A DNA stretch of 64,000 bases from Tahibacter amnicola (GTDB lineage Bacteria > Pseudomonadota > Gammaproteobacteria > Xanthomonadales > Rhodanobacteraceae): positions 857,501-921,500 of the forward strand of contig NZ_CP104694.1 of NCBI RefSeq assembly GCF_025398735.1. Reading direction: 5' to 3'. The translations under genes and the position numbers were made by a program. Positions 1-64,000 of this stretch are shown here, piece by piece. Each line of letters starts with the position of its first letter. Within the stretch, counting starts at the first letter, position 1. Under the pieces are notes generated by a model. That model saw only the letters and a list, made by a program, of their open reading frames with translations, was not told the origin of the DNA and did no database searches.

Positions 1-83
1 CGGTTGCGGAAAGCGTCAAAAGGCACAACGAGAAAATTCGCGACAGAAGCATGCGCGACACCGGCCCGGAAATTTTCCCGAGT

Positions 84-458
84 TTAGCCGGTTCCGGTGC
101 TGTCGGGGCCACCGTATGCGCAGCCGGATGTACAGGTTTCGTGAACCACTACACGGCTGAGCAGTGGCAGCGCCGGTTTGAGTTGCTGCCAGATCCAGAT
201 CGCCAGGTTCTCGCTGGTGGGATTGGCGAGTCCGTCGATGTCGTTGAGGTAGCGGTGGTCCAGCGCATCGAAGACCGGCGCGAAGGCCTGCTTGATGTCG
301 GCGAAGTCCATTACCCAGCCGGCGCGCGGATCGACCGGGCCGCTGACGTGGATTTCAATCCGGAAGGAATGACCGTGCAGTCGTGCGCACTTGTGGCCCG
401 GCGGAACCTCGGGCAGGCGGTGCGCCGCTTCGATCTGGAATACCTTGAAGAGATCCAT
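84..458 (-). CDS. queD: 6-carboxy-5,6,7,8-tetrahydropterin synthase (QueD/PTPS family)
   Basis: A 124-residue protein, the normal size for QueD. It converts dihydroneopterin triphosphate to 6-carboxytetrahydropterin in the queuosine/7-deazaguanine pathway in the cytoplasm. The zinc-binding histidines are visible: one in AAHRLPE near residue 13 and two in LHGHSF near residues 28-30. The catalytic Cys lies just before the second pair ([10 protein letters not shown]). The conserved C-terminal Glu is in HETCTSG. The start is the ATG complementary to 456-458, and no strong Shine-Dalgarno precedes it. It lies downstream of, and on the same strand as, tRNA-Met (521-597), so it may be partly co-transcribed with the tRNA. 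No other queuosine gene is in the window. Family assignment is firm; the exact pterin activity is inferred from the bacterial QueD type. Confidence 0.93.
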
Positions 459-520
459 CGCGCAGGACGGTGCCGGTCGCGTGCCGGCAAAATACGTGGC
501 CGGCGCGCCAGAAGAAGGAA

Positions 521-597
521 TGGTGGCTAGAGGCGGGATCGAACCGCCGACCTCAGCATTATGAGTGCCGCGCTCTGACCGGCTGAGCTACCTAGCC
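521..597 (-). tRNA. tRNA-Met (CAT anticodon, elongator type)
   Basis: A complete 77-nt cloverleaf reads on the minus strand. The acceptor stem GGCTAGG pairs with TCTAGCC with one G-T pair at the base. The anticodon loop is CTCATAA with anticodon CAT, the T loop is GTTCGATC, and an encoded CCA lies at 521-523. The body closely resembles E. coli elongator tRNA-Met (metT type), which also begins GGCTA and has an ACTCATAAT anticodon arm. It does not look like initiator tRNA, because the first acceptor pair is G-C. A tRNA-Ile with lysidine at CAT is the alternative, but the acceptor sequence favours Met. Confidence 0.95.
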
Positions 598-631
598 ACT
601 ACGGGTAATTGTGCCCGAAATAGGGTCGGGC

Positions 632-659
632 ATTGTAGCTTCGCCGGGGCCGCTGTCAA
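632..659 (-). promoter_or_regulatory. Sigma-70 promoter of tRNA-Met
   Basis: On the minus strand there is a perfect -35 TTGACA (654-659) and a -10 TACAAT (632-637) separated by 16 bp. The predicted transcription start is near 625, about 28 bases upstream of the mature tRNA 5' end at 597. This is among the best promoter matches in the window and fits a stable-RNA gene. Confidence 0.85.
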
Positions 660-738
660 GGCCGGTTCCATACTCTGCCTTGCTGGCCCCTCGCGCGCTG
701 TGGAAGAATCCTTGCCAGGGCGTAATTTGGAGTGGCCA

Positions 739-1284
739 GTGATCGATCCCGATGGCTATAGGCCGAATGTCGGCATCGTTCTGTTGCGGGATGATGGCCG
801 CCTGTTCTGGGCACGGCGCATCAACCGCGATGGCTGGCAGTTTCCGCAGGGTGGCATGCGCAGCGACGAAACGCCGCTGGAGGCCATGTACCGCGAACTG
901 CACGAGGAAACCGGTCTTGGCGCCGAACATGTGCAGGTGCTGGGAGCCACGCCCGGCTGGCTGCGTTACCGGTTGCCGCGCCGTTATCTCCGGCGCAATG
1001 AGCGCCCCCTGTGCATCGGTCAGAAACAGGTCTGGTTCCTGCTGCGGTTCATTGGCGAGGAGCGGCATTTCCGCCTGGATGCCAACGAGAAGCCCGAGTT
1101 CGACCTGTGGCGCTGGGTCGATTTCTGGTACCCGGCGCAGAACGTCGTGACTTTCAAGCGGCGTGTGTACGAACGGGCGCTGCGCCAGTTTGCGCCGACG
1201 GTGGAGTCGGTGTGCCGTGTGCGCCTGGGGGATCTCCCGGCGCCGGTCGAGAAGAGCCTTTCGGCGGTTCCGGCCCTGGTCTGA
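739..1284 (+). CDS. rppH: RNA pyrophosphohydrolase (Nudix hydrolase RppH)
   Basis: A 181-residue Nudix protein. RppH removes pyrophosphate from the 5' end of triphosphorylated mRNA and so starts RNase E-dependent decay. The Nudix box is intact: [20 protein letters not shown] followed by TGL (GX5EX7REUXEEXGU pattern). The N-terminal [13 protein letters not shown] and the WQFPQGG segment are typical of RppH. The start is GTG 739: a GGAG at 729-732 sits 6 bases upstream, and longer in-frame versions would overlap the tRNA. Length is slightly above E. coli RppH (176). It converges on the pilin-domain gene, whose 3' end is 18 bp away. Confidence 0.95.
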
Positions 1285-1301
1285 CGTGCGTGACCGTGCC
1301 G

Positions 1302-1772
1302 TCAGCCGCCCGGCCGACGATGTACGCAGTGGGGCAGCGCGGTCGCGATGTCCGGCAGGTTAGGTGAGATACATTCCCAGTGGATGCCCATCGCCAGTTC
1401 CGGCGTCGTTTCGCCGCGCAGGATGATCTGGCCGCCGTCGACGCCCGAGCGCCCGTCGAAGGTGAGGGTGATGGTTGATCCGCTGACGGCCAGCGTCCGC
1501 AGCGATTCTCCCCGGTAGAGCGACGGTTCCGGCAGGCCGGCCTGGGCATTGGAGCTAGGCCAGGTACCGTGGGAGAAGTAGAACTCCGCCAGGGCCACCC
1601 GGGCTGGATCGGCGGCACGGCGGAAATCGCTCTCGAGGACGCGGTCCCGTTCCTGGCGCGCGCCAACCCCGAAATCACCGCCAGTGCGGCTGCCGCGCAG
1701 GTAGTCGTGGAGAAGCAGCGCCGCCAGCGCGGCCGCGAATACCACCACGAAATTCAGGGCCAGGCGCTGCAT
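1302..1772 (-). CDS. Membrane-anchored protein with type IV pilin-like C-terminal domain
   Basis: A 156-residue protein. One hydrophobic segment at residues 5-22 acts as a signal anchor. The rest resembles the globular C-terminal domain of type IV major pilins: an ALAEFYFSHGTWPSSNAQAG segment at about 60-80, then the TFDGRSG and ILRGETT strands. Unlike pilins it has no short basic leader followed by G and FTLIEL-type residues, so it is not a PilD substrate by sequence and is probably a fixed membrane protein with a pilin fold. The start at 1772 has AAGGAG 7 bases upstream; an open frame continues far upstream only antisense to bfr. Function unknown; an accessory of pili or of secretion is one guess. 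Confidence 0.7.
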   Translation of the reverse strand: MQRLALNFVVVFAAALAALLLHDYLRGSRTGGDFGVGARQERDRVLESDFRRAADPARVALAEFYFSHGTWPSSNAQAGLPEPSLYRGESLRTLAVSGSTITLTFDGRSGVDGGQIILRGETTPELAMGIHWECISPNLPDIATALPHCVHRRPGG

Positions 1773-1838
1773 CGGCGTGCTCCTTGGTGCGCGTGATGAT
1801 GATCGACACCGGGTGGGTTGCGTCCAATGGGAGAGATG

Positions 1839-1867
1839 TTGACAATCATTCTCATTTGCAGTTGAAT
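1839..1867 (+). promoter_or_regulatory. bfd promoter
   Basis: A perfect -35 TTGACA at 1839-1844 and a -10 TTGAAT at 1862-1867 with a 17-bp spacer. Predicted start is near 1874, 19 bases before the bfd ATG. The Fur-like box lies in the spacer. Confidence 0.7.
1841..1859. promoter_or_regulatory. Fur box (predicted) over the bfd promoter
   Basis: The 19-bp sequence GACAATCATTCTCATTTGC matches the Fur consensus (GATAATGATAATCATTATC) at most positions, and the minus strand contains AATGAGAATGATT. It covers the -35/-10 spacer of the bfd promoter, so bound Fur would block transcription when iron is plentiful. Bfd is Fur-repressed in known bacteria. Confidence 0.75.
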
Positions 1868-1892
1868 GGATGCACCAAAGGGGCTCTGCACC

Positions 1893-2102
1893 ATGTACGT
1901 CTGCATCTGTAACGGCATCACCGATTCGGCCATCCGCGACGCGGCTGCTGATGGTGTACGTTCCCTGGCCGAGCTGACCATGCGGACCGGTTGCGCCGGT
2001 ACCTGTGGATCCTGCGCCGACTTTGCCGAGCAGGTGCTGCGCGAAGCCATTCCGCGCAATGCCAAGCCCTTCGGACTGGCCCTGGTGGCTGCCGCCGCCT
2101 GA
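1893..2102 (+). CDS. bfd: Bacterioferritin-associated ferredoxin
   Basis: A 69-residue [2Fe-2S] protein of the Fer2_BFD type. Cluster cysteines are visible as C-x-C near the N-terminus (YVCICNG) and C-x4-C further on (TGCAGTCGSC). Bfd donates electrons to bacterioferritin to reduce and release stored iron. The start is ATG 1893, with AAAGGGG 8 bases upstream; an upstream in-frame ATG at 1866 lies in the promoter. bfr follows 147 bp downstream on the same strand, a partnership that supports the assignment. Confidence 0.95.
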   Translation: MYVCICNGITDSAIRDAAADGVRSLAELTMRTGCAGTCGSCADFAEQVLREAIPRNAKPFGLALVAAAA

Positions 2103-2249
2103 CGCGCGGCCCATTCCCTCCTGCTGTTCTGCGGTGCCCGGCGGATGAGCCTGGCGATTTCCCGCATTGGATAGTGCATCCGATTCGCGTTTCCTCCTGG
2201 GCAGACCGGCGGCGGTATAGTCTGGTCGTTTTCGTTCAAGGAGCAGGAC

Positions 2250-2720
2250 ATGAAAGGCGACGCCAAGGTCATTGAGCATCTCAACCGGGCGCTCTACAAC
2301 GAACTCATCGCGATCAACCAGTATTTCCTGCACGCGAAGATGTTCAAGAACTGGGGCTTCAAGGAACTCGCCGATCACGAGTACAAGGAATCGATCGACG
2401 AGATGAAGCACGCGGACAAGCTCATCGACCGCATTCTGTTCCTCGACGGCCTGCCCAACCTGCAGCAGCTGGGCAAGCTGCTGGTCGGCGAATCGCCCAA
2501 GGAAGCGCTGGAGTGCGACCTGAAGCTCGAGTACGCGGCAGTGCCGGACCTGAAGGCCGCCATCGCCTATTGCGAACAGGTCGGCGACTACATCAGCCGT
2601 GAACTGTTCGAGTCGATTCTCGAATCCGAAGAAGAACATATCGACTGGCTGGAAACGCAGCTCACGCTGATCCGCCAGCTGGGCGATACCGCTTATCTGC
2701 AGACCAAGATCGGCAGCTGA
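2250..2720 (+). CDS. bfr: Bacterioferritin (heme-containing iron storage protein)
   Basis: A 156-residue ferritin-like four-helix protein that stores iron as a 24-mer. The ferroxidase ligands are in place: E18, E51, H54, then an E near 94 (LKLEYA) and the ESEEEHIDW pair near 127-130. The heme ligand M52 is present (DEM-KH). The Shine-Dalgarno AAGGAG precedes ATG 2250. A TATAGT at 2216-2221 could be a -10 of its own promoter, but no good -35 is seen, so it is uncertain whether bfr is read from bfd or separately. The 3' end is 39 bp from the start of the bases forming the lexA2 operator. Confidence 0.97.
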
Positions 2721-2740
2721 CATCCGCCCTTTGCGGGCAC

Positions 2741-2769
2741 TTGCGGGTGGGGGTCTGAATACGTACATT
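2741..2769 (+). promoter_or_regulatory. lexA2 promoter, predicted leaderless
   Basis: A -35 TTGCGG (2741-2746) and -10 TACATT (2764-2769) with a 17-bp spacer predict a transcription start at 2776-2777, the first base of the lexA2 ATG. No Shine-Dalgarno is present before that ATG. The operator covers the -10. Confidence 0.5.
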
Positions 2770-2778
2770 AGTACGTAT
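2759..2778. promoter_or_regulatory. LexA2-type SOS operator
   Basis: An 8-bp perfect inverted repeat ATACGTAC-N4-GTACGTAT. The core GTAC-N4-GTAC resembles the LexA2 operator type (AGTAC-N4-GTGCT reported for Pseudomonas putida LexA2) and differs from the E. coli CTGT-N8-ACAG box. It overlaps the predicted -10 and the first two bases of the lexA2 start codon, which fits tight autorepression of the whole cassette. Confidence 0.8.
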
Positions 2779-3403
2779 GACGACCCCCGAGCTCACTCCC
2801 AAGCAACGCCGCGTACTGGAATTCGTTCGCGCCTATGCGAGCGAGCACGGCTATCCGCCCAGTCTGCGCGAGATTGCCGAAGCGCTCGGCCTGCGCAGCC
2901 ACAGTTCCGCCCAGGACTACATCGACGCCCTGATGCGCAAGGGCGCCCTGGAGCGCTCCGCCCAGCACCGCGGCCTGCGCCTGCCGGCTGTCGAGACACC
3001 GTCGGCGGATTACCGGCTCCTGCCGCTGGTCGGCCGCGTGGCAGCCGGCAGTCCCATTCTTTCGGAAGGCAATATCGAAGCCCAGTTTGCCGTGGCCGGC
3101 AATCTGTTCCGGCCGCGGGCGGATTTCCTCCTGCGCGTGGTCGGCGCGAGCATGCGCGAGGTCGGCATCCTCGATGGTGACCTGATCGCCGTGCACCGCA
3201 CGCCGACTGCGGATGATGGCCGCATCGTGGTGGCACGGCTGGATGACGAAATCACCGTCAAGCGTCTGCGGCATGCGGGCGATCGCCTGCTGCTGCTGCC
3301 GGAGAATCCGGATTTCTCACCCATCGAGGTCGATCCACGCCGCACGGACAGCTTCGCCATCGAGGGCGTGTACGTGGGCGTCATCCGTCAGGGGGAACCA
3401 TGA
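2777..3403 (+). CDS. lexA2: SOS repressor LexA (LexA2 type, heading the imuA-imuB-dnaE2 cassette)
   Basis: A 208-residue LexA. The N-terminal winged helix spans about 1-66, with the recognition helix in SLREIAEALGLRSHSSAQDYI. The self-cleavage site is A90-G91 (VAAGSPI), and the catalytic dyad is S125 (GASM) and K162 (TVKRL). The usual Asp before the Ser is Ala here. RecA filament contact triggers self-cleavage and frees the cassette. The start codon overlaps the operator. The stop overlaps the imuA start (ATGA at 3400-3403), so the genes are translationally coupled. The name lexA2 is inferred from position and operator type; a second lexA elsewhere in the genome is expected but not visible. 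Confidence 0.93.
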   Translation: MTTPELTPKQRRVLEFVRAYASEHGYPPSLREIAEALGLRSHSSAQDYIDALMRKGALERSAQHRGLRLPAVETPSADYRLLPLVGRVAAGSPILSEGNIEAQFAVAGNLFRPRADFLLRVVGASMREVGILDGDLIAVHRTPTADDGRIVVARLDDEITVKRLRHAGDRLLLLPENPDFSPIEVDPRRTDSFAIEGVYVGVIRQGEP

Positions 3404-4197
3404 GTGCCGCACCGGTCCGATCGCTACCCCTGGAAGGCGGCCGTTCGGCGCCTGCCGCCGGGCTGGATGGCGTGCTGCGCCATCCAGGTGTATGGCGCCG
3501 CTCCGCGCCGCTGTCGATGCGGGCGCAATCCACCGGCTGGGATGCGCTGGATCGTCTCCTGCCCGGCGGCGGCTGGCCGCTGGGAGCACTCTCGGAAATT
3601 CTCATCGGTGCCGATGGCCTGGGAGAGCTGAGCCTGCTGATGCCGGCGCTGGCCAGCCTCACCCGCCAGAAGCAGCGGGTGGTGTTCGTGGCGCCGCCCT
3701 ACATTCCCTATGCGCCGGCCCTTGCTGCCCAGGGCATCGACCTGGCCTTCGTGGCGGAGGTCGGCAATCCCACCGACGACCCTCTTGGTTCGATGCGGCC
3801 GCGTGTCTCCTCGGCGGCCGCTCTGCAGTCCGCTGGTGGAATAGCACCCGCTGCGATGCCGCCCAGGGCAGGAACGACGACGTCTTCTCCTGCTGGTGGG
3901 CGCCGGGTGTCCGATGCCTCCTGGAGTGCCGAGCAATGCCTGCGTTCCGGTGCCTGTGGCGCCGTCCTTTTCTGGGCCGACAAGACCGACTACGCCCAGC
4001 TGCGCCGTTGGCAGCTGGCGGCGGAACATGGCGGTGGGCTCGCGTTTGTCTTCCGTCCCGAAGCGATGGCCTCACAGGCCAGTCCCTCGGCGTTGCGCCT
4101 GCTTGTACATGCGGACGAACAGGGCACATCGGCGGAGATCCTCAAATGCCGCGGCAGCTTTGGTGCTGCTGCCACACGATTGCGATGGCGTGCCTGA
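3400..4197 (+). CDS. imuA: ImuA, RecA-like accessory protein of SOS translesion synthesis
   Basis: A 265-residue RecA/SulA-like protein. It matches ImuA in the N-terminal half (HPGVWRR, then STGWDALDRLLPGGGWPLGALSEIL near 45-70, and RVVFVAPPYIPYAPAL near 90-105) and near the end (AEQCLRSGACGAVLFW). ImuA works with ImuB and DnaE2 in damage-induced mutagenesis. Between IDLAFVAEV (about residue 122) and WSAEQCLRSG (about 176) there are roughly 45 extra residues, rich in Ser, Pro, Gly and Ala, where other ImuA proteins as I recall them have only a few. The frame stays open, so this looks like an in-frame insertion in a loop. ATGA overlap with lexA2. Confidence 0.88.
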   Translation: MSAAPVRSLPLEGGRSAPAAGLDGVLRHPGVWRRSAPLSMRAQSTGWDALDRLLPGGGWPLGALSEILIGADGLGELSLLMPALASLTRQKQRVVFVAPPYIPYAPALAAQGIDLAFVAEVGNPTDDPLGSMRPRVSSAAALQSAGGIAPAAMPPRAGTTTSSPAGGRRVSDASWSAEQCLRSGACGAVLFWADKTDYAQLRRWQLAAEHGGGLAFVFRPEAMASQASPSALRLLVHADEQGTSAEILKCRGSFGAAATRLRWRA

Positions 4198-4739
4198 GCA
4201 GGCAGACCGCCCAGGCCTCGCAAACCTGTCAGTTGGTCAGGAGTTCACCGCCACGGATGGCACTTCGACAGGAGCAACTCATGTGTGAAACACCAGCTTG
4301 CTACGCACTGGATAGCGGATGCATGCGACAGCGTCGCAACAGGGCAATGCAACCGACGCGTTCGTCGTCCGCTTTGCCACTTCTGGTATCAGCCGGCGAT
4401 GGTCCTTTGGCATCAAGCACCGTCAGACGACGCAAGCCTGGGTCATCGGTTGCATCGGCGCCGGAGTGGGTTACGGGTAACCCTCTATCGTTGCCGCCAG
4501 CACCATCCGGCAGCGATGCCGTGGTTTCGCGGACCGGCATGCGGTGCACGTCCTTGCCATTCGATGCGTCGACGAGGGGGCCGATGAAGAACGCTTCTCC
4601 TGCGAGGCGTGGGTCTTCCGGCGGGAAGGACCAACAGCAGGGCCGGTCACTGGCCGCGAGGCGTCCTGGCAATTGATCTGGCGCACATCCTGAGACACGT
4701 ACTGGCCAAGGTTGGCTTTCCTGACCACATTACCTTGCC
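4198..4739. other. 542-bp gap inside the SOS cassette, no recognised gene
   Basis: imuA and imuB usually overlap or nearly touch, yet here 542 bp separate them. The sequence is less GC-biased than its neighbours. One open frame, 4281-4676 on the plus strand (131 codons), has a good Shine-Dalgarno (AGGAG at 4270-4274), but its product is Ser/Arg/Pro-rich low-complexity sequence like no family I know. The minus strand frame 4301-4672 is equally unconvincing. I see no GTAC-N4-GTAC operator, no clear promoter and no terminal inverted repeats. It may be the remnant of an insertion. Confidence 0.5.
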
Positions 4740-6182
4740 ATGCTCTGGGCCTGCCTCCATTTTTTTGAATTGCCCCTGGCAGCGGTATTCGCTACCGCAG
4801 GTACCGCGGAAGCGGTGACCGATGACGTCGCCAGCGAGCCGGCACAACCGCAGGCGGTGTATGAAGGTCCGCGCCAGCGGCCGGTGATCGCGCTGGCCAA
4901 CGCGCCGGCGCAGGCCCAGGGGGTGCGGCGTGGTCAGTCCTTGCCGGCGGCGTCGGCCTTGTGTGCCCAGGTGACGCTGCGGCCGCGCGATCCGGCAGGT
5001 GAGCGGCAATTGCTGGATCTGCTCGCCGCCTGGGCCTACGGCTATAGCGCCCAGGTCAGCCGGTTCGAGGATCACTCCCTGCTGGTGGAAGTGGGAGCCA
5101 GCCTGCGTCTGTTTGGCGGATGGTCTTCACTGGAGCGGCAATTGCGCGCCGACCTGCAGCAACTGGGGTACGCCCACCGCATGGCGGTGGCGCCTGTCGC
5201 CGCTGCCGCCAGCGTACTGGCCCGGATCAGCGACGGTGTCGCCATTGTTCATGACGCGCCGCTGCGTACGGCACTGCGTCGCGTACCGCTGCCTTTCTGC
5301 GGGTTGGATGCGAAAGCCGTGGAATGCCTCACCGGCATCGGGCTGACCCGTCTGTGCGACGTCCTGGCCCTGCCGCGCGCGGAACTGACCCGGCGTATCG
5401 GCGTTGACGGCGTACGCTGGCTCGACCGCCTGCAGGGTCGAGCCCCCGAGACATTGCCGCTGTACCGTCCACCCGATCGCTTTGCGCGACGAATCGAGCT
5501 GGACGGGCGCGTGGACAGCTGGCCGGCGCTACTGTTTCCGTTGCGGCGGCTGGTGCGCGAACTGGCGCTCTACCTGGATCTGCGCGACAGCAGCGTCGAG
5601 CACTTTCATCTGCTGCTCGAACACGAGCAGCGCGCCGCCACCCAGGTGCCGGTCACCCTGCTGACCGCGCGCCGCGATGCCGACGGTCTGTTCGAGTTCT
5701 GCCGCGGACGCCTGGAGCGCGTCAGCCTGGCTGCCGAGGTTAGTGCTATTTCCCTGGTAGCAGAAGACCTGCCGCCCTTCCAGCCGCGCCACGGCGACCT
5801 GTTCGACGTACGCCGTGAGCAGTCCCTCGACTGGCCAGACCTCGCCGATCGCCTGCGCGCCCGCCTGGGCGACGGCGCCGTGCGACAGCTGGCCGTCGGT
5901 CACGATCACCGGCCTGAACTCGCCTGGCACTACGGGGCGGCAGGTCGCCTGGACCCACCCCTGCGTGGTCCACGGCCGCTGTGGCTGTTGCGCCGTCCGA
6001 TCGTGCTGCGACCGGATCCGGCGCGCATCCTGGCGGGGCCCGAGCGCATCGAAAGCGGCTGGTGGGAGGCTGATGCGCGGCGCGACTACTACATCGTGCA
6101 GACCCGCGATGGCCAGCGTGCCTGGGCCTTCCTGCCTGCCGGGGCGTACAGCGGCTGGATGCTGCACGGCTGGTTCGCATGA
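4740..6182 (+). CDS. imuB: ImuB, catalytically inactive Y-family polymerase homologue
   Basis: A 480-residue ImuB. It starts MLWACLHF, the usual ImuB opening, in place of the acidic DxD motif of active Y-family polymerases, and the SxE active-site motif is also absent. The central helix-hairpin-helix region (GLTRLCDVLALPRAELTRRI near 200-222) and the little-finger region follow. The C-terminus has the ImuB signature IESGWWE-ARRDYYIVQ. ImuB links DnaE2 to the beta clamp. The start codon has no visible Shine-Dalgarno and is preceded by the 542-bp gap. The stop overlaps the dnaE2 start (ATGA at 6179-6182). Confidence 0.93.
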   Translation: MLWACLHFFELPLAAVFATAGTAEAVTDDVASEPAQPQAVYEGPRQRPVIALANAPAQAQGVRRGQSLPAASALCAQVTLRPRDPAGERQLLDLLAAWAYGYSAQVSRFEDHSLLVEVGASLRLFGGWSSLERQLRADLQQLGYAHRMAVAPVAAAASVLARISDGVAIVHDAPLRTALRRVPLPFCGLDAKAVECLTGIGLTRLCDVLALPRAELTRRIGVDGVRWLDRLQGRAPETLPLYRPPDRFARRIELDGRVDSWPALLFPLRRLVRELALYLDLRDSSVEHFHLLLEHEQRAATQVPVTLLTARRDADGLFEFCRGRLERVSLAAEVSAISLVAEDLPPFQPRHGDLFDVRREQSLDWPDLADRLRARLGDGAVRQLAVGHDHRPELAWHYGAAGRLDPPLRGPRPLWLLRRPIVLRPDPARILAGPERIESGWWEADARRDYYIVQTRDGQRAWAFLPAGAYSGWMLHGWFA

Positions 6183-9100
6183 AACCGCCCGGCAAGGTGG
6201 TGCCGCTGCGGCCGCCCTCCTTTGACGAGCCGCCGCAGATCCACGACCACGGCCCGGTCAGCCGCCCGCGCCGCCTGCCGCGGCCCCGCGTGGATGGCGG
6301 TTCCGAGGCGCCGCCGTTGCATCCGTCCGTCGCCGTCTACTACGCGGAACTGCATTGCCTGAGTGACTTCAGTTTCCAGCGCGGCGCCTCCAGTGCGGCC
6401 GAGTTGTTCGAGCGGGCCGCGCGGCTGGGCTACAACGCCCTGGCCATCACCGACGAGTGCTCCCTGGCCGGCATCGTGCGTGCCTGGGAGGCGTCGAAGA
6501 AGTTCGACCTGCGCCTGATCGTCGGCAGCGAGATCCGGCTGGCGGACGGCCCGACCCTGGTCTTCCTGGTCGAAGACCTCGCCGGCTACACGGAGTTGTG
6601 CCGCCTGGTCACCCTCGGGCGACGCCGCTGCGAAAAAGGCAGCTACCGGCTGTGCCGGGCGGATGTGGAAAACCTCGCGCCGGGCCTGGTCGTGCTGTGG
6701 CTGCCGGATCCTGCCGGCCTGCCTTCGCGCCAGCCGGCGCCGGACGCGCAGGCGGTCACCGCGGCGCTCGCCGATGATGCCGACTGGGTCCGGCGGCACT
6801 TCGCCGGCCGTGCCTGGATTGCCGTCGAACTGCATCGCGGCGCGGACGACGCGGCCGACGAAGCGGCATTGGTGCAATTGGGAAAACACAGCCATTTGCC
6901 GGTGCTCGCGGCCGGTGGCGTCCATATGCACCATCGCAGCCGGCGCGTGCTGCAGGATGTCCTGACGGCGGTTCGCCTCAACACCACCGTTGCCAACGCG
7001 GGCGATGCGCTGTTTCCGAACGGTGAACGGCACCTGCGCCAGATCGCGACGCTGTGCGCGATCCATTCGCCGGCGCTGCTGGCCGAAACGCAGGTCGTGG
7101 CCGACCGGTGTCGCTTCCGGCTGGATGGCATCAACTACGAGTATCCGCATGAACTGGTTCCGCAAGGCCGCGACGCGACAACTCATTTGCGTGAACTGAC
7201 CTGGCAGGGAGCCCGTGCCCATTGGCCGGACGGCATTCCGGACAGGGTGGTCCGCCAGCTGGACAAAGAGCTGGCCCTGATCCGGCACAAGAAGTACGAG
7301 CACTTCTTCCTCACGGTCTACGAACTGGTCGACTGGGCGCGCCGGCAGGATCCGCCCATCCTCTGCCAGGGGCGCGGATCGGCGGCCAACTCGGCTGTCT
7401 GCTACTGCCTGGGTATCACCTCGGTCGATCCGGCGACAGGGCACCTGCTGTTCGAACGCTTCCTCTCGGCCGATCGCGACGAGCCGCCGGATATCGATGT
7501 GGACTTCGAGCACGAGCGGCGCGAAGAGGTGCTGCAGCACGTGTTCTCCAAATATGGTCGCGACCGTGCCGCGCTCGCGGCGACCGTGATCACCTGGCAA
7601 TCCAAGAGCGCCGTGCGCGCGGTGGGTGCGGCGATGGGGCTGGGCGCTGATCAGCTCGATGCGCTCAGTCGCGTGTTCACGCGTGGCAACGGGGGCGAAT
7701 CGCTGGATGCGTTGCTGGCGGAAAACGGCTTCGACAGCCGTGATCCCACCCTGCAACGCATCATGGCCGTCACCGCCGAGCTGGTGGACCGCCCCCGCCA
7801 CCTCTCCCAGCATGTCGGTGGCTTCGTCATCTCCGAACATCCGCTGCACAGCCTGGTGCCGGTCGAGAATGCCGCCATGGCGGACCGCACCGTCATCCAG
7901 TGGGACAAGGACGACCTGGAGGCCCTGGGCCTGCTCAAGGTCGATTGCCTGGCCCTGGGCATGCTGACCTGCCTGCGCAAATGTTTCGACCTGATCCAGG
8001 TACACAAGGGAGAGAAACTGGGCCTCAAATCCATCGCGCCGGACGATCAGGCCACGTACGAAATGATCCAGAAGGCCGACACGATCGGTGTCTTCCAGAT
8101 CGAATCGCGTGCGCAGATGTCGATGCTGCCCCGCCTGAGGCCGGCCACCTTCTACGACCTCGTCATCGAAGTGGCCATCGTGCGGCCGGGGCCGATCCAG
8201 GGCGGCATGGTGCATCCCTATCTGCGCCGGCGCAGCGGTGAAGAGCACTATGTTCCAGACGAGCGCCTGGCGCCGGCGATCGGTCGGACGCTGGGCGTGC
8301 CGATCTTCCAGGAGCAGGTGATGCACCTGCTGCAGCTCGCCGCCGACTTCACGCCGGAGGAATCGGACAAGCTGCGTCGTTCCATGGCGGCCTGGAAGCG
8401 GCACGGTGGCCTCGAGCACTTCGAGCAGCGTATCCGCGACGGCATGCGCCGGAATCACTACGACGACGCCTTTGCCACGCAGATTTTCGAGCAGATCAAG
8501 GGGTTTGGCAGCTACGGCTTTCCTGAATCCCACGCGACGAGCTTCGCCCAGATCGCCTATGTGTCTTCCTGGCTCAAATGCCATCACCCGGAAGCGTTCA
8601 CCTGCGCGCTCATCAATTCCCAGCCGATGGGCTTCTATCCGCCGGCGCAGCTCATCCAGGACCTGCGCCACCACGGCGGCTGCGTACGCCCGGCCGATGT
8701 CAGCCACAGCGACTGGGATTGCACCCTGGAGGCGCTGCCCGGCGGCGGCCATGCACTGCGCCTGGGCCTGCGCCTGGTCAAGTCGCTCAAACAGGTGGTA
8801 GCCGAACGCATCGTGACAGCGCGGCGCGTGCGGCCATTTGCCGATGTGGCCGACTTCACCGCCCGCGCACAGATCGAACGGTTCGAGCGCGACCGTCTGG
8901 CGGAAGCCGGTGCACTCAAATCGCTGGCGGGGCATCGCCATCGCGCCCGCTGGGAGAGCGCAGGCGCGCAGATCCCCACGCCGCTGCTGAGCGGAGCCAC
9001 CGTGCAGGAGGAGCGCGTAGCCCTGCGTCCCCCCACGCGTACAGCCAATGTCATGGCCGACTACGCCACGACCGGCCTGTCACTGGAAGCGCATCCGGCG

Positions 9101-9457
9101 GCATTGGCGCGCGCCGCCCTGCGCCGGCGTGCAGTGCGCGATTCGCGCGAATTGCAGGCGCTGGACGGCAACACCTTTGCACGCAGCGCGGGGCTGGTCA
9201 CGGTGCGGCAAGCCCCGCCGACGGCCAGCGGCGTGGTCTTCGTCACGCTGGAGGACGAGCACGGGCAGGTCAATGTGGTCGTCTGGCGCGACCTTGCGCA
9301 ACGCCAGCGCCGGGTCTTGCTGGAGTCGGTGCTCCTGGGGGTCGATGGTGTACTGCAGACGGAGCAGGGCGTCCGCCATCTGGTTGCCAAGCGGCTGCAC
9401 AACTATACGTCGCTCCTGCCGGCCGGGCTCGACAGTCAGGTTCGCAATTTCTACTGA
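6179..9457 (+). CDS. dnaE2: Error-prone DNA polymerase DnaE2 (ImuC)
   Basis: A 1092-residue C-family polymerase, close to the usual DnaE2 length and shorter than replicative DnaE (about 1160). Order of domains: a basic N-terminal extension of about 55 residues, a PHP domain (YAELHCLSDFSFQRGAS to about 330), the polymerase core with catalytic acidic motif PDIDVDFEHERREEV near 436, and a C-terminal OB-fold (VVFVTLEDEHGQVNVVVW near 1020). It performs translesion synthesis with ImuA and ImuB during SOS. Overlaps imuB by four bases. The 3' end converges on the 9481 gene with 23 bp between. Confidence 0.96.
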   Translation: MKPPGKVVPLRPPSFDEPPQIHDHGPVSRPRRLPRPRVDGGSEAPPLHPSVAVYYAELHCLSDFSFQRGASSAAELFERAARLGYNALAITDECSLAGIVRAWEASKKFDLRLIVGSEIRLADGPTLVFLVEDLAGYTELCRLVTLGRRRCEKGSYRLCRADVENLAPGLVVLWLPDPAGLPSRQPAPDAQAVTAALADDADWVRRHFAGRAWIAVELHRGADDAADEAALVQLGKHSHLPVLAAGGVHMHHRSRRVLQDVLTAVRLNTTVANAGDALFPNGERHLRQIATLCAIHSPALLAETQVVADRCRFRLDGINYEYPHELVPQGRDATTHLRELTWQGARAHWPDGIPDRVVRQLDKELALIRHKKYEHFFLTVYELVDWARRQDPPILCQGRGSAANSAVCYCLGITSVDPATGHLLFERFLSADRDEPPDIDVDFEHERREEVLQHVFSKYGRDRAALAATVITWQSKSAVRAVGAAMGLGADQLDALSRVFTRGNGGESLDALLAENGFDSRDPTLQRIMAVTAELVDRPRHLSQHVGGFVISEHPLHSLVPVENAAMADRTVIQWDKDDLEALGLLKVDCLALGMLTCLRKCFDLIQVHKGEKLGLKSIAPDDQATYEMIQKADTIGVFQIESRAQMSMLPRLRPATFYDLVIEVAIVRPGPIQGGMVHPYLRRRSGEEHYVPDERLAPAIGRTLGVPIFQEQVMHLLQLAADFTPEESDKLRRSMAAWKRHGGLEHFEQRIRDGMRRNHYDDAFATQIFEQIKGFGSYGFPESHATSFAQIAYVSSWLKCHHPEAFTCALINSQPMGFYPPAQLIQDLRHHGGCVRPADVSHSDWDCTLEALPGGGHALRLGLRLVKSLKQVVAERIVTARRVRPFADVADFTARAQIERFERDRLAEAGALKSLAGHRHRARWESAGAQIPTPLLSGATVQEERVALRPPTRTANVMADYATTGLSLEAHPAALARAALRRRAVRDSRELQALDGNTFARSAGLVTVRQAPPTASGVVFVTLEDEHGQVNVVVWRDLAQRQRRVLLESVLLGVDGVLQTEQGVRHLVAKRLHNYTSLLPAGLDSQVRNFY

Positions 9458-9480
9458 TCCACAATGCGCCATGCGAAAGG

Positions 9481-9858
9481 CTAGGACGCCTGGTCGCGCA
9501 TGCCTTCCAGGCAGATGGAAAACCAGTCGTATCCCTCGCACAGCGTATCGATCTCGCTGTCCGGCGACAGCATGCCCAGCGCCGCCGTCAGCGCCCAGTA
9601 CTCCCCAAGATGATGTTCGAGCAGGTCGGCGTTCTGCTCCAGATGGCGGAAAATCTCCAGCCGCAGGGCATCCAGGCGGCTGTAGTCGAAGCCTGGCTGC
9701 AGCGATTGCGTCACCATCGCCATGGCGCGGCGCGCCAGTTCCGGCAGGGCGAAATCCCAGCAGCCCAGCTGCAGGCACATCGACACGCGCACGTAGTCGT
9801 TGGCGGCAGCCAGGCCATGGTTCTGGAACAGCTGACGAATTGCCGGATGGTCCGCCAT
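9481..9858 (-). CDS. Hypothetical protein (125 residues)
   Basis: I do not recognise the family. The product is predicted to be mostly helical and soluble, with no signal peptide or membrane segment. It contains LQLGCWDFALPELARRAMAM near 30-49 and ends CEGYDWFSICLEGMRDQAS. Codon use matches neighbouring genes, and the frame is the only plausible one in the interval, so it is probably real. It lies between dnaE2 (convergent) and the motor-like pair (same strand, 268 bp upstream). Confidence 0.55.
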   Translation of the reverse strand: MADHPAIRQLFQNHGLAAANDYVRVSMCLQLGCWDFALPELARRAMAMVTQSLQPGFDYSRLDALRLEIFRHLEQNADLLEHHLGEYWALTAALGMLSPDSEIDTLCEGYDWFSICLEGMRDQAS

Positions 9859-10126
9859 TGGCTACGACTGCGCCTAATCGACAAAAAGAGAATCCAATTA
9901 GTACACGAAGTCGCGCGATTGCGGTATCCGTTCCTGCGCGTCGTGGCTTAGACCTTGGTCGTTGGCACTAATGGCCTGCAACACGCGAATCGGAAGAGAC
10001 TGACTCGTTCCGGCCGCGCTGGACTTGCCGCTCACTCGGGCTGTAGCACTGCTCCCCTCACCCCGAAGCGGCGCCCAGCACGACCAGCCCTTCGCCAGTC
10101 ACTCCCGACTCTTCGATTACAGGCCA
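9859..10126. other. Intergenic region, nothing recognised
   Basis: 268 bp between the small hypothetical gene and the MotB-like gene, both on the minus strand. I see no convincing promoter, hairpin with T run, or short gene. Confidence 0.4.
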
Positions 10127-11212
10127 CTAGCGATTGGTCAGCTGGATCTCGATGCGCCGGTTACGTGCCAGTGCCTCGGGTGTCTGCGACGTATCCAGCG
10201 GCTGGAACTGGCCGAAGCCGTTGGCGGAGAGCCGATGCGCCGGAAGCCCCTGCACCACGAGATACTTCACGATCGACACGGCGCGGGCCGACGACAGCTC
10301 CCAGTTCGAGGGGAAGCGATCCGTATGGATGGGGCGATCATCCGTATGGCCGTCGATACGCAGCACCCAGTCGACGGTGGAAGGAATCTCCGACGCCACC
10401 TCCCGGACCGTCATGGCCAGTGTGGCCATCGACGCCAGTGCTGCCGGGCTCAGCTCGGCCGAGCCCGAATCAAACAGGATGTCCGTCGGCACGACGAACC
10501 GGTCGCCCACGATGCGGACGTCCGCCCGGTTGCCGAGCGCCTCACGCAGGCGGCCGAAGAACTCGGACCGGTAGCGTTCCAGCTCGCCCACGCGATTGGC
10601 CAGGGCAATATTGAGCTCCTTGCCGAGGTTGGCGATCTTCAGGTCTTTCGCGGTGATGTCTTTCCTGGCCACGTCCAGCGCGGCCTGGATCTGCGCCAGC
10701 TGCGTGTTGACCGCCGCCAGCTGGCGATTGAGCAACTCGATCTGCGCCACCTGCTGGGCGGACAGTTCCTTGCCCTTGGCCGTCTCCTCCTGGCTGATGC
10801 CGAGCTCACCGGCGAGCTTGGCGACCTCGGTTTCCAGCTCCGCCTTGAGCTTCTGCAGTGCCGCCACGTCGGCGCCCAGGCGCGCCGCTTCGGTCTGCGC
10901 CGCATCGAGGGAGGTCTTGAACTGGTCGCGTTCGGCGGCGGTGGCGCCCAGTGATGCCGACAATTCCTTCACCTGCGCGTCGAGCGCAGTCTTGGCGGAT
11001 TCGGCGAGCGACAGGGTTCTCGCCAGTTCCGCCACGCGCGCGTTCAGGCTGTCCAGCGCGCGGTTCTTGCCGGCGAGCGAGTCAGACAGCACGAACTGCC
11101 CGATGGCGAACAACAGCAACACGAACATCATCACCATGATCAGCGAGGTGAGCGCATCCACGAATCCCGGCCAGATATCCAGGCCGCGGCGACGCGTCGC
11201 AAGACTGCGCAT
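10127..11212 (-). CDS. MotB/OmpA-like inner membrane protein with long coiled coil
   Basis: A 361-residue protein. A short basic N-terminus is followed by one membrane segment at about 19-43 (starting DALTSLIMVMMFVLLLF), with an Asp at its cytoplasmic edge as in MotB and ZorB proton-channel subunits. A predicted coiled coil rich in Ala/Leu/Glu covers about 50-215. An OmpA-type peptidoglycan-binding domain runs from about 230 to the end, with the IDGHTDDRPI and LSSARAVSIVKYL motifs. It probably forms a proton-driven stator with the MotA-like protein 8 bp upstream, anchored to the cell wall. No flagellar gene is nearby, so a flagellar role is not supported. Confidence 0.8.
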   Translation of the reverse strand: MRSLATRRRGLDIWPGFVDALTSLIMVMMFVLLLFAIGQFVLSDSLAGKNRALDSLNARVAELARTLSLAESAKTALDAQVKELSASLGATAAERDQFKTSLDAAQTEAARLGADVAALQKLKAELETEVAKLAGELGISQEETAKGKELSAQQVAQIELLNRQLAAVNTQLAQIQAALDVARKDITAKDLKIANLGKELNIALANRVGELERYRSEFFGRLREALGNRADVRIVGDRFVVPTDILFDSGSAELSPAALASMATLAMTVREVASEIPSTVDWVLRIDGHTDDRPIHTDRFPSNWELSSARAVSIVKYLVVQGLPAHRLSANGFGQFQPLDTSQTPEALARNRRIEIQLTNR

Positions 11213-11220
11213 GGGAGGCC

Positions 11221-12300
11221 TCAGTAACCGCGGTCAGCGGGAGCGGGACGACGCTGCGTGTCCATCGCGGCTGCGATCGTGCGCGACAGCAGGCGGAACT
11301 CCGAACGTAGATCGTCGGAGAGCGACTGTCCGCCCTGGGACTGGGCTGCCAGCGACTTGAGCACCGTGCGCAGTTCCTCCTGCACTTCAAGGCTGGCGTG
11401 CCGCTCGCGCGCATCGCGCGCGAGGAATTCGGTGAGCTTGGCCAGCTGTCCGCTCAATTCGCCCAGGTGCTCGTTCGAGGCGCGGCGCTCGCGGTCGTTT
11501 TCGACCAGGGCGCGATGCATCCGCTCCAGGCCGTCGGCCGTCTGCTCGAGCAGGGCCTGCACGTAGGCAGGCACCGATGTGTCGCCTTCGACGCCGACGG
11601 CGGTTCCACCGGAAAGGCGGGTGAGACTGGACAGCCATTCCTCCAGTTCGTTGTAGAAGCGGTTCTGCGCGTGACCTGCCTGCAGGTCGAGAAAACCGAC
11701 GATGAGCGAACTGGCCAGGCCGAACAAGGACGTGGAGAAGGAGGTTGACATGCCCGCGAGCGGTTCGCGCAGATTGGCCTTGAGCGCAGTGAACATGGCG
11801 GCCGCGTCGCTGCCCACGTCCAGCGAGCCGATGATGTCGGAGACCGAACGGATGGTCGCCAGCAGGCCCCAGAACGTTCCGAGCAGGCCCAGGAAGATGG
11901 CCAGGCCGATCAGGTAGCGCGACAGGTCGCGCGATTCCTCCAGCCGAAGATAGACGCCGTCGAGCACCGTGCGCATGGAGGTAGGCGTCAGCGCCAGCTT
12001 GCCGCGCTCGCGGCCGGCCAGCATCCGCGCCATCGGCACCAGCAGGCGCGGCTTGCCCGGTACCGGCCGCTCGGGGTTCGCACGGCGGAAATGCTCCATC
12101 CAGTCGATGTCGCGATTGAGCATCAGCACCTGGCGCAGGTTGACCGCGATGCCGCAGGCCAGGGTCAGCAGGATGATGCCGTTGAAGAACGGGTTGGCCT
12201 GGAACGCATCCACCAGGCGCGGCGCAATCAGGGCGACAAGGGCGGCGATGGCGGCAAGGAAGCCGATCATCCAGAGGAGGCTGCGGTACGGTCGGGTCAT
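11221..12300 (-). CDS. MotA/ZorA-like inner membrane channel protein with cytoplasmic tail
   Basis: A 359-residue protein with membrane segments at about 8-27, 36-55, 128-150 and 178-202. The last two form the MotA/TolQ/ExbB proton-channel core (LIGLAIFLGLLGTFWGLL, then TSFSTSLFGLASSLIVGFLDL). The remaining 155 residues form a cytoplasmic helical tail (LERMHRALVENDRERRAS onward). MotA-like proteins drive a conformational change in a partner using ion flow. The pair 12300-10127 resembles ZorA-ZorB of Zorya phage defence in architecture, but no ZorC, ZorD or ZorE is adjacent. Similar two-gene units are common in Xanthomonadales. Role unknown. Confidence 0.78.
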   Translation of the reverse strand: MTRPYRSLLWMIGFLAAIAALVALIAPRLVDAFQANPFFNGIILLTLACGIAVNLRQVLMLNRDIDWMEHFRRANPERPVPGKPRLLVPMARMLAGRERGKLALTPTSMRTVLDGVYLRLEESRDLSRYLIGLAIFLGLLGTFWGLLATIRSVSDIIGSLDVGSDAAAMFTALKANLREPLAGMSTSFSTSLFGLASSLIVGFLDLQAGHAQNRFYNELEEWLSSLTRLSGGTAVGVEGDTSVPAYVQALLEQTADGLERMHRALVENDRERRASNEHLGELSGQLAKLTEFLARDARERHASLEVQEELRTVLKSLAAQSQGGQSLSDDLRSEFRLLSRTIAAAMDTQRRPAPADRGY

Positions 12301-12439
12301 GTCGGTGCCTGGAGGAGGTCGGGACGGGCGTAACGCCCCCCGGTTGGATGCCGATCAGCTCCGACCGGTTGCGTCGGACTTGGTTCCCGTCCAGCGCCGC
12401 CGCGGAGGCTGGCCGACTGTACCGCAGCGTCCGTGAACG

Positions 12440-13228
12440 TCAGTCCAGCCCGAAGAACTGCATCGCCGTCGCGGTCGTGGCGGCGGCGGTCGCTTCGAGG
12501 GACTCGCCGCGGTCCCGCGCGAGCTCCGCGCAGATATGCCCCAGGAACATCGGCTCGTTGCGCCGGTGGCTGGGCATGGGTTTCAGGTTGCGTGGCAGCA
12601 GGTAGGGGCTGTCCGTCTCGATCATCAGCCGGTTTGCCGGGATATTGCCGACGATTTCGCGCAGGTGCGTGCCGCGGCGTTCGTCACAGATCCACCCGGT
12701 GATGCCGATGTGGCAGTCCAGGTCCAGGTAGTCGAACAACTCCTCGCGCGTTCCGGTGAAACAGTGCACGACCACGGCGCCAAGGCGATCGCGGACGGGT
12801 TTGAGCAGGGAGATGAAATCCGCGTGCGCGTCGCGCTGGTGCAGGAACAGGGGCTTGCCGCAGTCCAGGGCGATTTCCAGCTGGCGCTCGAAGGCGAAGA
12901 GCTGGGTCGGGCGTGGCGACAGATCGCGGTGGTAATCAAGCCCCGTTTCGCCGACGGCGCGCACCTCGGGGGCTGCGACGAGTTCGCGCAGCAAATCGTC
13001 CGTTTCCGCGTCGAATTCGGAGGCGTGATGCGGATGGATGCCGGCCGTCGCGGCCATCAGGCCAGGAAACTTCCGGGCGAGCTCCAGTGCGGCCGGGCTA
13101 CCCTCGCGGCTGGCACCGGTAATGACCATCCGGCAGACACCGTGTGCGCGGGCCCGCTCGACGACGGCGTCCAGATCATGCTGGAACGAGGAATGGGTCA
13201 GGTTTGCGCCGATGTCGATCAACTGCAT
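12440..13228 (-). CDS. tatD: TatD family metal-dependent deoxyribonuclease
   Basis: A 262-residue TIM-barrel hydrolase. Metal and catalytic motifs are clear: DIGANLTH at the start, GIHPHHA near 63-69, VGETGLDYH near 92, HCFTGT near 155, and IETDSPYL near 200. TatD enzymes are 3'-5' exonucleases acting on damaged DNA. The gene is upstream of the MotA-like gene on the same strand with a 139-bp gap, so co-transcription is possible but not evident. It diverges from the secreted protein gene at 13391. Confidence 0.92.
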   Translation of the reverse strand: MQLIDIGANLTHSSFQHDLDAVVERARAHGVCRMVITGASREGSPAALELARKFPGLMAATAGIHPHHASEFDAETDDLLRELVAAPEVRAVGETGLDYHRDLSPRPTQLFAFERQLEIALDCGKPLFLHQRDAHADFISLLKPVRDRLGAVVVHCFTGTREELFDYLDLDCHIGITGWICDERRGTHLREIVGNIPANRLMIETDSPYLLPRNLKPMPSHRRNEPMFLGHICAELARDRGESLEATAAATTATAMQFFGLD

Positions 13229-13390
13229 GGGGTATCACCGCGACAAAGAGCGCGATTATCCTTCAAGGCCGCGCACGCCTCCACGCAGGCACGGCGAGCG
13301 ACCTCAGACGGGCGGGAAAGTTCATAGGGAATTCATGCGTTCGCGGACAAGCTGCGGACGGTGCGGAAGGCTTATCCAACGGAGAGTGTG

Positions 13391-14602
13391 ATGCGCAATT
13401 TCAAGGTTCTCGGCTGGGCCGGGTTGGTTCTGGTGGGCTTTTCGGCCACCGTCATGGCGGCCGACGTGGTAACCGGTGCTGCCGCTGAGGGACGTCGCGA
13501 GTCGGTAGCCAGCGAGCAGCAGCAGGCACAGGTCCTGCTGGGCGGGGCAACGCAGAAGACCACCGCCAGTCGCAGCGCTGGTGCCGCAACGACGCCGGGC
13601 CCCGTTGCCAAGGCGACCACACCGGCTCCCAACGCGTATCGTGCCTACGCTCCCAGCTGCTTGTCGCACCCATTGCCGGAACAATTCTCCGGCCCGCTCA
13701 CACCGCCCACGGCTCCCTTCCGCGTGCGCCTCGCCGCAATCCAGACCGGCGTGAACGGCTACGTTACCGAAGATGTCAACGTGCGCCTGTGGCGTATTCC
13801 CTGCAGCAGCAGCGGACAGTTCTACGAATCGGTCACCCTGCTGGCGATCGACCGCGATGCGGCGAACGAAGGCAACACGCAGCGCTACCCGCTGTTCCCG
13901 GGCGTCCGGGTCACGCAGGGCAGCAATACGCTCAAACTGGTGCGCGTGGCCGAAGAACCCAACACGGTGCTCTCCCACACCAAGGCGGATGAGCCGCTGA
14001 TCCGCAGCAGCACCTTCGTCCTGGAGAACTTCGCCTCCAACGACAGCTCCACGGCGTACTTCGACTTCAACAATCCGTTCACCATTACGTTCTTCAACTT
14101 CTTCAACGGTGACACGGGCCAGGCGCTGCAGGTGCCGGTCTACAACCCGACGCAATCGACTTATCCCACCGCGTTCCAGAACCAGCCCATCACGGGCTAT
14201 CTCACCGGCAACTGGTATGACCCGGCGCACAGTGGCGAGGGCATCCTGGTGCAGGTGTTCGACCTGCCGGGCAACACCACGCGTAAGCTCTTCACCTTCG
14301 CCTGGTTCACCTACACCAATGATGGCCGTCCGTTCTGGCTGTTCGGTGCACAGGACTTCCCCATCGATTCACGCGGACCGCTCGTCGTGCCGACGGTCTA
14401 CCAGAACGGCGGTGGCTTCGCCGGCAACTTCGGCGCCAGCGCGCAGAGCCTGCCGTGGGGTTCGGTGACGTTCAACTTCCCGACCTGCTATTCGACCAGC
14501 TTCACCTTCAACGGCACCGCCAATATCCCCGGCGTCCCGGCCGGCAGCGGCACGCGCAACTGGATCCGCGCGGTCGATACCAACGGCTTGACCTGCGAAT
14601 AG
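13391..14602 (+). CDS. Secreted protein of unknown function with WYDPxxSGEG domain
   Basis: A 403-residue protein with a Sec signal peptide (cleavage probably after TVMA at about residue 23). A low-complexity Ala/Thr stretch follows (about 25-75), then two domains I cannot name. The last third contains TGNWYDPAHSGEGILVQVF followed by FAWFTYTNDGRPFWLFG, a motif that recurs in exported Xanthomonadales proteins of unknown function. Several Cys (APSCLSH, IPCSSS, FPTCYS, LTCE) suggest disulfides and a periplasmic or extracellular location. ATG 13391 is chosen because of GGAG at 13381 and the signal peptide; an in-frame ATG at 13361 would put ten polar residues before it. Confidence 0.7.
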   Translation: MRNFKVLGWAGLVLVGFSATVMAADVVTGAAAEGRRESVASEQQQAQVLLGGATQKTTASRSAGAATTPGPVAKATTPAPNAYRAYAPSCLSHPLPEQFSGPLTPPTAPFRVRLAAIQTGVNGYVTEDVNVRLWRIPCSSSGQFYESVTLLAIDRDAANEGNTQRYPLFPGVRVTQGSNTLKLVRVAEEPNTVLSHTKADEPLIRSSTFVLENFASNDSSTAYFDFNNPFTITFFNFFNGDTGQALQVPVYNPTQSTYPTAFQNQPITGYLTGNWYDPAHSGEGILVQVFDLPGNTTRKLFTFAWFTYTNDGRPFWLFGAQDFPIDSRGPLVVPTVYQNGGGFAGNFGASAQSLPWGSVTFNFPTCYSTSFTFNGTANIPGVPAGSGTRNWIRAVDTNGLTCE

Positions 14603-14630
14603 GCCCACGTTACACCAGTTGTTCCCGCAA

Positions 14631-14657
14631 GCGCCCCGCGAGGGGCGCTTTGCGTTT
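14631..14657 (+). terminator. Intrinsic terminator after the secreted protein gene
   Basis: A perfect 7-bp stem GCGCCCC/GGGGCGC with a GCGA loop at 14631-14648, followed by TTTGCGTTT. It ends the 13391 transcription unit before the GNAT genes. Confidence 0.7.
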
Positions 14658-14681
14658 GAGGGCAATCAACGGGCTTACCCT

Positions 14682-15122
14682 ATGACCGACGCATTCGAGA
14701 TCACCACCGACCCGGCACGCGTGGACCGCGACGTCGTCTTCCGCTACCTCTCCGGACATTCGACCTGGGCACGGGGCATATCCCGCGCCGTGGTGGAACG
14801 GTCGCTCGATCATTCCCTGTGTTTCAGCGGCTACGTCGGATCCACGCAGGTGGCCTTCGCCCGCGTCATCTCGGACTACGCCACCTTCGCGAACCTGGTC
14901 GATGTCTTCGTGCTCCCCGATCGCCGCGGACAGGGCTACAGCAAGCGGATGATGGAAGCGGTGCTGGCGCATCCGCAGTTGCAGGGGTTGCGACGTTTCA
15001 CCCTGGCGACCTGGGACGCGCACTCGTTGTATGCGCGCTACGGCTTTACCAGCCCGAGCCGGCCCGAGTCGCTGATGGAGCGGTATTTTCCGGACATCTA
15101 CGCGAACGCCGCTACGCCATGA
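14682..15122 (+). CDS. GNAT family N-acetyltransferase
   Basis: A 146-residue acetyltransferase. The acetyl-CoA binding motif A is visible as VFVLPDRRGQGYSKRMMEAVL near 84-104, with the Q/RxxGxG/A pattern. The RYGFTSPS segment near the end is also typical. The WARGISRAVVERSLDHSLCF segment marks a small GNAT subgroup of unknown substrate. The start is ATG 14682; the Shine-Dalgarno is weak. It overlaps the next gene by four bases (ATGA at 15119-15122), so the two acetyltransferases are co-translated. Confidence 0.85.
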   Translation: MTDAFEITTDPARVDRDVVFRYLSGHSTWARGISRAVVERSLDHSLCFSGYVGSTQVAFARVISDYATFANLVDVFVLPDRRGQGYSKRMMEAVLAHPQLQGLRRFTLATWDAHSLYARYGFTSPSRPESLMERYFPDIYANAATP

Positions 15123-15634
15123 GCAGCGACTCCGTCTCGATCATTCCGCAGACTGGGGATTACGTCCGCGCCGCCGGCGAGCTGATTGTCGCCATCCAGC
15201 GCGATGAGTTCGGCTTCGCGATGAGCATCGACAACCAGCCTGATCTGGTCGACGTCGATGGCTACTACCGTTTGGGCAAGGGAAATTTCTGGATTGCTCT
15301 CTCGGAAGGACGTGTCATTGGCACGATCGCGCTCAAGGACATCGGCAATGGCCAGGGCGCCTTGCGCAAGATGTTCGTGCATCCGGATTTCCGCGGTGCC
15401 GCGGCCGGCGTCGCGCAGCGCCTGCTGCAGGTGCTGCTGGATTGGTGCCAGGTGCAGGGTTTCCAGACGGTCTTCCTTGGCACCACGGAGCGCTTCCAGG
15501 CTGCACACCGGTTCTACGAACGCAACGGCTTCGTGCCGGTGGCGCAGGAAGACCTCCCGGCCGCGTTTCCGCTGATGGGCGTCGATACACGGTTCTATGT
15601 CCGGCGGCTTGGGGCAAGGTCTTCCGCTCAATAG
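15119..15634 (+). CDS. GNAT family N-acetyltransferase
   Basis: A 171-residue GNAT. Motif A is MFVHPDFRGAAAGVAQRLLQ near 84-104, followed by FYERNGFVPV near 138-147. The substrate cannot be inferred. Coupled by ATGA overlap to the preceding GNAT, from which it differs in sequence, so this is not a recent duplication. Confidence 0.85.
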   Translation: MSSDSVSIIPQTGDYVRAAGELIVAIQRDEFGFAMSIDNQPDLVDVDGYYRLGKGNFWIALSEGRVIGTIALKDIGNGQGALRKMFVHPDFRGAAAGVAQRLLQVLLDWCQVQGFQTVFLGTTERFQAAHRFYERNGFVPVAQEDLPAAFPLMGVDTRFYVRRLGARSSAQ

Positions 15635-15682
15635 GGCATGGCGGCATGGCGGCATGCGCGGCCTGTCCGCGCCCGTTACGCT

Positions 15683-18190
15683 ATGCGGATGACCCAGCCC
15701 GCTCCCGTCGCATTCCCCATCCACGAAATCCTCCCCGATATCCGGCGCGCCCTCGCTGAAGGCACGCGCCTGGTACTGGAAGCGCCACCGGGCGCGGGCA
15801 AGACGACGCAGGTACCGCTGGCGTTGCTGTCCGCTGAATGGTTGGCCGGGCGCAAGATCATCGTGCTGGAGCCGCGTCGCATCGCGGCGCGGGCGGCCGC
15901 CGAGTTCATGGCGCGGCAGCTGGGCGAAGAGGTGGGGCAGACGGTCGGTTATCGCATCCGGTTCGAGGCCTGCGTGAGTGCGACGACGCGGATCGAGGTG
16001 GTGACCGAGGGCATTCTGACGCGACTGATCCAGTCGGATCCGGAATTGCCGGACATTGGTGCAATCCTGTTCGACGAATTCCACGAGCGCCATCTGCAGG
16101 GGGATCTGGGGGCGGCGCTGGCGCTGGACGTGCAGGGCACGCTGCGGCCGGATCTGCGGCTGGTGATCATGTCCGCGACGCTCGACGGCGAGCGGATTGC
16201 GCGGTGGCTGGAGGCGCCGCGGCTGACCAGCGCGGGGCGCAGCTTCCCGGTGCGCATCGAGTATCCGCCCGCGCGTTCCAACGAAGACCCATTCACGCAC
16301 CTGCGACGAACAGCGGAGCAGGCGCTGCAGGAAACCGATGGCGACATCCTCGTGTTCCTGCCGGGCAAGCGTGAAATCGATCGTGCGCGCAACCTGCTCG
16401 AGTCGGTCGTGGATGCGTCGGTCACGGTGCAGCCGCTGCACGGCGAATTGTCGCTGGCGGACCAGCGCGCCGCACTCGCGCCCGCGGCGGCCGGGCAGCG
16501 TCGCATCGTGCTGGCCACGAACGTGGCGGAATCCAGCGTCACGCTACCGGGTATCCGTGCGGTAATCGATGCCGGGCAGGCACGCGAGCCGCGCTTTGAT
16601 CCGAACTCCGGTTTCACCCGACTCCAGACCGTGGCGATCGCCCAGGCCTCGGCTGACCAGCGCGCCGGTCGCGCCGGCCGCGTTGCGCCCGGCATCGCTT
16701 ACCGGTTGTGGCCACAGAGCCAGCGCCTGGAAGCAGCGCGCCGGCCGGAAATGGACCAGGTGGAATTGTCGGGCCTTGCGCTGGAGCTGGCAGCCTGGGG
16801 CGCGGATGCGCTGCCCTGGCTCGATGCGCCGCCCGCTGGCGCATTGGGCCAGGCGCGACAGCTGCTGTCATTGCTGGGCGCGCTGGATGATGCCGGCCGC
16901 ATTACGGCACTGGGTCGCCAGATGCTGGCGCTGGGCGCCCAGCCACGCTTGTCCGCCGCGGCGTTGCGCGCGCCGGACGCGTCACGTGCGCTGGTGGCCG
17001 ACCTCCTGGCGGCGATCGATGCACGCTCGCCGCTGCGTGGCGAGGGCGCCCGCAGTGACGATTTCCGTGGGCGCATCGCGGCGCTGCACGCGTGGCGTCG
17101 CGGCGACCGCGGCGCGGAAGGCATCGACCGGGGCGCGATTGCGGCCATCGACCAGGCGAGCACCGGATGGCGGCGGCGCCTGCGCTGCGATCGACCGGCG
17201 CGGGAAATCCCCGATTCCCACGCCATCGGCGATCTGCTGTTGCACGCCTTCCCCGATCGTGTCGCACGCCAGGACGCCAGCAATCCCCTGCGTTACGCGC
17301 TGGCGAACGGGCGCGGCGCGCGCCTGCACGAGAACACGGCGCTGTACGGCGAACCGTGGCTGGTCGCGCTCGATCTGCGGTTCGAGGAGAAAGACAGCCT
17401 GGTCCTCGCGGCGGCGCCGTTCGATCCGCGCCTGCTGGAACGCGATTATCCCGAACGGTTCGTCACGCAGCGCGCGGTGCGGTGGAATGATGCGCGCCGT
17501 GGTGTCGAGGCATTTGAAGAACGCCGTTTCGCCGCGCTGGTACTGGAACGGCGAAGCGTGCCGGCGAAGCCGGAGGATGCCGTGCCTGCCCTGATTGCCG
17601 CGATTCGCGACCAGGGCCTGGACTGCCTGCCCTGGAGCGACAACGCCCGTGAACTGCGCCGTCGCGCCGAATCGCTGCGTGCCTGGTGTCCGGAACTGGA
17701 AATGCCGGACCTTTCCGACGCTACCCTCCTGGCCAGCCTGGAAACGTGGCTGGCCCCGTATCTTTCCGGCAAGTCGCGCCTGGACGCCCTGCGCACGGAC
17801 GATCTTTCCGAGGCGCTGGCTGCCTTGTTCGACTACGAACAGCGCCGCACGCTCGACGCGCAGGCGCCCGTGGCCATCCGCGTTCCCAGTGGCAATGAGC
17901 GTCGGCTGGAATATGTGCCCGGCCAGGCCCCCGTACTTGCGGTGAAACTGCAGGAATTGTTCGGGCTGGCCGACACGCCGCGCGTGGCGCAGGGGCGCAT
18001 CCCGGTCACCCTGCACCTGTTGTCGCCGGCGCAGCGACCCATCCAGGTCACCCAGGATCTCAAGGGCTTCTGGGAGCGCACCTATCCCGAAGTGAAAAAA
18101 GAGCTAAAGGGGCGTTATCCAAAACATCCCTGGCCCGATGACCCCTGGACCGCCACCCCGACAGCCCGCGCCAAGCCCCGCGGAACCTGA
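15683..18190 (+). CDS. hrpB: ATP-dependent RNA helicase HrpB
   Basis: An 835-residue DEAH/RHA-like helicase. Motif I is GAGKTTQVPLALL near 29, motif II is DEFHERH near 130 (the HrpB variant), motif III is MSATLDG near 160, and the QRAGRAGR motif VI appears near 325. The HrpB-specific C-terminal region continues to the end. The cellular role in most bacteria is unclear, though links to mRNA processing and surface attachment are reported for Xanthomonas-group homologues. Start could also be ATG 15689 (MTQPAP); neither start has a strong Shine-Dalgarno. It is 49 bp after the GNAT pair on the same strand. Confidence 0.93.
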   Translation: MRMTQPAPVAFPIHEILPDIRRALAEGTRLVLEAPPGAGKTTQVPLALLSAEWLAGRKIIVLEPRRIAARAAAEFMARQLGEEVGQTVGYRIRFEACVSATTRIEVVTEGILTRLIQSDPELPDIGAILFDEFHERHLQGDLGAALALDVQGTLRPDLRLVIMSATLDGERIARWLEAPRLTSAGRSFPVRIEYPPARSNEDPFTHLRRTAEQALQETDGDILVFLPGKREIDRARNLLESVVDASVTVQPLHGELSLADQRAALAPAAAGQRRIVLATNVAESSVTLPGIRAVIDAGQAREPRFDPNSGFTRLQTVAIAQASADQRAGRAGRVAPGIAYRLWPQSQRLEAARRPEMDQVELSGLALELAAWGADALPWLDAPPAGALGQARQLLSLLGALDDAGRITALGRQMLALGAQPRLSAAALRAPDASRALVADLLAAIDARSPLRGEGARSDDFRGRIAALHAWRRGDRGAEGIDRGAIAAIDQASTGWRRRLRCDRPAREIPDSHAIGDLLLHAFPDRVARQDASNPLRYALANGRGARLHENTALYGEPWLVALDLRFEEKDSLVLAAAPFDPRLLERDYPERFVTQRAVRWNDARRGVEAFEERRFAALVLERRSVPAKPEDAVPALIAAIRDQGLDCLPWSDNARELRRRAESLRAWCPELEMPDLSDATLLASLETWLAPYLSGKSRLDALRTDDLSEALAALFDYEQRRTLDAQAPVAIRVPSGNERRLEYVPGQAPVLAVKLQELFGLADTPRVAQGRIPVTLHLLSPAQRPIQVTQDLKGFWERTYPEVKKELKGRYPKHPWPDDPWTATPTARAKPRGT

Positions 18191-18200
18191 GCGCTTCGCC

Positions 18201-18218
18201 GTGACGGAAAACCGTCAC
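18201..18218 (+). other. Hairpin downstream of hrpB
   Basis: A perfect 7-bp stem GTGACGG/CCGTCAC with an AAAA loop begins 10 bases after the hrpB stop. No T run follows, so it is either a weak terminator or a 3'-end stabiliser. Confidence 0.5.
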
Positions 18219-18453
18219 GATGCCGTTGCACAGCGTGTCGCGCGGCGCAGGCCGGCGCGGTCGTCGACACGATTGCACCCCTGATCGCGACTGCCCTGGC
18301 CTGTGGCGAAAAATCCACTATGATGAGACGGCGCGTCGCCTGGCGGCGGCGTGGCGGGGCCAACAGGGGTCGCCATGAAGACATGGGATCGGTTCGTCGA
18401 GGCAAGTGCGAGCGCGTTGTCCGGCGCCGGATGCGCACGGTCTGAATGACACC

Positions 18454-21288
18454 ATGCGCAGCGCCCGCCGAACCGACGTCCCGCCTGTCGATTACCGGCG
18501 CCTGCTGTCCCTGACCTGGCCTTACCTGGGCATCGTGGCCCTGGTCGTCGCAGTGGCCGGTTTCAGCATGGACATCATGTCCGCCTGCCGTGCCTACGTC
18601 GGCGGCGAGGCTATGTGGTCCAAGGGCCAGAAGCGCGCCAGCGCGGCATTGGACCGCTACACGCGCACCCGTGATCCGGCTGATTTCGACGAGTACCGCC
18701 GGGCGGTTGAGGTGACCCTTGGCGACCGGCTGGCGCGGGTGGAACTGGACAAGCGCCGCCCGGACCTCGTCATCGCGCGGGCGGGTTTCCTTCGCGGGCG
18801 TAATCACCCGGACGACATTCCATCCATGATCCGGCTGTTCCGCAATTTTCGCGGCACGGCGGACGTCGACCGGGCGATCGCCTTCTGGGCCGATGGCGAC
18901 GCACTGATTGACGAAATGGTCCAGCTGGGTGATGAGATCCACGCCTCCCTGACGACCGGTTCGCCGGTCCTCGACCTGGACGCCGTGCGTGCCCGCCTGT
19001 GGTCCATCGACGCGCGCCTGACGCCGCTCCAAGAGGGGTTTTCGCAGGCATTGGCGCAGCTCTCCCGGCGCACCCAGACCATGCTGGCGCTCGGCATCGT
19101 CGCCGCCTCGGCGGTGCTGGTGTTGATCGCGGTGTGGCGCACGCGCCGGATGCTGGCTGAGAACGAACAGTTCGAACGCAATTCGCGCCTGAACGAAGAG
19201 CGCTTCCAGCGCGCGGTCACGGGATCGAGCGATGGCCTGTGGGATTTCGAGCGCGACGACGGCAGCCTTTACCTGTCGCCGCGTTTCATCAAGATGCTTG
19301 AGCTGGACCCCGCCCTGGCGCCGCGGCATCCCGGCGAACTGCTGGCGCGCGTCCATCCGGAAGACCGTGCGCCGCTGCTGCGCTGCCTGCGCCTGCACCT
19401 GACCCGCGGCCTGCGTTTTGACGCCGAATGCCGCCTGCGGCGACGCGACGGACATTACTGCTGGTTGCGCGTGCGCGGCCATGCGGAACGGGACGGCGAC
19501 GGCCGCGTGCTGCGCGTGAGCGGATCGGCCGGCGATATCGCTGACCGCAAGAAGGCCGAAGCACAACTCTTCGCCGAGAAGGAACGCGCGCAGGTGACAC
19601 TGGCCTCGATCGGCGACGCCGTGATCGCCACGGACATCCACGGCTCGGTGGAATACCTCAATCCTGTGGCCGAGTCGCTGACTGGCTGGACCAACGCCCA
19701 GGCACGCGGGCTGCCCCTGGCCATGGTCTGCGATATCGACGACGAGGCGACCGGGTCCGGCGTGCGCGATCCCGTCGAGGCCGTGCTGCGCGAGCGTGGA
19801 ACCGTGGCGCTGGGTACCAAGCTGCTGCTACGTCGCCGCAACGGGGGCACCACGCCGATCGACGAGACGGCCACGCCGATCCGCGATCGCGACGGGGAGA
19901 TCGATGGCGTGGTGCTGGTGTTCCGCGATGTCAGCCGCGAACGGCAGTACTCGGAAACATTGAGCTACCAGGCCAGCCACGATCTGCTCACCGGCCTGTA
20001 CAACCGTCATGAGTTCGAACGTCGCCTGGATCTGGCGCTGCAGCAGGCGCGTCTGCTGCAGCGGCCTTATGCCCTGCTGTACATCGACCTGGACCAGTTC
20101 AAGCTGGTCAACGACACGGCGGGCCACGCCGCCGGCGACGAGATGCTGCGGCAGATCGGCAAGCTGCTGCAGCGCCAGGTGCGCGAAGACGACGTCGTGG
20201 CACGGTTGGGTGGCGACGAATTCGTCGTGCTGCTCGACAACTGCCCCCCGGATGCTGCGCAGCGTGTAGCGCAGAAGTTGCGCCAGGCCATCGCCGAGCA
20301 GCCGTATCACTGTGGCCAGCGGCACTTCACGGCCCATGCGTCGATCGGCCTGCTGGACCTGGGCTCCGCCCCGCTGACGCGCGACGATGTGCTGGGCATC
20401 GCCGATGCCGCGTGCTACGTCGCCAAGGACCAGGGGCGCGACCGCGTGCACCGGTACCACCCGGACGACACGCTGCTCAATTCACGCCGCGGCGAAATGG
20501 CGTGGGTCGAGCGGCTGCATCGCGCCTTCGAGCGGGGTCAATTGCGCCTGTATCGCCAGGACATCGTCCCGCTGGGGGCCGAGCCCTACGAAGGCAGCCA
20601 TTTCGAGGTGCTGTTGCGGCTGGAGGAAGAGGACCGCGTCATCGTGCCGATGGCCTTCATTCCCGCTGCCGAGCGCTACGGACTGATGCCGCTCCTGGAC
20701 CGCTGGGTGATCCGCGCCGCATTCCATCGCATGGCGCTGGCGCGTCGCGTGCCCGGGGGCGAGCGGATCTCCCTGTGCGCGATCAATCTTTCGGGCGCGT
20801 CGCTGGCGGACGACAGCTTTGTCGACTACGCCAAGGAACAATTCATCCACTTCGGGATTTCACCGGAAAGCATCTGCTTTGAGATCACCGAGACGGTGGC
20901 GATCTCCGACCTGAACCGGGCGGCGAGTTTCGTGCAGGAACTGCGTGCCCTCGGCTGCCGCTTTGCGCTGGACGATTTCGGCGTGGGCATGTCGTCCCTG
21001 ACCTACCTCAAGACCTTGCCCGTCGATTTTCTCAAGATCGACGGCAGTTTCGTGCGCGACATGCGCAGCGACGCCATTGACCGCGCGATGGTGGAGGCGA
21101 TCCATCGCGTCGGCCAGGTCACCGGCAAGGCCACCATCGCGGAGATGGTGGAGGATGCCGCCACGCTGGAAGAAGCCCGCATGCTTGGCATCGGCTTCGC
21201 GCAGGGCTACGCCGTTGCCAAGCCACGTCCTTTCCTGGTGGCTGCGGCGGCCGCGCCGGTTCGCGTCGGCAGCGACGATCCTTCGTGA
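18454..21288 (+). CDS. Membrane-bound PAS-GGDEF-EAL cyclic-di-GMP enzyme
   Basis: A 944-residue sensor. Membrane segments at about 20-38 and 209-228 flank a periplasmic domain of about 170 residues, followed by two PAS domains (about 245-365 and 375-490). The GGDEF domain has an intact LGGDEF near 585, so it should make cyclic-di-GMP. The EAL domain starts near 690. Its signature is changed to FEVLLR, keeping the first Glu, and INLSG, ITET, DDFG, FLKIDG and AQGYAVAKP are retained, so phosphodiesterase activity is plausible. ATG 18454 is chosen; GTG 18406 is an in-frame alternative. A TATGAT at 18319-18324 may be a -10. Its 3' end converges on the ABC permease with 7 bp between. Confidence 0.9.
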   Translation: MRSARRTDVPPVDYRRLLSLTWPYLGIVALVVAVAGFSMDIMSACRAYVGGEAMWSKGQKRASAALDRYTRTRDPADFDEYRRAVEVTLGDRLARVELDKRRPDLVIARAGFLRGRNHPDDIPSMIRLFRNFRGTADVDRAIAFWADGDALIDEMVQLGDEIHASLTTGSPVLDLDAVRARLWSIDARLTPLQEGFSQALAQLSRRTQTMLALGIVAASAVLVLIAVWRTRRMLAENEQFERNSRLNEERFQRAVTGSSDGLWDFERDDGSLYLSPRFIKMLELDPALAPRHPGELLARVHPEDRAPLLRCLRLHLTRGLRFDAECRLRRRDGHYCWLRVRGHAERDGDGRVLRVSGSAGDIADRKKAEAQLFAEKERAQVTLASIGDAVIATDIHGSVEYLNPVAESLTGWTNAQARGLPLAMVCDIDDEATGSGVRDPVEAVLRERGTVALGTKLLLRRRNGGTTPIDETATPIRDRDGEIDGVVLVFRDVSRERQYSETLSYQASHDLLTGLYNRHEFERRLDLALQQARLLQRPYALLYIDLDQFKLVNDTAGHAAGDEMLRQIGKLLQRQVREDDVVARLGGDEFVVLLDNCPPDAAQRVAQKLRQAIAEQPYHCGQRHFTAHASIGLLDLGSAPLTRDDVLGIADAACYVAKDQGRDRVHRYHPDDTLLNSRRGEMAWVERLHRAFERGQLRLYRQDIVPLGAEPYEGSHFEVLLRLEEEDRVIVPMAFIPAAERYGLMPLLDRWVIRAAFHRMALARRVPGGERISLCAINLSGASLADDSFVDYAKEQFIHFGISPESICFEITETVAISDLNRAASFVQELRALGCRFALDDFGVGMSSLTYLKTLPVDFLKIDGSFVRDMRSDAIDRAMVEAIHRVGQVTGKATIAEMVEDAATLEEARMLGIGFAQGYAVAKPRPFLVAAAAAPVRVGSDDPS

Positions 21289-21295
21289 TCGCGCC

Positions 21296-22069
21296 TCAGG
21301 CGCGCAAGCCCACGCCCCGGCGCAGCAGGCTCATGCCGAATGCCGCAAGAATGGCGGCGGCCAGCAGCATCACCCCGTAGGCGACGGCGAGGTTCACGTC
21401 ACTCACGCCAAGCAGGCCGTAGCGGAACGCATTGACCATGTACAGGATCGGGTTGGCCATCGTCAGCGCGTGCCAGGGCTGCGGGAGCAGGTCGACCGAA
21501 TAGAACACGCCGCCCAGGTAGGTGAGCGGCGTGAGGATGAAGGTCGGCACGATGGCGATGTCGTCGAACTTGCGTGCGTAGACGGCGTTGACGAATCCGG
21601 CGAGGGCGAACACAACGGCCGTGAGGACGAAGGTCGAGAGTGTGACCAGCGGGTGGTAGATCTTGATGTCGGTGAAGAACAGCGACACCGCCAGCACGAT
21701 CGCGCCCACCATCAGGCCGCGCGCGACGGCCCCGGTGACGTAGCCGGTGAGGATCACCCAGTTGGGCATCGGCGACACGAGCATTTCTTCCACATAGCGG
21801 CCGAACTTGGCGCCGAAGAAGGAGCTGGAGATATTGCCGTAGGCATTCTGGATGACGCTCATCATGATCAGGCCGGGCACGATGTAGTCGATATAGCGAT
21901 GCCCGCCCATCTCGCCGATGCGGCTGCCGATGAGATTGCCGAAGATCACGAAATACAGCGCCATCGTGATGGCCGGTGGCAGCAGGGTCTGGCCCCAGAT
22001 GCGAAGGATCCGCGCAATTTCGCGGCGAACGATGGTGCCCAGGGCAACGAAGCTGGCTTGTGCGTTCAT
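21296..22069 (-). CDS. ABC-2 type transporter permease (YadH-like)
   Basis: A 257-residue integral membrane protein with six predicted membrane segments and the ABC-2 signature region (MLVSPMPNWVILTGYVTGAV near 95-115, then PLTYLGGVFY near 184-193). With the ATPase encoded 26 bp upstream it forms an exporter of the YadG-YadH type. The substrate is unknown; drug or lipid-linked substrates are typical for the family. Confidence 0.9.
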   Translation of the reverse strand: MNAQASFVALGTIVRREIARILRIWGQTLLPPAITMALYFVIFGNLIGSRIGEMGGHRYIDYIVPGLIMMSVIQNAYGNISSSFFGAKFGRYVEEMLVSPMPNWVILTGYVTGAVARGLMVGAIVLAVSLFFTDIKIYHPLVTLSTFVLTAVVFALAGFVNAVYARKFDDIAIVPTFILTPLTYLGGVFYSVDLLPQPWHALTMANPILYMVNAFRYGLLGVSDVNLAVAYGVMLLAAAILAAFGMSLLRRGVGLRA

Positions 22070-22095
22070 GTGGGATGGCAGTCGTTGGGAGGTGG

Positions 22096-23043
22096 TCAGG
22101 CGGCCTGCTGCGGCGCAGCGGCGTTGTTGCCTTCGACCAGGCGGACGAACAGTTCTTCCAGGCGGTTGGCCTTGTTGCGCATCGAGATGACGGTGACGCC
22201 GCGCGCGGTCAATGCGGCGAACAGCGAGTTGAGGTCATGCGTGCGCGCCATTTCGGCCTCGATCGTGTGATCGTCGATGCGCGTCATCGTGATGCCGTCG
22301 ACGACGGGCAAATCCGCCGGCGCCTGCGCGACGTCGAGGATGAATGTTTCAACATCCAGTTTGGCGAGTAGCCGCTTCATCGAGGTGTTCTCGATGATCG
22401 TGCCTTTGTCGATGATGGCGATGTTGCGACACAGCTGCTCGGCTTCTTCCAGGTAGTGCGTGGTCAGGATGACCGTCGTGCCGGCGCGGTTGATCTCGGT
22501 GACGAACTTCCACATGGCGCGGCGGATTTCAATGTCCACACCGGCGGTGGGCTCGTCCAGGATCAGCAGCCTGGGCTCGTTCATCATGGCGCGGGCGATC
22601 ATCAACCGACGCTTCATGCCGCCCGAGAGCGTGCGCGAGGGGACGTCCTTCTTTTCCCATAGCGACAGTTGTTTCAGGTACTTCTCGGCGCGTTCCCGGG
22701 CGACATCGCGCGCAATCCCGTAGAACCCGGCGGAATTGACGCAGATGTCGAAGGGATTCTCGAACTGGTTGAAGTTCAGTTCCTGTGGGACCAGCCCGAT
22801 CAGCTGCATTGCGGCGCTGCGGCGGCTGTGGATGGATTCGCCGAAGATCCGCGCCTCGCCACCGCTGGCGTTGACCAGCGAGGAAAGAATGCCGATGAGA
22901 GTGGATTTGCCGGCCCCGTTGGGGCCCAGGAGCGCGAAGAAGTCGCCCGGCTGGACGGTGAGCGAGACACCTTTGAGGGCTTTCACGCCGGTGGCGTAGG
23001 TCTTGGTGAGGTTCGTGACTTCCAGCGCGGGTGTCGTGCTCAT
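22096..23043 (-). CDS. ABC transporter ATP-binding protein (YadG-like)
   Basis: A 315-residue ATPase. Walker A is GPNGAGKST near 39-47, the signature is LSGGMKRR near 140, and Walker B with the catalytic Glu is LLILDEPTAGVD near 160. The last 80 residues form the extra C-terminal domain typical of exporters with ABC-2 permeases. It is the first gene of the two-gene operon and diverges from the reductase gene with 65 bp between. A GTATAC palindrome at about 23073 lies in that shared promoter region. Confidence 0.92.
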   Translation of the reverse strand: MSTTPALEVTNLTKTYATGVKALKGVSLTVQPGDFFALLGPNGAGKSTLIGILSSLVNASGGEARIFGESIHSRRSAAMQLIGLVPQELNFNQFENPFDICVNSAGFYGIARDVARERAEKYLKQLSLWEKKDVPSRTLSGGMKRRLMIARAMMNEPRLLILDEPTAGVDIEIRRAMWKFVTEINRAGTTVILTTHYLEEAEQLCRNIAIIDKGTIIENTSMKRLLAKLDVETFILDVAQAPADLPVVDGITMTRIDDHTIEAEMARTHDLNSLFAALTARGVTVISMRNKANRLEELFVRLVEGNNAAAPQQAA

Positions 23044-23108
23044 GGGCTGCGCGAACGGGGAGGGGCAGGTAGTATACGACCCCCTTTGCTGCCGATTGGC
23101 TCCGTTCC

Positions 23109-23858
23109 GTGACTGAACACTTTCCGCTTCGTCTCGTTTCCAGCTACATGCTTGCCGAGGCGTGTCGGCACCTGGTGTTCGAGCGTGCCGACGGCAAGCC
23201 CTTCGCCTTTGCGCCCGGGCAGTTCATCCAGATCCATTTCCACTATCCGGACGGCAAGGCCACCAAGCGCAGCTACTCGGTAGCAACCATCGGTGCCGGC
23301 GATGCGACGCCTATCCAGCACATCGAGATTGCCGTCTCCTATGTCGAAGGGGGCGCTGCGACGGCTCTGCTATCGGGCCTGAAGGAAGGCGACACCGTCG
23401 ACGCCAGCGGCCCGTACGGCCGCTTCTGCCTGTTCGACGCGGACGCCAACAAGCGCTACCTGCTGGTCGGCACCGGCACCGGCATCACGCCCTACCGCGC
23501 CATGCTGCCGCAGATCCGCCGCGTCATCGAACAGCGCGGGTGCGAGGTCTACGTCATCTTCGGCGCCCGCACCGAACGCGAACTGTTGTACGGACAAGAT
23601 TTCATCGATTTCGAACGCCACACGCCCGGTTTCCGCTTCTACTCCTGCTTTTCGCGCGAGCAGCGCGCCGTGCCGCGCCTGTACGACCGCAGCGGCTACG
23701 TGCAGAACCTGCTGGCGGAGCTGGCGCCCGATCCCTCCGGTGACATCGCCTACCTTTGCGGCAACCCGAACATGGTCGACCAGGCCTTCGCCCAGCTCAA
23801 GGAAGCCGGACTGGCCGTACCGCATATCCGCCGCGAGAAATACATCTCGTCCAAATAG
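23109..23858 (+). CDS. Ferredoxin-NADP reductase family flavoprotein
   Basis: A 249-residue FAD/NAD(P)H reductase. The FAD site RSYSVAT is near 58-64. The pyridine nucleotide site GTGTGITPYRAM is near 121-132, and the C-terminal YLCGNPNMVD is near 217-226. There is no [2Fe-2S] domain, so it must work with a separate ferredoxin. Bfd reduction by a partner reductase (as Fpr does in Pseudomonas) is one possible role, but the bfd gene is 21 kb away. The start is GTG 23109; ATG 23148 is possible but would truncate the first strand. Confidence 0.82.
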   Translation: MTEHFPLRLVSSYMLAEACRHLVFERADGKPFAFAPGQFIQIHFHYPDGKATKRSYSVATIGAGDATPIQHIEIAVSYVEGGAATALLSGLKEGDTVDASGPYGRFCLFDADANKRYLLVGTGTGITPYRAMLPQIRRVIEQRGCEVYVIFGARTERELLYGQDFIDFERHTPGFRFYSCFSREQRAVPRLYDRSGYVQNLLAELAPDPSGDIAYLCGNPNMVDQAFAQLKEAGLAVPHIRREKYISSK

Positions 23859-24044
23859 CCGGATCCGGCCTGCCACCGGGCGCAGTGGTTGCTGCGGCGC
23901 GTCAACCGACTGCCCGGCGCCGCACGGTGCCGGGCGCGCCTGGCCGGGCGGGACGCGGGCTCCGTACGTGGGAGCACGCCAAGCCTGCAATGGGTAAATG
24001 TCCGGACAGATTCTCCGGGCACGAAAGGGGCATAAGCGGCTAAA

Positions 24045-24084
24045 TTTGACGATTATCGCTGTACTGATGCCGGTATTCGTCAAA
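24045..24084. repeat. Inverted repeat upstream of the leu/ilv promoter
   Basis: TTTGACGA (24045-24052) and TCGTCAAA (24077-24084) form a perfect 8-bp inverted repeat with a 24-bp spacer. It lies just before the predicted promoter. It could be a binding site for an Lrp- or LysR-type regulator; no regulator gene is adjacent. Confidence 0.4.
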
Positions 24085-24098
24085 AACCAGGGGGTGCG

Positions 24099-24128
24099 TT
24101 GACAGCCTCCGCGACCCGCAACTAGCGT
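24099..24128 (+). promoter_or_regulatory. Promoter of the leu/ilv operon (predicted)
   Basis: A perfect -35 TTGACA at 24099-24104. The -10 is poor: TAGCGT at 24123-24128 with an 18-bp spacer is the best choice. Transcription would start near 24135, so the leader peptide ATG at 24137 would have almost no 5' untranslated region. Confidence 0.45.
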
Positions 24129-24136
24129 CCGTTGCC

Positions 24137-24274
24137 ATGACGCAACGCACCAACCACCGCTGGATTCGCACTGCCGGGCACCCGCTCGCAACGCAGATCC
24201 TGCGTGTGTGCGAAGCGCGAATTTCGCTCGTCCTCGTACTTGTACTTCTCATTACCAGCGGAGGTGCGGGTTAG
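24137..24274 (+). CDS. Leader peptide of the leu/ilv attenuator
   Basis: A 45-codon frame starting ATG 24137 and ending TAG 24272-24274. Residues 29-39 (24221-24253) read ISLVLVLVLLI: five Leu, three Val and two Ile in eleven codons, the regulatory signature of branched-chain leader peptides such as E. coli ilvL and leuL. Codons CTT, GTA and ATT in this run are uncommon in a high-GC genome and should make translation sensitive to charged-tRNA supply. No Shine-Dalgarno precedes the ATG, which fits leaderless translation from the promoter just upstream. The stop codon lies next to the antiterminator arm (24263-24270). Confidence 0.85.
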   Translation: MTQRTNHRWIRTAGHPLATQILRVCEARISLVLVLVLLITSGGAG

Positions 24275-24343
24275 GGCGCGCGTCGAAACAAACGACACGA
24301 ACACTAAGAACCCCGCACCCGGAAACGAGTGCGGGGTTTTTTG
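24263..24343 (+). promoter_or_regulatory. Transcription attenuator: antiterminator/terminator switch
   Basis: The terminator is a 10-bp stem AACCCCGCAC (24309-24318) with GTGCGGGGTT (24329-24338), and a run of six T ends at 24342. The rival pairing is GGTGCGGG (24263-24270) with CCCGCACC (24312-24319), which uses the terminator's 5' arm. A ribosome stalled at the Leu/Val/Ile codons (24221-24253) leaves 24263-24270 free, so the antiterminator forms and the operon is read. A ribosome that reaches the stop at 24272 covers that arm and termination follows. Confidence 0.85.
24309..24343 (+). terminator. Attenuator terminator before leuA
   Basis: Ten-base-pair G/C-rich stem with a 10-nt loop followed by TTTTTT, an almost ideal intrinsic terminator, placed 27 bp before the leuA start. 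Its use is conditional, as described for the attenuator. Confidence 0.9.
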
Positions 24344-24369
24344 TTGCCCGAGGCCTGCGAACAGCAGCC

Positions 24370-26013
24370 ATGCCGACAGAAGATCCCCAGAACCCCCCGG
24401 TACCGAACAGCCCGCGCGAACGCGTCCGGGTGTTCGATACGACCCTGCGCGACGGTGAACAGGCGCCGGGCTTTTCCATGACCCGTGCGCAGAAGCTGCG
24501 CATGGCCAATGCCCTGGCTGACCTGGGCGTCGACACCATCGAGGCGGGCTTCCCGCAGGCCTCCGACGATGACTTCGCCGCCGTGCAGGCCATCGCCCGC
24601 GAGGTGCGCAGCGCCGGCGTGTGCGGGCTGGCCCGCTGCCAGCGCGGCGATATCGAGACGGCAGCACGTGCGCTGGAACCGGCCGCCCGTGGCCGCATCC
24701 ACGTGTTCATCGCCACCAGCCCGCTGCACCGCGAGTTCAAGCTGGGCATGAGCAAGGACCAGGTGATCGATGCCGCGGTGGCCGGTGTGCGTCGCGCGAA
24801 CGAGCTGTGCGGTGAAGTGGAATTCTCCGCAGAAGATGCGATGCGCACCGAGCCGGAGTATCTGGCCGAGGTGTTCGCCGCTGTCATCGAAGCGGGCGCC
24901 ACCACGCTGAATGTGCCCGACACCGTCGGCTACACCACGCCGGCGGAGATGCACGAACGCATACGCTACCTCCGGGGTAGCGTGCGTGGCATCGAGCGAG
25001 CCGTGATATCGGTGCACTGCCACGACGATCTGGGCATGGCCGTCGCCAACAGCCTGGCCGCCGTGGCGGCCGGTGCGCGCCAGGTCGAATGCACGCTGAC
25101 CGGTATCGGCGAACGCGCCGGCAACGCGGCGCTGGAGGAGATCGCCATGGCGCTCAAGACGCGCGCCGAGTTGTACGGCGTCGAAACCGGCGTGCGTACA
25201 CCCAAGCTGTATCCGACGGCGCGCCTGCTGGCCCAGATCACCGGCCACACGATCACGCGCAACAAGGCGATCGTGGGCGAAAACGCCTTCGCGCACGAAT
25301 CGGGCATCCACCAGCACGGCATGCTCAAGCATCGCGGCACGTACGAAATCATGCGTCCCGAGGACGTCGGCTTCGCGCGGTCGGCCCTGGTGCTGGGCAA
25401 GCACAGTGGCCGACATGCCTTGCGCGAGCGCCTGTCGGCGCTGGGGTTCGCCCCCGCGGACGGCGAGCTGGAACAGATCTTCGCGCGCTTCAAGGCGCTG
25501 GCCGACCGCAAGCGCGAAGTGTTCGACAGCGACCTGGAAGCCCTGGCCCTGGGGCGTGACGCCGACGAACCCGGTCCCTGGCACATTGTGCACCTGCATG
25601 CCGCCTCGCATCTGGGGGGCAGTGCCTCGGCGTCGGTGCGCCTGCAGCACGAAGACGGCCGCAGCGCCAATGAAGCGGCCATCGGCGACGGCCCCGTCGA
25701 CGCCACGCTGCGCGCGATTGGCCGCGCCGTCGGCCATGAATTCGAGCTCACCGATTTCCAGATCCGCGCGCTGTCCGAGGGCGGAGACGCCCAGGGCCAG
25801 GCCAACCTCGGCGTGCGTTACGCCGGCAAGGAATGGCGCGGCCGCGGCGTGTCCACGGACATCGTCGAAGCCACTGCGCATGCCGCGCTGGAAATTGCCA
25901 ATCGTATAGAACGCCACGAATTCGCTTCGGGGGTCGCGGTCGGTCCGGCGCCCACCGTTACCCCGAACGAGCAACCCGACGCGGCCGCCCGTGCGGCCGT
26001 GAATCACCGCTGA
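24370..26013 (+). CDS. leuA: 2-isopropylmalate synthase
   Basis: A 547-residue LeuA, first committed enzyme of leucine synthesis: acetyl-CoA plus 2-oxoisovalerate gives 2-isopropylmalate. The catalytic barrel opens with VFDTTLRDGEQAPGFS near 21-36 and carries HCHDDLGMAVANS near 217-229, a metal site with two His. The C-terminal LeuA allosteric domain (from about 410) should bind leucine for feedback inhibition. ATG 24370 is chosen because the family core begins about 20 residues later and the terminator lies directly upstream. First structural gene of the operon; ilvE follows after 11 bp. Confidence 0.96.
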   Translation: MPTEDPQNPPVPNSPRERVRVFDTTLRDGEQAPGFSMTRAQKLRMANALADLGVDTIEAGFPQASDDDFAAVQAIAREVRSAGVCGLARCQRGDIETAARALEPAARGRIHVFIATSPLHREFKLGMSKDQVIDAAVAGVRRANELCGEVEFSAEDAMRTEPEYLAEVFAAVIEAGATTLNVPDTVGYTTPAEMHERIRYLRGSVRGIERAVISVHCHDDLGMAVANSLAAVAAGARQVECTLTGIGERAGNAALEEIAMALKTRAELYGVETGVRTPKLYPTARLLAQITGHTITRNKAIVGENAFAHESGIHQHGMLKHRGTYEIMRPEDVGFARSALVLGKHSGRHALRERLSALGFAPADGELEQIFARFKALADRKREVFDSDLEALALGRDADEPGPWHIVHLHAASHLGGSASASVRLQHEDGRSANEAAIGDGPVDATLRAIGRAVGHEFELTDFQIRALSEGGDAQGQANLGVRYAGKEWRGRGVSTDIVEATAHAALEIANRIERHEFASGVAVGPAPTVTPNEQPDAAARAAVNHR

Positions 26014-26024
26014 GGATCCACCGC

Positions 26025-26972
26025 ATGAAATCGCCCGCATTTATCTGGCACAACGGACGCATCAAACCCTGGCAGGAAGCGACCGTCAGCGTAGGCGCCC
26101 ATGCCCTGCACTATGGGTCCTCGGTCTTCGAAGGCGAGCGTGTCTACGCCACGCCCGGCGGCCCGGCCTTCTTTCGCCTGCGTGACCACACCGAACGCCT
26201 GTTCAACTCGGCACGCGTGTACGACCTCGACATTGCCTACAGCCTGGACGAAATCGATGCGGCCTGCGCCGAAGTGGTCCGCGCGAACGGTCTGGGAAGC
26301 GCCTACCTGCGCCCGATCGTCTACCGTTCCGGTTTCACCTTCAGCCTGGCACCGCCGCGCGATACGGCCATCGACGTCGCCATCATCGCGATCGAATGGG
26401 GCAGCATGCACGGCGCCGCCGCGCTGGAGCAGGGCGTGGACGTCTGCGTGAGTTCCTGGAACCGCGCTGCACCCAACACCTATCCCAGCGGCGCGAAGGC
26501 CGGCGGCAACTACCTCAACAGCCAGTTGATCGCACAGGAAGCGATCCGCGGCGGTTTCGTGGAAGGCATCGCGCTGGCGCCCGGCGGGCTGCTCAGCGAA
26601 GGTGCGGGTGAAAATCTGTTCATTGTGCGCAAAGGCGTGATCTACACGCCGCCCGTCGGTGCCAGCATCCTGTGCGGCATCACTCGCGACACAGTGATCA
26701 CGCTGGCACAGGAACTGGGCTACAGCGTGGTCGAGCAACCGATGCCGCGCGAGATGCTGTATTTCGCCGACGAGATTTTCATGACCGGAACCGCCGCCGA
26801 GATCACACCGGTGCGCAGCGTCGATCGCAAGCCCGTCGGCGAGGGCCGGCCGGGCCCGGTCACAAAGGCCCTGCAACGCGCCTTCTTCGGACTCTTCGAC
26901 GGCAGCACCGAAGACCACTGGGGCTGGCTCACGCCGGTTGGCGCCGCTGCGCTGGCGAAGGAGGCTGCGTGA
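26025..26972 (+). CDS. ilvE: Branched-chain amino acid aminotransferase
   Basis: A 315-residue fold-type IV PLP enzyme performing the last step of Val, Leu and Ile synthesis. The start is typical ([10 protein letters not shown], then [17 protein letters not shown]). The PLP lysine is in [11 protein letters not shown] near 160, and the EGAGENLF and GITRDTVI motifs bind the cofactor phosphate. It overlaps leuC by one base (TGATG at 26970-26974), so translation is coupled. Confidence 0.95.
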
Positions 26973-28384
26973 TGGCCGCACGTACGTTGTTCGACAAGCT
27001 CTGGGATGCGCACGTCGTGCGTCCCGCCGGCACGGCCACGCCGGCGATCCTCTACATCGACCTGCACCTGATTCACGAAGTCACTTCGCCGCAGGCGTTT
27101 GCGGAATTGCGCGCGCGCCAGCTCGGCGTGCGCTGCCCGGAACGCACGCTGGCCACGCTCGACCACTCCACGCCGACCACGCCGTTCGACGATCTGGGCC
27201 AGCCGGTCTACGCCAGCGAAGAAGCGGCCGCGCAGGTCGCCGAGCTCGAGCGCAACTGCGCGGAGTTCGGCATCCGCCTGAATGGCTGGAGCAGCGACCA
27301 CCGCGGCATCGTGCACGTCATCGGCCCTGAACTGGGCGCGACGCAGCCGGGCATGACCATCGTCTGCGGCGACAGTCACACCTCCACCCACGGTGCCTTC
27401 GGAGCGCTGGCCTTTGGCATCGGCACGACGGAAGTCGGTCACGTGCTGGCGACCCAGTGTCTGCTGCAGCAGAAACCGAAGACGCTGTCGATCCAGGTGG
27501 ACGGCGACCTGCCGCCCGGCACCAGCGCCAAGGACCTGGTCCTGCACATCATCGGGCAGATTGGCGTCAACGGTGGCACCGGTCACGTGATCGAGTATCG
27601 CGGCAGCGCGATCCAGGCGCTATCGATGGAACAGCGCATGACGGTGTGCAACATGTCCATCGAAGCCGGTGCCCGCGCGGGCCTTATCGCACCGGACGAC
27701 ACCACGTTCGCCTACCTCAAGGGACGTCCCTACGCGCCGCAGGGCGAAGATTGGGAACGCGCGGTGGCCTATTGGCGCACCCTGCATACTGAACCGGGCG
27801 CAGCCTTCGATAGGGAAGTGCGGATCGATGCAGCGTCGGTCAGGCCGAGCCTCACCTACGGCACGCATCCGGGCATGGTGGTCGCGATCGACCAGCCCGT
27901 TCCCGCCGCGACCTCGCTGCAGGACCGCCGTGCGCTGGAATACATGCGCGTGGAGGCGGGCAAGTCCTTGCTGGGCATGCCGGTCGACGTGGTGTTTGTC
28001 GGCAGCTGCACCAATTCGCGTCTGTCGGACCTGCGCGATGCCGCCGATGTGCTGCGCGGACGTCGCCTGGACGAGCGCGTGCGCATGCTGGTCGTGCCCG
28101 GTTCGCTCGCGATCAAGCGCGAGGCCGAACGCGAGGGGCTCGACCAGGTGTTCCGCGCCGCGGGCGCCGAATGGCGCGAGCCCGGCTGCTCGATGTGCAT
28201 CGCGATGAACGGGGACCTGGCGCAGCCCGGCCAGCTCGTCGTAAGCACCTCCAACCGCAATTTCGAAGGACGTCAGGGGCCGGGTGCACGCACCGTGCTG
28301 GCCAGCCCCGCCGTTGCCGCCGCCAGCGCGGTGGCCGGCCGCATCACCGATCCACGCACGCTGTCGCAGGAGCAAGCCGCATGA
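26972..28384 (+). CDS. leuC: 3-isopropylmalate dehydratase large subunit
   Basis: A 470-residue aconitase-family subunit with a [4Fe-4S] cluster. Cluster cysteines are visible in GSCTNSR near 346 and GCSMC near 406-411. It isomerises 2- to 3-isopropylmalate together with LeuD. Other signatures are [13 protein letters not shown] near 130 and GTHPGM. It overlaps leuD by four bases (ATGA at 28381-28384). Confidence 0.97.
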
Positions 28385-29001
28385 AGCCGTTGACCCACCT
28401 GCGTTCGCGCACCGCGGTGATCTCGCACGAGAACATCGACACCGACCGCATCATCCCGGCGCGCTTCCTGACCACCACCGAGCGCGTGGGCCTGGGCCGG
28501 GTCGCCTTCAACGACTGGCGCTATCTCCCGGATGGCCGGCCCAATCCCTCGTTCGAGCTCAACCGGCCCGAGGCACGGGGCTGCGAGATCCTCGTCGCCG
28601 GGCGCAATTTCGGTTGTGGTTCCTCGCGCGAACACGCGCCGTGGGCGCTGCTGGACTTCGGTCTGCGCGCGGTTCTCAGCAGCGAAATCGCCGACATCTT
28701 CCGCAACAACTCGCTCAAGAACGGCCTGCTGGCCATTGTGGTGAGCGAGGCCGAGCACCGTTACCTGCTGGAACACCCGGGTATCGAGCTGGCCATCGAT
28801 GTGGCTGCCCAGACGATCGAACTGCCCGATGGCGGGCGCTTCTCGTTCCAGCTGGATCCCTTCGTGAAGCACTGCCTGCTGGCCGGCGTCGACCAGCTGG
28901 GTTTCCTGCTTTCCCACGCCGTGGATATCGAACGCTACGAGCGCACTGCGCCGGGCCCGGCGAACTCCGGCGCGGTCGCGCGCCACGCCAGCCACGCATG
29001 A
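28381..29001 (+). CDS. leuD: 3-isopropylmalate dehydratase small subunit
   Basis: A 206-residue swivel-domain partner of LeuC. Signatures: [15 protein letters not shown] near 17-31 and [18 protein letters not shown] near 75-92. It completes the active site. Length is normal for the proteobacterial type (about 200). Confidence 0.96.
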
Positions 29002-29031
29002 GCACGTCGCCACACCCAAAGGAATAATGAG

Positions 29032-30105
29032 ATGAAAGCAAGAATTGCCATTCTACCCGGCGACGGAATCGGACCGGAGGTCACGGCGGCGGCGGTCAGC
29101 GTGTTGCGTGACGTGGCCGCGCGTGGCGGCCATGAGTTCAGCTTCAGCGAGCATCTCATCGGCGGTTGCGCCATCGACGCGCAGGGCGATCCGCTGCCCG
29201 CGGAGACGCTGATCGTGGCCAAGCAGGCCGACGCGGTGCTGCTCGGCGCCGTCGGTGGCCCGCGTTGGTCCGATCCGAAGGCGAAGGTGCGGCCCGAACA
29301 GGGGCTGCTGCGCCTTCGGGCGGAACTGGGCGTATACGCCAACCTGCGGCCGGTCCGCGTGCATCCGCGCCTGGCCGAGCTGTCGCCGCTCAAGAGCGAT
29401 CGCCTTGGCGGCGTGGACCTGCTTTTCGTGCGCGAACTGACCGGTGGCGCCTATTTCGGCGCGAAGACGCGCACGGCCGACACCGCGACGGACGAAACGC
29501 GCTACACGACGCCCGAAGTCGAGCGCGTCTGCCGCCGTGCCTTCCAGCTGGCGCGCTCGCGCGGCCGCCGCGTGACTTCGGTCGACAAGGCAAACGTGCT
29601 CGAAACCTCGCGTCTGTGGCGCGAAACCGCGCAGCGCGTGGCGCACGAGTTTCCCGACGTCGCGCTGGAACACCAGCTTGTCGATTCGATGGCCATGCTG
29701 CTGCTCACGCGTCCCGCGGCCTACGACGTGATCGTCACCGAGAATCTCTTCGGCGACATCCTGACCGACGAGGCCGCGGCGCTGGTCGGTTCGCTGGGCC
29801 TGCTGCCGTCGGCCTCGCTTGGCGATGGCACGTCCGGCCTGTACGAGCCGATCCACGGCTCCGCGCCGGATATCGCCGGGCGCGGCGTGGCCAATCCGAT
29901 CGGCGCCATCCTGTCGGTGGCGATGATGCTGCGCTATTCGCTCGACCTACCCGAGGAAGCCGGCCGCGTCGAAGCGGCGGTGGACCGGGTCATCGATGCG
30001 GGCGTGCTCACCCGCGACCTGGGCGGCGAAGCCGGCACGCGCGAAGTCACTGCCGCGGTGCTGGCGCAACTGGCCGCACTGGCTGCGACGCGGGAGGCTG
30101 CGTGA
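29032..30105 (+). CDS. leuB: 3-isopropylmalate dehydrogenase
   Basis: A 357-residue NAD-dependent enzyme that oxidises and decarboxylates 3-isopropylmalate. Signatures: [10 protein letters not shown] near 7-16, [11 protein letters not shown] near 136-146, the [12 protein letters not shown] metal/substrate loop near 238-249, and the [18 protein letters not shown] motif near 269. The stop overlaps the ATG of a 62-codon frame that fills the gap to ilvD. Confidence 0.97.
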
Positions 30106-30282
30106 TGCGTTTCGTCGCATATCGCCGCGTGCGCAACGCGGAAAACCAAGACGGCACGGCGCTGCGGCGGGCAACCTGTACGCCAGCGTCGCTTGTAGCG
30201 ATGGCATCGCCCTTTTTCCACCCGCGCGCATCGGATGCGCTCTCTCTTCGAAGCGACTCATCCTCGCTGGAATCTTGCACCC

Positions 30283-31932
30283 ATGCGCAGTAACGCCATC
30301 AAGTCCGGACCCGATCGCGCCCCGGCACGCGCCATGCTTCGTGCCACTGGTCTTGATGACGAGGCCATTGCAAAGCCGCTCGTCGCGATTGTTCACACCT
30401 GGTCGAACGTCAGCCCGTGCAACCTCAACCTGCGCGAACTGGCGGCGGCCGCGAGCGAAGGCGTTCGCGCGGCCGGCGGCACGCCGATCGAGTTCAACAC
30501 CATCGCGGTCACCGACGGCATCGCCATGGGCACTTCCGGCATGCGTGCCTCGCTCGTCAGCCGCGAGGTCATCACCGACTCCATCGAACTGGCGGTCGAC
30601 GGCCACTGCCTGGACGCAATGGTCGTGCTCTGCGGCTGCGACAAGACCATTCCCGCCGCGGCCATGGCGCTGGCACGCCTGAACATTCCCGGCGTCGCGC
30701 TGTACGGCGGCAGCATCGCACATGGACGTCTGGACGGCCGTTCGATCACCGTGCAGGACGTCTTCGAAGCCGTTGGCGCGCACGGGGCCGGCAACCTGCC
30801 GGCGAAAAAGCTGTGCGACGTGGAGAAGCATGCCTGCCCGGGTGCAGGTGCCTGCGGTGGGCAGTTCACGGCGAACACCATGGCGATGGTGCTGACATCA
30901 CTCGGGCTGTCGCCGCTGGGTCTCAACGACATTCCGGCCACGGATCCGTCCAAGCGGGATGCCGCTTTCCGTTGCGGCCAGCTGGCGATGGAATGCTTCA
31001 ACGCCGGCCGCGTGCCGCGCGAGGTCCTCACACCGGCCGCGTTCCGCAATGCAGCGCGCGTCGTGGCCGCGACAGCGGGTTCCACCAACGCGGTGCTGCA
31101 CCTGCTGGCCATCGCCCGCGAAGCAGACGTGCCGCTGACGCTGGAAGATTTCGAAGATGCCTCGCGGCGCACGCCGGTCATCGCCGACCTCAAGCCCGGC
31201 GGTCGCTACACCGCGGTGGAACTGAGCGCGGCCGGCGGCTTGGCCCTGGTAGCGCGGGAAATGCGTGCGGCAGGCCTGCTGGACGATGCGCCGACGGTCA
31301 CCGGGCAGGGCCTGTATGCCGAGCTCGACGCCAATCCGCCGGCCGCGACCAACCAGGACGTCGTGCGTCCGGTCAGTGCGCCGCTCAAGCCGCGCGGCGG
31401 CTACTCCATCCTCTACGGCAACGTGGCGCCCGAGGGCTGCGTGCTCAAGCTCGCCGGTCACGGCCGCACGCGTCACGAAGGTCCGGCACGGGTGTTCGAA
31501 AGCGAAGAGCACGCGTTCGCCGCCGTCCAGGCCGGTGCCATCAAGGCCGGTGACGTCGTGGTGATCCGCAACGAAGGCCCGGCTGGCGGCCCCGGCATGC
31601 GTGAAATGCTCGCGGTCACGGCGGCGCTGGTCGGGCGAGGCCTCGGCAACGATGTCGCGCTGATCACCGACGGCCGTTTCAGCGGCGCCACGCACGGCTT
31701 CATGGTCGGTCATATCGCGCCGGAAGCGGCACGCGGCGGCCCGATCGCGCTGCTGCGCGAGGGCGACCGCCTGGTGATCGACGCGGAGCTGCGCACGCTC
31801 TCGACCGACGCCCCGCTGGAAGAGCGTCGCGCCCAATGGCGCGCGCCGGAACCGAAGGTGACGCGCGGCGCGCTCGCCAAATATGCACGACTGGTCGGCT
31901 CCGCGGCCGAAGGCGCGGTGACCAGTGCCTGA
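30283..31932 (+). CDS. ilvD: Dihydroxy-acid dehydratase
   Basis: A 549-residue IlvD that dehydrates dihydroxy acids in valine and isoleucine synthesis. Iron-sulfur and metal residues are visible: [10 protein letters not shown] near 112-121 and [11 protein letters not shown] near 182-192. The C-terminal [12 protein letters not shown] near 463 is typical. ATG 30283 has no clear Shine-Dalgarno; the 177-bp gap before it holds small alternative hairpins. Shorter than E. coli IlvD (616), but normal for the widespread 550-560 residue type. Confidence 0.95.
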
Positions 31933-32007
31933 GCCCGCGATATTCGCCGATCAATTCATTCTTTGTATCGCATTTCCTCTTTCCCATTTTTCTAACGGAG
32001 ACGCCCC

Positions 32008-33051
32008 ATGACCGCTACAGTACCCACCACCGCTGCCCTGCAGACCGCCCGTGTTGCCGTACTCGGTTACGGCAGCCAGGGCCGCGCCCACGCCCTGAAC
32101 CTGAAAGATTCCGGCCTGGACGTCGTCGTCGGCGTGCGCCGCAACGGCCCGTCCTGGGAGAAAGCCCGTGCGGATGGCCTCAAGGTCGCCGAGCCGGCCG
32201 AAGCCGTGAAAGAAGCGGATCTGGTCGCCGTGCTGACGCCGGACATGGTCCAGCCCGCCCTGTATCGCGACGCGATCGAGCAGAACCTCAAGCCCAATGC
32301 CGCACTGCTATTCGCGCACGGCTTCAATGTGCACTTCGGCCAGATTGCGCCGCGCAAGGACATCGACGTGATCCTGGTGGCACCGAAGGGCCCGGGCGCG
32401 CTCGTGCGCCGTGAGTACGAAAAGGGCCACGGTGTCCCCTGCATCTACGCCGTTCACCAGGACGCCAGCGGCAAGGCGCGCGACAAGGTGCTGGCCTACG
32501 CCGCCGGCATCGGCGGTGCCCGCGCGATGCTGATCGAGACCAACTTCGGCGAAGAAACCGAAACCGACCTCTTCGGCGAACAGGCCGTGCTCTGCGGCGG
32601 CGCCACCGAGCTGGTGCTGGCCGGATTCGAGACGCTGGTGGAAGCCGGCTACCAGCCGGAAATCGCCTACTACGAAGTGCTGCACGAGCTGAAGCTCATC
32701 GTCGACCTGCTGCACGAAGGCGGCCTGGCCAAGATGCACCAGTACGTTTCCGAAACCGCCCAGTACGGCGACCTGACCCGTGGTCCGCGCGTGGTCGACG
32801 CCGGCACCAAGGCGCGCATGAAGGAAATCCTCGACGAAATCCGCGACGGCCGCTTTGCCAAGGAGTGGGTGGGCGAATACCAGGCCGGCAACGGCAACTA
32901 CCGTTCGCTCAAGCAGAAAGATCTCGCCCATCCGATCGAACAGGTCGGTGCCAGCCTGCGTTCCCGCATGCCGTGGCTCAATCCGGCGACGCCTGCCGTC
33001 ACGACGGTCCCGGCCCCTGCGGCTGATGCACCCTTGAAACGGAGTGCCTGA
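32008..33051 (+). CDS. ilvC: Ketol-acid reductoisomerase (NADP+), class I
   Basis: A 347-residue short-form KARI. The Rossmann motif [17 protein letters not shown] is near 21-37. Metal ligands lie in the helical domain, with E in [17 protein letters not shown] near 190-206 and E in [14 protein letters not shown]. It reduces and rearranges acetolactate or acetohydroxybutyrate. GGAG lies 6 bases before the ATG. A Pro/Ala tail of about 15 residues follows the core. ilvG starts 2 bp after the stop. Confidence 0.96.
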
Positions 33052-33053
33052 CC

Positions 33054-34772
33054 ATGGACGGGGGCGGGGATAATCGCAGCAAACCGGATACCGCGAACGA
33101 CGCGGATCCGACCTCGACGGCCATGCGCACCGGCGCCCAGCATCTGCTCGATGCCCTCGAAGCCGAGGGTGTCGACACGATCTTCGGCTATCCGGGCGGC
33201 GCGATCATGCCGGTCTACGATGCCCTGGTCGATTCGTCGCTGCGCCACATTCTGGTGCGGCATGAGCAGGGCGCCGCGCTCGCGGCGGATGGCTATGCCC
33301 GGGCCAGCGGACGCGTCGGCGTGTGCATGGCGACCTCCGGTCCGGGTGCCACCAACCTGCTGACGGGCCTGGCCAACGCCTACCTGGATTCGGTACCGAT
33401 GCTGGCGATCACCGGCCAGGTACCGACCAGCCTGATGGGAACCGATGCGTTCCAGGAAGTGGACGTCTTCGGCATGAGCCTGCCGGTGGTCAAGCACAGC
33501 TACATCGTGCGTCGTGCGGAAGATGTCTACGCGACCGTGCGCGAAGCGATTGCGATTGCCACCAGCGGCCGGCCCGGTCCGGTGCTGGTCGACCTGCCCA
33601 AGGACATCGCCAATGCCCGTGCCGTGGCACGTCCGCGTCGCACCATGACCCGCCCGGCGGTCACGCCGACGGATACGCGCTTCACCGAGGCGCATACCCT
33701 GCTGGCGCGCTCCAAGAAGCCACTGCTCTATGTCGGCGGCGGCGTGGGAATCGCGGGTGCCGAGCGTGAGCTGCGTGAGTTTGCGCGCATGACGGGCATT
33801 CCTTCGGTCAGCACGCTCAAGGGCCTGGGCGCCTGTGATCCGGACGAGACCCATCACCTGGGCATGCTGGGCATGCATGGCAATCCGGCGGCGAACTTCG
33901 CCGTGCAGGAATGCGATCTGCTGCTGGTCGTCGGCGCGCGTTTCGACGATCGCGCGACCGGCCGCCTGGCCACATTCGCCCCGGATGCGCGGGTGATTCA
34001 TCTCGATGCGGACCCGGCCGAACTGGGCAAGCTGCGCGCGTGCGATGTCGGCCTGGTCGGCGATCTGCGCGAATTGCTGCCGCGACTGGTGCATCCGGTC
34101 GCGATCCGCCCGTGGCAGCGCCGCTGCCGCGTGCTCAAGCAGCAGCACGCGTGGCGCTACGACGCACCTGGCCAGAGCATTTATGCCCCGGCGCTGCTCA
34201 AGGAACTGTCGGAAGCCGGTGGCAATCGCCTGATCGTTTCCAGTGACGTCGGCCAGCACCAGATGTGGGTCGCGCAGCACTGGCGCGTGCCGTACACCGC
34301 CGCGCATCTGTCGAGCGGCGGCCTGGGCACGATGGGTTATGGCCTGCCGGCTGCCATCGGCGCACAGCTGGCGCGTCCGGGTGCGACGGTGATCTGCGTC
34401 TCCGGCGACGGCTCCATCATGATGAACATCCAGGAGCTGGCCACGCTCAAGCGCTACAACATTCCGGTGAAGATCGTCCTGCTGGACAACTCCAGCCTGG
34501 GCATGGTGCGCCAGTGGCAGGAGCTGTTCTTCTCCGAGCGCTACAGCGAAGTGGATCTGTCGGACAACCCGGACTTCGCCGAGCTGTCGCGCGCCTTCGG
34601 AATCCCGGCATTCACGATCGAACGGCGTGACCAGGTCGAGGGCGCGATCCAGCGGCTGCTGCGCGAGCCGGGCCCGTTGTTCTGCCACGTGAAGATCAAC
34701 GCGCGCGAAAACGTCTGGCCGCTGGTGCCGCCGGGCAAGTCCAATGCTGAAATGATGGGGTGCGCCGCATGA
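33054..34772 (+). CDS. ilvG: Acetolactate synthase large subunit
   Basis: A 572-residue thiamine diphosphate enzyme. The N-terminal PYR domain has the catalytic Glu in [16 protein letters not shown] near 68-83; the central FAD domain has [10 protein letters not shown] near 294. The TPP/Mg motif [19 protein letters not shown] spans about 451-469. It makes acetolactate and acetohydroxybutyrate. The first 22 residues are a polar extension. It overlaps ilvM by four bases (ATGA at 34769-34772). Confidence 0.95.
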
Positions 34773-35002
34773 GTTGCAGCCTGGAGCTCGCGCTGGATCG
34801 GGCCGAAGGCGCGCTGCTGCGCGTGCTGGGCACGATCGAGCGGCGTGGCTGGAATCTGGTGACGGTGAGTGCGGCCAGCGGGCCGAATGTTTATGCAGTC
34901 AAGGTAACGCTCGACGGCGCGCGCGATCCGGAGATCCTCTGCCGGCAACTGGAACGGCTGGTGGATGTCCAGAATGTGCGTCTGCTGGCGGCGGAAGTCT
35001 GA
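34769..35002 (+). CDS. ilvM: Acetolactate synthase small regulatory subunit (IlvM-like)
   Basis: A 77-residue single ACT domain protein ([20 protein letters not shown], then VTVSAASG and YAVKVTLDG). It is as short as E. coli IlvM, the subunit of isozyme II that gives little valine sensitivity. ATGA overlap with ilvG supports a one-to-one complex. In-frame ATG at 34760 is less likely. Confidence 0.9.
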
Positions 35003-35014
35003 GCGCAAGAAATC

Positions 35015-35044
35015 TCACGTGCGGCCGGAAGCGGCCGCACGTGA
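35015..35044 (+). other. Strong hairpin after ilvM
   Basis: A perfect 12-bp stem TCACGTGCGGCC (35015-35026) and GGCCGCACGTGA (35033-35044) with loop GGAAGC, starting 13 bases after the ilvM stop. No T run follows. It may mark the 3' end of an RNA segment or block exonucleases. Confidence 0.6.
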
Positions 35045-35077
35045 AGCCGGTGACGCGGTCGCCGGTGGCAGGAACGG

Positions 35078-35111
35078 AACGTGGCCGCCCACGCGCGGCC
35101 GCAACGTTTTC
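35078..35111 (+). terminator. Possible second terminator between ilvM and the dehydratase gene
   Basis: Stem AACGT/ACGTT outside and GGCCGC/GCGGCC inside, with a 3-nt bulge, spans 35078-35108; TT-TT-C follows at once. The short, interrupted T run makes it weak, so partial readthrough is likely. Confidence 0.35.
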
Positions 35112-35139
35112 AACCTCTTCGTGATTGAAGGAATCCACA

Positions 35140-35256
35140 ATGAACATTCTGTCCATTCGAATTATTGGCGTGTCTGCCGCTCGTCCCGTCCTTTCCCTGA
35201 CTTGCGACCGCCGCCATGACTGCTCACGCAAACGTAGCCTCCTCGTACTTCGCTGA
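35140..35256 (+). CDS. Ile-rich short upstream frame before the dehydratase gene (possible leader peptide)
   Basis: A 38-codon frame with a clear Shine-Dalgarno (AAGGA 35128-35132, 7-base spacing), unlike the dehydratase ATG inside it at 35216, which has none. It begins MNILSIRIIGVS: four Ile in nine codons, all ATT, although ATC is the usual Ile codon in such genomes. This looks like an isoleucine-sensing leader for the Ile-pathway gene that follows. It overlaps the dehydratase start by 41 bases, so control might act on translation initiation instead of termination; no terminator is seen downstream of it. Confidence 0.4.
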   Translation: MNILSIRIIGVSAARPVLSLTCDRRHDCSRKRSLLVLR

Positions 35257-36568
35257 TCGTCCCGCAGCCTCCGCCGCGACCGCCCTGCCGGCTGTGCCGG
35301 CGCGAGGGCCGTACCCGCTGCACATCGAGACTCCGCTGCTCGAATCCCGCGTCGGCGACCGCCGCGTGCAGCTCAAGCTGGAAAATCTGCAACCGGCCCG
35401 CTCGTTCAAGCTGCGCGGCATCGGCCACCTGTGCCAGCACCACGCCGCCAATGGCATCCGCCGGTTCGTGTGTTCCTCCGCCGGCAACGCCGGCTACGCC
35501 GTGGCCTGGGCCGGCCGGGCGCTTGGGATCCCCGTCACCGTTGTCATCCCCGAAACCACGCCCGACTTCATGCGCCAGCGCATTGCGGCGCTGGGTGCGG
35601 AGGTGCGCTGCGAAGGCCGCGTCTGGGACGAGGCCAATGCCGTGGCGCTCACCCTGGCCCAGGCGCGCGCGACCGCATTCATCCCTCCGTTTGACCACCC
35701 GCTGCTGTGGGCCGGGCACGCGAGCCTGGTGGATGAACTGGCGCGGCAGTGCGATACACCGCCGGATACGATCCTGCTGGCCGTCGGCGGCGGCGGATTG
35801 CTGTTGGGCGTGCTCGAAGGCCTTGATCGGGTCGGTTGGCGCAACACGCGTGTCGTGGCCGTCGAGCCGGAAGGCTCGGCCTCGCTGGCGGCGAGCCTGG
35901 CCCTGGGCCGGGTCGTGGAGGTGCCGGCGCCGCGCAGCCTGGCGACCAGCCTGTGCGTCAAGCGCATCGCGCCGGCGTTGATCGGCGCCTGCAAGCGGCA
36001 CGATGTCGTGCCCGTCACCGTAAGCGATGCCGATGCCGCCATGGCCTGCGTGCACCTGGCTGAAGACCATGGGCAGATGATCGAACCGGCCTGCGGCGCG
36101 GCGTTGGCACCGCTGTACAACCGGCATCCTGCCCTCGACGGCGCCCGGCACGTCGTCGCTGTCGTGTGCGGTGGGCAGGTGGTGACCTTGCGCCAGCTCG
36201 CTGACTGGGGGCGGCCGTCGCCGCCTGAGGCGACGTCATCCGGAAGCCGCGGGTCCGGCTTCCGGCGAAAGGCAAGCGAGCATACACAGCCGTCCGCACC
36301 GTTTCTTCGTCACTGGCAGACGCCGGCGCGAGGGCTTGATTACACTTTGCCGGTTCTGTCTGGGAACCCGGCCATGCTCGCCTCACTTGCTACTGTTTTG
36401 ATTGGCGCGGCCACGGCCGCCGCGGACGACGGGTTTTCCGTCGGTACCTTGCGCTTTGCCCGCTGTGAATTGGCGACGGCTCGCGCGGCGGCCACCAGCG
36501 CGGGCTGGTGCGCCCCTTTGACGTACCGGAGGACCGCGCCACGCCGGGTGGTCGCCGGCTGGCGATGA
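35216..36568 (+). CDS. L-serine/threonine dehydratase, SDS-like, without ACT domain; stop probably lost to a 1-base indel
   Basis: As read, 450 residues. The first 330 are a fold-type II PLP enzyme. The PLP Lys is in RSFKLRGIG near 64-72, then SSAGNAGYA near 85, IPPFDHPLLWAGHASLVDEL near 157-176, GGGGLLLG near 189, EPACGAAL near 289, and VVCGGQ near 317. These match serine dehydratase of the mammalian SDS type rather than IlvA, and there is no ACT domain. At the end of the ilv operon it probably serves as threonine deaminase. The last 120 residues run into the next gene's signal peptide in the same frame. One extra G in the run 36207-36211 would end the protein after ADWGAAVAA at TGA 36226-36228 (337 residues, normal for the family). 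Confidence 0.82.
   Translation: MTAHANVASSYFADRPAASAATALPAVPARGPYPLHIETPLLESRVGDRRVQLKLENLQPARSFKLRGIGHLCQHHAANGIRRFVCSSAGNAGYAVAWAGRALGIPVTVVIPETTPDFMRQRIAALGAEVRCEGRVWDEANAVALTLAQARATAFIPPFDHPLLWAGHASLVDELARQCDTPPDTILLAVGGGGLLLGVLEGLDRVGWRNTRVVAVEPEGSASLAASLALGRVVEVPAPRSLATSLCVKRIAPALIGACKRHDVVPVTVSDADAAMACVHLAEDHGQMIEPACGAALAPLYNRHPALDGARHVVAVVCGGQVVTLRQLADWGRPSPPEATSSGSRGSGFRRKASEHTQPSAPFLRHWQTPARGLDYTLPVLSGNPAMLASLATVLIGAATAAADDGFSVGTLRFARCELATARAAATSAGWCAPLTYRRTAPRRVVAGWR
36216..36265 (+). other. Two tandem hairpins between dehydratase and hydrolase
   Basis: First stem CGTCGCC/GGCGACG (36216-36235), containing the predicted real dehydratase stop TGA 36226-36228. Second stem CCGGAAGCC/GGCTTCCGG (36240-36265). 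Neither has a T run. Their position just at the expected gene end supports the reading that the dehydratase stops here. Confidence 0.55.
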
Positions 36569-37836
36569 AACTGGCCCTGATCCGAAGCACTGCCGCCGAG
36601 GTCCAGGATGATCCGGTGGTCTTCCTGGCGGGAGGCCCGGGGCAGGCGGCGACGCAGTACTACGCCGATGTTGCCGAGTGGCTGGGTTTCGTGCGGCGGT
36701 ACCGGCACATCGTGCTGATGGACCAGCGTGGCACGGGCGCCTCCAATCCGCTGACCTGCGAGGCGGCAGATAACCTCTTCGCCACGCCCGTGACGGATGC
36801 AAACCTCGAACAGTACCAGGCCCAGACGCGCGACTGTGCCAAGGCGTTGGCGGGTCGGGCCGACCCGCGCTTCTACACCACCACGGACGCTGTCGAAGAC
36901 CTCGAAGCGCTGCGGCGGGCGCTGGGCGGGCCGCGGCTCAATCTGGTGGGGGTTTCCTACGGAACACGCGTCGCCCAGCAATACGCGATGCGGTACCCCG
37001 AAGGGGTTCGCAGCCTGGTGCTCGACGGTGTCGTGCCCAACGAGCTCTACGTCGGCTCAGACAACGGTGAAACCTACGATGTGGCGCTCAAGGCGCGCTT
37101 CGCCCAGTGCGCCGACAATCCGGAGTGCAAGGCACGCTTTGGCGATGTGTACGCGTCGATGATCGAGGTTGCCGCGAAGCTGCGCCAGGCGCCGCTATCG
37201 ATCACGTACCGCGACAGCGACAGCTTCCAGATAAAGAACACCGCCTTCGACGTCCACGCCTTTGCGACACTCGTGCACCTCTACGCGTTCTCCGCGGAGA
37301 CAGCCGCGCTGCTGCCGCTGCTGATTCACGACATCGGCGCGGGCGACGCAGGACCGGCGATGAGCCAGCTCGACATGGCGGGCAAGAACCTGGTGCGCGG
37401 CATGACGCCCGGCATGCGCATGTCTGTCCTGTGCACCGAAGATTTGCTGGATGAATCGCGCAAACCCGGCTACCAGTCGCCACTGACGCAGGAGGATTAC
37501 GACCACTGGCGCGGCCTCTGCAGCGCCTGGCCGAAGGCCGAAATGCCGGCGGATTTTCATCAACCGATGCGCAGCAACGTGCCAGCCTTGCTGCTCTCGG
37601 GCGAATTCGACCCGGCAACGCCGGCGCGCTACGCCGAGCAGGTGCTCGCCGGTTTGCCGCGCGGCCGTCACCTGGTGGCAGGCGGGCAGGGCCACAACGT
37701 GATCGGACGCGGCTGCATTCCCAAGTTGGTCGGGCGTTTCATCGACAAGCTGGAGCCCGAAACGCTGGATGCGGGCTGCATCGCCGATATCGGTCCACCC
37801 CCGTTCTACCTCGACGACAACGGAGCGTCGCCATGA
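36374..37836 (+). pseudogene. Alpha/beta hydrolase (TAP-like peptidase family), frame disrupted at 36514-36520
   Basis: Two adjacent frames make one family member. Frame 1 (ATG 36374) gives a Sec signal peptide ending ATAAA and a mature start to GWCAPL. Frame 2 (from 36508 to stop 37836) carries the rest: DVPEDRATPGGRRL, oxyanion GGPGQ, nucleophile GVSYG near 36950, Asp in SGEFDPATP and His in QGHNV. Together they give a secreted serine hydrolase of about 486 residues related to tripeptidyl/prolyl aminopeptidases. The junction C-CCT-TTG (36514-36520) fits the -1 slippery pattern X-XXY-YYZ, and a -1 slip would read APL-DVPEDRA. A missing C in the run 36513-36516 is the simpler explanation. Overlaps natA by four bases. 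Confidence 0.8.
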
Positions 37837-38567
37837 TCGAAGTGACTGACCTCCACAAGGCCTTCGGCACGGTCAAGGCCGTCGACGGGGTGAGCTTCGT
37901 CGCCAAGGATGGCGAGATCACCGGCCTGCTCGGTCCCAACGGGGCGGGCAAGACGACGACGCTGCGCATGCTCTACACGCTGATGACACCCGATCGCGGC
38001 CAGGTCCGCGTGGATGGGCTCGACGTGGCCACGCATGCGGATGCCGTCCGCCGGCGCCTGGGTGTGCTGCCGGATGCGCGCGGTCTGTACAAGCGCCTGA
38101 CCTCGCGCGAGAACATCGAATACTTCGCCCGCCTGCAGGGACTGGACGAAGCGACCATTGCACAGCGCTGCGCCGCGCTCTTCGATGCGCTGGACATGCG
38201 TGATATTGCCGATCGCCGGACCGAAGGCTTTTCGCAGGGGCAGCGCGTCAAGACGGCTATCGCGCGCGCGCTGGTGCATGATCCGCGCAACGTGATCCTG
38301 GATGAACCCACCAATGGCCTGGATGTCATGGCCACGCGGGCGATGCGCACCTTTCTGGCGCGTTTGCGCGGCGAAAACCGGTGCGTGTTGTTCTCCAGCC
38401 ACATCATGCAGGAGGTCGCCGCGCTGTGTGACCGCATCGTCGTGATCGCCGATGGCAAAGTCGTGGCCGCCGGCACGGCCGACGAGCTGCGTGCGCAGAC
38501 CGGAAAGGACAACCTCGAAGATGCCTTCGTGCGCATCATCGGATCGGACGAAGGACTCGCCGCATGA
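37833..38567 (+). CDS. natA: ABC transporter ATP-binding protein (NatA-like)
   Basis: A 244-residue ATPase. Walker A GPNGAGKTTTLRML is near 34-47, a degenerate signature FSQGQRVK (usually LSGGQ) near 131, and Walker B VILDEPTNGLDV near 151. It pairs with the NatB permease encoded next, overlapping by four bases (38564-38567). NatAB of Bacillus exports sodium; the substrate here is inferred only from similarity. Confidence 0.88.
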   Translation: MIEVTDLHKAFGTVKAVDGVSFVAKDGEITGLLGPNGAGKTTTLRMLYTLMTPDRGQVRVDGLDVATHADAVRRRLGVLPDARGLYKRLTSRENIEYFARLQGLDEATIAQRCAALFDALDMRDIADRRTEGFSQGQRVKTAIARALVHDPRNVILDEPTNGLDVMATRAMRTFLARLRGENRCVLFSSHIMQEVAALCDRIVVIADGKVVAAGTADELRAQTGKDNLEDAFVRIIGSDEGLAA

Positions 38568-39739
38568 AAACCATCCTGGTGGTATTTCTGAAAGAAGTGC
38601 TGGAAAACCTGCGCGACCGCCGTACCGTGCTCAACGCGCTGGTGTTCGTTCCTTTGCTTTCGCCGCTGGTGTTCATGGCGATCGTCAAGATCGAGCTGAC
38701 GCGGCGCCTGGACCAGGGCGAGAAGACGCTGGAAGTCTCCGTCATCGGCGCAGAGAACGCGCCAAACCTCGTGGGATTTCTCAAGCAGCAGGGCCTGCGC
38801 ATCAAGCCGCCGGTCGCGGATCCGGAGGCGGCCGTGCGCCAGCGCGATGAAGATGTCGTCGTGCGGATTCCGGCCTCGTATGCGCCATCGTGGAAGGAGG
38901 GTGCGCCGGCCCAGGTGGACCTGGTCTTTGACGCCTCGCAGCGCGATGCAATGACGTCGGTCGAGCGCATGCGTGCCTTGCTGCAGGCCTATTCGGGGCA
39001 GCACGCGGCCGTGCGGTTGCTTGTCCGCGGCATCAATCCGACGATCGCCACGCCGGTTGTTGTCGCCTCGCGCGATGTGTCGACACCGCAAAGCCGCGGC
39101 GAAGGCATCTTCGGCATGCTGCCTTACCTGCTGGTCGTGGCGAGCTTCGTCGGGGGCATGTACCTGGCGATCGACACCACCGCCGGCGAACGCGAGCGAC
39201 AGTCGCTCGAGCCCTTGCTGGCGAACCCGGTACCGCGCTCGTCGATCCTGGCCGGAAAACTGGCGGCTACCGTGGCATTCGCGTTTGCCAGCCTGACGTT
39301 GACCGTCATCGGCTTCGGTCTGGCCGGCCTCATGGTGCCTTCGGAAGCGATCGGCGTGCACCTGAATTTCGGGCCCTCGTTCGTGTTTACGGTGCTGCTC
39401 GCCATGGTGCCGCTGGTGTTGCTGGCGTCGTGCCTGCAGACCCTGGTTGCCGCGTTCGCCAAGAGCTACCGCGAAGCGCAGACCTACCTCACCCTGCTGA
39501 TGCTCATTCCCACGCTCAACGCCATGCTGCTGGTGATCACGCCATCCAAGGCGGTGTGGTGGATGTACGCGGTGCCACTGCTGGGCCAGCACCACATCGT
39601 CACGCACCTGGTGCGTGGCGAGAGCGTGACCGCCGCTCAACTGGGGCTGTGTCTTGCTGGCGGCATGGCCGCGGCGCTCGTGTGCTGGCTGGTGACGGAA
39701 CGCGTCTATCAATCGGAAAAACTTGCGGTTTCTGCCTGA
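38564..39739 (+). CDS. natB: ABC-2 type permease (NatB-like)
   Basis: A 391-residue membrane protein. A first membrane segment near 22-40 is followed by an extracytoplasmic domain of about 120 residues and then five or six membrane segments from about 185. LLANPVPRSSILAGKLAATV near 222-241 is the ABC-2 coupling region. It forms an exporter with NatA. No intrinsic terminator with a T run follows in the 210 bp before the next gene. Confidence 0.88.
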   Translation: MKTILVVFLKEVLENLRDRRTVLNALVFVPLLSPLVFMAIVKIELTRRLDQGEKTLEVSVIGAENAPNLVGFLKQQGLRIKPPVADPEAAVRQRDEDVVVRIPASYAPSWKEGAPAQVDLVFDASQRDAMTSVERMRALLQAYSGQHAAVRLLVRGINPTIATPVVVASRDVSTPQSRGEGIFGMLPYLLVVASFVGGMYLAIDTTAGERERQSLEPLLANPVPRSSILAGKLAATVAFAFASLTLTVIGFGLAGLMVPSEAIGVHLNFGPSFVFTVLLAMVPLVLLASCLQTLVAAFAKSYREAQTYLTLLMLIPTLNAMLLVITPSKAVWWMYAVPLLGQHHIVTHLVRGESVTAAQLGLCLAGGMAAALVCWLVTERVYQSEKLAVSA

Positions 39740-39949
39740 ACGGGCGCCCGGCCACCGCTGGCCGAACGGCCCGGACGGTGTTGTCCGGTCGGCGTCGTCG
39801 GCAGGCGACGCGTAGGGGTTTTCGCGTGACCGTCCGTTTACTCCAGCGCGGCTGCTGTTGTCGGAACGATCTGTCGCATGGCGTCAATCACGCGTCATGC
39901 AATGGTGCAGGCCTCGTGCTGCCGTGCAATTTCCAAGAGGAACAATAAA

Positions 39950-41491
39950 ATGAAAATGTGGATCCGTTCGGTCTGCGCCGTGGGCGTGGCTGCAGGTATG
40001 GCGGGTGCGGCCGATGCGGTCGTGCTTGCGCCGCGTGGCACCGGACAAGTGTTGATCTATCCATACTTTTCCGCCAATGCGGGCAATTCGACCGTCCTTT
40101 CGGTCGTCAACAATGACAATCGTCCCAAGGCGCTGCTGGTCCGGGTGGCGGAGGGCAAGACCGGAAACACACTGCGTGCGTTCAACCTGTACCTGGCGGC
40201 GCGCGACGCCTGGACGGCAGCCATCGTCAAGTATGGCAGCGGCGACCTTGCCGCGCTGATCACGAACGATGATTCCTGCACCGTGCCGGCCATTCATCGC
40301 AGCACGACGTTGCCGCAGCTGCCGGACGGGCGCCGCTACGTGCCCTTGCCCATACCGGTCGGTGACGGGGGCGGCTCGGATTCTGCGCGTTCGCGCGAAG
40401 GATTTGTGGAAATCATCGAAATGGCGACCGTCGCTGACGGCACGCCGGTCCAGCGCGACATCGACTCGACGAGTGCCGACACGGTGCCGCTGTGCAACGA
40501 AGTCGTGTCGGCGTGGGGGACGTCAGGCTACTGGCGAACCGAGCCCAAGCGGCACCTGGCAAATCCGACCGGCGGACTGAGCGGCGAAGCCTGGATCGTC
40601 AATCCGGCTGCCGGCACGTTGTTCTCGACCCGTGCGACGGCCCTGGACGATTTCCGTACCGATCCTGCGGATGCGCCGCGCGGCAAGCTCTCGTCGGTTG
40701 TGATCCACCACCTGGGTGTCGATACGCCGGAGCACCCGACGCTGGCCGACGCGCTGAACGATCCGATCAACAAGACGGCGCGCGCGACGGTCGCGATTGA
40801 CGGTGGCACAGTGATCGCCACCTATCCTGCCGAGCGCCAGGGCATAGACGCCGTGTCAGCGGTACTGATGTCGACCACCGTATCGGGTGAGTACGACATC
40901 CAGCCCGAAGCGGGCGCCACGACCTCGTATCTGCTCAACTTTCCCACGCGGCGTTTCTATACGGACCGCGCCTTGGCCGGAATGCCGGCGATGGCGATCC
41001 GTCCGTTCCGTGAATTCTTTAACGGCGGCAATTCGGCGCAGCAGACGATGGTGATCGACTACACGATCTATGACCGGACATCGATGATGTACTCGTCATT
41101 GATTCCGCCGGACGGCTGCGGGTTTCTCTGCCCGCCAGATGAATCCGTACTCGAAACCGGCACGACGGTCCAGGTGATCAGTCCGGTCGTCGCGGGTGAT
41201 CCGCTGCTTGGTTCGAACCTGCGTGGTTCGCTGACGGATACCCAGCAGAATCTGGACCGCATATTCCGAACCGGTACGGTAGAGCTGGCCTTCAATGAGT
41301 GGAGTGGCGCGGAATTGCGTCCCTCCAACGAAGGCTATCGTTTCATCGGCTTGCCGGTGATCGGCACGCGCATGGTGAGCTACATCAACAGCAACGTGAC
41401 GCCGGGCGTGATCGCCAACTACACCGGCGCGACGCCGATGACCAGCACGCTGCAGTGCCTGGCTGTCTCGGCGAAATCCTGTCTGCCCTGA
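39950..41491 (+). CDS. Secreted protein of unknown function
   Basis: A 513-residue protein with a clear Sec signal peptide (MKMWIRSVCAVGVAAGMAGA, cleaved near residue 23). The mature part begins VVLAPRGTGQVLIYPYFSANAGNS and is beta-rich with two cysteines pairs (SCTVPA and PLCNEV; GCGFLCPP near 385). I recognise no domain. ATG 39950 has AGAGGA 8 bases upstream, and GC-poor AATAAA just before the start. It is probably monocistronic and converges on the histidine kinase gene. Confidence 0.72.
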   Translation: MKMWIRSVCAVGVAAGMAGAADAVVLAPRGTGQVLIYPYFSANAGNSTVLSVVNNDNRPKALLVRVAEGKTGNTLRAFNLYLAARDAWTAAIVKYGSGDLAALITNDDSCTVPAIHRSTTLPQLPDGRRYVPLPIPVGDGGGSDSARSREGFVEIIEMATVADGTPVQRDIDSTSADTVPLCNEVVSAWGTSGYWRTEPKRHLANPTGGLSGEAWIVNPAAGTLFSTRATALDDFRTDPADAPRGKLSSVVIHHLGVDTPEHPTLADALNDPINKTARATVAIDGGTVIATYPAERQGIDAVSAVLMSTTVSGEYDIQPEAGATTSYLLNFPTRRFYTDRALAGMPAMAIRPFREFFNGGNSAQQTMVIDYTIYDRTSMMYSSLIPPDGCGFLCPPDESVLETGTTVQVISPVVAGDPLLGSNLRGSLTDTQQNLDRIFRTGTVELAFNEWSGAELRPSNEGYRFIGLPVIGTRMVSYINSNVTPGVIANYTGATPMTSTLQCLAVSAKSCLP

Positions 41492-41654
41492 ACAGACGCG
41501 CACGGCGGCGCTGATCGATGATCATCGCCGCTGCCGGTTTGCGAAAGGGAAGCGTGATGCGGAACAGCGCGCGTGCGCACCCGCCGGCCGTGTCTTCGTA
41601 GGGTGGGCGGGCCGGCACTCCTCAGTGGGGGCGTACGTGCGCTGGCCGCAGCTT

Positions 41655-42959
41655 CTAATAGCGCGATGTCCGCGCCCGGTCGCGGTCGCTGTAGAGCAAT
41701 TCGGCGACCGTGCCGCCTTCCTCGCGCGATGCCAGGCTCACCTGCCAGCCATACAGATCGCAGAGGCGCTTGACGATCGCCAGGCCAAGCCCCGCTCCCT
41801 TGCCGGTTTCCACGCCGCGCACGCCGCGGGCGAACAGCTGCTCGGGAGGCACGGAAAGCCCTGGCCCTGAATCCTCCACGCGCACGCCATCGGCGGTGAT
41901 GCGCACCGTGATCGTTCCGGTCTGGGTGTAGCGGCAGGCGTTGCCGATCAGGTTGTTGAGTGCCACGGACAGAACCGTTGCCGGCATGAAGACATCGGGC
42001 TGTGCGTCTTCGATCAGGAGCATCTCGACCGGCTTGTTGCTCAGGGTTTCGCGATGAATCTCCACGACCTGGCGTGCGACCTGCGTGACGTTGGTCAGCA
42101 CGCCATTGTCTGGCGGCGCGCGTTCGCTGCGCGACAGGAGCAGCAGCGTCTCGGTCAGTTCGGTGCACTGGGAGACGGCGCGGCGGATGCGCAGGAGGCG
42201 TTCGCGCGACTTGGGTGTCAGCTCCGGTGCGCCGAGCATGAGTTCGGCCGTGCTGGAGATGATCGTCAGCGGCGTGCGCAGCTCGTGGCTGACATCGGCA
42301 TTGAAGGCCTTGTCGCGCTCGGTCAGCTGGGTCAGGCGCGTGGCGTAGCTGTCCAGCGCGGTGGCCAGTTCGCCTACCTCGTCGTCGGCGAAGGACGGCG
42401 CCAGCGGTTCGTTCTTCTCCGAATGCGCGCCGCGCAGGCGCTGCGCCAGTTCCAGCACGGGGCTGATCACGCGCGAGGCCGACGACGCGCCAATGGCGAA
42501 CGACAGGATGGTGAAGAGCACGACCGATAGCAACAGGATGGCGTTGATGCGGCGGGAGGTCAGCTCCTCGCGCGACGCGTCGTAGCGGATGAACCCGAGG
42601 ATGTCATCGCTGCGCCGCACGGCCAGCTTGTAGTGCGTGGCCTTGCCGTCTGGCGAGGTCTCGGAGATATCGTGCACGCCGGTGGGTAGCTTCTGCCACG
42701 CCAGCGGAATCTTGTAGCTGGTGCGCTGGCTGAAGGTCCAGGCCTCCAGGATGGAGGTGCCCGGCAGGCGCGACGGATCGGTGCGCACCTGGTCGACCAT
42801 GGAATCGACGTCGCGGCGCAGCTGGTCGTTGACCAGTGCGTTCTCGGTCGCGCGCCGGGTATAGAGCGCAGACAACGCAAAAAGGCTTGAAAGTGCAAAA
42901 CCGAAAAACGTGAACGACAGGATGATGCGAGTCCGAAGCCGCCTTTTTCCGCTGTTCAT
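41655..42959 (-). CDS. Sensor histidine kinase, orphan
   Basis: A 434-residue kinase. Membrane segments at about 12-32 and 139-157 flank a periplasmic domain of about 105 residues, then a HAMP linker (to about 212). The phosphoacceptor is H225 in SHELRTP. The ATPase domain has ALNNLIGNACRYT, VEDSGPGL and GAGLGLAIVKRL. No response regulator gene is next to it, so its partner must be elsewhere. ATG 42959 is chosen because the membrane segment starts 12 residues later. Confidence 0.9.
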   Translation of the reverse strand: MNSGKRRLRTRIILSFTFFGFALSSLFALSALYTRRATENALVNDQLRRDVDSMVDQVRTDPSRLPGTSILEAWTFSQRTSYKIPLAWQKLPTGVHDISETSPDGKATHYKLAVRRSDDILGFIRYDASREELTSRRINAILLLSVVLFTILSFAIGASSASRVISPVLELAQRLRGAHSEKNEPLAPSFADDEVGELATALDSYATRLTQLTERDKAFNADVSHELRTPLTIISSTAELMLGAPELTPKSRERLLRIRRAVSQCTELTETLLLLSRSERAPPDNGVLTNVTQVARQVVEIHRETLSNKPVEMLLIEDAQPDVFMPATVLSVALNNLIGNACRYTQTGTITVRITADGVRVEDSGPGLSVPPEQLFARGVRGVETGKGAGLGLAIVKRLCDLYGWQVSLASREEGGTVAELLYSDRDRARTSRY

Positions 42960-43099
42960 ACTGTCGTGTACCGTCTCAAGTCGCCCGACGCCCGGACACC
43001 CCGCCCGGGAGCCGCAAGCGTACACCCGGGATTCCGCGTCGATCCACGCAGTGATGCCGCGGGCGCAGGACAGTACCGCAACCGGCCAACCGGATTGTC

Positions 43100-43166
43100 A
43101 GCCGGACGTTAAGCCCCGGGCTGCCCCGGGGGCAGCGGCGGCGCCCGGGGGCGGCCCCGGGGTGAG
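43100..43166. repeat. G/C-only inverted repeats after purH
   Basis: Several overlapping CCCCGGG/CCCGGGG arms (for example GCCCCGGG with CCCCGGGGGC and CCCGGGGGC with GCCCCGGGG). They lie just beyond the purH stop on the minus strand and could form a terminator-like structure, but there is no T run. Confidence 0.45.
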
Positions 43167-43169
43167 GCG

Positions 43170-44756
43170 TCAGTGGCGGAAGTGGCGCACGCCCGTGAAC
43201 ACCATGGCCATGTCGTTCTCGTCGGCTGCGGCGATGACTTCCTCGTCGCGCATCGAGCCGCCCGGCTGGATCACCGCACGGATGCCGGCCTGCGCGGCCG
43301 TGTCGATGCCGTCGCGGAACGGGAAGAAGGCGTCGGAGGCCATTACGCTGCCCTTGACGGCCAGGCCTGCTTCCTCGGCTTTCATGCTGGCGATCCGCGC
43401 GCTGATGACCCGGCTCATCTGGCCGGCACCCACGCCGATGGTCTGGCCGCCGCGCGCGAAGACGATGGCGTTGGATTTGACATACATCGCCACGTGCCAG
43501 GCGAACAGCAGGTCGCGCAGCTCGTCGGCGGTGGGAATGCGCTTGGAGACGACCTGGAGGTCCGACAGCAGCAGGGTGTCGCGGTCGGCATCCTGCACCA
43601 GTACGCCGCCGGCAATGCGCTTGATGTCCAGGCTCTGCGGCGCGTGTTCCGGCCAGTGGCCGGTGGCCAGCACGCGCACATTCGGCTTTTTCGCAAACGC
43701 TGCCAACGCCGCTTCGTCCACTTCCGGTGCAATCACCACCTCGACGAACTGGCGATCCAGGATGGCGCGCGCGGTGACCACATCGAGCGACCGGTTGAAG
43801 GCGATGATGCCGCCGAAAGCCGACGTCGGGTCGCAGCTGTAGGCCCGCTCGTAGGCCAGCATCGGGGTTTCGCCCAGCGCCACGCCGCAGGGGTTGGCGT
43901 GCTTGACGATGACGCAGGCGGGTGCGCTGCCGAAGGCCTTGACGCATTCAAGCGCCGCATCGGCATCGGCGATGTTGTTGAACGACAGTTCCTTGCCGGC
44001 GAGCACGCGGGCGGTCGCCACGATGCCGGGCGAGGCATCCGATTCCACATACAAGGCGGCGGACTGGTGCGGGTTCTCGCCGTAGCGCAGCGTCTGCGCA
44101 CGACGGTAGGCCAGGTGCAGGCTGGGCGGGAAGTTGTCTTCGCGCTCGCCGGTGCGGGCACCGAGCCAGTTCGCGATCAGGCCGTCATAGCGCGCCGTGT
44201 GCGCGTAGGTCTTGGCGGCGAGGCGGCGGCGCAGGTCCAGCGTGGTGCCCTGGGCGCTGTGCAGACCCTGGAGCAGCTCGGCGTAGTCGGTCGGGTCGGT
44301 GAGCACGGCGACGTGTTCGTGATTCTTCGCGGCGGCGCGCAGCATGGCCGGTCCGCCGATGTCGATGTTCTCGATGCCCTCGTCCAGCGTGCAGTCGGGC
44401 CGGCTGGTGGCTTGTTCAAAGGGATAAAGATTGACAACGAGCAGGTCGATCGGCGCGATGCCGTGCTGCGCCATGACCTGGTCGTCGATGCCGCGACGGC
44501 CGAGCAGGCCGCCGTGGATTTTCGGGTGCAATGTCTTGACGCGGCCGTCCATGATCTCGGGGAAACCCGTGACGGCGCTGACGTCGGTCACCGGAATCCC
44601 GGCCTCGCGCAGGGCGCGCGCCGTGCCGCCGGTGGATAGCAGACTGATACCCAGCGCGTCCAGGCCGCGAGCGAGGTCGATGAGGCCGGTCTTGTCCGAT
44701 ACGCTCAGGAGCGCGCGTCGGACGGGAACGAGGGTTGCGTCAAACATGGGCGACAT
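43170..44756 (-). CDS. purH: Bifunctional AICAR formyltransferase/IMP cyclohydrolase
   Basis: A 528-residue PurH performing the last two steps of de novo IMP synthesis. The N-terminal cyclohydrolase domain contains [32 protein letters not shown] and NLYPFE. The C-terminal transformylase domain has [21 protein letters not shown] and, near the end, AFFPFRDG and IQPGGS. The likely start is ATG 44756 or 44747 (MFDATLVP). A TATACT at 44777-44782 on the minus strand is a good -10, with start near 44770, so the more distant GTG 44774 is excluded. Confidence 0.95.
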
Positions 44757-44931
44757 CGCTGCAAAAGGGGGCACGCAGTATAGCGGTCGCCGCCCCGTTC
44801 AGTCTTTGCGAATGCCGGCTGCTGCCGGGCCGGGAAGCGCATAAGCGCTTGTTCGGCAAATGGTATATGCGAAAAGAGATATATGCGCGCCGCGTTTGAA
44901 ACGCCGCAGCGGCAGTCATGCGTCGACCGGG

Positions 44932-45210
44932 TTACAGCAGGCCGTGCTGGGCGAGCTTCTTGCGCAACGTGGCGCGGTTGATGCCCAGTGCCAACGCCGC
45001 CTTGCTCTGGTTGTCACCGTGCCAGGCCATGACTTCCCGCAGCATCGGGCCTTCGACTTCCTGCATGACAAGGTCATACAGGCCTTCGGCCTGGTGCGTG
45101 TCAAGGTCGGTAAGGTAACGACGCACCGCACGCGCAACACAATCGCGCAACGCGGGTTGCAGTAGAGCGTCGTTGACCTGTTCGGCGCGAAGGGCGGTTA
45201 CGGCATTCAC
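44932..45210 (-). CDS. fis: DNA-binding protein Fis
   Basis: A 92-residue nucleoid protein, slightly shorter than E. coli Fis (98). The C-terminal helix-turn-helix NQSKAALALGINRATLRKKLAQHGLL is essentially identical to the family pattern. Fis bends DNA and controls rRNA, supercoiling and growth-phase genes. Downstream is purH, upstream the DUF3426 gene; 208 bp precede fis. In many gammaproteobacteria dusB lies immediately before fis, but it is absent here. Confidence 0.97.
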   Translation of the reverse strand: MNAVTALRAEQVNDALLQPALRDCVARAVRRYLTDLDTHQAEGLYDLVMQEVEGPMLREVMAWHGDNQSKAALALGINRATLRKKLAQHGLL

Positions 45211-45418
45211 GGTGACGGGAAACCTGGGTTCGTTTCTTCCATGACCGTCGGAAGCGAACGCCGACGGGGTCGGGATGTTAGCGCGAGATCGTCAACTTGG
45301 TAAGTGCCAGCTGTCGTCGAAACGAAAAACATCTCAGTGTGACAGCCGATGGATCGGAACATGGACATGACCAGTCCTTTGTGACAACCGCGCGATACGC
45401 GCGCACCGCACATGACGA

Positions 45419-46213
45419 TTACAGAAACTTGAATTCAAACGCGACGGCGTTCTTGCCTGGATCTTTCACTTCAAACACCAGTGCGGTGCTGGCGCCTGCC
45501 GCAAGTCCTTTGCTGATCAACCGCGTGTCACCCAGATATTCGCGCGGCTGGAACCGCCGCATCGCGACGCGGTTCTCATCCAGATCCGAGAGTGTGATCT
45601 CGACGATGGGAAAGGCTTGCGAAAAATCCGCGGCATTGCGCAGTGTGGCGGAGACGATGAGTGCACCCGGCACCGACGGGTGCGGGCGGATGTCACGCGA
45701 CAGCAATTCCAGCTGGTCCAGGTCTTGCCGCAGCGGCAGCTGGCAATGGACGATTTCGCAGGCGCTGTCGAGCAGCGGACGGACGGTGGCGTGATTGAGC
45801 AGCACCGTACGCTCGGCATAAGCCAGCTGGGCGGAGAGCGTCAGGAACAACGCCGTGCTGCCGGCCACCCAGGGCCAGCGTCGTCCGGGTGCGCGCGTGC
45901 CGTGCCGGGCAAAGGCGGGCAGTCCATGCGCGCGGCGGTGTTCGCGCGGGCGCGGCTTGTCGTCGGGATCGAACGTGAAGGTGACGGGTTGCGGGTTGGG
46001 CCGGTACACGGGCACGCCCAGCAGTGGCGGCTCCACCTGCGGCGCGTGCACCTCGAGACGATCGAAGGGTTCCGGTGGCAACTGGTCGGCGAGCGTGCGC
46101 AGCACGTCGAAGACCGCATTGCAGTGGCTGCACCGGGCCATGCCGTGACCGCGCGCGATGGTCGGCGCCGTGGCACTGAAAACGGTATGGCACTCGGGGC
46201 ATTGCGTATACAT
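45419..46213 (-). CDS. Zinc-ribbon and DUF3426 membrane protein
   Basis: A 264-residue protein. It opens with an MJ0042-type zinc ribbon (CPECHTVF near 5-12 and CSHCNAVF near 28-35). A proline-rich linker follows, then one membrane segment at about 118-135 and the DUF3426 domain with ACEIVHCQLP and an immunoglobulin-like end. Such genes commonly sit between prmA and fis. The function is unknown. Confidence 0.85.
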   Translation of the reverse strand: MYTQCPECHTVFSATAPTIARGHGMARCSHCNAVFDVLRTLADQLPPEPFDRLEVHAPQVEPPLLGVPVYRPNPQPVTFTFDPDDKPRPREHRRAHGLPAFARHGTRAPGRRWPWVAGSTALFLTLSAQLAYAERTVLLNHATVRPLLDSACEIVHCQLPLRQDLDQLELLSRDIRPHPSVPGALIVSATLRNAADFSQAFPIVEITLSDLDENRVAMRRFQPREYLGDTRLISKGLAAGASTALVFEVKDPGKNAVAFEFKFL

Positions 46214-46320
46214 ACCGGGATCTTAAGGAAGCTGCGGCCAAGATGGGAGCGAGCGCGTCGCAGGCCGGCGTCGCGGCCGGTTCAGCCTTGCAAACATCCA
46301 TTATCGCCGAAGGCAGCGCC

Positions 46321-47205
46321 TCAGCGCCGGCAACCGCTGATGCGCACCCAGTCTTCGCGCTGCGCAACGTCGAGGTCGGTGAACCATTCGCTGTAGCGCC
46401 GGAGCAGCTCGACGTCCTGGCCGGCGAGGATGCCCGACAGCGCAAAGGGATGGCCCGGCTTGATGCTGGCGGCGAACAGCGGCGCCAGCTCATCCAGCGG
46501 TCCGGCGAGAATATTGGCGACGAGGATATCCTGCGGCACCGCGGTGTAGTCCGCCGGCAGCATCAGCTCCAGGGCGTCCACAACGCCGTTGCGTTCGGCG
46601 TTGTCGCGGCTGGATTCGAGTGCCTGGGGATCCAGGTCGACGCCGATGACGCGCGCGGCTCCCAGTTTCAACGCGGCAATCGCCAGCACGCCCGAACCGC
46701 AGCCGTAATCGACCACGGTCTTGCCGTTGAGGTCGACGCCGTCGAGCCATTCCAGGCACAGGGCCGTGGTGGGATGCGTGCCGGTGCCGAAAGCCAGGCC
46801 CGGATCCAGGCGGACGATGACGGCGTCGGCGGCATCGTCCGGCGGTTCGATGTTCCACGGGTAGATCCACAGCCGCCGGCCGAACTGCATCGGCTGGAAG
46901 GTATCCATCCAGGCGCGGGTCCAGTCCTCGTCGGGAACATCCCGGAACTGCAATTGATCCGGCGCGATTTCCGGTACCAGGTCGGTGAGCACGTGCACCA
47001 GGCCGACGCGATCGCACACGATGTCGAACAGCGCCGCCAGCTTGATCGTCGGCCAGACCGGTGTCTCGCCGGGCATGGGCTCGAAAATCGGATGGTCTTC
47101 GGCGTCGAGCAGGGTGACCGAGAGCGCGCCCAGCTCGTTGAGCGCCGATTCGATGCGTTCCTGCTGATCAGCGTGGAGGGTCAGCGAGAGTTCGATCCAT
47201 GGCAT
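46321..47205 (-). CDS. prmA: Ribosomal protein L11 methyltransferase
   Basis: A 294-residue PrmA that trimethylates ribosomal protein L11. An N-terminal substrate domain is followed by the SAM-binding core: DPGLAFGTGTHPTT near 136-149, VVDYGCGSGVLAIAALKLGA near 168-187, VDLDPQA, and LVANILAGPL near 230. ATG 47205 (MPWIELSL) matches the usual start; a longer frame to 47295 is unlikely. Confidence 0.95.
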   Translation of the reverse strand: MPWIELSLTLHADQQERIESALNELGALSVTLLDAEDHPIFEPMPGETPVWPTIKLAALFDIVCDRVGLVHVLTDLVPEIAPDQLQFRDVPDEDWTRAWMDTFQPMQFGRRLWIYPWNIEPPDDAADAVIVRLDPGLAFGTGTHPTTALCLEWLDGVDLNGKTVVDYGCGSGVLAIAALKLGAARVIGVDLDPQALESSRDNAERNGVVDALELMLPADYTAVPQDILVANILAGPLDELAPLFAASIKPGHPFALSGILAGQDVELLRRYSEWFTDLDVAQREDWVRISGCRR

Positions 47206-47312
47206 GGCAGTGGGGCTCTTGATGTTGCGCGATCCGTGCGAAGAACGTGCCGGAGTTGTCGGGTGAGGTGGTATGCGGGCGGGGATGGCGCGCATTGTGG
47301 CCCGAATGGCGC

Positions 47313-47362
47313 TGTCTGGCGACCGTTCGGCGAAGTTCGCTTCGCCGCACGGTCGCCAGACA
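47313..47362. repeat. Long hairpin between accC and prmA
   Basis: A 23-bp inverted repeat (47313-47335 and 47340-47362) with one mismatch and a 4-base loop begins five bases beyond the accC stop on the minus strand. The stem holds TGTCTGGCGACCG on one side and CGGTCGCCAGACA on the other. No T run follows, so it is more likely an RNA processing or stability element than a terminator. Confidence 0.75.
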
Positions 47363-47367
47363 AATCG

Positions 47368-48735
47368 TCAGCCCAGGGTGATGCCTTTCTCGCGCTGCTC
47401 GGCGATGCGCTTCTCCAGATAATGGATGTTCTGGCCGCCGGTCTGGAAGCCGACGTCGGCCATGATGCGCTGCTGCAGTGGAATGTTCGTCTTGACGCCG
47501 TCGATCACCATCTCGGCCAGCGCCAGGCGCATGCGCGCGATGGCGGTCGCGCGGTCGCGTCCGTGCACGATCAGCTTGCCGATCATCGAATCGTAGTTCG
47601 GCGGGATGCGGTAGCCGTCATAGATGTGCGTGTCCAGGCGTACACCGGGGCCGCCGGCACCCAGGAAGCGCTTGACCGTGCCGGGGCTCGGCATGAAGGT
47701 TTCCGGATCTTCCGCGTTGATGCGGCACTCGATCGCATGGCCGGTCAGGCGGATGTCTTCCTGGCGGATCGACAGCTTCTCGCCCGCGGCGATCAGCAGT
47801 TGCTCACGGACCAGGTCGATGCCCGTCACCAGTTCGGTCACCGGGTGCTCCACCTGGATGCGCGTATTCATCTCGATGAAGTAGAAGCGACCGGCCTCGA
47901 ACAGGAACTCGAAGGTGCCCGCGCCGCGATAGCCGATGCGCAGGCAGGCCTCCACGCAGACCCGGCCGATCTCGGCGCGCTGTTCGTCGCTGATGCCAGG
48001 TGCTGGCGCCTCTTCGACGACCTTCTGGTGGCGCCGCTGCATCGAGCAGTCGCGTTCGCCCAGGTGAATGGCATTGCCCTGGCCGTCAGCCAGCACCTGG
48101 ATCTCGATGTGGCGCGGATTCTCGAGAAACTTCTCCATGTACACCATGTCGTTGCCGAACGCTGCCTTGGCCTCGGACTTGGTCATGGTGATGGCGTTAT
48201 GCAGATGCGCCTCGGTGTGGACCACGCGCATGCCGCGGCCGCCGCCGCCGCCCGCCGCCTTGACGATCACCGGATAGCCGATGTCGCGGGCGATGCGGCC
48301 GTTCTCGATCGGATCGTCGCCCAGCGGGCCGCCGGAACCGGGCACGCAGGGCACGCCAGCCGCCTTCATGGCCTTGATCGCCTCGACCTTGTCGCCCATC
48401 AGGCGGATCACGCCCGGCGTCGGGCCGATGAAGATGAAGCCGGATTTCTCCACGCGCTCGGCGAAGTCGGCATTCTCGGACAGAAAGCCGTAGCCCGGGT
48501 GGATCGCCTGGGCGTCGGTCACTTCGGCCGCGGCGATGATCGCCGGCACGTTCAGGTAGCTTTCCGCCGCCGGCGCAGGACCGATGCAGACGGATTCATC
48601 CGCCATGCCGACGTGCTTGAGGTTGCGGTCGACCGTGGAATGCACGGCCACCGTCTTGATGCCCAGGGCGTGGCAGGCACGCAGCACGCGCAGGGCGATT
48701 TCGCCGCGATTGGCGATGACGACTTTGTCGAGCAT
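47368..48735 (-). CDS. accC: Acetyl-CoA carboxylase, biotin carboxylase subunit
   Basis: A 455-residue ATP-grasp enzyme that carboxylates biotin on BCCP with bicarbonate and ATP. The start [19 protein letters not shown] is the family hallmark. The glycine-rich ATP loop is [13 protein letters not shown] near 161, followed by [14 protein letters not shown] near 289. First step of fatty acid synthesis. It follows accB by 13 bp. Confidence 0.97.
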
Positions 48736-48748
48736 GGCGATATCCCGC

Positions 48749-49228
48749 TCAGCCGATGACGAAGAGCGGTTCGTCGAACTCGATCGGCTGGCCGTTGCTG
48801 GCCAGGACTGCCACGACCGTGCCGCTGATGTCGGCCTCGATCTGGTTGAACATCTTCATCGCTTCGATGATGCCCAGCGTATCGCCGGCCTTGACCTGCT
48901 GCCCGACCTTCACGAACGCCGGTGCGTCGGGATTGGGCGAGGCGTAGAAGGTGCCGACCATCGGCGAACGGACGACGTGGCCTTCCGGCAGCGTCTTGCC
49001 CGAGGCCGCCGGTGCCGCCGGTTCGGATGCCGCGGGAGCGGACTGGCCGGCCCGGTGCTGCTCGACGTGAACGTGGGTCACCGGCTGCTGCGGCGCGGCC
49101 ATGACCGGCACGGCCCCGCGCGGCATGCGCGACAGGCGGACGACTTCTTCACCTTCCTTGATTTCCAGTTCGGCCAGATTCGACTCTTCCAGGATGTCGA
49201 TCAGCTTCTTGATTTTGCGCAAGTCCAC
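48749..49228 (-). CDS. accB: Acetyl-CoA carboxylase, biotin carboxyl carrier protein
   Basis: A 159-residue BCCP. The biotin attachment Lys is K125 in [13 protein letters not shown]. The N-terminal helix ([17 protein letters not shown]) and an Ala/Pro linker at about 40-80 are normal, as is the [18 protein letters not shown] start of the biotinyl domain. Confidence 0.97.
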
Positions 49229-49275
49229 GGACGGATCCTCACGGGTGCGGACAACAGGGATGGAATGGGGTGTGA

Positions 49276-49710
49276 TCAGAGCCGGCGCAGCGCTGCTTCC
49301 AGCGCCAGCCGGTAGCTGTCGGCGCCGAAACCGGCGATGACACCCACGGCGATATCCGAGAAATACGAGTGATGACGGAATGGTTCGCGCGCGTGCACGT
49401 TCGAAAGGTGCAGTTCGATGAACGGCAGGGCGACTGCCAGCAGCGCGTCGCGCAGGGCCACGCTGGTGTGCGTGAACGCCGCCGGATTGAACAGGATGAA
49501 GGCCGTGCCATCGGCCCGGGCCGCATGAATGCGATCGATCAGCGCATGCTCGGCGTTGGACTGGAAGCTTTCCAGCTCGTGACCGGCAGCCTGCGCGGAG
49601 GTGATCAGATCACCTACGATCGTCGCCAGCGTGGCATGGCCATAGGTTTCCGGCTCGCGCGTGCCGAGCAGGTTCAGATTCGGTCCGTGCAGCAACAGGA
49701 TTCTGGCCAC
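49276..49710 (-). CDS. aroQ: 3-dehydroquinate dehydratase, type II
   Basis: A 144-residue type II dehydroquinase of the shikimate pathway. Signatures: [20 protein letters not shown] near 4-23 with the catalytic Arg and Tyr, then [19 protein letters not shown] and [11 protein letters not shown]-like [20 protein letters not shown] 49710 has GGAG 7 bases upstream; the longer frame to 49821 lacks homologous sequence. First gene of the aroQ-accB-accC-prmA group. Confidence 0.95.
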
Positions 49711-49804
49711 AGCAGCGCTCCAGGGCCGGTCATCCGGCCGGCAAGGAGCGCAAGTCTGCGCTTCGCCGCTTATCTTGTCTATATCGACGACGTTTGCCGA
49801 TGTT

Positions 49805-51958
49805 TTACAGGGCGAGGACATTTCCCAGCGGCAGGTCGCGGTGGCGGCGACCGGTAGCGGCTGCGATGGCGTTGGCCAGCGCCGGCGCCACCACCGGGGT
49901 TGCCAGCTCCCCGGCGCCCGTCGGTGGCGCGCTCGACGCGAGGATGTGGACCCGAACTGGGACCGCTTCGGCCATTCGCAAGAGGCGGTATTGATGAAAG
50001 TTGCTCTGTTCCGCGCCGTCCGGCGTCAGCGCGATCCGACCGTAGAGCGCGTCGGAAAGTCCGTAGAGCACGCCACCTTCGATCTGTTGCCGCAGAAGGT
50101 CGGCATGGATCACGCGGCCGCAATCGACCACGGCGTCGAACCCGACCAGCCGGACGGTGTCGTTGCCGGCCACGGTCACCCGCGCGGCCAGGGCGACGAA
50201 GGATCCGCGCATCGCCGCGCAGGCATGGCCGGCGATGACGCCTTCCGCGTGCGTGCGGGCCAGTTCGTCGCGCAGCCGGCGCAACACACGGTCCAGGCCG
50301 GCGCGGTCGTGATCGCGCGTGGAGGGCGGGCCGGAGTGGTCCGGCTGGTGATCGATCAGGGCCAGTTGCAGGGCAATCGGATCCAGGCCGCGCCGCAGCG
50401 CGATCTCGCCGATCGCGCTCTGGATCGCAAACACCAGGTGCCAACTGGCGACCGAGCGCTGCCAGGCCACGCGGACCGGCGCCTTCACTGCGGCGGCGTG
50501 GAAACGCTGCCGTGCGACGCGGTAAGGAAAGGCGCGCAGTTCCTCCAGTTCCCAGTCCGCATGGCGCGTCGCCGCCGGGTCCTCCACGGTGGCGACACTG
50601 GCGAACGCGACCCGGTGGTCCCACCGCTGCGGGCGTCCCTCGGCGTCCAGCGTGATCGCCAGCTGCTGCCGGCTGGCGGGGCGGAAGTAGCCGCGACTGA
50701 ACTCGTCCTCCCGCCGCCACAGCACCTGCACCGGCCAGGCCACCTGCCTGGCCAGCAGCGCCGCTTCGACGACGAAGTCCTGCTGTGCCTTGCGCCCGAA
50801 GCTGCCGCCCAGGAGCGTCACGTGGACCGTCACCTTTGCCGGTTCCATTCCCAGCGCACGGGCCACCAGCTTTTGCGCCAGCTGCGGATTCTGCGTCGGT
50901 GCCCAGATTTCGCAGCGGCCCTCGGCGTAGCGCGCGGTCGCCATGGGCGGTTCCAGTGGCGCATGGGCGGTCATCGCCGTGGTGTAGGTGAGCGACAGGG
51001 TGTCGCCGTCGGATGTGCCCGCATCGCTGCCGCTTTCCTGGACGGGAAGGGCCTGCGCCGTGGCTTCCTCGAGCATCGCCTCGGACCAGGTGGGCGCCTG
51101 GCTCCACTGCACCGTGAGCAGGCGCGCCGCCTTGATCGCTGCCCAGGTGGTGCGGGCGATGACGGCGACGGACGCGAGCGAGTTGGCCGGCGCGGCCTGA
51201 GCTTCCAGCGGCAGGACGGCTTCGACGCCGGAAACGGCACGCGCCCTGGCGTCATCGATGCGCACGATCCGCTGCGCCGGAAAGGGCGCGCGCACCAGCA
51301 CGGCAAAGCGCTGCTCCGGCAACTGGATGTCGATGCCAAAGCGGGCCTTGCCGCGCACGATGTCGTCGCCGTCGATGCGTCGTGGCAGCGTCGCGGGCAT
51401 TCCCGGCGACAGCGGCTTGGGCATCTCCTTCTGCGGTAGTGGTCGGGCGGCGGCGACGGCGACGAGATCGGCGTAGGGGATCCGGTGACGGGTGCCTGGC
51501 CGGACCACGGCGCCTGCGTCGGTATCCAGAGTCGCGGCCTTGGTGCCCCAGCGTTGTGCGGCAGCCTCCATCAGCGCGGCGCGCGCCTTTCCGGCCGCTT
51601 GCCGCAGCGGCGCATGACAGCTACGGATGGTGTAGCTCCCTTCGGTGTTCTGGTCGCCCAGCTGCGCATCCGCGTCGCCCTGCACGACACGTACCGATGA
51701 CCAGGGCACATCCAGTGCCTGGGCAAGGACCAGGGCCAGGCTGGTGCGCACGCCCTGGCCCATTTCCGAGCGGTGGATGGTCAGCGATACCGAACCATCC
51801 GCGCCGATTTCCACGAAAGCGCCCAGCCGGCGTGCCGCCCGCGGCAGGGCCAGTCCGACGCGCAGGCTGGCCAGGGCCGCCACGGCAACGCCGGCTTTCA
51901 GGAACCGGCGCCGGTCGGGGTGCGGCGGCAGCGCTATCGAGTCACCGTCGTGGCTCAT
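49805..51958 (-). CDS. Tat-exported molybdopterin-binding oxidoreductase (xanthine dehydrogenase family large subunit)
   Basis: A 717-residue protein of the isoquinoline 1-oxidoreductase beta/aldehyde oxidase type. A twin-arginine signal (DRRRFLKAG with Ala-rich core) sits at 16-38. Molybdopterin dinucleotide motifs include [13 protein letters not shown] near 63, [13 protein letters not shown] near 372, and the C-terminal [18 protein letters not shown] near 682, with the catalytic Glu. The usual small [2Fe-2S] subunit gene is not adjacent. It overlaps the preceding secreted protein gene by four bases (51955-51958), which ties it to the FG-GAP operon. Substrate unknown. Confidence 0.85.
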
Positions 51959-52520
51959 AGCTTGAGCTCCAGCCAGCCGCCGGTGTGCGTGGCCGCCGTT
52001 CCCGCGGGAAAGACGATGCCGGGCTCGCGCGTGTGCACGTCCAGCCGCAGGCGCCAGTGCCGGCCGGGGAACCGCTGCCGCCGAATGTGAAACTCGGTGG
52101 CTTCCGCCGGCGCGAAAGTGAGCGTCCTGAAATCGGTCACGCGGGCGACGCTGGCCGACCAGTCGTGATGGTTCCACCAGGTCCAGGTGGGCGCAGCGTC
52201 ATCGGTGACGGTCCGTTCGCCCAGCATGGCCGAGGCGTGCAGATTGTGGATCACGCCGTCATCGGCGGCGAGGAAAAGGTCCACGCCGTAGGACTTCGGC
52301 GGCGTGTAGTGGAGGCAGAGCGCGACGGTGCCGTCGTGCTGCGTAATGCGTAGCACGATCTCGCCAGACAGGTTGACCGTCGCTGCCCTGGCATATTCAT
52401 CCGTGCCGCAGCGCCCGTCGAGCAGGCTGCCGCGGGTTTCGGGAATGCGCAGCGGGGGGCGCTGGCGGCGGTCGATGCCGTGGCGGCCAGTGTCAGCAGG
52501 AAAGCAAGGGCAGGTCTCAT
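51955..52520 (-). pseudogene. Small secreted protein, frame disrupted in a C run at 52454-52459
   Basis: The ATG at 52520 overlaps the stop of the FG-GAP gene (ATGA, 52517-52520) and opens a typical signal peptide MRPALAFLLTLAATASTAAS. After the six-C run (minus strand of 52454-52459) the good reading is in the -1 frame: PLRIPETRGSLLDGRCG, then HYTPPKSYGVDLFLAADDG and TWTWWNHHDW, to stop 51955. One extra C would join them into about 188 residues. The mature part has no family I know. Programmed slippage on the C run is possible but unproven. Confidence 0.7.
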
Positions 52521-55342
52521 GGCCGATCCTCGTGCGCGCGCCGCAACGACTCGAAATCGCTGCTGAAAAGCCGATCGCCGATCACCGTCACCAGGCCGCT
52601 GCCGGTATTGCCCGTTGCCGCAGGCTGCAGCGCGATCGGGTAGTCGCGATAGCTCACTTCGCTGTGCGGACCCTGCGGATCGTTGAGCAGCGTCACCCGG
52701 ATCGCGCCCGACGGCGGCGTCGCCGGCGAGGACGGAATGGTGGCCGCAACGTACCACTGGCGAGTACCGGTCGCAGCGACTTCCAGCATCGCCGTGGCCG
52801 TCGGGTCCGACAGGTCCAGGCTCAGCAGCCCGTCGACCAGGGTCAGGCCGGCCGTGTCAAAGTACCCCACGCGGGTGTCGGCATGGGGCTCCCAGCGACC
52901 GTCGCCGTCGTCCACGAACAGGCTGATGCGTTGAATCAGCCCGCGCAGCGCATCGGCGGTCAGTGGCGTGCCATTGGCGTCGTCCCACTGCAGCCGCAGC
53001 GTGCGTAACCGCGACGAGGGATCGGCACGACGGCCCAGGTGGCGCATCCGTACTCCCAGCAATCCGACGTCGTTGCCCGGCCCGATCGTGGCGCCGGCGA
53101 CTGGATGGCCATCCAGCCGATAGTGTCCCCGTGTCGACGGCCACCAGTGCAGACCGGCCACCGACGAGGGTGCGCTGGCGATGACGTCTTGCGTTCCGTT
53201 GCCATCGACGTCCACCACCGCCAGTGAATGGGGTGATGAGATCCAGGCGGCGTACAAGCCCGTATCCAGCGCATGAGGGATGAAGTTCGGCCGGTCCCAT
53301 TCCACCCAGGTGGCGGCGTTGTCGCCGGTGATGGCGAAATCCAGGTCGCCGTCGTCGTCCAGGTCGGCCGCGTGCGTTGAATTGGGAACAGCGATGCCGC
53401 CCGTCGGGAAGCCGTGGCGGTCCCAGCCGCCGGTCCACCGGGTGTTCAGGTAGAAATTGAACTGGCCATTGAACCCGGGGCCGAACAGATCGATGTCACC
53501 GTCGTGGTCGATGTCGATGGGCTGCAGGTCGCCTGATCCATAGTTGTAGCGCTGGTCGTGCACGATGCCGCGATTCCACGTGCCGCCGCCGCGGCCGGGA
53601 TTGGAAAACCAGTGCGTCGCCGCGGTATTGCCGCTGCCGTCGCGGTACTGGGAAACCGCGAGGTCACTATCGCCGTCGTGGTCGAAGTCCGCCACCGCAA
53701 GGGTGCGCGGCGCGGTCATCGCGCCAACGGCGCGCTTTTCCCAGCGGCCGCCAGCGCCATCGAGATTGGCCCACCAGTCCACCGCATGGGTGCTTTCGTT
53801 GCCGGCGACGACATCCACGTCGCCATCGTCGTCCAGGTCGGCCAGTTCCACGGACACGACGGACGGCGTACCGCTGGCCAGTTCAACGGGAACAAGCGCG
53901 GAACGCTGGCCCACGTTGCTGTACCAGATGAGGCGGCCACCGGAACGATCGTTGGCCACGGCGTCGGGCTTGCCGTCCCGGTTGATGTCGCCGACGGCCA
54001 GTGCGTCGCCGACCAGCGTATCCAGCCGGATGTCCCAGCCCGCACCCGTGTTGAAACCACGAAACAGGTTGCTGGGGTACATGCCGATGCCGATCACGTC
54101 CGGGTCACCGTCATTGTCGAGGTCTGCCACGCGGAAGCCGCCCATGCCGTAATAGCCGGTCGGCTCGATGCCCCAGATTTGCCGTCGGGCGCCGAACTGC
54201 GCCTGGCTGTGCATGCGCACGTTGGGATACACGCGGACCATGCCGTCGGACTGGCCGCCGGCGATATCCAGATCGCCGTCGTTGTCCGGGTCTGCCAGGC
54301 TGATCAGGGTAGAGCCCTCGGTGCCGCTGCTGATGGTGTAGCTGGCCCAATCCCGGCCGGATCCATCGCGGTTCTCGCGCCAGAGCACGGTGTTGGCGAC
54401 CACGGTGCTCATGACCAGGTCGTGATCGGAATCGCCGTCGAGGTCGCGCACCTGGACGGTACGTACGCGCTGTACAGATGCGCCGGTTTCGTGCCGCGCC
54501 CATCCCCGGGCCTCGCCGGTGTTTTCGTACCAGTGCAGGAAATGGCCGTTGCCGACTGCCAGGTCCAGGTCGCCGTCCCGGTCGACATCGGCGGCATCCA
54601 GGGCGCTGGGCGCGCCCGGGTTCTCCCAGACGACGTGGCGGTCCCAGCGCGTGCTGTCGCCCGAGGCGTTTTCGTACCAGTACAGCCGGTTGCTGCTCAT
54701 CGAGAGGGCAGCAACGTCCGTGTCGCCGTCACCGTCGAAATCGCCGGTATCCAGCGCCGATGCGCCCGGAATCGCGCTGTCGACCATATGCGAGGTGCTC
54801 CAGTTCGCCCCCCGATCCCGGTTCATGAACACGCCCGTCCGACCCATCGTGACCGAGCCGGCGACGACGTCGAGGCTGCCATCGCCATTGGTGTCGGCCA
54901 GCGACGCCGCCACTGCGCCGGGATAGGCGGCGACCGGATGCATCTGCCAGGACTCGCCGCGGTTCTCCCACCAGTCGATGCGCCCGCCGGTGCCGCTGGG
55001 CACTGCGCCGGGCGACGCGGTGAGGATGTCCAGGTCGCCGTCGTCGTCGATATCGCCGACGTCGACGCTGCGCGGCTGCGCCGCTGCCAGGGCGACGGTC
55101 ACGGGCCGCCAGGTGTCATCCACCTCGTGGCTCCAGACGATGATGCGGTGATCCGTGGCGGACACGCCGACAATGTCGTCGTCCCCGTCCGCATCCATGT
55201 CGGCCCAGTGCAGGTCCGCCACCTCGCCGAAATCATGGCCGGCATCGACCGGCGTTGCGAAGGGGATGGCGGTTGCGCCGGCCAGCACCGGCGCCATCGC
55301 GGCCAGGAACACCGCGCAATAGCGAAAAAGTGGATTAATCAT
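52517..55342 (-). CDS. Secreted FG-GAP/VCBS repeat protein (paralogue A)
   Basis: A 941-residue protein with a Sec signal peptide (to about residue 24). I count 14 Asp-rich calcium loops of the type DxDxDGDxD (for example DMDADGDDD, DIDDDGDLD, DFDGDGDTD, DLDNDGDPD), spread over about 45-690, which would build two seven-bladed propellers. A C-terminal domain of about 220 residues with PLTADALRGLIQRISLFVDDGDG is shared with paralogue B. The tail DRLFSSDFES resembles the F-x-DGFE tails of other exported Xanthomonadales proteins. It starts 22 bp after the NTF2-like gene. Confidence 0.88.
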   Translation of the reverse strand: MINPLFRYCAVFLAAMAPVLAGATAIPFATPVDAGHDFGEVADLHWADMDADGDDDIVGVSATDHRIIVWSHEVDDTWRPVTVALAAAQPRSVDVGDIDDDGDLDILTASPGAVPSGTGGRIDWWENRGESWQMHPVAAYPGAVAASLADTNGDGSLDVVAGSVTMGRTGVFMNRDRGANWSTSHMVDSAIPGASALDTGDFDGDGDTDVAALSMSSNRLYWYENASGDSTRWDRHVVWENPGAPSALDAADVDRDGDLDLAVGNGHFLHWYENTGEARGWARHETGASVQRVRTVQVRDLDGDSDHDLVMSTVVANTVLWRENRDGSGRDWASYTISSGTEGSTLISLADPDNDGDLDIAGGQSDGMVRVYPNVRMHSQAQFGARRQIWGIEPTGYYGMGGFRVADLDNDGDPDVIGIGMYPSNLFRGFNTGAGWDIRLDTLVGDALAVGDINRDGKPDAVANDRSGGRLIWYSNVGQRSALVPVELASGTPSVVSVELADLDDDGDVDVVAGNESTHAVDWWANLDGAGGRWEKRAVGAMTAPRTLAVADFDHDGDSDLAVSQYRDGSGNTAATHWFSNPGRGGGTWNRGIVHDQRYNYGSGDLQPIDIDHDGDIDLFGPGFNGQFNFYLNTRWTGGWDRHGFPTGGIAVPNSTHAADLDDDGDLDFAITGDNAATWVEWDRPNFIPHALDTGLYAAWISSPHSLAVVDVDGNGTQDVIASAPSSVAGLHWWPSTRGHYRLDGHPVAGATIGPGNDVGLLGVRMRHLGRRADPSSRLRTLRLQWDDANGTPLTADALRGLIQRISLFVDDGDGRWEPHADTRVGYFDTAGLTLVDGLLSLDLSDPTATAMLEVAATGTRQWYVAATIPSSPATPPSGAIRVTLLNDPQGPHSEVSYRDYPIALQPAATGNTGSGLVTVIGDRLFSSDFESLRRAHEDRP

Positions 55343-55364
55343 GGCGATCGGCTCGCGGCTGGCG

Positions 55365-55883
55365 TCAGGGCTTCTGCGGATAGTTCAGCGATCGGAAGAT
55401 GCGCCATCGTCCTGAGTCATCGCGCCGGAGTACGTCAATCGAACGGTTGGTGGTGACGACACTGTCCTGCCCCTGGGCGTCCGTGCGCACCAGTTCCCAG
55501 GACGAACGCACGTAGGCCAGCCGGCCGTCCGCACTGATTTCCTCCAGGCGCGCGCGCCAGCGCTGCCCGGGGGCATTGCGCGCGAAATCGTCGCGGTAGC
55601 TGCGTTGCAGCGCCGGCCAGCCCTGGTCGGGAACGCCCTGGAAGCTGAACACCACGTCAGGGTCGAAGATCGCCATGACCTGCTCCAGGCGCTTCTGGGC
55701 ATAGGCGTCCAGCCATTGCTGGAAGACCGTCCATACCTCGCGGGCCTTGGTGCGGTCACCCAGCAATTGAGAGTCGCCGGGAAGCGTCGCGGATGCCGCG
55801 GTACCAGCATGGTCGTCGGCAAGGGCGCAGGACGAGGACAGCGCAACTAGCAGCGCGGTGACGTGACACAGCAATCGGTTCAT
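55365..55883 (-). CDS. Exported NTF2-like (SnoaL/DUF4440-type) protein
   Basis: A 172-residue protein. A Sec signal peptide (MNRLLCHVTALLVALSSSCALA) is followed by an NTF2-like cone: REVWTVFQQWLDAYAQKRLEQVMAIFDPDVVF near 50-81 and DVLRRDDSGRWRIFRSLNYP at the end. Such domains bind or convert small molecules or serve as adaptors. It overlaps the FG-GAP gene upstream by four bases (55880-55883), so it is co-translated with it. Confidence 0.85.
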   Translation of the reverse strand: MNRLLCHVTALLVALSSSCALADDHAGTAASATLPGDSQLLGDRTKAREVWTVFQQWLDAYAQKRLEQVMAIFDPDVVFSFQGVPDQGWPALQRSYRDDFARNAPGQRWRARLEEISADGRLAYVRSSWELVRTDAQGQDSVVTTNRSIDVLRRDDSGRWRIFRSLNYPQKP

Positions 55884-58672
55884 GGCGTGAAGTCCGTGGT
55901 GGAGGATTGGCGCGGCTCGAAGCCGTCGCGGAAGAAGGTGTCGGCGTCCACCACCAGGAATCCGGTAGCGCCGTTAGATGTGGCGCTGTTGCTGAGTGCT
56001 ACACCATACGTATCGCGTACCAGGCTGGCGGGCCGCCCGGCACCATCGGTCACGCCGAGGAACGTGGCGCGAAACCGGGCCGGCAAGGCGGGTGGATTTG
56101 CCACGTACGTCGGAACGATGAAGTAGCGCTGCTGCGAGAACGTCGACACCTGGAAAAGGGATTGGGCCGTGCTGTCGTCGATTGCCAGCACGCCGTCGGA
56201 AAGGCTGAGGTCCTCGACCGTGGCGGCCACCGTGTCCATCGGGTCGAGCACGCCGTTTCCGTTGTCGGTGTAGACGTGTACACGCTGGATCAGCGCATTG
56301 GCTTCGGCACTGGTAAGGGGAACGCCGGGCGCGCTCTCGAAGTACAGATTGAGCCGGGCGATCTTCAGGTCCAGATCGTCCTGGTTGCCCTGGTGCCAGA
56401 TCGTCGCCGCCATCAGCACGCTGGCCCGGCCGGCGGGAACCGTGCCGGACGGTGTGTTCGATGCGAGCAACTCGTACTGACCGCCGAAGTTGCGCCACCA
56501 GCGCACGCCGCTGGCGGGCGTGATCTTGCGTCCCGCACCGATGAGATCCGGATCGCCGTCGCCGTCGATATCGCCGCTGTCCAGGTCGACTGCACCGGGC
56601 AACGTGTCGAAGCCGACCCACCCCGTCAGATACACTGAGTCGTCGTTCTCGCCCCAGAACAGCATGCCCATGTCCGCTGCAGAAACGGCGAGGTCGGCAT
56701 CACCGTCGGTGTCGAAATCGGCGGCGCTGATGGCGGTGTAACCGTAATCGCCCGGATCACGCAGGCCGATGCGCGGCGTCCAGCTCGTGGCGTTCGCGTT
56801 GTTCTTGACCAGGGTCGTGCCGGCCGACTGGCTGACCAGGAGGTCCAGGTCGCCGTCGCTGTCGATGTCACGCGCGGCGATACCGGTGGGCTGTTCGATG
56901 CCACTGGTGGCGAGCGTCGCGATCCAGCCGGCACTGCCGTTGCGATACCAGCGCACCGTGCCGTCAGTGCTGATGGTGCCCAGATCGGTGCGGCCGTCGC
57001 GGTCGAAGTCACCGCTGGCGATGCCGTTGACGCCGGTGATCCCCGTGGCAACGACCTGGCGGGTCCAGGTGTTGCCGCCGTCGACGTTGATCCAGGCATA
57101 CACGGCGCCCTCGACATCGTCGGCGATCGCCACGTCGGTGCGGCCGTCGCGGTTGAAGTCGGCCGCTGCCACGCCGATGGCATGGCTCATCTCCGGTGTC
57201 TTGGCGATGCCGTAGCGCGTCCACGTTCCCGTGTGCCAGCCGTACCAGGCCAGCTCCGCGCCAGCGGCCACGGCGTCAACGACGCCGTCGCGATTGACGT
57301 CGGCCAGTGCCAGATCCGCGTGCTGTCCGGCGCCGAAGTTCAGGGGCGCGGAGAATTGCCCGGTACCGTCGTTGATCCAGCGCACCAGCATGCCGGCGGG
57401 GCCGGGTTGATTGGCATAGGCGATGCCGATGCCGTCGAGATCGCCGTCGCGATCCAGGTCCGCCAGGCGGGCGCGCTGCGCATGCATCGGCACCTGGATG
57501 TCGCGCTGCTGCGAGGAATGAAAGAAGAACTTCCGATGCAGGCGCCAGTTGCGGTACAGCCCGACGTCGCCTTCCGTGCCGCCGGCAACGACGTCCAGGT
57601 CGCCGTCGCGGTCGACGTCGCCGGCGACCACGGCATTGGCTTGGAACAGGCCCACGTCCAGCCGGCGTTCCGTCCACTGCGTGCCGCGGCCGTCGATGTT
57701 TTCACGCCAGAGCAGCAGATGCGCGCTGGTGCTGGTGGAAACCAGGTCCGCGTCGCCGTCCTGGTCCAGGTCCACCGGGATGGTCTTGAGAACATTCGGC
57801 AGTGCCGGCCCGGTCTGGTGGGCGATCCAGCCGTGCGCGTTGCCTTCGTTCTCGTACCAGTACACGCCGTCACCGCCGCCTAGCGTGACATCGAGGTCGC
57901 CGTCGCGGTCGATGTCGGCCAGGCGCGCATCCAGCGGTGCGGTGATGTCGTCCGTGACCGTGCGCGCCACCCAGGCGCCGCCGGCACCCGCCGCACGGTT
58001 TTCGTACCACTTGACCGATGTGCCGCCGAAGGCGGTGGCGACCAGGTCCTGGTCGCCATCGCCATCGAGATCGCCCGCGGCCACTGACGAGGCCTTCGGC
58101 AGCGCGGTGTCGGTGGCCACTTCGGCCCAGTCGGTTCCGTTGCTGCGGTTGATGAAGGTGAAGACGCGGTTGGCGTTCAGCGCCGTGCCGATGACATCCA
58201 GCGTGCCGTCGGCGTTGACATCCGCCAGGGTGACGGACCAGGCGTCCAGCACGCTGGCAATCGGATGCGGCGACCAGCCGACGCTGGTCTGTTCCCACCA
58301 GATCACCTGGTGCGCGCCGTTGAGCGCGCCCACGAGGTCCAGGTCGCCGTCGCGGTCGATGTCGCCGACGGCGACGCTGCGCACGCCGGCGGCCATCGAC
58401 GAGATCGTACGCGCGGTGTACGTGAGCCCGTTGCGGTACCAGCCCATGATCGTGGCGGTGTTACTGGAGGCGCCGATCACGTCCTGGTCGCCGTCGCCGT
58501 CAAGGTCGGCCAGTTGCAGTGAAGCGACCGCGCCGAAGTTCGTGCCGATCGGTACGCCGCTGTCGATGGGCAGGTCCGCGGCGGAAAGCAGAGGACTCAG
58601 GACCAGCGCGGCGAGGCCGGCGGCGCGGCCGGTTCGGCGCGGCCTGATTCGTGAAGTCGGTATATGGAGCAT
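55880..58672 (-). CDS. Secreted FG-GAP/VCBS repeat protein (paralogue B)
   Basis: A 930-residue protein, first gene of the five-gene operon. A signal peptide with a basic start (RIRPRRTGRAAGLAALVLSPLLSA) is followed by 14 calcium loops (for example DLDGDGDQD twice, DIDRDGDLD twice, DVNRDGVVD), again fitting two seven-bladed propellers. The C-terminal domain with PLTSAEANALIQRVHVYTDNG matches paralogue A, and the tail is DTFFRDGFEP. ATG 58672 is chosen for its signal peptide; the frame is open further upstream, but that part crosses the direct-repeat array. Possible adhesin, ligand-binding or matrix protein. Confidence 0.88.
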   Translation of the reverse strand: MLHIPTSRIRPRRTGRAAGLAALVLSPLLSAADLPIDSGVPIGTNFGAVASLQLADLDGDGDQDVIGASSNTATIMGWYRNGLTYTARTISSMAAGVRSVAVGDIDRDGDLDLVGALNGAHQVIWWEQTSVGWSPHPIASVLDAWSVTLADVNADGTLDVIGTALNANRVFTFINRSNGTDWAEVATDTALPKASSVAAGDLDGDGDQDLVATAFGGTSVKWYENRAAGAGGAWVARTVTDDITAPLDARLADIDRDGDLDVTLGGGDGVYWYENEGNAHGWIAHQTGPALPNVLKTIPVDLDQDGDADLVSTSTSAHLLLWRENIDGRGTQWTERRLDVGLFQANAVVAGDVDRDGDLDVVAGGTEGDVGLYRNWRLHRKFFFHSSQQRDIQVPMHAQRARLADLDRDGDLDGIGIAYANQPGPAGMLVRWINDGTGQFSAPLNFGAGQHADLALADVNRDGVVDAVAAGAELAWYGWHTGTWTRYGIAKTPEMSHAIGVAAADFNRDGRTDVAIADDVEGAVYAWINVDGGNTWTRQVVATGITGVNGIASGDFDRDGRTDLGTISTDGTVRWYRNGSAGWIATLATSGIEQPTGIAARDIDSDGDLDLLVSQSAGTTLVKNNANATSWTPRIGLRDPGDYGYTAISAADFDTDGDADLAVSAADMGMLFWGENDDSVYLTGWVGFDTLPGAVDLDSGDIDGDGDPDLIGAGRKITPASGVRWWRNFGGQYELLASNTPSGTVPAGRASVLMAATIWHQGNQDDLDLKIARLNLYFESAPGVPLTSAEANALIQRVHVYTDNGNGVLDPMDTVAATVEDLSLSDGVLAIDDSTAQSLFQVSTFSQQRYFIVPTYVANPPALPARFRATFLGVTDGAGRPASLVRDTYGVALSNSATSNGATGFLVVDADTFFRDGFEPRQSSTTDFTP

Positions 58673-58762
58673 GGGAGTTTCCAGGACGGGAGTGGCACAG
58701 CCGGCGCCGCCCGGAGTGGGCTCGCCGATGGCCGCGGATCCTCGGCGGCGGCCCGCAGCGGC

Positions 58763-58806
58763 GCTTGAGGAAGACCTGAGGCCCGGCTGAGGTCCGCCTG
58801 AGGAGC
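58763..58806. promoter_or_regulatory. Four 11-bp direct repeats, probable operator of the divergent regulator
   Basis: Core [CT]TGAGG occurs at 58765, 58776, 58787 and 58798, exactly 11 bp apart; TGAGG is invariant in all four. This is one helical turn per unit, the geometry of OmpR/PhoB-type winged-helix operators. The divergent gene just downstream encodes such a DNA-binding domain. The array lies 91-134 bp upstream of the FG-GAP paralogue B start. Confidence 0.65.
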
Positions 58807-58944
58807 GGACCAACGGTGGCTCCGGTGCGCCGGAACGAACCGTGGAAGGCACCGCGGGTCGGGCAGTGGCTTGAGCCTTCCGCGCGGCTGACCGGACAAT
58901 GGGCCCTCGATGCCGGCAAGCACCGCGGGTGCGGGGGAGCGGGA

Positions 58945-61140
58945 GTGGGCGAGGCCAATCGCGATCAGGAGTTTGTGCTGGCCGACGCGCGCGTCTGGCC
59001 GGCCCTGCTGGAGATCGAGCGCGGCGGCGAGCGCAGCCGCGTCGAGCCGCGCATGATGGAGGTGCTTGTCTATCTGGCGCAGCACGCCCCCCAGCCGGTC
59101 AGCCGGGATGCGTTGATGGAGGCCGTCTGGCCTGATCGCCCTGTATCGGAAGATTCGCTCAACCGGATCATCTCGCGCCTGCGCGCCGTGTTTGACGATG
59201 ACCCGCGCAGCCCGCGCCTGATCGAAACCATTCCCCGGCGCGGGTATCGCCTGTTGCAGACGCCGCAGCAGACGGAGCCGGAGACGCTGAGCGCCGACGC
59301 GCCGGCGGAAGGTCCCGCGCAGGCCAGTACCTACGCGGCGTTCGACACCTCCGAGCGCATTGCGGACCTGATGGCGTCAGCGCCGGTGCCGGCGCAGACG
59401 GCCACGGCGGTGCCACCCCGGCCCGTGTTCGGTTACCGGTCGCTCTGGTGGATGGGAGCGGTCGTCCTGCTCGCGGCGGCCGGCACGGTGCGCGACTGGT
59501 CGCGTCCGGATGCCGCCGAGCCGCCGCCGGCGCCACGATTCGGCGTACTGACGGCCTATCCGGGCAAGGAGACGTCGGTCGCCTTTGATCGCACGGGCCA
59601 GCGTGCCGTCTTCACCTGGGACGGCGAGGCACCGGGAAATCGCGACCTCTACCTGCGTGACGTTATCGGCGGGCTGCCGCAGCGATTGACCCGCGATCCC
59701 GCCGACGACCATGCCGCCGTCTTCGCGCCGGACGGCGAGCACCTGGCCTTCGTCCGGTCGGATGCGCAGGCCCAGTGCTCGGTGCGCTGGCTGAATCTGA
59801 GCACTGGCGAGGAGCGCGAGCTGGTGACCTGCCATCCCATGGCGCACACGCGGCTCGCCGTGACCCCGGACGGCGGGCGCGTCATCTTCAACGACACGCC
59901 AGGATTGACCAGCGGACGACTGGTGGAGGTGCGCCTGGACAATCCCGTACGGCGCGACCTCACCTCGCCGCCGCCGGGCGCACACGATCACTTTCCGGCC
60001 GTCAGTCACGATGGTCGCTGGGTCGCCTTCACCCGGCTGGGTGATCTGGGCGGGCAGGATATTTTCCGCATGCCGGCAGAGGGTGGGGTCCCCGAACGCC
60101 TCACGTACCAGGACGCTGCGATCTTCAACCTGGCATGGACCCCGCGCGGCGACATCCTCTACGTGAGCGACAAGAACGGCGGGCAGGGGTTCTGGCGCGT
60201 GCGTCCGGGGAAAGTGCCGCAGTGGCTGGGGTTGTCGGAAAGCGATGTGCAGTTCCCGGCGTTGAGCGGTGACGGCCACCTGCTGAGCTTTGAGCGGGTG
60301 CAGTTGCAGTCGGGCCTGTGGCACAGCCGGCTGTCGACGGATCGCAGCGGCGGGCGGGCGGTGATGCCGTCCTCGCGGCAGGACTGGTTTCCCCGCTATT
60401 CGGCCGACGGCAGGCAATTGGTGTTCAGCAGCAATCGCAGTGGCCAGTTCGGCGTGTGGCTGGTCGACGCTGACGGCGGCGTGCCGCGCGCGCTGCGCGA
60501 AGGGCTGGGCCTGTCGCCCGTCGCACCGTCGTTCGCGCCGGACGGTACGCGCGTGATCTATTCCGAGCGGCAGCAGCACAACGCGGATATCTGCGTCATC
60601 ACTGTGACTGACGGAAGCCGTCACTGCCCGGTCAGTGACCCCGCCAACGACGTGCACCCGCTGTTCACCCCGGACGGGAAGTCGATCGTGTTCGCCTCCA
60701 ACCGGGCCGGCACCTACCACCTGTATCGCGCGGCAGCGGACGGCAGTGCGGTGACGCGGATCAGCGACACGCCCGCGGTGGCTCCGCTGCCCTTGGCGGA
60801 CGGGCGGCTTCTCTTCATGCGCTTCGGGCGTCCGGGCCTCTGGGTGCGCGAGATCGAGGGCGCCGAACGGGAGTTGCATCCGGGCCTGCCGGCGCTGTCC
60901 TTCCGAAATTTCGACAGCGATGGCGTGGATGCCTGGTTCATCGACCAGCGCGGACACCTGCTGCGGATACCCCTGCCCGGCGGCGAGGCCGTCGACCTGG
61001 GCGAACTGGCCGGCGCGGGCGAACGATCGGGTTTCACCCTGTGCCCGGTCAGCGACGGCTATGCCTATGCGCGCATCGAGCGCGATGAAATCGATCTTGC
61101 CCTGGTGCAGGGACTCTTCGATGCCGGTGACTGGCGTTGA
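58945..61140 (+). CDS. CadC-like membrane-bound winged-helix regulator with TolB-type beta-propeller
   Basis: A 731-residue one-component regulator. The OmpR-type winged helix spans about 10-105 (RVEPRMMEVLVYLAQHAPQPVSRDALMEAVWP, then LNRIISRLRAVFDDDPRSPRLIETIPRRGYRLL). A single membrane segment follows at about 170-188 (LWWMGAVVLLAAAG). The rest is a periplasmic propeller of WD40/TolB-type repeats (PDGEHLAFVR, DGRWVAFTR, DGRQLVFSSNRSG, DGKSIVFASNRAG). It likely senses a periplasmic signal and controls DNA directly. The start is GTG 58945, with GGGGAG 5 bases upstream; an in-frame start at 58816 is possible. Divergent from the FG-GAP operon. Confidence 0.87.
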   Translation: MGEANRDQEFVLADARVWPALLEIERGGERSRVEPRMMEVLVYLAQHAPQPVSRDALMEAVWPDRPVSEDSLNRIISRLRAVFDDDPRSPRLIETIPRRGYRLLQTPQQTEPETLSADAPAEGPAQASTYAAFDTSERIADLMASAPVPAQTATAVPPRPVFGYRSLWWMGAVVLLAAAGTVRDWSRPDAAEPPPAPRFGVLTAYPGKETSVAFDRTGQRAVFTWDGEAPGNRDLYLRDVIGGLPQRLTRDPADDHAAVFAPDGEHLAFVRSDAQAQCSVRWLNLSTGEERELVTCHPMAHTRLAVTPDGGRVIFNDTPGLTSGRLVEVRLDNPVRRDLTSPPPGAHDHFPAVSHDGRWVAFTRLGDLGGQDIFRMPAEGGVPERLTYQDAAIFNLAWTPRGDILYVSDKNGGQGFWRVRPGKVPQWLGLSESDVQFPALSGDGHLLSFERVQLQSGLWHSRLSTDRSGGRAVMPSSRQDWFPRYSADGRQLVFSSNRSGQFGVWLVDADGGVPRALREGLGLSPVAPSFAPDGTRVIYSERQQHNADICVITVTDGSRHCPVSDPANDVHPLFTPDGKSIVFASNRAGTYHLYRAAADGSAVTRISDTPAVAPLPLADGRLLFMRFGRPGLWVREIEGAERELHPGLPALSFRNFDSDGVDAWFIDQRGHLLRIPLPGGEAVDLGELAGAGERSGFTLCPVSDGYAYARIERDEIDLALVQGLFDAGDWR

Positions 61141-61164
61141 GCCGAATGCGTGTCGTGCCGCTGG

Positions 61165-61791
61165 TCAAAGATGCGGCGCAATCCACTCTTCCAGGAATTC
61201 CTGCTTGAGCGCGCCGGGGCGCGTCGCCACGATGCGGCCGTCGCGGCCGATCAGCACGCTGAACGGCAATACGCCGTAGGTATTGCCAAATTGCGTGGCG
61301 ACTTGCGGCGCGGACGGCGGCGGCAGGACGATGGGATAGGCCACCGGCGTACCCGCCAGAAATTCCTTCACCGAAGCCGCATCGTCCAGTGCCAGTCCGA
61401 CCACCTGCACGCCCTTGGGCGACCAGGCCTGCTGGAACTTGTCCAGGGCAGGCATCTCCTCGCGGCAGGGCGCGCACCAGGTCGCCCAGAAATTGAGCAA
61501 GACGACCTTGCCGTCCCATTGCGCCAGCTCCGTGGTGCTGCCATCCAGTTGCAGCAGGGAAAGGTCGGGGCGGCGGTCGCCCTTGCCGGCAACGACGACA
61601 CCCTGCGGTGCGCGCGGCGCAGCGGCTTCGATCCAGGCATCGGCGAGCTTGCGACCAAACTCGGTACGGCTGAGGGGCGAGGTAATCCAGGGCGGCGGTA
61701 CCTGCCCGGTGAGGAAGGTGCCGGAAACCAGGCCGGCCGTGCCGGCCGCCAGCGCCAGGGCGATGACCCCAATGGTGCGTTTGACGCTCAT
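61165..61791 (-). CDS. TlpA-like periplasmic thiol-disulfide oxidoreductase
   Basis: A 208-residue protein with an N-terminal membrane anchor (residues 6-27) and a thioredoxin fold. The active site WCAPC is at 105-109 (C106, C109), and a cis-Pro motif GVLPFSVLI lies near 175-183. It reduces disulfides in the periplasm, for example in cytochrome c maturation, and probably takes electrons from DsbD. It overlaps dsbD by four bases (61788-61791), supporting that partnership. Confidence 0.92.
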   Translation of the reverse strand: MSVKRTIGVIALALAAGTAGLVSGTFLTGQVPPPWITSPLSRTEFGRKLADAWIEAAAPRAPQGVVVAGKGDRRPDLSLLQLDGSTTELAQWDGKVVLLNFWATWCAPCREEMPALDKFQQAWSPKGVQVVGLALDDAASVKEFLAGTPVAYPIVLPPPSAPQVATQFGNTYGVLPFSVLIGRDGRIVATRPGALKQEFLEEWIAPHL

Positions 61792-64000
61792 CCGCGCGGC
61801 ACCTGCTGCACGCGGGCGACGAACTTGTCTGCGGCCTCGAAGCCGATCAGGCGTCGCGGGCGGACTTCCTGGCCACTCGCATCGAAGAACAGCGTGGCCG
61901 GCGGGCCGACCAGGCCGAAGCGCTTCATCAGCGCCTGGTCGACGTCGTCGTTGGCAGTGACGTCAGCCTTGAGCAGGGTGATGCCGGAAAGCGCCTGGTG
62001 CACGGACGGCTCGGTAAAGGTGAGGTGTTCCATTTCCTTGCACGCGACGCACCAGTCGGCATAGAAGTCGAGCATCACCGTCTTGCCGGCGGCGAGTTCG
62101 CGGTCGAGGTCGTCGACGCTCTTGATGGTGCGGAAGGGCAGCCCCTTCTCTTCCACCGGCGCGCCGCCGCCGCCCAGCCCCTTGAGCGGCTGCAGCAGGT
62201 CGCGCGATCCGGCGGCCACGCCGACCAGTTGCGCAGCACCGAAGATCAGCAGCAGCACGCCCAGGCTCTTCCACAGCGTGCGCCAGCCCGAAGCGTGTTC
62301 CGGCAGGCGTTCCAGTGCGCCCAGGAACACGGCGCAGGCGATCGCCAGTGCGCCGCTCATCAGCATGATCCAGGTCGGATCGAGGATGCGCGACAGCATC
62401 CAGATGGCCAGGGCCAGGAAACTCACGCCGAACACGGACTTGACCGCGTCCATCCACGCGCCGGCGCGCGGCAGGAAGCGGCCGGCCGCCGTGCCGGCGA
62501 CCACCAGGGGTGCGCCCATGCCCAGCGAAAGGACGAACAGGGCCAGGCCGCCGAAGAACGGGTCGCGCGTCTGGCTGATGTACAGCACGGCCGCAGCCAG
62601 CGGCGGCGCGACGCAGGGGCCCACGATCAGGGCCGACAGCACGCCCATGATGGCCACGCCGATGAGCGATCCGCCCTGCTGGCGATTGCTGACCGTCGCA
62701 ATGCGGCTCTGCCACGACGAGGGCAGCTGCAGTTCGTAGAAGCCGAACATCGACAGCGACAGCGCGACGAAAAGACCGGCGAAACTCCACAGGATCCAGG
62801 GCTTCTGGAACACGGCCTGCAGATTGGCGCCGACCAGCCCGGCCACGACGCCTGCGATGGTGAAGATCGCCGTGGACGCCAGTACATACACCAGCGACAG
62901 CACCAGGGCCCGTTTCGTGGAGACGTTCTCGCCGGCGCCGGCGATGATGCCCGAGAGGATCGGCAGCATCGGAAAGACACACGGTGTGAACGCCAGCAGC
63001 AGGCCGAATCCGAAGAACCAGAGCAGGGTCATCAGCCGGTCGCTGGAAAGGCGCGCGGCAAGGACCTGTTCTTCCGACTGTTCGCCCGCGGCATCAGTGC
63101 TCGCGACCGGGGTCTTCTGCGAAGCCGCCACCTGCTCGGCGGTTGCCGCCGGCAAGTCGATAGAGACAGTGCGGGTCATCACGGGATAGCACACGCCGTT
63201 GTCCTCGCAGCCCTGGAAGCTGGCCTCGAGCGTCATCACGGCGCCGCCGGGCTTGGGCAGGATCAAGGGAATCGGCAGCTCGACCTGGTCGAAGAACACC
63301 GTGACCATGCCGAACTTTTCGTCCTTGTGCAGCTTGCCCTCGGGCCAGCGCGGTGCGCCGAGCTGGATGCCGGCATCACCCTTGACCGTCAGCTGTGTCT
63401 TGTCGCGATAGAGGTAGTAGCCCTTGGGCATGGTCCAGCGGGCCAGCAGCTCGGTCGGGCTGCTGGCAATGGCTTCGAAACGGAAGGCCTGCTCCGGCGG
63501 CAGCGGCAGGCCGGCCTCGCCTTCCGCCGGGTCGGCCGGTGTGGCAATGGCCTTGCCACCGATCTGGCCGAGTGCGTCCTTGAGCGAAGTCGAGGCGGCC
63601 GGTGCGGCAACCGGCAGGGTTTCCACCGGGGCCGGGGCCGGCTCGCGCAGCGCCGCTGCGGTCGTGGCGGTGACCGGCGGCAGGCGCAGGCTCACCTTGG
63701 TGTTCGACGGGGGGTAGCAGATCTTCGGGTCCAGTTCGTGGCAGCCCTGGATGGAGAGCATGAACTCGACCGTGTCGGCGGCAGGATCGGCCAGGGTGAA
63801 CGACTGCGTGGCGGTGGCGCTGCCGTGGTAGACCTCCACATCGCCCAGGAACTCATCGTGCTTCTTCTCGCCCGGGGCGAGGTCCAGCGTCCCCAGGGTC
63901 ACTGCCGGGCTGGCTGCCTTCGTCTTGATGCGCGAGCGGTAGAGGTAATAGCCGTCCGCGACTTTCCAGTCGAGGCGGACGGTATCCCGGGTGGGTGCGG
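61788..64000 (-). CDS. dsbD: Protein-disulfide reductase DsbD, 5' end outside the window
   Basis: At least 736 residues; the N-terminus lies beyond 64000. Two N-terminal DsbC-like domains occur in tandem, each with its cysteine pair (GCHELDPKICYPP near 63720 and GCEDNGVCYPV near 63200). A membrane core follows with the redox cysteines in FTPCVFPMLP and GPCVAPPLAAA, then a C-terminal thioredoxin domain with DFYADWCVACKEM near 62050. DsbD moves electrons from cytoplasmic thioredoxin to periplasmic proteins such as TlpA. The double N-domain is unusual against the single one of E. coli DsbD. Confidence 0.93.
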   Translation of the reverse strand, partial: APTRDTVRLDWKVADGYYLYRSRIKTKAASPAVTLGTLDLAPGEKKHDEFLGDVEVYHGSATATQSFTLADPAADTVEFMLSIQGCHELDPKICYPPSNTKVSLRLPPVTATTAAALREPAPAPVETLPVAAPAASTSLKDALGQIGGKAIATPADPAEGEAGLPLPPEQAFRFEAIASSPTELLARWTMPKGYYLYRDKTQLTVKGDAGIQLGAPRWPEGKLHKDEKFGMVTVFFDQVELPIPLILPKPGGAVMTLEASFQGCEDNGVCYPVMTRTVSIDLPAATAEQVAASQKTPVASTDAAGEQSEEQVLAARLSSDRLMTLLWFFGFGLLLAFTPCVFPMLPILSGIIAGAGENVSTKRALVLSLVYVLASTAIFTIAGVVAGLVGANLQAVFQKPWILWSFAGLFVALSLSMFGFYELQLPSSWQSRIATVSNRQQGGSLIGVAIMGVLSALIVGPCVAPPLAAAVLYISQTRDPFFGGLALFVLSLGMGAPLVVAGTAAGRFLPRAGAWMDAVKSVFGVSFLALAIWMLSRILDPTWIMLMSGALAIACAVFLGALERLPEHASGWRTLWKSLGVLLLIFGAAQLVGVAAGSRDLLQPLKGLGGGGAPVEEKGLPFRTIKSVDDLDRELAAGKTVMLDFYADWCVACKEMEHLTFTEPSVHQALSGITLLKADVTANDDVDQALMKRFGLVGPPATLFFDASGQEVRPRRLIGFEAADKFVARVQQVPRG

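Follow-up and report, generated by a model that had tools for sequence, protein, structure and literature searches.

Winged helices of the OmpR/PhoB fold bind as head-to-tail tandem dimers to direct repeats, and repeats with three or four motifs are bound more tightly by PhoP than those with two (PMC4832192). Sites with an 11-bp step have been documented for PhoB and PhoP and include CTGTCAT-4-CTGTCAT, TCACAGC-4-TCACAGC, and GTTCACC-N4-GTTCACC (PMC4832192), which bears out the premise of a preliminary description of the present locus that winged helices of this type use direct repeats of the period found there. TcpP recognizes TGTAA-N6-TGTAA and ToxR recognizes TNAAA-N5-TNAAA (PMC4829181). The sites of CadC are AT rich and have been modelled head to head (PMC5430869).

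The window (the whole 64-kb stretch of Tahibacter amnicola DNA that was analyzed) encodes a membrane regulator with the following features.

58945..61140, plus strand: membrane one-component regulator, 731 aa (GTG at 58945; a longer frame runs from 58816)
59032..59253, plus strand: winged-helix DNA-binding domain, PF00486 (Trans_reg_C; E 1.4e-17)
59425..59499, plus strand: transmembrane helix region, residues 161-185 (hydropathy, predicted helix)
59536..61110, plus strand: all-beta region, presumably periplasmic, with PD40/TolB-like repeats, residues 198-722 (domain matches, model)

The GTG at 58945 is preceded by a ribosome-binding-site-like GGGGGAG; the start codons given for this gene and its divergent neighbor are predictions based on the ribosome-binding-site-like stretch and a signal peptide. 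The protein consists of an N-terminal winged helix, a linker, one transmembrane helix, and beta-propellers with PD40 repeats, and no match to a receiver domain was detected in a domain search. It thus has features of the ToxR-like class, namely, an N-terminal Trans_reg_C domain, no receiver domain match, and one predicted transmembrane helix. An AlphaFold model (mean pLDDT of 80.7) contained the winged helix at residues 1 to 105, then a low-confidence linker, a helix at residues 166 to 185, and an all-beta part at residues 198 to 722; the hydropathy peak (residues 161 to 179) lay at the predicted helix. The model suggests a topology in which a single transmembrane helix would be followed by an extracytoplasmic domain. 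Fold matches included TolB and other propellers. The top Foldseek matches were LRP propellers, which reflect tandem propellers generally and are uninformative on the function of the regulator. Assignment as TolB was rejected at 150.3 bits versus a cutoff of 343 (TIGR02800 equivalog), and the resemblance of the propeller to TolB is limited to repeats and fold. The protein had been described as a CadC-like winged-helix membrane protein with a beta-propeller; this architecture stood (PF00486, transmembrane helix, and PD40 repeats), but the protein is not CadC, as it scored 61.3 bits versus a cutoff of 400 (NCBIfam PRK10153 equivalog).

Escherichia coli CadC nevertheless shares the winged helix, disordered linker, and single transmembrane helix with the window regulator, to which it can be likened as a periplasmic sensor that activates an adjoining operon. 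It is not an ortholog, and the periplasmic part of CadC is not a propeller. Since CadC sites are AT rich and lie head to head, in contrast to the direct repeats of the window, PhoB and TcpP are better parallels. Vibrio cholerae TcpP and ToxR combine a membrane-held winged helix with direct-repeat operators, as is proposed for the window regulator; the step is 11 bp for TcpP, as in the window, but 10 bp for ToxR. TcpP and ToxR each have a small periplasmic part that acts together with a partner protein. Unlike both systems, the window locus has four copies of a GC-rich word and a regulator with large TolB-like propellers. PhoB of E. coli and PhoP of M. tuberculosis and S. coelicolor have the same 11-bp direct-repeat step and TCA/TGA core as the window repeats, but these are soluble response regulators with receiver domains, whereas the window regulator has its N-terminal winged helix on a propeller-bearing membrane protein, and the word TGAGG/CCTCA differs from theirs.

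The repeats are located between the regulator gene and a divergent operon for exported proteins.

58673..58944, no strand: divergent intergenic region, 272 bp, between the FG-GAP ATG and the regulator GTG
58765..58803, plus strand: four-copy 11-bp-phased direct-repeat array, proposed operator (sequence, shuffles, genome uniqueness)
58765..58770, plus strand: repeat 1, TTGAGG (read from sequence)
58776..58781, plus strand: repeat 2, CTGAGG (read from sequence)
58787..58792, plus strand: repeat 3, CTGAGG (read from sequence)
58798..58803, plus strand: repeat 4, CTGAGG (read from sequence)
55880..58672, minus strand: first gene of the proposed target operon, encoding an FG-GAP repeat protein with an apparent signal peptide (MLHIPTSRIRPRRTGRAAGLAALVLSPLLSAADL)
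55365..55883, minus strand: exported SnoaL-like/DUF4440 protein, 4-bp overlap with the first FG-GAP gene
52517..55342, minus strand: second exported FG-GAP protein (35% identity to the first)

Four copies of [CT]TGAGG with an invariant TGAGG had been claimed at an 11-bp spacing, and the positions (58765, 58776, 58787, and 58798) were exact. Tandem operators of the OmpR/PhoB type have at least two copies at steps of 10 to 11 bp; here, four copies lay on one strand in the same orientation, and the step was exactly 11 bp three times. On the minus strand, the array reads CCTCAR-N5. The distance from the array was 92 bp to the FG-GAP ATG and 141 bp to the regulator GTG, and no recognizable sigma-70 consensus promoter was detected on either side (58673-58944). 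By analogy, the array is best read as a tandem operator like those of PhoB and TcpP.

A chance origin in GC-rich DNA, which the preliminary description had thought unlikely, was examined by scanning periods of 7 to 30 bp. No other site in the window had a 5-mer repeated four times at a single period. When the window was shuffled, a four-copy array of some word and period arose in 1 of 12 first-order and 0 of 12 third-order sequences. The expected number of four-copy arrays in the window was 0.020 when any period was allowed and 0.0008 when the period was fixed at 11; for the 272-bp intergenic region at period 11, it fell to 3.5e-6. Furthermore, the word contains T and A, the rarer bases here, and fits a rule of the regulator family described below. 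Coincidence is accordingly an extremely improbable explanation, as had been supposed. A coding origin was discarded: 11 is not a multiple of 3, so the period does not come from codon repetition, and the site is upstream of the signal peptide.

Alternatively, the array could be a short, minisatellite-like tandem duplication with no regulatory function. Copies 2 to 4 have similar spacers as well as words, with agreement at 8 to 9 of 11 bp, and Tandem Repeats Finder reported a 2.6-copy 11-bp repeat, so that these three copies may possibly have arisen by tandem duplication. A functionless tandem repeat, however, should be near-identical over the whole unit, spacer included, in all copies, whereas the spacer of copy 1 differs from the others and its match is limited to the word. 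The window contained no other such array, and a family-wide excess of period 11, with words kept and spacers divergent within ortholog groups (see below), also argued against this explanation, which we consider very unlikely.

The whole genome was then searched for related sites. The three-copy pattern was present in the 6.46-Mb genome at the array only. The pair YTGAGG-N5-YTGAGG had one other match, within a coding frame (C1:2123549); no second intergenic copy of the array pattern was found genome-wide, and this pair word gave no wider regulon. These data bear on whether the array is bound by another winged-helix protein, such as a classical response regulator, rather than by the adjacent regulator. 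The genome encodes 25 Trans_reg_C domains, many of them in proteins of response-regulator length, and the TGA/TCA core and spacing would also fit classical pho boxes (PMC4832192). However, the absence of a second intergenic site suits a dedicated local regulator, and among relatives the arrays adjoin the gene for a winged-helix membrane regulator and are rare in control intergenic regions. Binding by a different winged-helix protein is therefore unlikely, if less so than duplication.

Binding by the adjacent regulator was evaluated through its relatives. Searches of genomes from the genus (8), the family (233), and the order (398) yielded no ortholog, the best relatives being 29 to 35% identical, and a first scan of genome contigs was also negative; plasmid-borne relatives were too distant to be informative. 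Because the regulator had no ortholog in the searched genomes, the array itself could not be footprinted by conservation. A first set of 40 regions upstream of related regulators, drawn largely from the genus and order, gave a count of 15 for exact 6-mers at period 11, versus 6.8 in shuffles. One paralog in the same genome (C1:3278935; 32% identical to the regulator) has CCTGACC-N4-CCTGACC between its own gene and a divergent gene for an exported protein. A mixed in-genus set of 109 regions, with many winged-helix types, gave 25 versus 15.8 in shuffles (z of 2.5), a weak signal due to many TPR-type and other groups without arrays. Later comparisons relied on ortholog groups and propeller-type relatives instead.

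A phylum-wide set was assembled with a profile of propeller-type regulators, using one genome per species, and comprised 80 loci from many phyla with 78 usable upstream regions. Exact period-11 repeats of at least 7 bp were present in 20 of the 78 regions, compared to 2.2 in shuffles (z of 13), and those of at least 8 bp in 10, compared to 0.6; all other periods were far below period 11. Period 11 ranked best in 17.1 of 78 upstream regions; for two sets of control regions from the same loci, the corresponding values were 1.0 of 74 and 2.2 of 72. Period-11 repeats were present in 4 of 93 other intergenic regions of these loci as opposed to 20 of 78 upstream of the regulators. Another 58 regions, taken from order genomes and separate from the 78, were fetched after the tests had been fixed; some of their genomes had also contributed to the first 40 regions. 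In this second set, repeats of at least 8 bp at period 11 were detected in 7 regions versus 0.5 in shuffles, with 0 of 80 shuffles reaching 7. Overall, clear arrays were present in about a quarter to a third of the relatives, and the upstream enrichment of direct repeats phased at 11 bp was strong and specific. For 18 array-bearing loci the upstream neighbor could be called, and at 12 of these it was divergent; approximately 10 of the 12 divergent neighbors started with an apparent signal peptide, as judged by eye. Loci without arrays were also often divergent (30 of 51), and hence divergence itself is not specific.

Ortholog groups were examined for conservation of such arrays. Across 19 groups, a conserved three-copy match of at least four positions was detected at period 11 only, although several of the groups had no phased array. 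TAACG is kept three times at 11-bp steps in three orthologs of group G (L124, L140, and L152), and YCTKCGC is kept three times in seven group C orthologs, one of them in the genome of the window; in the one group C member examined, the array precedes a divergent gene for an exported protein. Two phased copies are kept in group J (GATAAT/GATCAT, i.e., GATMAT) and in group B (TTGCGC/TTGYGC). Several unrelated groups thus keep the 11-bp phasing with differing words and divergent spacers. In group S (L088-L092), which contains the closest relatives of the window regulator, TGGAGG-N5-TRKGGT is kept over a promoter-like GGTTTTGCTATAGATT, and this is suggestive only. A simple code linking the sequence of the recognition helix to the repeated word was looked for but not found.

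Several other features of these regions were observed. The conserved block GGTTTTGCTATAGATT of L088-L092 resembles a promoter of the extended -10 type. In six group B upstream regions (L049, L051, L058, L059, L064, and L087), the start codon is preceded, in addition to the phased TTGYGC pair, by a conserved near-palindrome, CTACGAAA-N3-TTCGT, and by a conserved TTGTGGCATGCT. TAACG is also conserved three times at 11-bp steps in L179 (G002, at about 3705-3731), where, as in L140 and L152, it is located between the gene for a winged-helix/protein-kinase/TPR protein and a divergent gene for an exported protein, and so the phased grammar is not limited to propeller-type sensors. In L206, from a Kordiimonadales MAG, two different 11-bp-phased arrays (TGTCGGT/TGCCGGT three times and ACATGGGGA twice) lie in one intergenic region upstream of the regulator, as if two regulators shared it.

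A TGA (or TCA) core was first spotted post hoc in the initial lists of repeated words, where it was present in 21 of 69 words at period 11 versus 42 of 605 at other periods. In the fresh second set, the core was present in 9 of 19 words at period 11 and 18 of 148 at other periods (P = 6e-4). TGA had the highest period-11 excess of 32 trinucleotides (3.1-fold). Triple TGA at 11 + 11 was found 23 times in 241 regions, compared to 0 to 4 times at periods 9, 10, 12, 13, and 14, and not all of these counts are independent, as some loci are related (e.g., L247/L254); in the phylum-wide set, 14 were found versus 1 in control intergenic DNA of greater total length. Other four-copy TGA arrays were present at L191, L294, L304, and L326, and TGAG words were present at L145, L182, L299, and L334. 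The window word TGAGG contains this family core, and the window array is a clear four-copy example of the family grammar. On the opposite strand the core becomes TCA, which also occurs in the pho box CTGTCAT and in TCACAGC and GTTCACC (PMC4832192), and the array would point at the FG-GAP operon if its polarity follows that of the pho box. Mixed 11- and 10-bp steps were seen in the TGA-core arrays of L290, L299, and L312, and the words of L299 are CTGAGG-like, as in the window.

The anatomy, phasing, and location of the array, the domain architecture of the regulator, and the family-wide occurrence and conservation of such arrays were observed; binding by the regulator, the target, the signal, and the direction and sign in which control is exerted are inferred. 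The array is probably an operator of the adjacent membrane regulator that controls the divergent FG-GAP operon and probably the gene for the regulator itself; the sequence comparisons support the earlier reading of the array as the operator of this regulator, which appears to be right in substance. Given the use of direct repeats by PhoP, TcpP, and ToxR, up to four domains of the regulator are proposed to align along the array. Between two and four winged helices would bind in head-to-tail order, each taking up 11 bp, and, as 11 bp is about one helical turn, would lie on one face of the DNA as do the domains of the PhoB family. The propeller region would sense an envelope signal across the membrane, and occupancy of the array would control the exported FG-GAP operon and probably the regulator gene. 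Signal peptides of the operon proteins were judged by eye, and for the first FG-GAP protein the genus offered only weak repeat matches.

This mode of DNA binding is already known; what is new is a phased grammar with a TGA core that is tied to a large, apparently unstudied class of propeller-bearing membrane regulators. Regulators of this kind, which join a membrane-anchored winged helix to propellers, are abundant, with several per genome in this order, and are present in Acidobacteria, Bacteroidota, Krumholzibacteria, and many gammaproteobacteria. The literature searched contained no papers on the DNA sites of these regulators and none on CTGAGG operators. A broader and tentative interpretation, which we hold to be somewhat improbable as a whole, is that these regulators form a cross-phylum surveillance class with one operator grammar, in which two, three, or four words with a TGA core would be spaced at 11-bp steps beside the gene of the regulator itself. 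Each array would face one exported protein, and each paralog would have its own word and essentially one target. As part of the same interpretation, the propeller might monitor the exported FG-GAP proteins that it controls, a tetramer of membrane-held domains might occupy the four-copy array, and the FG-GAP locus would perhaps be a closed envelope feedback loop. If arrays of such grammar are operators, targets and words could be read from genomes, and each regulator would be testable with one short DNA probe.

On the same strand, the second FG-GAP gene is followed by a further gene (49805-52177, minus strand). By appearance it encodes a large molybdopterin-type subunit, and its product resembles an isoquinoline/aldehyde oxidoreductase.
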